Source: a virus. From it: a stretch of 24,686 bases of DNA. Positions 1 through 24,686 of the stretch are shown one piece after another. The stretch's first letter is position 1; each line of letters begins with the position of its first letter. Where the stretch lies: the IMG/VR virus record IMGVR_UViG_3300042691_009174, positions 1-24,686 of that record, one strand, 5' to 3'. A program made the translations under genes and the position numbers. The notes beneath the pieces were generated by a model. It saw only the letters and a list, made by a program, of their open reading frames with translations, had not been told where the DNA came from and did no database searches.

Positions 1-1
1 T

Positions 2-424
2 GAACAAGAATTATTAAACATCAATGCAGATTTTTCATTTAAAGATATACTATTTCACATAAGACTTGCTGGTTATGGTTATATCTGGTTTCAATACGGA
101 GGTTCTGGTGATAGCGGTTCTATAGACGAGATTATTTTAGTACGTAAAGAAGACGCTGAAGAAACTGAAGAAGGAAGAATTGTTATAAAAGATGGTAAAT
201 ATCCTTTTTCACTTGATCAAAAGCATAGATTGTCTTCGGAAATTAGAAATAAGATTGAAGACTCTATTTATGATAATATTTTAAATCATGCTCCTGATTG
301 GTATAACAATGATGGTGGCGGTGGTGAAGGATATATATGTACTGAAGATGGTCAATACATCTGCGATCATTTTGTCAATATTGTCGAAAGAGAAGAATCT
401 GAGCTAAAAGGTAATCTAATTTAA
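2..424 (+). CDS. DUF6878-like protein, 5' truncated by window edge
   Basis: An open frame runs from base 2 to the TAA at 422-424, so the true start lies upstream; about 140 residues are visible. Near the front is YGGSGDSGSIDEI, and near the end HAPDWYNNDGGGGEG followed by a short Tyr/Cys/His-containing strand. The pairing of a GSGDSG-I motif with a later WxNNDGGxGE motif is what I associate with DUF6878, a small family of unknown function common in phages and mobile elements. That family call is from memory of the motif pattern. The next gene starts 12 nt downstream in the same direction. A TTG near base 230 could also start an open frame, but the conserved GSGDSG motif lies upstream of it, so the longer frame is the gene. 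Confidence 0.85.
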   Translation, partial: EQELLNINADFSFKDILFHIRLAGYGYIWFQYGGSGDSGSIDEIILVRKEDAEETEEGRIVIKDGKYPFSLDQKHRLSSEIRNKIEDSIYDNILNHAPDWYNNDGGGGEGYICTEDGQYICDHFVNIVEREESELKGNLI

Positions 425-435
425 TAACTGCATAT

Positions 436-627
436 ATGAATAATTCAAGACATATATGGGAGGGTTGGACTGTACAAGACTTTATTGATGATTTAGAAGT
501 GACTTTTCCTTATCAAAAATTTAAAACAAAAGATGAAGTAAAGCAATGGTGTAAGTCTGAACAGCCTTACTACAAGAAACACATTCCTGAAGTAGTCAAA
601 CACTTCGTCCAAAAAGCAGGATTGTAA
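436..627 (+). CDS. small conserved-type phage protein, unknown function
   Basis: A 63-residue protein with an ATG 12 nt after the previous stop and a TAA one base before the next gene. It is rich in aromatic and charged residues: IWEGWTVQDFIDDL at the N-terminus, then KFKTKDEVKQWC and YYKKHIPEVVKHFVQKAGL at the C-terminus. It has no membrane segment, signal peptide or metal-binding cluster. Predicted content is mostly helical. I do not recognise an assigned family. Its tight placement between DUF6878-like and DUF6915-like genes suggests one transcript. Confidence 0.75.
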   Translation: MNNSRHIWEGWTVQDFIDDLEVTFPYQKFKTKDEVKQWCKSEQPYYKKHIPEVVKHFVQKAGL

Positions 628-628
628 T

Positions 629-970
629 ATGGCACATCCTGAACAACATGCTAAATCCTCAGTTAAAAAATGGGGAGGCACTATAACAGATTACTTACAT
701 ATTCATGAATGGTTTGATGAAACTAAAGCATGGATAGGACACAGTAAACATAGATTATTTAGACACCATAGTGAAGGTATATTCGAGTGTGAACGTGTTT
801 TTGGTACCAGTTTTATTAACAGTGATGGTAAAACAGTGTATACAAGATATGTTGGAGAACAACATGTCAAAGAAGACTGTAATGGAGTTATACCCACTGC
901 TAAAGAATGGATAGATGGTCTTAAAGAACCCAAACTATGGATGATAAAGAACCAAAAACTGGAAGACTGA
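629..970 (+). CDS. DUF6915 family protein
   Basis: This 113-residue protein follows the DUF6915 pattern closely: MAHPEQHAKSSVKKWGG, YLHIHEWFDETKA, HRLFRHHSEGIFECERVFG, NSDGKTVYTRYVGEQHVKED and IPTAKEWI. The family is a short, His-rich globular protein found in phages and bacteria with no established function. The many conserved His and Asp/Glu residues could form a metal site; that is inference. It starts one base after the preceding stop. Its last 34 nt overlap the first start codon of the radical SAM gene in another frame. Confidence 0.85.
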   Translation: MAHPEQHAKSSVKKWGGTITDYLHIHEWFDETKAWIGHSKHRLFRHHSEGIFECERVFGTSFINSDGKTVYTRYVGEQHVKEDCNGVIPTAKEWIDGLKEPKLWMIKNQKLED

Positions 971-1821
971 TACAAAAAGTACGTAGAAAGTCTATGATTA
1001 TCAGAAATAGTGGTAGGAGTACAGATTTTCTTACTCCTACCATTATTATGGGTTGTGGTTTTGAGTGTAGTTACTGCTATTGTAAAAGACATAAAACCGA
1101 AGGTGTGGATATAGCAACTAATATCAATGATATTTTGACTGCTGTCGACCATCATGTATGGTTTGCTGATGTAGAAAAACCTAATCAGACACACCCAGAA
1201 TTTATAACCTATGATATAGGTTGTAACAGTGATATGGCTTTACATACCAAACATTATGATTGGGTAAAGGTATTTGACTTCTTCAAGAATCACCCTAAAG
1301 CTATGGGATCATTTGCTACTAAGTATGTAAACGAACAACTGTTAGAGTATAACCCGGAAGGAAAGATTAGAATTAGATTTAGTCTTATGCCTCCTAAATA
1401 CTCTAAAGTCCTTGAACCTAATACAACACCTATTGATTTAAGAATCAAGAATATTGATAGATTTATTAACGCGGGGTATGATGTACATATAAACTTTAGT
1501 CCTGTAATAGTGACTGAAGGTTGGGTTACTGAATACGAAGAGTTATTTAGGTCTGTCCATAGTATTGTAGACAACAAGGATAAAGTAAAAGCAGAAGTTA
1601 TATTTCTAACCCATAATGTAAAAAAACACCAGTATAATATCAAAGAGAAACTACCCGGTGAAGATTTACTATGGGACGAGAGTATACAAGAAAGTAAGGT
1701 ATCTGAATACGGTGGAGAAAATATTAGATATAAACATGATGAAAAAAAAGAGTTTATACGTACATTTGAAACTATTCATAAACAAATACTTCCTTGGAAT
1801 GAACTCAGATATATCTTTTGA
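937..1821 (+). CDS. splB-like: spore photoproduct lyase-like radical SAM protein
   Basis: A 294-residue radical SAM enzyme. The cluster motif is CGFECSYC (C40, C44, C47), binding a 4Fe-4S cluster that cleaves S-adenosylmethionine. The Tyr on each side of the third Cys (Y46, Y48) match the two catalytic tyrosines of spore photoproduct lyase. C96 in GCNSD matches the hydrogen-donating Cys of the ASCTSD motif of the Bacillus enzyme. Further lyase-like segments follow: FATKYV, IRIRFSLMPP, AGYDVHINFSPVI with EGW, and the C-terminal YGGENIRYKHDEKKEF. The known enzyme reverses 5-thyminyl-5,6-dihydrothymine in UV-irradiated spore DNA; the phage substrate is not known. It is somewhat shorter than the Bacillus protein, mainly at the N-terminus. 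ATG 937 overlaps the previous gene by 34 nt; Met20 (994) is an alternative start that would avoid the overlap. Confidence 0.85.
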   Translation: MDDKEPKTGRLIQKVRRKSMIIRNSGRSTDFLTPTIIMGCGFECSYCYCKRHKTEGVDIATNINDILTAVDHHVWFADVEKPNQTHPEFITYDIGCNSDMALHTKHYDWVKVFDFFKNHPKAMGSFATKYVNEQLLEYNPEGKIRIRFSLMPPKYSKVLEPNTTPIDLRIKNIDRFINAGYDVHINFSPVIVTEGWVTEYEELFRSVHSIVDNKDKVKAEVIFLTHNVKKHQYNIKEKLPGEDLLWDESIQESKVSEYGGENIRYKHDEKKEFIRTFETIHKQILPWNELRYIF

Positions 1822-2035
1822 TGCAGAATTTGTGAGACAATACGATATCTCACCTAAACAAAAAGCAGAACAGTTAATAGATGTCTTTATGAATATTAAT
1901 GGTAAAAAGAAAGTACCGATGTCTATGGCAATAGAATCTGCTATAAAAACAACGGATGAATTAATAACTGCTACGGCAAGTAAATTTTGGTACGATGTCA
2001 GAAGAGAGCTCGAGACTTGTAAAACTAAACTATAA
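1799..2035 (+). CDS. small hypothetical protein
   Basis: A 78-residue protein starting at ATG 1799, which overlaps the end of the lyase-like gene by 23 nt. The frame is open further upstream, but that part lies entirely inside the lyase gene and reads as low-quality protein, so I take the internal ATG. Visible segments are FDAEFVRQYDISPKQKAEQL, MSMAIESAIKTTDELI and KFWYDVRRELETC. It is helical and charged, without a membrane segment. The pattern (ISPKQKAEQLID, followed by A-rich helices) is common in small phage proteins of unknown function. Its tail overlaps the next gene by 41 nt. Confidence 0.65.
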   Translation: MNSDISFDAEFVRQYDISPKQKAEQLIDVFMNINGKKKVPMSMAIESAIKTTDELITATASKFWYDVRRELETCKTKL

Positions 2036-2462
2036 ATTGTTTTTAGATGATATAAGAGAACCCGGTGATTGTTTTAGAATGACCGGTCAATCTGTTTTTC
2101 TTGATACTGATTGGGTCATTGTAAGAGATTACAATCAGTTTGTAGATGTTGTATCTGAAAGATATCTAGACTACAGTTTTCCCAATATTGTAGCCTTTGA
2201 TCATGATTTAGCTAATGAACACTATATAGATAATTTTGTTGATGTAGATGATTACTCCAAGTTTGTAGAAAAGACTGGATATCATTGTGCTAAATGGCTT
2301 ATTGATTTCTGTATAGATAAAGAGTTACCTTTACCCACGTATTATTGTCATTCAATGAATCCAGCAGGTAAAGAAAATATATTATCAATACTTAAATCTT
2401 ACAAATGTTTAGATTGTAGTTGCGAAGGTTATCATTCACCATCTTGTATTAAAAATGTGTGA
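1995..2462 (+). CDS. cyclic-phosphate-processing receiver (cREC)-like protein
   Basis: A 155-residue protein with the signature KLFLDDIREP near the N-terminus (D18, D19, R21), WVIVRDYNQF around 40-49, PNIVAFDHDL at 63-72 and YYCHSMNPAGKENI at 116-129. These match the cREC (cyclic-phosphate processing receiver) family, a Rossmann-like fold related to response-regulator receivers that was proposed by comparative genomics to act on cyclic-phosphate ends of RNA or nucleotides. Biochemical proof for the family is limited. After the domain a tail carries C138, C141, C143, H147 and C151, which could bind zinc. ATG 1995 overlaps the preceding gene by 41 nt and is needed to include the first strand. 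The tRNA follows 41 nt downstream. Confidence 0.75.
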   Translation: MSEESSRLVKLNYKLFLDDIREPGDCFRMTGQSVFLDTDWVIVRDYNQFVDVVSERYLDYSFPNIVAFDHDLANEHYIDNFVDVDDYSKFVEKTGYHCAKWLIDFCIDKELPLPTYYCHSMNPAGKENILSILKSYKCLDCSCEGYHSPSCIKNV

Positions 2463-2503
2463 TCTAATCTTCATATATTGGGATGATTATTTACCCAAAA
2501 AAA

Positions 2504-2578
2504 TCTCTGTTAGCGTAATAGGTAACGCCTTGGATTTTACCCAAGAGACGGACGGTTCGAATCCTCCACAGAGATCCA
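2504..2578 (+). tRNA. probable tRNA-Lys (anticodon UUU), CCA encoded
   Basis: A cloverleaf can be drawn. The acceptor stem is 2504-2510 with 2568-2574, a perfect 7 bp, then T2575 and CCA 2576-2578. The D arm is GCG/CGC around a TAATAGGTAA loop. The anticodon stem CTTGG/CCAAG is a perfect 5 bp (2529-2533/2541-2545) around ATTTTAC, with anticodon TTT at 2536-2538. The T loop is TTCGAAT (2557-2563). Weak points are the T stem (GACGG against CCTCC, with two mismatches), a short D stem and an unusual T discriminator. It sits in the largest intergenic gap. A Lys(AAA) tRNA would suit the AT-rich, AAA-rich genes. It could be a degraded tRNA; a covariance-model scan would settle this. Confidence 0.65.
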
Positions 2579-2587
2579 ATTAAATTT

Positions 2588-2908
2588 ATGACACAAGACG
2601 AATTAGAAAAAATTAAAGTACTAAACTTGTTGGTATTTTTACAACTTACTGTATTTTCTGCAGATGATTGTTCTACCATAAAATGGTTTAATAAACATCA
2701 AACAAAAATGTTACTGAATCGTCTTAATGATACTATTCAAAAAGAACATGGTGATGCATTAAAAATGCTATGGGATGAACCCGGAACTAACATGAATGAT
2801 GTTATGACGGAAGCTGTTAAACTTTCAGAGTTAATATCACGAGTACCTTTTTATAGAATACCTGATATTAATAAATTAATAGAAGAGTATTTAGCAAAGG
2901 AATTCTAA
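2588..2908 (+). CDS. hypothetical protein
   Basis: A 106-residue, largely helical protein beginning 9 nt after the tRNA's CCA end. Segments are MTQDELEKIKVLNLLVF, SADDCSTIKWFNKHQTKMLL, then DALKMLWDEP and a C-terminal INKLIEEYLAKEF. It has no membrane helix or metal site; the Leu/Phe-rich stretch at about 12-24 is too short and too interrupted by charge to be a clear membrane segment. I do not recognise the family. It converges on a minus-strand gene, and the two stop codons overlap (2905-2908). Confidence 0.7.
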   Translation: MTQDELEKIKVLNLLVFLQLTVFSADDCSTIKWFNKHQTKMLLNRLNDTIQKEHGDALKMLWDEPGTNMNDVMTEAVKLSELISRVPFYRIPDINKLIEEYLAKEF

Positions 2909-3132
2909 TTGTTACCGATTTTAGCTTTTATGAAAAGATGCTTTTTTTCTTGTTCAGCAGCCATAATTGCCATGATACCACGCATTTCCTCATAGGTAAT
3001 TTGCGCTATTAGGTCATCGTTTTTATCGTATATCTGAAATACCTCGCTATCTATATATAATACAGGAACTTCCATTTCGTCGTTTACTACGAATTTTGGG
3101 GTATACAATCCAGCATTTATATAAGTAGCCAT
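2905..3132 (-). CDS. small hypothetical protein downstream of the metallophosphoesterase
   Basis: A 75-residue protein encoded on the minus strand. Its ATG (3132-3130) comes one base after the stop of the metallophosphoesterase gene, so the two are surely co-transcribed. The N-terminal half is beta-rich (YINAGLYTPKFVV, EVPVLYIDSEVFQIYD); the C-terminal half is helical (YEEMRGIMAIMAAEQEKKHLF). No family recognised. It ends tail-to-tail with the plus-strand gene 2588-2908, overlapping by four bases. Confidence 0.7.
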   Translation of the reverse strand: MATYINAGLYTPKFVVNDEMEVPVLYIDSEVFQIYDKNDDLIAQITYEEMRGIMAIMAAEQEKKHLFIKAKIGNN

Positions 3133-3133
3133 T

Positions 3134-4144
3134 TTATCTAACTTCGTTATTGTCTATGTCTATAAGTAAATTTTCTACCTTAAAGTGACCATCAGGTTTC
3201 AAATTTACGATAGCAAAACCATGAACCCACTCATTATAAGGCATATAATCAGGACTAAGTTCACAGAGGCATCCTGTAGAGAATCCTCCATGTGATTTAC
3301 CGTCCATATTTTTGTCAATATAAGTACTAGATCGGTGGTAATGCCCGCACAAAGTATTTACTTTAGCTTTACCGTAAATATATTTAGCTGGATATACACC
3401 ACCTGCACCTCTGTATTCATGACCGTGGATGATATTTAAGTGACCTGCTTTAATGATAGTAAACTTATCTACAAGTGTTACTCTGTGTTTACCAAATTCA
3501 AGCAGTATGTCTAGTCTAAATTCTTCAGTGTCAAATATCTCAGGTGCTTTTACCTTTAGATATCTTTCTAATCTCATTTCATGATTACCTATTTTATAGT
3601 AAATAGGACAGTTAGGAAATGTTTTACGGAGCTCACCTAAGAACCACTTACCAAGTTCTATTTCTTTAACAAATCTTGGTTTGCTAGGATCTTTAGAAAA
3701 ATCAGACAAAGCATAAAAATCTAAAATGTCACCATTAAGTACTATGCAATCAACATTAGCTTCTATAGCATGTTTCATTGCAATCTTTAGTGCTTTTACA
3801 TTATGATAAGGAAAGTGAATGTCTGAAAGAACTAATACCTTACTTGTATGTTTTGCTAAATAGAGTGGTTCCCGGGTTTCTTCGTATGAATCAGGAATAT
3901 TTTCAAAGGGTACATAGTTATAAGTTTTTTCTCTAACTGTCTCTTTGTTTTTTAATTTTTGTCTGTTGTTAGTACCGTTTAAACCACTATGATATCTAAG
4001 ACAAGTTCTTGCATTTTCAATATCCTGAAATAACAAAGAATTTTCTGAGTAGATTTTTTTAGCAAGTGTTTTTATAGGTGTATTAGGAAATTTTTTCAAG
4101 GCGTCAATACACAAAGACCCTTTTGTAATGTTTTTTTTGGTCAT
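3134..4144 (-). CDS. calcineurin-like metallophosphoesterase with N-terminal helical domain
   Basis: A 336-residue protein with the full set of metallophosphoesterase motifs: DIH (108-110), GDILD (138-142), GNHE (186-189), HGHE (240-243) and GHYH (267-270). These bind two metal ions and cleave phosphomono- or diesters; the substrate (DNA, RNA, nucleotide or protein) cannot be told. The first 60 residues (ALKKFPNTPIKTLAKKIYSE, then ENARTCLRYHSGLNG) look like a small helix-turn-helix-type domain, perhaps for nucleic acid binding. I chose ATG 4144. A longer frame to 4240 would add a hydrophobic helix, but it runs antisense into the divergent gene at 4188. Family B phage and crAss-like genomes often carry such a gene beside replication functions. 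Confidence 0.88.
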   Translation of the reverse strand: MTKKNITKGSLCIDALKKFPNTPIKTLAKKIYSENSLLFQDIENARTCLRYHSGLNGTNNRQKLKNKETVREKTYNYVPFENIPDSYEETREPLYLAKHTSKVLVLSDIHFPYHNVKALKIAMKHAIEANVDCIVLNGDILDFYALSDFSKDPSKPRFVKEIELGKWFLGELRKTFPNCPIYYKIGNHEMRLERYLKVKAPEIFDTEEFRLDILLEFGKHRVTLVDKFTIIKAGHLNIIHGHEYRGAGGVYPAKYIYGKAKVNTLCGHYHRSSTYIDKNMDGKSHGGFSTGCLCELSPDYMPYNEWVHGFAIVNLKPDGHFKVENLLIDIDNNEVR

Positions 4145-4187
4145 AAGCTCTCTATACTTTAAAAATAAGAAATATAAACTAAATACC
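4145..4187. promoter_or_regulatory. divergent intergenic region, presumed back-to-back promoters
   Basis: These 43 bases separate the minus-strand phosphoesterase start (4144) from the plus-strand gene at 4188, so a promoter for each direction must lie here or just inside the genes. The stretch is almost entirely A/T. On the plus strand TACTTTAAAAATAA loosely resembles the Bacteroidota -7 element, but no exact TAnnTTTG is present on either strand. The assignment rests on gene geometry, not on a clear motif. Confidence 0.4.
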
Positions 4188-4637
4188 ATGCAAGAAAAGT
4201 ATATAACTATTAACAGAAATGCTATTAGATTGAAAATCAAGCAGTTACTAAAAAAAAGTATTGCTGAAGGTAATCCTCATATAGTAGAATTCATATTAAA
4301 TAAAGTTATGGAAGATACCAGATCAACTGAAGCATTCTTTGATGCGGTTGTAGGTATTGATAAAGAACATTATTATGATATCGGATCTGTTGTCCGTGTA
4401 AATTTTGCTAAAGTTAAAAATTGGAGTAACAAAGCAGCAATCACTACGATGCTAGAAAATCCAGACAGTTACGGAATTGATATAGAAACAGATACTATAA
4501 AATGTATTATAGCAGAACAGTATTGGTATAGTCATCGACCTAAATACTCTATAGTTTATCGAATGTTCAAGGATGAAAAGATCCAAGAACAAAAGTTAGA
4601 TATATCCGAAGATGACATTTATAAAGAAAATGAATAA
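4188..4637 (+). CDS. hypothetical protein
   Basis: A 149-residue protein. ATG 4188 (MQEKYITINRNAI) is preferred over an earlier in-frame ATG at 4128, which would lie inside the divergent phosphoesterase gene. The first third is basic and helical (AIRLKIKQLLKKSIAEGNPH, IVEFILNKVMED). The rest is mixed, with HYYDIGSVVRVNFAKVKNW and YWYSHRPKYSIVYRMF, followed by an acidic tail (DISEDDIYKENE). The beta-strand YDIGSVVRV and the SHRPKYSIVYRM segment suggest a small SH3- or OB-like barrel, only as an impression. No family recognised. Confidence 0.75.
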   Translation: MQEKYITINRNAIRLKIKQLLKKSIAEGNPHIVEFILNKVMEDTRSTEAFFDAVVGIDKEHYYDIGSVVRVNFAKVKNWSNKAAITTMLENPDSYGIDIETDTIKCIIAEQYWYSHRPKYSIVYRMFKDEKIQEQKLDISEDDIYKENE

Positions 4638-4863
4638 TCAAGATCAACGCCCGGTGTACATGGGCACATTTAGTAAGTACACAAGAACATTTGAGCACAA
4701 ATTAGCTTGTTTAGAAAACGATATTGCAGATCTAGAAAAAAGATTAAAACTGTGTGTTAGTAAAATTAACACCTATCAAACAACGACAAATAAAGTATTT
4801 ATAATTCTGACTGCAGCTAATTTATGTATGCTAGCTATATACCTGCTTAATATTTTTAGATAA
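4630..4863 (+). CDS. small tail-anchored coiled-coil protein
   Basis: A 77-residue protein starting at ATG 4630, whose ATG precedes the upstream TAA by two bases (an 8-nt overlap that favours translational coupling). An in-frame ATG at 4612 is possible but overlaps more. The middle (YTRTFEHKLACLENDIADLE, then KRLKLCVSKINTY) has a heptad-like pattern. The C-terminus (VFIILTAANLCMLAIYLLNIF) is one membrane helix. It would expose an N-terminal coiled coil to the cytoplasm. No family recognised; small membrane proteins of this design are typical of host-takeover genes. Confidence 0.7.
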   Translation: MNNQDQRPVYMGTFSKYTRTFEHKLACLENDIADLEKRLKLCVSKINTYQTTTNKVFIILTAANLCMLAIYLLNIFR

Positions 4864-4870
4864 CTCTTTT

Positions 4871-4913
4871 TTATTTACAAAGAATTTTTTATATAAAGTA
4901 TCTTTGTAAATAA
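4871..4913. repeat. perfect 13-bp inverted repeat with embedded promoter-like element
   Basis: TTATTTACAAAGA (4871-4883) is repeated exactly as TCTTTGTAAATAA (4901-4913) on the opposite strand, with a 17-nt AT-only or nearly AT-only spacer. It lies between the stop at 4863 and the GTG at 4916. It could be an operator dyad, a stem-loop in the leader, or an AT-rich terminator for the gene upstream. Confidence 0.75.
4899..4906 (+). promoter_or_regulatory. Bacteroidota-type -7 element TATCTTTG
   Basis: An exact match to TAnnTTTG, located 10 bases before the GTG at 4916 and built into the right arm of the inverted repeat. A TTTA at 21-nt spacing upstream is a one-mismatch version of the usual TTTG -33 element. 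If it is used, the transcript would start only a few bases before the gene. The related minus-strand element at 9275-9282 supports the reading. Confidence 0.45.
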
Positions 4914-4915
4914 CG

Positions 4916-5212
4916 GTGTACTACCAATTACCTAACGGAAAAGTGGTGCAAATGTCATTAGATGAATTCTTTAGTCTTTCCGACAAAGACATTCAATACT
5001 TGCTAAGCATCAACGCTGGGGATTATATATCAAATCCCTGGACAGGTTCAGTTATCTCTAGTATTAAGAAAAAGTCAGAAGATTCCGAAGATGATGATAT
5101 CGATGCTGAAATCTTTGAAAACGCCGAAGAAATAGAAACATTTTTTGAGGAGTTCTTTCCTGAAGATTTTGACGAACCTAATTTTAGAATAGATCTGGAC
5201 TTTAATTCCTAG
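4916..5212 (+). CDS. small protein with strongly acidic tail
   Basis: A 98-residue protein starting with GTG at 4916. The N-terminal segment YYQLPNGKVVQMSLDEFFSL is immediately domain-like, so I keep GTG rather than the ATG at 4952. It continues with SDKDIQYLLSINAGDY and NPWTGSVI. From about residue 57 it is extremely acidic (SEDSEDDDIDAEIFENAEEI, then EEFFPEDFDEP), which suggests a disordered tail able to contact a basic partner or mimic DNA charge. The LPNGK...SLDEFFSLSDxDIQYL pattern occurs in small phage proteins of unknown function. Terminates with TAG, showing that TAG is not reassigned. Confidence 0.75.
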   Translation: MYYQLPNGKVVQMSLDEFFSLSDKDIQYLLSINAGDYISNPWTGSVISSIKKKSEDSEDDDIDAEIFENAEEIETFFEEFFPEDFDEPNFRIDLDFNS

Positions 5213-5232
5213 TGTGTCACAGTAACGACACA
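5213..5232. promoter_or_regulatory. short stem-loop in intergenic leader
   Basis: TGTGTC (5213-5218) pairs with GACACA (5227-5232) around an 8-nt loop, immediately after the TAG at 5210-5212. No T-run follows directly, so it is not a classical terminator. It may mark a transcript end or shape the leader of the gene at 5269. Confidence 0.35.
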
Positions 5233-5268
5233 TCATTCATTTAGTAAAAAATTGTAAATTAATTTAAT

Positions 5269-5742
5269 ATGAAAAAGCAATCCCGTGTTCAGCCTACGGA
5301 GTATTCCGGTAGACTGAGTGAGTATCAACTGTACGGCAACCCTGACCGTCGGTTTGTAGAGTATGAGAGGGACGAGTTCAATGCTTATCAGAATTTTCTG
5401 TATAAGCGAGCTCTATTTGGTCTAAGCGTATATTCAACTGATGAGTTGAGTATAATGCACTGGGATAAGAAGAAAAGAATTCTTAAGGTGCATACACGAA
5501 CACAAAATGTTCTAAATTTGTGGAAACAGGAAATGATTAATTCAACCGTAAACAAGTTACTTAGTAATTTATTCTATCACAGCGCTTTTGTAAAAGAGAT
5601 GGTAGAAAAATTTGGTAGTGACACTGATCCTGAGTACATTAGTAGAGTAAGTTTTAAGGATTTAGGTGTTAGTAAAAAAGCTATTGTAACAAAACTTATA
5701 GAAGAAAAAATATTGCCTGTAAATTTTTATGAATTAGAATAA
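5269..5742 (+). CDS. conserved-type phage hypothetical protein
   Basis: A 157-residue basic protein, preceded by the AT-rich leader 5233-5268. Segments are YERDEFNAYQNFLYKRALFG, LSVYSTDELSIMHWDKKKRI, TQNVLNLWKQEM, and a C-terminal VSFKDLGVSKKAIVTKLIEE. The pattern, a helical bundle ending in a short domain with FKDLGVSK and a final ILPVNFYEL, is one I have seen in phages of Bacteroidota as a conserved unknown, but I cannot name it. GC content at the 5' end is visibly higher than in the surroundings. It is coupled to the next gene by TAATG. Confidence 0.75.
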   Translation: MKKQSRVQPTEYSGRLSEYQLYGNPDRRFVEYERDEFNAYQNFLYKRALFGLSVYSTDELSIMHWDKKKRILKVHTRTQNVLNLWKQEMINSTVNKLLSNLFYHSAFVKEMVEKFGSDTDPEYISRVSFKDLGVSKKAIVTKLIEEKILPVNFYELE

Positions 5743-6056
5743 TGGGATCCTACCACAATCTTGATAATGAAGAAGTTGTATTTATATATCTATCCAATAG
5801 GAGATTTATAGATCAATACAACGCTATATTTGAGCAAGGCGGTCTTGAGACTGTTGCAGATATAACACCTGATTCGTACATTGTAACTTTTCGTCCCTTT
5901 GATGAAGAGCAATTGTTACAGATGATGGATGACACACATTACAAGTATTGTTTAGGAATCGATGAAAAATTAAAACCTATTGTAGAGCTAATCCGGGAAG
6001 AACTCCCGGATCTCTACAAAAAGGTAACACACTCTTTTGTCAAATACGAAGGTTAA
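5742..6056 (+). CDS. hypothetical protein
   Basis: A 104-residue protein whose ATG shares one base with the previous stop (TAATG). It begins MGSYHNLDNEEVVFIYLSNR, continues FIDQYNAIFEQGGL, VADITPDSYIVTFRPFDEEQ, and ends with a helical LIREELPDLYKKVTHSF. Alternating hydrophobic strands and two helices suggest a small alpha/beta fold. No catalytic or metal motif. Its 3' part contains a perfect 8-bp stem-loop (5991-6011). Confidence 0.75.
   Translation: MGSYHNLDNEEVVFIYLSNRRFIDQYNAIFEQGGLETVADITPDSYIVTFRPFDEEQLLQMMDDTHYKYCLGIDEKLKPIVELIREELPDLYKKVTHSFVKYEG
5991..6011. repeat. perfect 8-bp stem-loop inside coding sequence
   Basis: ATCCGGGA (5991-5998) pairs with TCCCGGAT (6004-6011) around AGAAC. 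It is GC-rich in an AT-rich gene and lies 45 nt before that gene's stop. It is not followed by a T-run, so it is not a terminator; an RNA processing or protein-binding site is possible. Confidence 0.55.
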
Positions 6057-6057
6057 C

Positions 6058-6261
6058 ATGAAACATCAGTTTATCGTAAACGGGATAGTAAACTTAATAC
6101 TCTCCCCTGAGAATGACATGGAAAAAAGTTTGCTGGAAACACTGTCTTCACAAACAAATGATTTAAAATCTGTTAGTAAAAGTTCATCAGTTGGTGCGCA
6201 ATACTCTGACGGATCTATCATAATTTCGGCAGTGCATGCAGACAAAACTAAAACAGTGTGA
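6058..6261 (+). CDS. small hypothetical protein
   Basis: A 67-residue protein starting at ATG 6058, one base after the preceding stop. An in-frame TTG at 6037 is less likely. It begins MKHQFIVNGIVNLILSPEND, then a helical KSLLETLSSQTNDLKSV, a Ser-rich linker and a terminal strand DGSIIISAVH. The strand-helix-strand design with VNGIVNLILSPENDMEKSLLE is typical of small phage accessory proteins. No known function. It overlaps the HNH gene by 26 nt. Confidence 0.65.
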   Translation: MKHQFIVNGIVNLILSPENDMEKSLLETLSSQTNDLKSVSKSSSVGAQYSDGSIIISAVHADKTKTV

Positions 6262-6661
6262 TAGTTGTAAAGAACTAAAGCACATTTGGAAAAAACATAG
6301 TAGAAAACTTTATTGCAAAGATTGTTGGTATAAACATCCTGAAAGGGATAAAAAACCAGAGAAAGTTAAGAAGCCTATTAACAAAAAATCTAATAAACAA
6401 CAAAAATTAGAAGTTTTGTATAGTACTCTTAGAGAGACATACCTTAAAACTAATCCGTTTTGTAAAGCGAAACTTCCAGGTTGTCAGTTAAATGCTACTG
6501 ATATACACCACAAATGTGGCAGAGGACGTTATATGCTAGATACAACCACGTATTTATCTGTTTGTAGAATATGTCACGGTAAGATCGAAAACGATCCTGT
6601 AATGTCTAAAGCAATGGGATTTTCTGAGTCAAGAGAAGAAAAATATGGAAACAAAGAATAG
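6236..6661 (+). CDS. HNH-type nuclease-like protein with N-terminal zinc ribbon
   Basis: A 141-residue protein with two Cys clusters. The first is a zinc ribbon with C8, C11, C27 and C30. After a Lys-rich linker comes an HNH-like unit: C76 and C83, ATDIHHKCGRGR with H91 and H92, then YLSVCRICHGKIEND with C110, C113 and H114. This matches the beta-beta-alpha-metal nuclease fold as in phage NinG-like recombination proteins or small HNH endonucleases. The gene overlaps the helicase by 17 nt, so an operon role in recombination or replication is more likely than a free-standing homing nuclease. Catalysis is not proven: the second His of the motif is followed by K-C rather than the usual polar pair. 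Confidence 0.78.
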   Translation: MQTKLKQCDSCKELKHIWKKHSRKLYCKDCWYKHPERDKKPEKVKKPINKKSNKQQKLEVLYSTLRETYLKTNPFCKAKLPGCQLNATDIHHKCGRGRYMLDTTTYLSVCRICHGKIENDPVMSKAMGFSESREEKYGNKE

Positions 6662-7733
6662 AAATGATGTTCAATCTGAAGCAATATCTGCTCTTTTAGA
6701 ATCTAAGAGAGCAGGTGTTGCTGTATCTATGGGTGTAGGTAAAACACTTATAGGTCTAAAACATTTAAAAGCATTGTATAAACCCACTGGGGTATTTAAA
6801 GCACTAGTTGTTGCACCCAAAAAATCTATATTCCAATCATGGAAGGATGAAATGCAAAAACATGGCTTGACAGAATTAGAAAGTAGTATTACATATACTA
6901 CTTACATATCTTTAAAAAAGCAAGATCTTGATTACAATGTGGTATACCTTGACGAATGTCATAATTTATTACCTAGTCATGAACCTTGGTTAGATGCTTA
7001 CACAGGTATTATAATCGGTCTTACTGGTACACCACCTAAGTATGATCGGTCAACCAAAGGTAAGTTAGTTAATAAGTTTTGTCCTATGAAGTATACTTAC
7101 TTTGTAGATAACGCTGTTAACGACGGTATTCTTAATGATTATAAGATTATGGTCCACATGATACCATTAGATACTGCAAGAAATATATCTATTGGTAAAA
7201 AGAACTGGCTTACAAGTGAGTTAGAATCATATATGTACTGGTGTGACAAAATAGACAAATCGCTTACACCTAATGAAACTATGATGTTTAGGATTCAGAG
7301 AATGAAATCTATGATGGTCTATACATCTAAGGAAAAGTACGCCAAAAAGCTATTTGCTGGTATTACAGAAAAGTGCATATTGTTTGCTAATACACAAAAA
7401 CAAGCAGAACAGCTTTGTTCTCATAGTTATCATAGCGGTAATCCAGACTCTGAAGAAAACCTTCTTAAGTTTAAATCCGGAATCATTACTAAACTATCAG
7501 CTGTATTACAGCTAAATGAGGGTGTTAATATTCCGGAATTACGAGCTGGTATAATCATGCATGCATACGGTAACGAACGTAAAAGTTCTCAACGTATCGG
7601 TCGATTACTACGCCTAAACCCAAAAGAAAAGGCTGTTGTACATATCTTATGTTACAAGGGTACTATAGATGAGGCGTGGGTCAAATCAGCTTTATCAGAT
7701 TTTGATCAAACTAAAATAATTTACAATGGGTAA
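6645..7733 (+). CDS. SF2 (SNF2/DEAD-like) helicase
   Basis: A 362-residue superfamily 2 helicase, compact compared with most SNF2 proteins. Motif I is SMGVGKT (28-34), motif Ia is VVAPKK, motif II is DECH (103-106), motif III is LTGTPP (126-131), motif V is LNEGVNIPELRAGI, and motif VI is SQRIGRLLRLNP. Both RecA-like domains are therefore present, with little insertion and no accessory domain. It would use ATP to translocate on or remodel DNA in phage replication or recombination. Helicases of this size occur in crAss-like and other phages of Bacteroidota. A small gene is coupled at its 3' end. Confidence 0.92.
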   Translation: METKNRNDVQSEAISALLESKRAGVAVSMGVGKTLIGLKHLKALYKPTGVFKALVVAPKKSIFQSWKDEMQKHGLTELESSITYTTYISLKKQDLDYNVVYLDECHNLLPSHEPWLDAYTGIIIGLTGTPPKYDRSTKGKLVNKFCPMKYTYFVDNAVNDGILNDYKIMVHMIPLDTARNISIGKKNWLTSELESYMYWCDKIDKSLTPNETMMFRIQRMKSMMVYTSKEKYAKKLFAGITEKCILFANTQKQAEQLCSHSYHSGNPDSEENLLKFKSGIITKLSAVLQLNEGVNIPELRAGIIMHAYGNERKSSQRIGRLLRLNPKEKAVVHILCYKGTIDEAWVKSALSDFDQTKIIYNG

Positions 7734-7734
7734 A

Positions 7735-7881
7735 ATGAAAGAACTCTATATGAAATATGTAGAGATGGGTATCATCCGAGACGGGATACTACCCGAAGAG
7801 TACATGAAAAGTTTTACTTTACCAGATATGAAAAAAGATTTGGAAAGTGAAGAAAAACAATTAAATTTGAATAAAATATGA
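7735..7881 (+). CDS. 48-residue small protein
   Basis: A short gene filling the space between the helicase and the next gene: ATG 7735 comes one base after the helicase stop, and its TGA (7879-7881) overlaps the next ATG in an ATGA junction. The protein reads MKELYMKYVEMGIIRDGILP, then EEYMKSFTLPDMKKDLESEE and a short polar tail. An in-frame ATG at 7726 would add three residues. The exact fit between coupled neighbours is the main support. It is helical and charged, with no known family. Confidence 0.65.
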   Translation: MKELYMKYVEMGIIRDGILPEEYMKSFTLPDMKKDLESEEKQLNLNKI

Positions 7882-8165
7882 GTATAATATATGCAATATT
7901 AGGTGTCAGCTGTATTTATACAGGCACCTTGTTACTTTTCAGAAAACAACATAATTCTGAAGTATCTGAATTAAAAAATTTAATAAGTTCTCTGCGTCAA
8001 GAGATACACCTGTTATCTACAGCTAATAGAAAACTTGAGTTAGATATTTCATATCTAAATGAAAAATCAAGTCTAAAATCCGTATGCGTACCGAAAGAGA
8101 AGCCTATGGAAAATAAAATTGTTAAAAAACGCGGTAGAAGACCGGGATGGAATCGTAACAAATGA
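7878..8165 (+). CDS. membrane-anchored coiled-coil protein with basic GRRPG tail
   Basis: A 95-residue protein. Residues 1-21 (MSIIYAILGVSCIYTGTLLL) form one membrane helix. Residues about 28-65 (EVSELKNLISSLRQEIHLL, then ANRKLELDISYLNEK) form a coiled coil. The C-terminus KKRGRRPGWNRNK is strongly basic and close to an AT-hook core. The design would place a DNA- or RNA-binding tail at the inner membrane, at the end of a rod. It overlaps both neighbours in ATGA junctions. The topology and nucleic acid binding are inference. Confidence 0.75.
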   Translation: MSIIYAILGVSCIYTGTLLLFRKQHNSEVSELKNLISSLRQEIHLLSTANRKLELDISYLNEKSSLKSVCVPKEKPMENKIVKKRGRRPGWNRNK

Positions 8166-8554
8166 CACTCTTAATATCATTAGTGCTCATATGTATAGCA
8201 ATATACTTCAAAGCACAACTTGATATTATCACATTTTGCGGTATCTATAATGAACAAAAAAGAAAGTACTATCTAACTTTAGATGGTAAGTTTAAATATT
8301 ATAAAAATAAAGATTGGTATTACTTTGGACGCTATCCGAAATTTAAAGAAAGGTTTCCATATAGCACTACATTGCTTGTTTGCTTTTCTAATCGCTGGAA
8401 TCTGTATAGGTACATATGTTTTAGGAGCTTATATCTGGCTATTGCTATTCAAATATCTGGGTTGGTTATGAGTATTGTGCTAACATTTATAATTTTTCCT
8501 TTTATACAGTGGATATTATTTACACTACTATCTCGAAAGTTTAATATACAATAA
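8162..8554 (+). CDS. multi-pass membrane protein
   Basis: A 130-residue protein with an N-terminal membrane helix (MTLLISLVLICIAIYF), a soluble middle (KRKYYLTLDGKFKYYKNKDW, YYFGRYPKFKERFPYSTTLL), then two or three hydrophobic segments (YICFRSLYLAIAIQISGLVM and SIVLTFIIFPFIQWILFTLL) and a short basic end. Start ATG overlaps the upstream stop (ATGA). Another frame inside (8283-8471) also looks hydrophobic, but the reading here is continuous and keeps the PYSTTLLV segment, so I see no frameshift. Function unknown; such proteins often act in superinfection exclusion or host membrane changes. Confidence 0.7.
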   Translation: MTLLISLVLICIAIYFKAQLDIITFCGIYNEQKRKYYLTLDGKFKYYKNKDWYYFGRYPKFKERFPYSTTLLVCFSNRWNLYRYICFRSLYLAIAIQISGLVMSIVLTFIIFPFIQWILFTLLSRKFNIQ

Positions 8555-8560
8555 AATTTT

Positions 8561-8935
8561 ATGAAACAATTACCTAAAAGCTTCTTCCTGATAAAGGAAG
8601 ATGGTGAACTAGTCCCTAAAAATATACAAGATAAAGTTATTCTTAAACATTACATCCAAAATATGGAGGAAGGTTCTGTAGTAAAAGTTACGTACGAAGA
8701 TTATTCTTCCGGTACGTACGCTCAAATAAGTAAACTACAAGCTTGTATTAGAGAAATATCTAACCATTTAGGTTATACCACAGATGAAGTAAAAGATATA
8801 ATCAAGCACAAAGCTGATTTGTATACAGAAGAAGGTACTTTTAAGTCGTTTGCGGACTGCTCGAAGGAGGAGTTGAGTCAGGCGATTGAGTGTCTGATGA
8901 AGCTTGGGGATCAGGTTGGTTTTCCTCTGGAATAA
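8561..8935 (+). CDS. conserved-type phage protein, helical C-terminal domain
   Basis: A 124-residue protein. The N-terminal part is beta-rich (SFFLIKEDGELVPKNIQDKV, EGSVVKVTYEDY). The C-terminal part is helical: SKLQACIREISNHLGYTTDE, VKDIIKHKADLY, then FKSFADCSKEELSQAIECLM. The HLGYTTDEVKDIIKHKADL plus SFADCSKEEL pattern recalls phage recombination-associated proteins of the NinB type, but the match is loose, so I leave it unassigned. Its last 95 nt are overlapped on the other strand by the gene 8841-9257, and G+C rises to about 48% there. Confidence 0.78.
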   Translation: MKQLPKSFFLIKEDGELVPKNIQDKVILKHYIQNMEEGSVVKVTYEDYSSGTYAQISKLQACIREISNHLGYTTDEVKDIIKHKADLYTEEGTFKSFADCSKEELSQAIECLMKLGDQVGFPLE

Positions 8936-9257
8936 CCTGTTGTTTCTCTACATCGTATTTTACAATTTTGTTTAATTTTTGATTCCTTGCTTCTTCTTCT
9001 ATAGCTATGATTAAAGTCATGATAGTTTCAAAATGGAATTGTTCTTCAGATTTATCTAGTTTATTACGATCTAGTGCCTCTGTAACAAATTTCTTTGCAT
9101 CTATCTCCTTAGGTATTTGAAAAAAGTTAGTAATATATGAATTTAACCTAGCGTAAAATAATCCACTAATTTCAATTTTAACAAGAGCTTCATGAGGAAT
9201 GATTTCTATTTCATAAATTTTACTTTTTTCATCGGGGTTTACTTTTTCTTCAGACAT
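8841..9257 (-). CDS. hypothetical protein with disordered Pro/Ser tail, antisense-overlapping its neighbour
   Basis: A 138-residue minus-strand protein. The folded part is about 1-105: YEIEIIPHEALVKIEISGLF, YARLNSYITNFFQIPKE, then a long helix FETIMTLIIAIEEEARNQ. The tail (EENQPDPQASSDTQSPDSTP and PSSSPQTT) is low-complexity and disordered. Exactly this tail is coded antisense to the last 31 codons of the gene 8561-8935. A promoter-like TAGCTTTG reads toward its ATG from within the start of the glycosylase gene. No family recognised; it could be a small regulator or structural accessory. Confidence 0.75.
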   Translation of the reverse strand: MSEEKVNPDEKSKIYEIEIIPHEALVKIEISGLFYARLNSYITNFFQIPKEIDAKKFVTEALDRNKLDKSEEQFHFETIMTLIIAIEEEARNQKLNKIVKYDVEKQQVIPEENQPDPQASSDTQSPDSTPPSSSPQTT

Positions 9258-9265
9258 AACTAAAA

Positions 9266-9282
9266 TTATTTACACAAAGCTA
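9266..9282 (-). promoter_or_regulatory. Bacteroidota-type promoter for the minus-strand gene
   Basis: On the minus strand, TAGCTTTG (9282 down to 9275) matches TAnnTTTG exactly and is followed by TG and TAAATAA (9272 down to 9266). A CTTG (9306-9303) lies 20 nt before it, a one-mismatch -33 element at the correct spacing. It would drive the gene starting at 9257. The same CTTTG...TAAATAA string occurs twice in the inverted repeat at 4871-4913. Confidence 0.5.
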
Positions 9283-9995
9283 TGATAGGTTCAGTTAACT
9301 TACAAGAAGTTAAAGAAAAACTATATGACTCGTTAAAAGAGTCTGGTTGGGCAAACAAACTTAAAACATATTTGCAAGGTGAAGAGTTTGATCATATACT
9401 AGAAGTGCTTTTAAAAGAGGCACAAGACGGTAAAAGATTTACACCTCCACTAAAATATGTTTTCAAGGCGCTAGAATTATGTCCTTTTGAAAGAGTAAAG
9501 GTTGTAATTATAGGGCAAGATCCATATCCGCAACCAGATGTTGCTGATGGATTAGCATTTTCCTGTAGCAGGAAAGATAAAGCTGAAGTATCCCTTCAGT
9601 TTATAAAACAGTGTATTGTAGATACAGTACCTGAATCAGACCTAGCATTAAATCAGTCTAATGATTTATTTCGCTGGGCACAACAAGGTGTGTTGTTATT
9701 AAACACAGCTCTTACTACTACCATAGGTAAACCTGGTACACATCAGATTTTATGGCGTAGTTTCATTGTTAATATCTTAGATAGTTTAGTATGGACTGAT
9801 ACTCAACGAGTTTACGTTTTTATGGGTAAAAAAGCACAAGAATTCATAGATCTTGTGCCGGATTCAAATCATAAAGTAGTAACTTCGCATCCGGCATCTG
9901 CTGCATATACAGGAACTACCTGGGATTGCAACAACATGTTTAACAAAATAAACAATTATTTACAACAACAATCTAAAACCACAATTGTATGGTAA
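9282..9995 (+). CDS. ung: family-1 uracil-DNA glycosylase
   Basis: A 237-residue protein of normal length for Ung. The catalytic-water motif is GQDPYPQPDVADGLAFS (D80 the catalytic Asp). Then come GVLLLNTALTT with GKPGTHQ, the strand VYVFMGKKAQ, and near the C-terminus VVTSHPASAAYTG, whose His is the second catalytic residue. The enzyme removes uracil from DNA as the first step of base excision repair. The intercalation loop differs from the usual HPSPLSAYRG: it is one residue shorter and lacks the Leu. The start ATG is separated by only 24 nt from a divergent gene, and no plus-strand promoter is visible. It overlaps the next gene by 7 nt. Confidence 0.93.
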   Translation: MIGSVNLQEVKEKLYDSLKESGWANKLKTYLQGEEFDHILEVLLKEAQDGKRFTPPLKYVFKALELCPFERVKVVIIGQDPYPQPDVADGLAFSCSRKDKAEVSLQFIKQCIVDTVPESDLALNQSNDLFRWAQQGVLLLNTALTTTIGKPGTHQILWRSFIVNILDSLVWTDTQRVYVFMGKKAQEFIDLVPDSNHKVVTSHPASAAYTGTTWDCNNMFNKINNYLQQQSKTTIVW

Positions 9996-10366
9996 TAGTA
10001 GAACATTCATTTACGCTAGATCAACTGAAAGAGTTTGGTCTAGCAAATTATCCTGGTTTTTCAAGTAAATCTCGTGCTAGAGAGAATGCTTATCCTCGTC
10101 AAATTGCAGCTTACATTGCGGTTGAACAAGGTAAGTACAACTTAACAAAAACAGCACAGATGTTACAAGTAACGCATGCTACAATCATATGGTCTAAAAA
10201 CAAAGCATATGATCATCTTCTAACACAAGATGAAAAGTTTACAAAAATGTATATAGATTTTGTTAATAAGTTTAATACTTATCTGGAACAAAACACTAAT
10301 GTAAAAGAAACCACTTTTGATGAACTTCCTAGCACCGTTAATGAAGGAGAGTCAGTTAACTCCTGA
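9989..10366 (+). CDS. DnaA domain IV-like DNA-binding protein
   Basis: A 125-residue protein. Residues about 28-75 (ARENAYPRQIAAYIAVEQGK, YNLTKTAQMLQVTHATIIWS, KNKAYDHL) follow the DnaA C-terminal helix-turn-helix: a basic RQIAxY helix, then a turn helix, then a recognition helix where HATIIWSKNK matches the D/GHSTVLHA..K segment. There is no AAA domain, so this is a stand-alone DNA-recognition module. The rest is helical and ends in a polar tail. It lies just before a putative loader and the DnaB-type helicase, so it may mark the phage origin or regulate transcription. Confidence 0.65.
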   Translation: MVIVEHSFTLDQLKEFGLANYPGFSSKSRARENAYPRQIAAYIAVEQGKYNLTKTAQMLQVTHATIIWSKNKAYDHLLTQDEKFTKMYIDFVNKFNTYLEQNTNVKETTFDELPSTVNEGESVNS

Positions 10367-10898
10367 CAGTTTATATCTTCTTTGGTGTATCTACGTAGGT
10401 GAAAAACCTCAGTATATAAATGTATATACTCAGTCTAGAAGCCTTATACTCGGTCGTTATCTTGATTCAGATTTAAAGATAACAGAAGCAGGTGTAGAAC
10501 TAGCTTCTAAAATACCTGTAAGTAAAAATACACCAAAAAAGGTTTCTCCTTCTTTCGTATTAACAAATGCACATATAGATGAGTATCTCCAGTTATTTCC
10601 AAAAGGTAAATTACCTAGCGGAAAACTTGCTAGGTCAGATAAACAAAATATCAAAGCAAACTTTGATTGGTTTATGAAAAACTACAACTATAGCTGGGAT
10701 ACTATCATACGTGCTACAGCTCTTTACGTTGATGAGTATGAGAAGAAAAACTTCCTGTATATGAAGACTTCTCAATATTTTATCAGCAAGATGAGCCCAG
10801 ATAAATCAAGAGTTTCAGAACTAGCTGATTATTGTTCGGCGGTTGTGAATAACGACTATGAAAATGATGATAATCACTTTACTGAAAAAGTTGTATAA
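10341..10898 (+). CDS. putative replisome organiser / helicase loader
   Basis: A 185-residue protein taken from ATG 10341, overlapping the upstream gene by 26 nt. Residues 1-55 resemble a winged helix (LTPDSLYLLWCIYVGEKPQY, YTQSRSLILGRYL, KITEAGVELASKI). After a linker, residues about 85-160 are helical (LARSDKQNIKANFDWFMKNY, DTIIRATALYVDEYEKKNF, LYMKTSQYFISK), in the manner of DnaD-like or other phage loader domains. Its position directly upstream of the DnaB-type helicase is the main argument for the role. No direct family match is claimed; it could also be a transcription regulator. Confidence 0.6.
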   Translation: MKESQLTPDSLYLLWCIYVGEKPQYINVYTQSRSLILGRYLDSDLKITEAGVELASKIPVSKNTPKKVSPSFVLTNAHIDEYLQLFPKGKLPSGKLARSDKQNIKANFDWFMKNYNYSWDTIIRATALYVDEYEKKNFLYMKTSQYFISKMSPDKSRVSELADYCSAVVNNDYENDDNHFTEKVV

Positions 10899-10906
10899 TC
10901 TGGTAA

Positions 10907-10935
10907 TCTGAGTAATTTTACGCTATAACCAATAG
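10907..10935 (+). promoter_or_regulatory. weak candidate promoter before the DnaB-type gene
   Basis: In the 52-nt gap 10899-10950, GTTG and TAATTTTA stand 19 nt apart, each one base off the Bacteroidota -33 (TTTG) and -7 (TAnnTTTG) elements. It would start a transcript about 20-25 nt before the ATG at 10951. The match is partial and could be chance. Confidence 0.25.
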
Positions 10936-10950
10936 CATCTATCACTAAAC

Positions 10951-11934
10951 ATGCAGGCACAGGAACTCTGGAAAAGTCAGAAACAATCTTTCGTCCAATC
11001 TCTCGAATACATGAAGGGAAGAATGGACGGCAGAATTAAAAGTATTAAAACACCCTGGTCAAAGTTTAATGATGCAACTACAGATGGTATAGAATGGAAT
11101 TCTCTTACGGTTATAGGTGGACGTCCTGGTGCAGGTAAAACTCTAATAAAAGATCAAATTATTAGAGAAGCATTTACAAAAAACCCTGACGAAGACTTTA
11201 GAGTATTAGAATTTCAATTTGAGATGCTTGGTAGAACGAGCGCTATCAGAGAGTACTCAAGTGTTTTAGGTAAGTCCTATAAATACTTGTGTAGTGCAGA
11301 CGGCAAATTATCTGATGATGATCTTGCTAAATGTTATGAATACGCCAAACAAAGAGTAGGTTATCCTATCGATATCGTAGAGGATCCTATAACAGTTAAT
11401 GAGTTTAAGGAACAAATTACACTTTATATGAAAAACCACATCATTCATACAGATGATGGTGCGGTATATCAAAAGTGTATTGTTACTCTTGATCACTCTT
11501 TGCTGTTAAAGAAAGCACCTTTTGAGAAAGATAAGTATGACACACTTTACAATCTTGGTGAAGCGATTACGGAACTTAAAAGAAAATATCCCATAGCGTT
11601 TATTATTCTTAGTCAGTTGAATCGTAACATAGATACCCCTGAGAGAAATGAGGACGGTAAATATGGTAATTATATATTAGAATCAGACATATTTGGTTCA
11701 GATGCATTACTACAGCATGCTGACACTCTTATAGGTTTGAATAGACCCGGTAAACAGAAAATTAGATTTTATGGTCCGGATAGATATGTAATAGAAAATG
11801 ACAGAGTTCTTGTAATGCACTTTCTAAAGTGCAGAAACGGTGATAATCGTATGAGTTTTTTCAAAGCAGAATTTGAAAAGATGCGGGTGGTAGAAATGGA
11901 AACCCCCGGACAACAAGAAAGAAGAATGAAATAA
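10951..11934 (+). CDS. dnaB-like: DnaB-type replicative helicase (RecA-like ATPase domain only)
   Basis: A 327-residue protein with the DnaB C-terminal ATPase fold. Walker A is GGRPGAGKT (56-64); EFQFEM (87-92) holds the catalytic Glu; KCIVTLDHSLLL (174-185) is the Walker B strand; SQLNR (220-224) is the DnaB sensor motif. Later segments include DALLQHADTLIGLNRPG and the C-terminal strand MHFLKCRNGDNRM. It is about 120 residues shorter than cellular DnaB because the N-terminal scaffold domain is reduced to roughly 30 residues. It would encircle and unwind DNA at the phage fork. A separate transcript is possible from the gap upstream. Confidence 0.9.
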   Translation: MQAQELWKSQKQSFVQSLEYMKGRMDGRIKSIKTPWSKFNDATTDGIEWNSLTVIGGRPGAGKTLIKDQIIREAFTKNPDEDFRVLEFQFEMLGRTSAIREYSSVLGKSYKYLCSADGKLSDDDLAKCYEYAKQRVGYPIDIVEDPITVNEFKEQITLYMKNHIIHTDDGAVYQKCIVTLDHSLLLKKAPFEKDKYDTLYNLGEAITELKRKYPIAFIILSQLNRNIDTPERNEDGKYGNYILESDIFGSDALLQHADTLIGLNRPGKQKIRFYGPDRYVIENDRVLVMHFLKCRNGDNRMSFFKAEFEKMRVVEMETPGQQERRMK

Positions 11935-11942
11935 CTTACAAA

Positions 11943-12461
11943 ATGATTAAAACACAAGAGAAATCAACAAAAGATCGAGTAGCAGAGCTTAGAGAAAAAC
12001 ATCAGACATTTTTTGAAGAAATCGGAAAACCTCAATCTTACTTTTATCCTAAAATTGCTTACAGACCAGCTGATAAAGATGAGTTGTATGTAAGTTTTTT
12101 TCCTAGTGAATTAAGTAAGGGTGATGACATTTACACAGAGTTTATTAATAGAGATTATAATCCTGAAGATGGTAACAGAGCATTATGGGTATTAAAATAC
12201 AATCCTCATTGGAGAGAAGAGTATGAACCTACCCAAGTCAATGATCTAAACACAGCAAGATATCTTGTACCTGTAAGTGAATTATGTAAGGTAACTCCTC
12301 TTAAAAAACAAGAGGATGATGCTGATCCATTTAAATCACTTTCAGATTTTGTAGATGATTGCTCTATAAGTCAAATGACAATAAGAGACTTTGCTACTAT
12401 CATGACGGGTAAACCTCTAAGTTATAAACCCTGGTTAAATAAATTAATTACAGAAAAATGA
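11943..12461 (+). CDS. hypothetical protein in replication operon
   Basis: A 172-residue protein coupled to the Sak4-like gene by an ATGA overlap and 8 nt behind the helicase. The N-terminus is a charged helix (KDRVAELREKHQTFFEEIG). The middle has a DELYVSFFPSELSKGDD segment and ALWVLKYNPHW; the final 40 residues (SLSDFVDDCSISQMTIRDFA, TIMTGKPLSYKPWLN) look like a small conserved helical module. No catalytic motif is visible. Its constant company with helicase and recombinase genes suggests a replication accessory, but that is inference only. Confidence 0.75.
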   Translation: MIKTQEKSTKDRVAELREKHQTFFEEIGKPQSYFYPKIAYRPADKDELYVSFFPSELSKGDDIYTEFINRDYNPEDGNRALWVLKYNPHWREEYEPTQVNDLNTARYLVPVSELCKVTPLKKQEDDADPFKSLSDFVDDCSISQMTIRDFATIMTGKPLSYKPWLNKLITEK

Positions 12462-13225
12462 GCGCACAAGAAGAAAAAGAAGAGCAGATTGTACTACCTA
12501 CAAAAAAAGTAGGCGCTGAAACAAAAAGTCCTAAAAATTTAATAATTTTTAGTAAACCCAAAGTGGGTAAAACAACATTGTTAGCAAATCTTGATGATTG
12601 TCTGATAATAGATTTAGAGAATGGTAGTGACTATGTCAGTGCTATGAAACTAAAAGCTTCTTCAGTATCAGATATTAAAAAGATAGGAAAAGCTATTAAA
12701 GATGCGGATTATCCTTACAAGTATGTTGCAGTAGATACAATTACAGCTCTTGAAGAAATGTGTATTCCGATGGCAGAAGAAATGTATTCTAAATCTGCTA
12801 TGGGTAAAAACTGGTTTACGGATGGCAAACCTAAGTATGGAACAATACTTAACATGCCAAACGGTGCCGGTTACCCTTGGTTAAGAGAAGCTTTTACTAA
12901 AGTAATCGATTATATTAAAACATGGGCACCCCGTGTAATACTAGTTGGTCACGTAAAAGACACAGTATTAGAAAAGAATGGTTCAGAGTTTAACGCTCTT
13001 GATCTAGATCTTACAGGTAAATTAAAGAGAATAACAACATCTCAATCAGATGCTATAGGGTACTTATACCGAAAAGGTAATAAAAACGTCCTTAGTTTTA
13101 AAACTACTGACGAAATATCTTGCGGTGCAAGACCCGATCATTTAAGAAATCAAGAAATCACGTTGTCAGAATTAACAGAAGATAACGAAATTAAAATCAA
13201 TTGGAGTCAAATTTATATAGATTAA
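12458..13225 (+). CDS. Sak4-like RecA-fold ATPase (AAA_24)
   Basis: A 255-residue protein with Walker A FSKPKVGKTTLL (31-42), a strand CLIIDLENGSDYV (48-60), and Walker B YKYVAVDTITALEEM (87-101). A further strand is APRVILVGHVKD, followed by LTGKLKRITTSQSDAIGYLY. This is the phage Sak4/AAA_24 pattern, a RecA-like core of about 230-260 residues that promotes single-strand annealing or exchange with a cognate SSB. The next gene, 4 nt away, encodes a likely SSB, as expected. A PD-(D/E)XK nuclease in the same cluster could supply the single strands. Confidence 0.82.
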   Translation: MSAQEEKEEQIVLPTKKVGAETKSPKNLIIFSKPKVGKTTLLANLDDCLIIDLENGSDYVSAMKLKASSVSDIKKIGKAIKDADYPYKYVAVDTITALEEMCIPMAEEMYSKSAMGKNWFTDGKPKYGTILNMPNGAGYPWLREAFTKVIDYIKTWAPRVILVGHVKDTVLEKNGSEFNALDLDLTGKLKRITTSQSDAIGYLYRKGNKNVLSFKTTDEISCGARPDHLRNQEITLSELTEDNEIKINWSQIYID

Positions 13226-13229
13226 AACT

Positions 13230-13928
13230 ATGATTAGTACAAAAAACATCCCGACAAGTTCAGGAACACCTAAAATTATTCAACCAGGTAATGTAGAATG
13301 TAAAATTAACAGTATCACACTAGAATCGGTACCTTATAAAGAAGGTGCATATCATGTGTGTCTTCACTTGGAGACAAAACCTATTGAAGAAGATACTTTT
13401 GAAGGTTTGCTTGTAGATAAAGATAATCCTAATGGTCCTCGATATGCGGGTCAAGTAGCTAGAATAAAAACTAGTGAGTGGGCATATTCTGATGGAGAAA
13501 CCAAATCCGGTCTTAAAATATCTCGCGATACTGAGATTGTTAAAATGATCCAAACTATTTGCAGAGAAGCAGGTTGCTCAAAATGGTTAGAGGAGAATGA
13601 TAATGTTTATAATACTATTGAAGAGTTTGTTTCTGGTATTAACAGTGACAAACCTTTTAAGGATAAATATTTGAAATTCTGTATCGGCGCCCGTGAGTAT
13701 ACAAACAAAGCTGGATATCAAGCATATGATCTTCATTTGGTAAAAACTCAAAGAGGTCAGTTGTCTATTCAAAGTGCTGATTCAGAGTCAGTTAAGTTGA
13801 TTACATTCAATCCTGAACTACACATTAAAAAGTCTAAGTCAGAAACTGTAACATCTTTTAACACTGGTAGCGACTTTGATGTTGATGTACCTACAACCAA
13901 GAAAGTATCAGCAGACTTTGATTTATAA
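13230..13928 (+). CDS. probable single-stranded DNA-binding protein
   Basis: A 232-residue protein just downstream of the Sak4-like gene. The N-terminal half is beta-rich with an OB-like pattern: GNVECKINSITLESVPYKEG, YHVCLHLETKP, RYAGQVARIKTSEW. A helical insert follows (VKMIQTICREAGCSKWLEEN), then more strands (KYLKFCIGAREYTNKAGYQA, YDLHLVKT). The end is flexible and acidic, finishing SADFDL, comparable with the acidic tip by which SSB proteins recruit partners. The fold call is from pattern and context, not from a named family. It closes the operon before a strong terminator. Confidence 0.6.
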   Translation: MISTKNIPTSSGTPKIIQPGNVECKINSITLESVPYKEGAYHVCLHLETKPIEEDTFEGLLVDKDNPNGPRYAGQVARIKTSEWAYSDGETKSGLKISRDTEIVKMIQTICREAGCSKWLEENDNVYNTIEEFVSGINSDKPFKDKYLKFCIGAREYTNKAGYQAYDLHLVKTQRGQLSIQSADSESVKLITFNPELHIKKSKSETVTSFNTGSDFDVDVPTTKKVSADFDL

Positions 13929-13948
13929 TTAGATTAAAGGTTAACAAT

Positions 13949-13977
13949 TAAAAAGGGGGTTATACGCCCCCTTTTTA
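13949..13977. terminator. strong bidirectional hairpin terminator
   Basis: AAAAAGGGGG (13950-13959) pairs perfectly with CCCCCTTTTT (13967-13976) around a 7-nt loop; a T-A pair extends it. The A-run and T-run make it work in both directions. It ends only 13 nt before the primase ATG. Confidence 0.92.
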
Positions 13978-13989
13978 TATTTTTATATC

Positions 13990-14967
13990 ATGATCACAAC
14001 AAAACACATAATAGCAGGTATAGAAGATGTGCCTGTATCATGGGTTTTTGAAACATATTGTAATCTAGAAACAAAACTTGATGGTGGGAGCATAAAGATC
14101 AGGTCAATGTTTAATCCTTCAGATTCTGTACCGTCAATGGTAATTTTTTGTAAGGATGACGCATATTTCTTTAAAGACTTTTCAACTGATCGTGGAGGCA
14201 CACATGTAAAACTTGTAATGGAACTTTATAATCTAACCTATGGTCAAGCTATAAACAAAATTATAGATGACTATAGATTGTATATAAAATCTCCGAATGC
14301 TGTAATACCAGAAACAGGTATACGGGAAAAACCAAAGTTTACGTTAGAGTCTTATGATACAAGACAGTGGATCAGAGGCGATGCAGAATACTGGTTACAG
14401 TATGGTATTTGTTCTGATATACTAGAATTATATAATGTAAAACCTCTTAGTTCAGTAACATTTAGTAAAAACGAAAATGGTACCTATGAGTTTTTTACAA
14501 GTCAAAAACCTTTTGTATACGGTTACTTTAGGACAGATGGTAGTATATATAAAATATATCAACCTTATGTCCGGGAAAAGAAATTCATGCAGATAGCTAA
14601 TTACATACAAGGCATGGATCAATTACTTTTCAAACAACCTTATTTAATTATTACATCTTCTTTAAAAGACGGTTTATCCTTAAGGAAACTAAAATTTCCA
14701 GTAGAATTCATAGCACCGCATTCAGAAGGTACTTTAATTAGAGAAGAGGTTATTAACAGCTTGAAAGAAAAGTATAAAGGAGTTGCATGTTTATTTGATA
14801 ATGACGCTGCAGGTCTTAAAGCAATGGATAGATATAAAGAGGTATATAACTTACCTAGTATACACTTACCAATGGAAAAAGACTTGTCTGATTCTGTAAA
14901 GAAACATGGTCAAAAAGCTGTAAAACAAGCGCTTATACCTTTAATTAACAATACATTTAATTTATGA
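13990..14967 (+). CDS. DnaG-type primase-like protein, degenerate
   Basis: A 325-residue protein laid out like a phage DnaG primase. The N-terminal segment IRSMFNPSDSVPSMVIF (38-53) is where CPFHxEKTPSF normally lies, but the zinc Cys and His are gone; FKDFSTDRGGTHVKLVMELY (61-80) follows. The TOPRIM part has IITSSLKDGLSL (220-231), with Ser replacing the usual Glu-Gly, then APHSEGT and CLFDNDAAG (267-275) with D270 and D272. KDLSD lies near 297-301. It would make primers for the fork if active. It sits alone after a terminator and is coupled to the RuvC gene by ATGA. Confidence 0.8.
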   Translation: MITTKHIIAGIEDVPVSWVFETYCNLETKLDGGSIKIRSMFNPSDSVPSMVIFCKDDAYFFKDFSTDRGGTHVKLVMELYNLTYGQAINKIIDDYRLYIKSPNAVIPETGIREKPKFTLESYDTRQWIRGDAEYWLQYGICSDILELYNVKPLSSVTFSKNENGTYEFFTSQKPFVYGYFRTDGSIYKIYQPYVREKKFMQIANYIQGMDQLLFKQPYLIITSSLKDGLSLRKLKFPVEFIAPHSEGTLIREEVINSLKEKYKGVACLFDNDAAGLKAMDRYKEVYNLPSIHLPMEKDLSDSVKKHGQKAVKQALIPLINNTFNL

Positions 14968-15476
14968 CTAAAGGATATATAGGTATTGATATTGGAAAGA
15001 AAGGTGCTATAGTCTATAAAACAGTAGATGGTAGCATTCAGGCTTACAAAATGCCGATGATAAAAAATGAACTAGATTATGCTTTCTTACATGATATATT
15101 AAAGATTATGGTAAGTGCACATAAACATAGTTATAAGAAACCACCACATCTAGTTTTTGAAAAGCTGGGTGTAATATTCGGTAGTTCGAAAGCTACAGCT
15201 TTTTCAATGGGGCATCAATCAGGTGCTGTTGAAATGTTAGCTATTGCACTAGAATTACCTTATACTAAGATTCCTGCTAAACAATGGCAGAAAGAAATGT
15301 TTATAGGTGTTGATGAAATTGTTAATAGTAAGAATAAAAGGGATACAAAAGCAATGGCGCTTGTTGCAGCTAAAAGATTGTTTCCTGATTCTGATATAAC
15401 AACTGCGGCAAAACCTCACGATGGTATGATTGACGCACTATTAATGGCGGAATATGCAGCAAGAAAAAGATTCTAA
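14964..15476 (+). CDS. ruvC-like: RuvC-like Holliday junction resolvase
   Basis: A 170-residue protein with the RNase H-fold metal residues in place: GIDIGKKGA (D9), VFEKLG (E66), and KPHDGMIDALLMAEYAAR (D153 and D157). Between them KIPAKQWQKEMF is the standard PxxWQ region. Length is normal for RuvC. It would cut four-way junctions or replication intermediates before packaging. ATG overlaps the primase stop (ATGA), and the 3' end overlaps the next gene by 23 nt. Confidence 0.9.
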   Translation: MTKGYIGIDIGKKGAIVYKTVDGSIQAYKMPMIKNELDYAFLHDILKIMVSAHKHSYKKPPHLVFEKLGVIFGSSKATAFSMGHQSGAVEMLAIALELPYTKIPAKQWQKEMFIGVDEIVNSKNKRDTKAMALVAAKRLFPDSDITTAAKPHDGMIDALLMAEYAARKRF

Positions 15477-16107
15477 ACCGGTACTCACGTATGAGGAATT
15501 TAAAAATGTAAAAAAAATCCTGTATTCCAAAAATGTTATGGATTACAGTATGGCACTGCAGATATTAGAAATGAGTGATCCTAAGAAAGTATTACCATAT
15601 TTATTTTTTATAATTATGGAGCTCTCATGGATTAGAAGAAAAAGGGGTGCGGTAAAACCCAAAAAAGAAGATCCAGAATTACATGTACTATTTGACGTTT
15701 GGGGGAAAATAACTGTTTGTAAAGGAATCAAGTCAATAGTTGATAAAGATGTATGGTTTGGATCAAATCCTTTTTCTTATAAAAGTTACATAGATTTACA
15801 TAAGATTTTAAATAACTATTCGACTCGTAAATCTGCACCAAGCAGTATAATAGATAGCATATCAAGATACGTAGGTATCAAACAAATTGTAGATAGTATA
15901 GCTATTCAGAGCAATCCTGAAGATTATTATGAACTCGAGAAAGATATTAACGAGTACATAAAGAATGATTTTTTAGAACACGATGGTCAGAATTGTGCAC
16001 CTATTGTTAATTTATACGGATTTACAATGCACTATGATTTAAAAAAAGCAGTCGAAAAAACAATACAAGACTATGACAAGACACGAAAGCCTGTCGAAAG
16101 TATGTAA
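15454..16107 (+). CDS. hypothetical protein at the head of the VWA/MoxR cassette
   Basis: A 217-residue, mainly helical protein. Segments are LTYEEFKNVKKILYSKNVMD, DPKKVLPYLFFIIMELSWIR, a basic linker RRKRGAVKPKKEDPEL, then a polar helical C-terminus (KDINEYIKNDFL, LYGFTMHYDLKKAVEKTIQD). The hydrophobic stretch at about 47-59 is short and probably buried rather than membrane. It overlaps RuvC by 23 nt and the VWA gene by 35 nt, so it is tightly coupled to the cassette. I do not recognise a family. It may be a substrate adaptor, as small partners of MoxR/VWA pairs often are; this is inference. Confidence 0.75.
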   Translation: MQQEKDSKPVLTYEEFKNVKKILYSKNVMDYSMALQILEMSDPKKVLPYLFFIIMELSWIRRKRGAVKPKKEDPELHVLFDVWGKITVCKGIKSIVDKDVWFGSNPFSYKSYIDLHKILNNYSTRKSAPSSIIDSISRYVGIKQIVDSIAIQSNPEDYYELEKDINEYIKNDFLEHDGQNCAPIVNLYGFTMHYDLKKAVEKTIQDYDKTRKPVESM

Positions 16108-17248
16108 AGAACTTATGCTCAAAGAACCGTATTACGGTCTCTTTTTGATTATGACAGAAAAAGAATGGTCTGATAAGGTACCAACCGCTGGTGTTGCTAA
16201 ACACAACATCAACTACAAACTTATAATCAACCCCACATTTTGGGATTCGTTAGAAATGAATCATAAAATAGGTCTTACTAAACACGAGATGCTACATCTA
16301 GCATTTTTTCATCCTATTTACAGAGACGATTTTAATGATAAAGATCTTTTTAATATAGCTGCAGATATTGAGATTAATCAATATATAGATCCTACCACCT
16401 TACCTGAAGGAGCACTTATGCTAGACTCATTTCCAGAAATAAGTCTTCCTCCTAAAGCTGGTACAAAAGTCTATTATGATTTACTAAGCTCAAATAAGGA
16501 TAAGTCACCAACATTGCAAAATTTATTAAACGCAATGGGAAATGGTGAAATGATTTCTACAGATGGGTTAAATAATCCTAATCACGATTGGGGAGAATTT
16601 GAAGGAATAAGCGATTCTGAAAAAAGACTTCTTAAAAGTCAGTTAGAATATCAAATGAAGGAACTTGCCGCAGAGGTAACAAAATCTAGAGGTACAGTTC
16701 CTGGTGAGATACAAGAAATTATTAAGAATTTTACTGTATATGAAGAACCTAAGTTTGACTGGCGAGGATACGTTCGCCGATTTGTAGGTAGATCGATAAA
16801 GATATATACCAAAAAACTTAGAAGAAAGTTTAACAGAAGATTTGAAGATAACCCAGGTCTTAAAGTTAAACAGAAAAAACATGTTTTAGTTGCTGTAGAT
16901 ACATCAGGTTCTGTTAGTAAAGATGAGCTCAAAGAATTCTTTTCTGAGATTCATCATCTTAGCAAAACCGGATCAGATGTTACTGTTGTTCAGTGCGACA
17001 CTGCAATTAGTAACATCAGCCCATATAGAAAAAGTGATGAAATTAAACTTCACGGTAGGGGCGGTACATCTTTTGATCCTGTTATAGAATACTATGACAC
17101 GAATCAAAGAAAATATTCATGTTTAATATACTTTACAGATGGAGAAGCACCCGCTCCCGATAAACCTAAAGGGAGTATTTTATGGGTATTGAGCTCACGC
17201 TCGTCAATGAACAAAGAATTACCAGGTCAAATTATCAAATTAAATTAA
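16073..17248 (+). CDS. VWA-domain protein with HExxH metallopeptidase-like N-domain (DUF2201 type)
   Basis: A 391-residue two-part protein. The N-terminal part has LTKHEMLHLAFFH (68-80), a HExxH with a third His at 80, followed by FNIAADIEINQYI (93-105); this is the DUF2201 metallopeptidase-like region. A basic segment (VRRFVGRSIKIYTKKLRRK) separates it from a von Willebrand A domain with a complete MIDAS: DTSGSVS (276-282), GRGGTSFDP (T332) and YFTDGE (D356). Such proteins pair with MoxR-family AAA ATPases in chaperone or cofactor-loading machines. The MoxR gene follows 5 nt later. Whether the HExxH is proteolytic is unknown. ATG 16073 is kept because it completes the first helix; 16115 is an alternative. 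Confidence 0.88.
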   Translation: MTRHESLSKVCKELMLKEPYYGLFLIMTEKEWSDKVPTAGVAKHNINYKLIINPTFWDSLEMNHKIGLTKHEMLHLAFFHPIYRDDFNDKDLFNIAADIEINQYIDPTTLPEGALMLDSFPEISLPPKAGTKVYYDLLSSNKDKSPTLQNLLNAMGNGEMISTDGLNNPNHDWGEFEGISDSEKRLLKSQLEYQMKELAAEVTKSRGTVPGEIQEIIKNFTVYEEPKFDWRGYVRRFVGRSIKIYTKKLRRKFNRRFEDNPGLKVKQKKHVLVAVDTSGSVSKDELKEFFSEIHHLSKTGSDVTVVQCDTAISNISPYRKSDEIKLHGRGGTSFDPVIEYYDTNQRKYSCLIYFTDGEAPAPDKPKGSILWVLSSRSSMNKELPGQIIKLN

Positions 17249-17253
17249 GCTTT

Positions 17254-18435
17254 ATGGCAAACACAAAACAAGTAGTACTAAATACTGCAGAACTTAAAGA
17301 TTTTATTAAGCACATTGTAAACAACAATCGTTATCTTCAGGAAAACAACAAACGTCCTGTAGCTATTAACATAGAAGGTGAATCAGGTTTGGGTAAAACT
17401 AGTACTATTTTGCAGATAGCAGACGAATTGCAAATGCAATGCGTAAAACTAAACTTAAGTCAGCTCGAGGAGATTGGTGACCTTGTAGGTTTTCCTATGA
17501 AAGAACACCAGATGATTAAGGCAGATATAACTAAATGGGTAACAGAGTCAGTAATGCCTCAGTATATCCAGAATGGATACAAACCAACGGGTGAAAAGCG
17601 TATGACTCACGCTGCACCAGAATGGATTCAAGGTAAAAAAGAAGGTGGTCTATTAATTCTTGACGACTGGACTCGTGCAGATCTAAGATTTGTACAAGCA
17701 GTAATGGAAATTATTGACCGTCAGGAGTATATCTCATGGAAACTACCAAAAGACTGGCATGTCATCTTAACTTCTAATCCTGATAATGGTGAGTATCTTG
17801 TAAATTCTATTGACTCAGCTCAACGTACTCGTTTTATTACAGCAGAGCTGAAGTTTGATATAGACTGTTGGGCGAAGTGGGCAGAAGAAAATGATATTGA
17901 CTCTCGTTGTATTAACTTTCTTTTGATGAATCCTGAACTTGTAAAGAATGATATCAATCCTCGTAGTATTACTACATTCTTTAATTCCATTAGTTCTATT
18001 AAATCTTTTGAGAGTGAATTACCTCTTATTCAAATGATCGGTGAAGGTAGTGTAGGTATTGAGTTCAGTACTTTATTTACAACTTTCATTAATAATAAAC
18101 TGGATGAGATGGTATCTCCTAAAGAAATTCTCACAGGTTCCGATTGGAAAGTGATTGAGGATAAACTTAGAAAGACAATGTATGACGGCGAGCATTACCG
18201 TGCAGACATTTCTAGTTTGATGGCAACACGTATTGTAAACTTTACATCTTTTTATGCTCAGTCAAATCCTATCACAGATAGAAATATCGATAGGATTAAA
18301 GCTATCATAAAAGCAGAAAACCTGTTTGCATTGGATCTACACTATTTTATGATCCGTAATATTGTTCATAGTAATAAAACTAAATTTCAAAAGCTTCTTA
18401 TAGATGCTGAAATTGTAAAACTTGCTGTAAAATGA
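17254..18435 (+). CDS. MoxR-type AAA+ ATPase
   Basis: A 393-residue AAA+ protein taken from ATG 17254, five bases after the VWA stop; an in-frame start at 17182 would overlap that gene. Walker A is GESGLGKTS (42-50). Walker B is GGLLILDDWTRAD (131-143), where the usual DE is DD. Sensor 1 is ILTSNPDNGEY (171-181), and DSAQRTRF (187-194) holds the arginine-finger region. The lid and a long C-terminal helical region follow. MoxR ATPases remodel proteins together with VWA partners, which fits the gene next door. ATGA junction with the gene downstream. Confidence 0.9.
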   Translation: MANTKQVVLNTAELKDFIKHIVNNNRYLQENNKRPVAINIEGESGLGKTSTILQIADELQMQCVKLNLSQLEEIGDLVGFPMKEHQMIKADITKWVTESVMPQYIQNGYKPTGEKRMTHAAPEWIQGKKEGGLLILDDWTRADLRFVQAVMEIIDRQEYISWKLPKDWHVILTSNPDNGEYLVNSIDSAQRTRFITAELKFDIDCWAKWAEENDIDSRCINFLLMNPELVKNDINPRSITTFFNSISSIKSFESELPLIQMIGEGSVGIEFSTLFTTFINNKLDEMVSPKEILTGSDWKVIEDKLRKTMYDGEHYRADISSLMATRIVNFTSFYAQSNPITDRNIDRIKAIIKAENLFALDLHYFMIRNIVHSNKTKFQKLLIDAEIVKLAVK

Positions 18436-19667
18436 AATTAGGAAGTGTAACATTTAATAAATATGTAGAAATTAAAATTGTAGCTGCAGAACCCTCGATA
18501 GCAGCTAGTGAATATGGGTATGTAGCTGACTATTCTAAAGCATCATACAAAGATTCTTATAGAGCAACTGAAGAGTTTCAAAAAGAGTTATTTACAGGTT
18601 TGTCTGTAAATAACTCTGTTCCTGATCTTAGTACCATAGGTCAATTGTATATTACTCCAAGCTGTAAATTACCTAGATATAAGCTTCGCGATCTCAAAGA
18701 AAAGCATAATGTAAAGGTTATAAGAGATGCTAATAAAGCTGATACAATAGTTATAGCAAAAGACGAGATATCTCAAATATCAAAATCTTTATATGGTAGA
18801 TATATATACAAGAAAGATGAGTTTGTAAATATTTTTACAAGATTTCTATCAGAACCAGATTTAGCAGTAAAGATAACCAAAAAAAATCATAGGTTACCTT
18901 ATAGTTGGAGAACTTTAGATTCATCTATTATTGTTAATTACTGGAAGAAATTTATAGATGATGTTAAAAATGTAGATGTAGATTATTTAATCGCATCTTA
19001 TCAGATTAAAGATAAAATCTGTAATTTGTTAGTTACAATTTTAGCTGAAAACTCTTTAATGTATCACTACATGGATACTGGTGAAGGTGGTACAGGTTAT
19101 ACAGATTTTTACGAAGGTGACGACCTTGCTAGAATGGCTTTATACTCTAAGAAAAATGTATACACAGATGCTTCTTTTCAAAATTTACTCGGCGAGTCTA
19201 TAATTGATGTTAATCAATATTGGTTTATAGATGAGTTGTTAAAAAATAATGAAGAAAGTAATGTAGAAATGGGTCTAACACTTATGGCAAATTGTAACTT
19301 TGAACAAAGCACACCATATCTAATGATGCTTGTATCAGATCACTATTTTGGTCATAGACATTACAATTATTGTAAGAGTGTAGCTTTTAAAAGTCTTCTA
19401 AGTTATTTAAACTACAGAAGATATAATGAACGCTTTAGCTTAGATCAAATTTTAGATAGAGCAAAAGAGCTTAATCTTGTAACAGATGACTTAAAAGATG
19501 TAATTAAGAAAAGATTTTTAGACAGCTACAATCATCTTTTTACTGAACATAAATGGGTAACAGTCTCTGATATCCTTATAGTTGATCCAAATCCTTTCGA
19601 CACTACCGATCCCAAAGAAAATGAAGAAGAAATAGAATTTATGGAGGAGGATGATAATGATCTATGA
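18432..19667 (+). CDS. large unknown protein coupled to the MoxR/VWA pair
   Basis: A 411-residue protein with no recognised domain. The N-terminal third mixes strands and helices (SVTFNKYVEIKIVAAEP, STIGQLYITPSCKLPRYKL, KADTIVIAKDEIS). The middle includes ENSLMYHYMDTGEGGTGYTD and FYEGDDLARMALYSKKN; a later part is helical, with VEMGLTLMANCNFEQSTPYL suggesting a repeat-type helical array of MIS or HEAT kind. The tail is very acidic (DPKENEEEIEFMEEDDNDL). It starts within the MoxR stop (ATGA) and overlaps the nuclease start by 17 nt. An adaptor or substrate of the ATPase is plausible. Confidence 0.8.
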   Translation: MKLGSVTFNKYVEIKIVAAEPSIAASEYGYVADYSKASYKDSYRATEEFQKELFTGLSVNNSVPDLSTIGQLYITPSCKLPRYKLRDLKEKHNVKVIRDANKADTIVIAKDEISQISKSLYGRYIYKKDEFVNIFTRFLSEPDLAVKITKKNHRLPYSWRTLDSSIIVNYWKKFIDDVKNVDVDYLIASYQIKDKICNLLVTILAENSLMYHYMDTGEGGTGYTDFYEGDDLARMALYSKKNVYTDASFQNLLGESIIDVNQYWFIDELLKNNEESNVEMGLTLMANCNFEQSTPYLMMLVSDHYFGHRHYNYCKSVAFKSLLSYLNYRRYNERFSLDQILDRAKELNLVTDDLKDVIKKRFLDSYNHLFTEHKWVTVSDILIVDPNPFDTTDPKENEEEIEFMEEDDNDL

Positions 19668-20661
19668 AACCTTTGACAATCCTATTGCACTAGAAGAAGA
19701 ATTTTATTCAAAAGAATTCTATTTTAGTTACAGCGGGTTAAGTAGATTACTTTATTCACCGAAACTATTTTATTCACACTATGTCTTGCAACAACGAGAA
19801 GAAAGAACAGATAGTCACCTTATTGAAGGTAAGCTTCTTCATTGCTTGTTACTTGATCCTGAAAGTGTTGATGAACAGTTTGTTATAAGTCCTAAAACTT
19901 TGCCAAGTGATAATGTAAAAACTGTCGTAGACAGAGTTTACAAATATGCTGTAAGTGCTAATGCTCTTGATCAAGATTTCAAAAGTTTCAGTAGTGAAAT
20001 TTTAGAAATACTTAAAGAGATTAACCTTCATCAATCGTTAAAGACTGATGAGCAGCGGATAGAAAAAGTAGCAACGGAGCAATCCGTTGCCTACTTTGAC
20101 TTTCTTAAAACAAGAAATGGGAAAGATATTATAGACACTGATACATATATGAAGTGTCTTGATACAGTACAACTCCTGAGACAGGAGAAGGAAGTAACGT
20201 CGTTACTAGGTACATTTACAAATAATCACGTTAAAGTTTATAACGAGATGCCTCTTCAAGTAAGACTTGCAGGGTTTCCTTTTGGTATAAAAGGAATTGT
20301 AGATAATATTGTTATAGACGAAATTGGTAAAACTATAACAATTAACGACCTTAAAACGACAAGCAAAACAATAGCTGAGTTTCCTGAAAGTGTAGAGTAT
20401 TACAATTACTGGTTACAGGCAGCTATCTATAAAAAATTAGTTATAGACTATTTTGATTTAGATAGCAGCTGGGAAATAAACTTTAATTTCATAGTTATAG
20501 ACAAGTATGAGCAGATATATATATTTGCTGTGTCGAAAGAAACTATGGCAAAGTGGTATGATACACGACTTATGGATACTTTAGCTAAAGCTAAATATCA
20601 TTATGATTCGAGAAACTACTCGCTTCCCTATGATATGGCGGTAAACAAAGTAGTACTGTAA
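19651..20661 (+). CDS. PD-(D/E)XK exonuclease (Cas4/RecB/RecE-like)
   Basis: A 336-residue nuclease. The N-terminal SYSGLSRLLYSPKLFY (26-41) and GKLLHCLLLDPE (60-71, H64) are typical of the RecE/phage exonuclease branch. The metal site is VYNEMPLQV (E199), FPFGIKGIVDNIVID (D218) and TITINDLKTTSK (D233, K235); YYNYWLQAAIYKKLV (Q256, Y260) completes it. It would resect DNA ends or act with the Sak4-like protein in annealing. The start is preceded by a GGAGGAGG stretch, one of the few Shine-Dalgarno-like sites here, though it is also coding for the acidic tail upstream. Met1 (19651) and Met3 (19657) are both possible starts. Confidence 0.88.
   Translation: MIMIYETFDNPIALEEEFYSKEFYFSYSGLSRLLYSPKLFYSHYVLQQREERTDSHLIEGKLLHCLLLDPESVDEQFVISPKTLPSDNVKTVVDRVYKYAVSANALDQDFKSFSSEILEILKEINLHQSLKTDEQRIEKVATEQSVAYFDFLKTRNGKDIIDTDTYMKCLDTVQLLRQEKEVTSLLGTFTNNHVKVYNEMPLQVRLAGFPFGIKGIVDNIVIDEIGKTITINDLKTTSKTIAEFPESVEYYNYWLQAAIYKKLVIDYFDLDSSWEINFNFIVIDKYEQIYIFAVSKETMAKWYDTRLMDTLAKAKYHYDSRNYSLPYDMAVNKVVL
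20071..20207. repeat. cluster of three perfect stem-loops inside the exonuclease gene
   Basis: GCAACGG/CCGTTGC (20071-20077/20084-20090), CTCCTG/CAGGAG (20173-20178/20182-20187) and AGTAAC/GTTACT (20193-20198/20202-20207) are perfect 6-7 bp inverted repeats with 3-6 nt loops, within about 140 nt. The last two are five bases apart. Confidence 0.5.
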
Positions 20662-20671
20662 AACATTTTTC

Positions 20672-21244
20672 ATGATTAAATCCCTTTATCCTGGATATTT
20701 TCAAAAGTCTGGAGTCTTTCTATATCCTATTTTACTTATCTCAAGAGGAGGTAGCGTAACACCATTAGGTATTTATACAGCATTAGCTAATAAATATGAT
20801 CACACTGATTACAGGTTAATTGTTACATACCATCTTAGAACAGATAGTGACTTTAGGATTTTCGAAAAGACAAAACTTCTAGGAAATAAATACTTCGAAG
20901 ATTATCTGGAAACAGATAATAACACAGGTGTTTATATTTTTGACTTATCACAGTACAAAAAGGATTGGGATTTTTATTTACAGGGTAAGTATTCTAAATT
21001 ATCTAAAGGCTTAAAGCTGAATATTCTTTCGCATTATGCTAGAAGTAAAAAGAACTATATCTATGTAGATAGTTATTTGAATCCAGAAGAGTACTTTGAT
21101 ATGTATTCTAGAATTCTGGGCTGTAGTACTAAATTATTAAAAGAAGTTGGCGAGCTTTGTGACAAACCCAATTTAAACAAAGAATGTTTAGAAATAAACT
21201 TAAAAAATTTGGAGTTGATTGGAATGTCACTAAATTCGCAGTAA
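20672..21244 (+). CDS. conserved-type phage hypothetical protein
   Basis: A 190-residue protein with an alpha/beta look. Segments are KSGVFLYPILLISRGGSVTP, YRLIVTYHLRTDSDFRIFEK, TGVYIFDLSQYKKDWDFYLQ, GKYSKLS, NYIYVDSYLNPEEYFDMY and a final EVGELCDKPNLNKECLEI. The GKYSKLS and EVGELCDKPNL segments look strongly conserved, as in an unnamed family found next to exonuclease and polymerase genes in phages of Bacteroidota; that is recollection, and I cannot give a function. It has no membrane helix. It starts 10 nt after the exonuclease. Confidence 0.78.
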   Translation: MIKSLYPGYFQKSGVFLYPILLISRGGSVTPLGIYTALANKYDHTDYRLIVTYHLRTDSDFRIFEKTKLLGNKYFEDYLETDNNTGVYIFDLSQYKKDWDFYLQGKYSKLSKGLKLNILSHYARSKKNYIYVDSYLNPEEYFDMYSRILGCSTKLLKEVGELCDKPNLNKECLEINLKNLELIGMSLNSQ

Positions 21245-21254
21245 AATTTATAAT

Positions 21255-21623
21255 ATGGAAAAAAGTATGTTAATAGTTAAGTCCGAATGGAACGGCGATC
21301 AAAGTTTTAGAATGATTCCCATACATAAAGACTGTCCATATGTAGAATGTATTTTTGATCCTAAGTCAAAGATGTTGGCTGTTATAGGAAATACTCGTAA
21401 GAATGTATTTCATATGATACCTAAACTTGATGATAATGGCGATGTAGTAATGAAGAAAGTTAAAACTGACGCTAGCAAACCTTACAAAGAGGAACGTCGT
21501 ACGGTTGAAACTTTTCAAGAATACTATATTACCGAAAAGGATGAAATTGTAAACTTTACACACATGTTTGCAACTAATCCTTTGGATGCGAATCCCTTCT
21601 TGTTAGCCGAGAAGGAGCAGTGA
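21255..21623 (+). CDS. hypothetical protein before a terminator
   Basis: A 122-residue, beta-rich protein. Segments are MLIVKSEWNGDQSFRMIPIH, CPYVECIFDPKSKMLAVIGN, VFHMIPKLDDNGD, and ERRTVETFQEYYITEKDEIV near the end. The strand-rich design with FDPxSKMLxV and FHMIPKLDDNGD looks conserved, but I do not know a family name. It ends 20 bases before a strong hairpin terminator, so it is the last gene of the primase-to-here transcript. Confidence 0.78.
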   Translation: MEKSMLIVKSEWNGDQSFRMIPIHKDCPYVECIFDPKSKMLAVIGNTRKNVFHMIPKLDDNGDVVMKKVKTDASKPYKEERRTVETFQEYYITEKDEIVNFTHMFATNPLDANPFLLAEKEQ

Positions 21624-21641
21624 ATATTTGATTTAGCAGAG

Positions 21642-21666
21642 AGGGGGGAGTCTATCCCCCTTTTTT
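21642..21666. terminator. hairpin terminator
   Basis: AGGGGG (21642-21647) pairs with CCCCCT (21656-21661), followed by a T-run (21661-21666). It closes the transcript that ends with the gene at 21623 and leaves 43 nt before the polymerase ATG at 21710. Confidence 0.88.
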
Positions 21667-21709
21667 GTTTTTAACTAAACAGGGGGAACAGCTTAACTGA
21701 ACAAACTAT

Positions 21710-23707
21710 ATGAGTCAATCACATTACGTTATGGATTACGAGACTCTCATCAACATGTTTGGTGCAGTGTTTCAGCATTACAAAACCGGAGAAACAAAAC
21801 AGTTTGTAGTGCATAGGCTTAGAAATGATTTTTCTGAGCTCTTAGATTTTTTAATTCAAAACAGAGACGAACAAGAATGGCATATAAGTTATAACGGATT
21901 AAACTTTGACGCACAGATAACCGAGTTTATACTAAGAAATGCTGATGAGCTTATCAATGAAGATCCATTAACAATAGCTACAAATATTTACAATTTTTCA
22001 CAAAGTGTTATAGAAAGAACAAGCAATAATGAGTTTCCTCCTTTTGCACCTCATGAGTTATCAATTCCACAAATTGACGTATTTAAATTAAACCACTGGG
22101 ACAATCCTGCTAAAAGATCGAGCTTGAAGTGGATTCAGTATAGTATGGATTGGAAGAATATCCAAGAAATGCCTATACATCATAGTACATATATACATAC
22201 ACTGTCTCAGATAAATGAGATCATGTCGTATTGTGTTAATGACGTAGAGTCCTGCAAACAAGTCATGAACCTTAGTAAGGATCAGATTAAATTACGTAAG
22301 AGCTTAACTGAAGAATATTCTATAAATCTTTTTAGTGCTTCCGAGCCCAAAATTGCGAAGGAATTATTTCTAATGTTTCTAAGTAAAAAAACGAGAACGA
22401 GTAAATCAGAGCTTAAGTCTTTAAGAACTATACGAGAAAAGATTTCAGTAAAAGATATCATTTTACCTTACATAAACTTTGAGACTAATGAGTTTAAACA
22501 AATACACGAAAAGTTTAAGGAGCTTATCATTGATACAAAATCTACTAAGGGTGGATTTAAATATTCACTTACACATAAAGGAGTTAGAACAGACTTTGGT
22601 TTAGGTGGTGTGCACGGTGCAAGATCTAGCGGTGTATACGAAAGCAAAGATGGAATGATCATAATGACGAGTGACGTCACTAGTTTTTATCCTAATCTTG
22701 CTATACGTAACAAATGGTCTCCAGCACACATACCTGTTAAAGAATTTTGTGAGCAATATGAATGGTTTTTTGATGAAAGAGTTAAGATACCTAAGAAAGA
22801 TCCTAAAAATTATGTATATAAAATTATCCTGAATAGCACTTACGGTTTGAGCAATGATGAAAATAGCTTTTTGTATGATCCAGAATTTACAATGCGTATT
22901 ACTATCAACGGTCAATTGAGCTTAACTATGTTGTATGAAATGCTAAGTATAGGTATACCCGGTTCTATTCCGTTAATGCAAAACACCGATGGTTTAGAAA
23001 TGTTGATACCTTCTGGTATGAAAGACAAGTATATGGAAATATGTAAGAAATGGGAGCAGATTACAAGTTTACAATTAGAGCACGGCGAGTATTCTAAAAT
23101 AATGCTAGCAGACGTAAATAACTATATAGCTGTTAATAAAGAAAAAGAAGTTACTAAAGAAGAGTATGAGAAGCTTAAGCAAGAAACACCACATTATATT
23201 TACAGAGAAGACGCCGGTAAGTATTATTATTCATCCACAAAGTGTAAAGGCAGATTTGAGTTCTCAGATTTAGCTTTACATAAAAACAAAAGTTTTCTGA
23301 TTATACCTAAAGCTGTATACAACTATTTTGTTTTTGGGACCATCCCTGAAATGTACCTAGCAAAAAATCGAAATATATTTGATTACTGCGGAGGCGCTAA
23401 AGCAAAAGGTGAATGGCATTTTGTAGAAGAATGTCTAATAAATGGCGTTTTAGAACTCAGAAAACTTCAAGGTATTGTTCGTTACTATATATCTAACCAG
23501 GGTTGTAAGATCATGAAACAAAATAAGATGGACGGTAGAAACTTTCAGCTACAAGCTGGATCGTGGAAACAGACTATTTATAATGTAGCTGATGAAAAGC
23601 CTTGGGGAGAAAGACAGGTAAATGAAGATTATTATCTACAAAATATTTATAAAATGATAGAATCTGTAGAAAAGAAAAAATTAACTAACCAATTAACATT
23701 ATTCTGA
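21710..23707 (+). CDS. DNA polymerase, family B, with 3'-5' exonuclease
   Basis: A 665-residue polymerase. The exonuclease domain has all three motifs: MDYET (D9, E11), SYNGLNFDA (N62, D67) and YCVNDVES (Y174, D178). The polymerase domain has motif A SDVTSFYPNL (D322), the helix KIILNSTYG (371-379) and motif C QNTDGLE with D427; the first Asp of the usual DTD is Asn. The fingers between motifs A and B are short. This matches the compact family-B enzymes of crAss-like and similar phages rather than the large T4 type. I see no terminal protein gene, so protein priming is not implied. It has its own short leader after a terminator. Confidence 0.94.
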   Translation: MSQSHYVMDYETLINMFGAVFQHYKTGETKQFVVHRLRNDFSELLDFLIQNRDEQEWHISYNGLNFDAQITEFILRNADELINEDPLTIATNIYNFSQSVIERTSNNEFPPFAPHELSIPQIDVFKLNHWDNPAKRSSLKWIQYSMDWKNIQEMPIHHSTYIHTLSQINEIMSYCVNDVESCKQVMNLSKDQIKLRKSLTEEYSINLFSASEPKIAKELFLMFLSKKTRTSKSELKSLRTIREKISVKDIILPYINFETNEFKQIHEKFKELIIDTKSTKGGFKYSLTHKGVRTDFGLGGVHGARSSGVYESKDGMIIMTSDVTSFYPNLAIRNKWSPAHIPVKEFCEQYEWFFDERVKIPKKDPKNYVYKIILNSTYGLSNDENSFLYDPEFTMRITINGQLSLTMLYEMLSIGIPGSIPLMQNTDGLEMLIPSGMKDKYMEICKKWEQITSLQLEHGEYSKIMLADVNNYIAVNKEKEVTKEEYEKLKQETPHYIYREDAGKYYYSSTKCKGRFEFSDLALHKNKSFLIIPKAVYNYFVFGTIPEMYLAKNRNIFDYCGGAKAKGEWHFVEECLINGVLELRKLQGIVRYYISNQGCKIMKQNKMDGRNFQLQAGSWKQTIYNVADEKPWGERQVNEDYYLQNIYKMIESVEKKKLTNQLTLF

Positions 23708-24093
23708 TGACACAAAAAGATTTTACAGAAAAAATTGTAAATAAACGTATAGAGAGTATATCAAGCTCTCTAATTAAAAAAAATAATGAGTACGCTAGTA
23801 TAGGAGACGTATTTGAAGCCTTTAAAGCAGGTGCTCGTTTAAGTTTACATGATACAAAAGAAGCAGTAGCTTGGGAGTTTATGGTAAAGCATTTACAAAG
23901 TATACAACAAATTGTAAGTAACTACGAGAATAATAAAAAACTACCTGATGTATTATTACTTGAAGAAAAGTTTGGAGACGCGATTAATTACTTAATTTTG
24001 CTAGAGGGAATGTTTAAAGAAAATATAGAAGCAATCTATAGAGAAGAAGATCCCCGTATCGATAAAATTAAATACAATTATATATCAAGATGA
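23707..24093 (+). CDS. DUF1599/Nmad1-like all-alpha protein
   Basis: A 128-residue helical protein. The pattern SSLIKKNNEYASIGDVFEAF, KAGARLSLHDTKEAVAWEFM, VKHLQSIQQIV and EEKFGDAINYLILLEGMFKE fits the DUF1599 family (nucleotide modification associated domain 1), a MazG-like all-alpha fold widespread in phages. The family is linked by context to modified or imbalanced nucleotides; activity is not proven. It shares one base with the polymerase stop (TGATG). The neighbour downstream is MazG-like, so the pair may act together on nucleotide pools. Confidence 0.72.
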   Translation: MTQKDFTEKIVNKRIESISSSLIKKNNEYASIGDVFEAFKAGARLSLHDTKEAVAWEFMVKHLQSIQQIVSNYENNKKLPDVLLLEEKFGDAINYLILLEGMFKENIEAIYREEDPRIDKIKYNYISR

Positions 24094-24533
24094 AAAAAGA
24101 AATTCAAGCGGTTCAAGAATGGTGTGCTATTACTGAAGTAAATACAAGCTCTACACCTAGAGTACTTGATAATAACAGAGCATATCTACGGTTTCTTTTA
24201 ATGAAAGAAGAAAACGAAGAGTATATGGAAGCAGCTAGTAAAGAAGATCCTGTAGAAATAGCAGACGCCCTAGGAGATATGTTATACATTCTCCTAGGTA
24301 CTGCTATTGAGCATGGCATGCAAGATTATTTAGCTGATGTATTCCATGAAATACACCGTAGTAATATGTCCAAAATGGATGAAAACGGTAAACCTATTCT
24401 TAGAGAAGACGGTAAAATTCTCAAGGGACCTAATTATTTTAAACCAAATATAAAACAAATTCTATATGAAAGAGAAAAAGGGAAGTATTCAGATTCACGA
24501 CCTGAAGAGCAGGGTGAGGAAAGAGGGTACTAG
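24090..24533 (+). CDS. MazG-like nucleotide pyrophosphohydrolase
   Basis: A 147-residue protein with the all-alpha pyrophosphatase core: FLLMKEENEEYMEAASKED (31-49) gives the EExxE helix, and PVEIADALGDMLYILLGTAI gives the ExxD helix. Then DVFHEIHRSNMSKMDENGKP and a conserved DGKILKGPNYFKP tail follow, which is common in phage phosphoribosyl-ATP-pyrophosphohydrolase-like proteins. It would hydrolyse a nucleoside triphosphate, perhaps dUTP or a modified dNTP; the substrate is not known. Beginning overlaps the preceding stop (ATGA). The end (PEEQGEERGY) is encoded in overlap with the next frame. Confidence 0.82.
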   Translation: MKKEIQAVQEWCAITEVNTSSTPRVLDNNRAYLRFLLMKEENEEYMEAASKEDPVEIADALGDMLYILLGTAIEHGMQDYLADVFHEIHRSNMSKMDENGKPILREDGKILKGPNYFKPNIKQILYEREKGKYSDSRPEEQGEERGY

Positions 24534-24686
24534 AGTTACTGTATCAGGTTATATTGTAAAAACAATTAACAAAACAGGAAAAATAGTTACATGCTCTGAT
24601 TTATTTTCAGATGTAAAAAAGGTTAAAGCCTATATATCTGATATGAATGAACTTTGGAATAGAGGATCAGACAGTATTACTCCAGC
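24466..24686 (+). CDS. hypothetical protein, 3' truncated by window edge
   Basis: An open frame from ATG 24466 runs off the window without a stop (73 codons). The protein starts MKEKKGSIQIHDLKSRVRKE and continues GTRVTVSGYIVKTINKTGKI and VTCSDLFSDVKKVKAYISDM. It overlaps the MazG-like gene by 68 nt; a GTG at 24514 would reduce this to 20 nt. The beta-rich RVTVSGYIVKTINKTGKIVT stretch looks like real protein. No family assigned because the rest is missing. Confidence 0.65.
   Translation, partial: MKEKKGSIQIHDLKSRVRKEGTRVTVSGYIVKTINKTGKIVTCSDLFSDVKKVKAYISDMNELWNRGSDSITP

Follow-up and report, generated by a model that had tools for sequence, protein, structure and literature searches.

In the phages studied here, a MoxR-type ATPase (M) and a protein carrying a HExxH motif and a VWA domain (V) are accompanied by a constant third component, a BRCT-like and helical-repeat protein that we call X, and it is this component that is new. 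We infer that, in the lineages covered here, a protein pair already known from other phages is joined by an obligatory adaptor not described before (X) and by a small partner related to it (S). The starting point was the window, by which we mean the whole 24,686-nucleotide stretch of the virus record IMGVR_UViG_3300042691_009174. Its four coupled genes lie on the + strand in the order S-V-M-X at positions 15454-19667 (Table 1), with a 35-nt overlap between S and V, a 5-nt gap between V and M, a 4-nt overlap between M and X, and a 17-nt overlap of X with the nuclease gene that follows. A check of the open reading frames reproduced exactly the coordinates, overlaps and gap given for these genes in the initial annotation. 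A start for M 24 residues further upstream was rejected, as the relatives begin at or near M25, which places the real start at 17254.

Table 1. Coordinates of the cassette genes and their parts in the window
Feature	Position	Strand	Description
S	15454..16107	+	217 aa, small and helical; match to the X C-terminal HEAT/ARM-like domain in residues ~10-59
S segment best matching the X C-terminal domain	15481..15630	+	Profile match (iE values in the text)
V	16073..17248	+	391 aa; DUF2201_N putative metallopeptidase + VWA-like co-chaperone/protease
V HExxH codons	16283..16297	+	Residues 71-75, invariant; inserts in relatives exactly here
V MIDAS DxSxS codons	16898..16912	+	Residues 276-280; completed by T332, D356
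M	17254..18435	+	MoxR/midasin-type AAA+ ATPase, 393 aa; slowest-evolving cassette gene
M Walker A, GESGLGKT	17377..17400	+	Residues 42-49; group I intron here in L016, L037
X	18432..19667	+	411 aa; third component, BRCT-like + HEAT/ARM-like
X residues 1-64	18432..18623	+	N-terminal arm, hypervariable
X residues 65-112	18624..18767	+	First half of BRCT core, conserved
X residues 113-222	18768..19097	+	Insert inside BRCT domain, hypervariable
X residues 223-254	19098..19193	+	Remainder of BRCT domain
X residues 255-372	19194..19547	+	HEAT/ARM-like helical domain, common to S
PD-(D/E)XK nuclease	19651-20661	+	ORF after X

The ATPase and the VWA protein

The identification of V as a HExxH protein with a VWA domain and full MIDAS is well founded, with Pfam matches to DUF2201_N (7.6e-19) and to the VWA-like DUF2201 (1.3e-18) that both lie above cut-off, and with the HExxH (residues 71-75) and MIDAS residues (D276-x-S-x-S280, T332 and D356) invariant in 14 relatives. 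Having its HExxH intact, V is probably an active zincin. Of its 391 residues the VWA match extends to residue 390, with no effector domain fused C-terminal to it. A PHROG label of "HNH endonuclease" for V was set aside, as Pfam shows no HNH match. The MoxR assignment of M likewise holds. Both the Walker A and the Walker B motif are conserved among its relatives, M matches PHROG 1297 (8.4e-36), and the best match of its profile in the PDB is Midasin (E 1.4e-9). In Pfam, the M of the window falls just below the AAA_5 cut-off (19.7 vs. 22 bits), with a bacterial relative above it.

The sites that mobile introns occupy are, as a tendency, the most conserved codons of a gene. In relatives of the window, group I introns (Rfam) interrupt M within Walker A, at the 46/47 boundary (as in L016 and L037), and just after Walker B. 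Other inserts in V fall inside the HExxH motif (73/74), after D98 and at T332 of the MIDAS. The placement of these elements independently supports the importance of all three sites, those of the ATPase, the MIDAS and the peptidase, and D98 is likely to be a further active-site residue of V.

The initial annotation regarded the cassette as a candidate for an undescribed system, and as to the MoxR/VWA-peptidase pair itself this does not stand. Matches to V occur in 555 phage records; at least 80% of its length aligns in 427 records, the best of them about 25-31% identical, and M can be aligned as well. The N4 proteins gp24 and gp25 are of the same families as M and V, respectively (PHROG 1297/1314), and a MoxR/vWA-metallopeptidase pair has been noted in group 2.2 jumbo phages (Iyer 2021; PMC7824862). 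Because the pair is known from both, V and M together are not new. A proven role for the phage pair was looked for and none was found. In the N4- and jumbo-kind records inspected, the two genes stand at varied spacing, and the X and S profiles gave no credible match near eight of them.

X as a constant partner and its kinship with S

To follow the cassette, viral loci were gathered through the conserved M gene (43, then 80), and a locus was taken as evaluable if it held at least 900 bases beyond M. X directly partners M or V in 98 of the 100 evaluable viral loci, and the two loci lacking it are cut contigs, one ending at V (L117) and the other inside X (L132). S is present in most evaluable loci. 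The view that the genes of unknown family form part of a conserved cassette is thereby upheld in related phages, and X as a random or lineage-specific reading frame is rejected. The genes occur as S-V-M-X (the type of the window, which belongs to the first lineage), as M-X-V, in some cases with S in front (the second lineage), and in other loci as X-V-M; S-V-M-X-X is also seen, a tandem X pair being found in eleven loci. That they remain adjacent through these rearrangements indicates that S, V, M and X are kept together.

All X proteins make up one divergent family, many sharing less than 20% identity. S and X gave no match above chance in Pfam, PHROG or NCBIfam, in agreement with the initial annotation, which knew no family for either. 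Single-sequence searches with X or S yielded nothing, three X queries against 50,697 phage records among them, and relatives were reached only by way of M; one alignment (A1) was too diverse and was dropped for the collection scans. Since other members of the family do not conserve the acidic tail of X, it was discarded as a functional element. In the literature on MoxR with BRCT, and on MoxR, BRCT or von Willebrand in crAss-like phages, we found no description of such a cassette.

The AF2 model of X has a BRCT-like domain split by a long insert and followed by a helical domain, at middling confidence (pLDDT 75.5, pTM 0.50). Independently of the model, a comparison of the X sequence profile with every PDB sequence has PARP-1 BRCT in its three top places, each match being weak (E 0.028-0.23), and PARP-1 BRCT also leads the Foldseek structure search with the model, which in VIA reaches Z values of 5-6.5 to the BRCT domains of MCPH1, BRCA1 and PARP. 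The BRCT cut-off of Pfam is passed only by a bacterial homologue of X (23.7 vs. 21.3 bits). Taken as a whole, the case that X carries a BRCT domain is of moderate strength. The PARP-1 type is the best match in both sequence and structure for the two halves of the domain, from which X differs in its hypervariable insert of about 110 residues and in having no PARP catalytic domain. The helical parts of X and S reach Z values of up to 7.1 and 5.5, respectively, to HEAT/ARM proteins in VIA, which is within the range of common arrangements. Four significant relatives of X in BFVD are uncharacterised; a crAss-like virus is the source of one, and a single podovirus that of two. The S model had no significant match among viral structures.

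A further match of the X profile is S, the small gene that precedes V in the window. In a profile-profile comparison (hhalign), S aligns to the C-terminal part of X over 126 columns with a probability of 97.8% and an E of 6.7e-13; the X C-terminal profile gives an iE of 0.0087 for the S of the window alone and values down to 1e-17 for its relatives, in a small set. The two outer genes, rightly described at the outset as cassette members matching no family, are therefore related to each other through a common helical domain.

Homologues of the same arrangement exist outside phages. Four contigs from Bacteroidota (Cellulophaga baltica L065, Chitinophaga L059, Saprospiraceae L058 and the MAG L060) have V and M followed by a large LRR protein with a BRCT-like segment and then the same helical motif. 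The Saprospiraceae contig has several LRR/BRCT proteins in a row, one of which passes the Pfam BRCT cut-off. Profile comparison of these proteins with X aligns the helical part (E 8.7e-6) and the BRCT part (0.0011) in the same order, and phage X looks like the bacterial BRCT and helical core without the LRRs. The machine is thus not strictly phage-specific, contrary to what had been suggested for it. When 60 relatives of Cellulophaga and 395 members of its phylum were searched, PF13203 matches came from only 10 genomes, with short flanks, which is too few for a census of the bacterial form.

Uneven evolution of X

The third component evolves in a markedly uneven way. When eight neighbouring genes were compared in 11 genome pairs, the lowest conservation fell every time to X or S (X is lowest in 8 pairs and tied in 1), and M or V is mostly among the most conserved. 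Within X, the blocks 65-112 and 255-305, comprising the BRCT core and the first helices, are conserved, and the blocks 1-64 and 113-222 are hypervariable; in the pair L002/L003 the former are 79% and 92% identical and the latter 28% and 39%. Where pairs from the first lineage are well diverged, the conserved blocks have a dN/dS of 0.07-0.13 and the arm and insert one of 0.23-0.74, with comparable dS. Recombination alone is disfavoured as the source of this diversity, since dS in the variable parts is not above that of the conserved parts in most pairs; in one pair, L002/L003, dS is higher in the variable parts. Positive selection is not established, as dN/dS exceeds 1 in no region of X. The pattern fits an adaptor with docking and recognition surfaces, and relaxed constraint would look alike.

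The hypervariable arm and insert, together with the tandem X duplicates in many genomes, are also what would be seen if the cassette served counter-defence or host take-over, with X and S recognising host (defence) proteins, M and V unfolding or cleaving them, and the variable parts of X tracking the host target. We consider this unlikely, as X is a fixed core gene and not part of a variable anti-defence island, and it overlaps the reading of the cassette as a machine with adaptors, from which it differs only in the target.

Genomic setting and proposed function

In the first lineage the cassette adjoins genes for a DnaB-like helicase, Sak4, primase, RuvC, nuclease, PolA and a pyrophosphohydrolase, and in the second an exonuclease and thymidylate kinase. 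Its placement between RuvC and the nuclease, as first described, applies to some members of the first lineage only; the L005-L014 group has no RuvC upstream, and the neighbours in the second lineage differ. The DnaB-like helicase of the window is closest to those of crAss-like phages (31-34%), and in the second lineage the TerL of L022 is 61% identical to that of Flavobacterium "immuto" myophages.

This setting bears on whether the cassette is a virion-assembly chaperone or protease that folds and trims structural proteins, as has been proposed for the jumbo-phage pair (PMC7824862); for Acidianus two-tailed virus such a role has been reported. In the second lineage X and TerL share a strand and are about 4-9 kb apart, which leaves room for a late or virion role. 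Such a role is nevertheless rather improbable, since the surroundings are a replication and recombination operon in the lineage of the window and nucleotide and DNA genes in the second, with no recognised structural gene adjacent; the N4 pair is placed apart from the virion genes, near RNA polymerase and nucleotide genes; bacterial chromosomes carry the V-M-BRCT version with no virion; and a BRCT domain is not expected in such a machine. Because replication, recombination and nucleotide genes adjoin the cassette in both lineages, we favour an early target over virion parts, most likely a protein bound to DNA under replication or a host factor that the phage encounters early on.

A conflict module carried by the phage against rival phages would have its parallel in the ternary MoxR-vWA systems that multicellular bacteria possess, which have VMAP, iSTAND, FtsH or a beta-propeller as the third protein (PMC7159879). 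The two share the same grammar, in which MoxR and vWA come with an obligatory third protein, conserved in some parts and highly variable in others, and the bacterial homologues of X bear LRRs, which are typical recognition repeats. The cassette differs in its BRCT and HEAT-like third protein, in the N-terminal HExxH of V and its lack of a C-terminal effector, and in residing in phages within a replication operon. Pfam showed no match of these kinds in X or 24 relatives, and PADLOC returned only weak P-loop matches (best 1e-3 for the proteins of the window), so that filing the cassette under PADLOC defence systems or the VMAP type is not supported. With X near-universal in its lineage, as fits a core function, we see only a slim chance of a conflict role.

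M and V also resemble, at a distance, the CobS/CobT and CoxD/CoxE pairs, and a machine of that type could load a cofactor or metal centre into a phage metalloenzyme. The match of M to CobS reaches only E 0.096, no candidate metalloenzyme is constantly linked to the cassette, and such loading leaves the BRCT domain, the variability of X and the constraint on the HExxH unexplained; we regard it as very improbable.

In Midasin (Rea1/Mdn1) and other MoxR-VWA pairs, the MIDAS presents a substrate on which the ATPase ring then pulls. The cassette resembles Midasin and RavA-ViaA in combining a MoxR-type AAA+ ring with a MIDAS domain, and differs from them in its separate small subunits, the putative protease on its VWA subunit and its different third subunit. 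By analogy with these systems we put forward, at about even chances, that the cassette encodes a single Midasin-like, ATP-driven extraction and cleavage machine for which X (and S) would serve as target adaptors. M would form the ring, and V would dock substrate or adaptor via its MIDAS and, with the HExxH intact, probably cut what the ring pulls. X would be the obligatory third subunit, held to the machine and/or to DNA by its BRCT core and first HEAT-like helices, and its hypervariable arm and BRCT insert would select the target. S would dock like X through the same helical domain, as a second adaptor or a regulator. More tentatively, and with distinctly less confidence, the cassette may represent a new ternary or quaternary MoxR-VWA class in phages and Bacteroidota, a metalloprotease aimed by BRCT-HEAT adaptors with a retargeting insert, for example at stripping or destroying proteins on replicating phage DNA.

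Hundreds of phages carry the MoxR/vWA-peptidase pair, and its constant partners in one lineage give a handle on its role. The partners display conserved surfaces that probably dock and variable surfaces that probably recognise, and genetic work could turn to the bacterial homologues. Should the adaptor reading prove true, these phages would possess an ATP-driven protease with exchangeable target recognition.

Interruptions and naming of the V and M genes

In a set of relatives (loci L016, L033, L036, L037, L039, L043, L056, L107 and L148), the genes for V (the HExxH and VWA protein) and M (the MoxR-type ATPase) are broken repeatedly where codons of the catalytic motifs lie, or close by. Some of the interruptions are group I introns and others are further inserts; V and M of L037 together contain four inserts. 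No Rfam match was obtained for the inserts located in V of these relatives.

Both PHROG 1314 and RefSeq give V the name "HNH endonuclease". An HNH match is absent from this protein, its content being HExxH and VWA, and the label on V and on many RefSeq phage records is a widespread misannotation.

Neighboring genes and the X homologue

Three small genes take the place of the window's RuvC upstream of V and S, the small helical protein, in the L005-L014 subgroup (5.2-6.8 kb). Elsewhere in the window, a tRNA-Lys gene lies close to a metallophosphoesterase-like ORF. For the single TGA within the L099 match to X (the BRCT-like and HEAT/ARM-like protein), possible causes are a frameshift, an error in the sequence, or recoding.

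Coordinates of features in the window and in related loci
Feature	Location	Remark
tRNA-Lys (TTT) gene	window:2504-2578	
Metallophosphoesterase-like ORF	window:3134-4240	opposite strand
V	window:16073-17248	
LRR and BRCT-like proteins after V-M	L058:5985-13966	several in tandem
LRR and BRCT-like protein after V-M	L059:9049-11445	
LRR and BRCT-like protein after V-M	L065:9003-11735	
X homologue	L099 (G007:57320-58282)	single in-frame TGA inside match

Bacteroidota V-M operons

In Bacteroidota operons (L058, L059 and L065), V-M is followed by genes encoding LRR and BRCT-like proteins, and these operons constitute an uncharacterised bacterial system.
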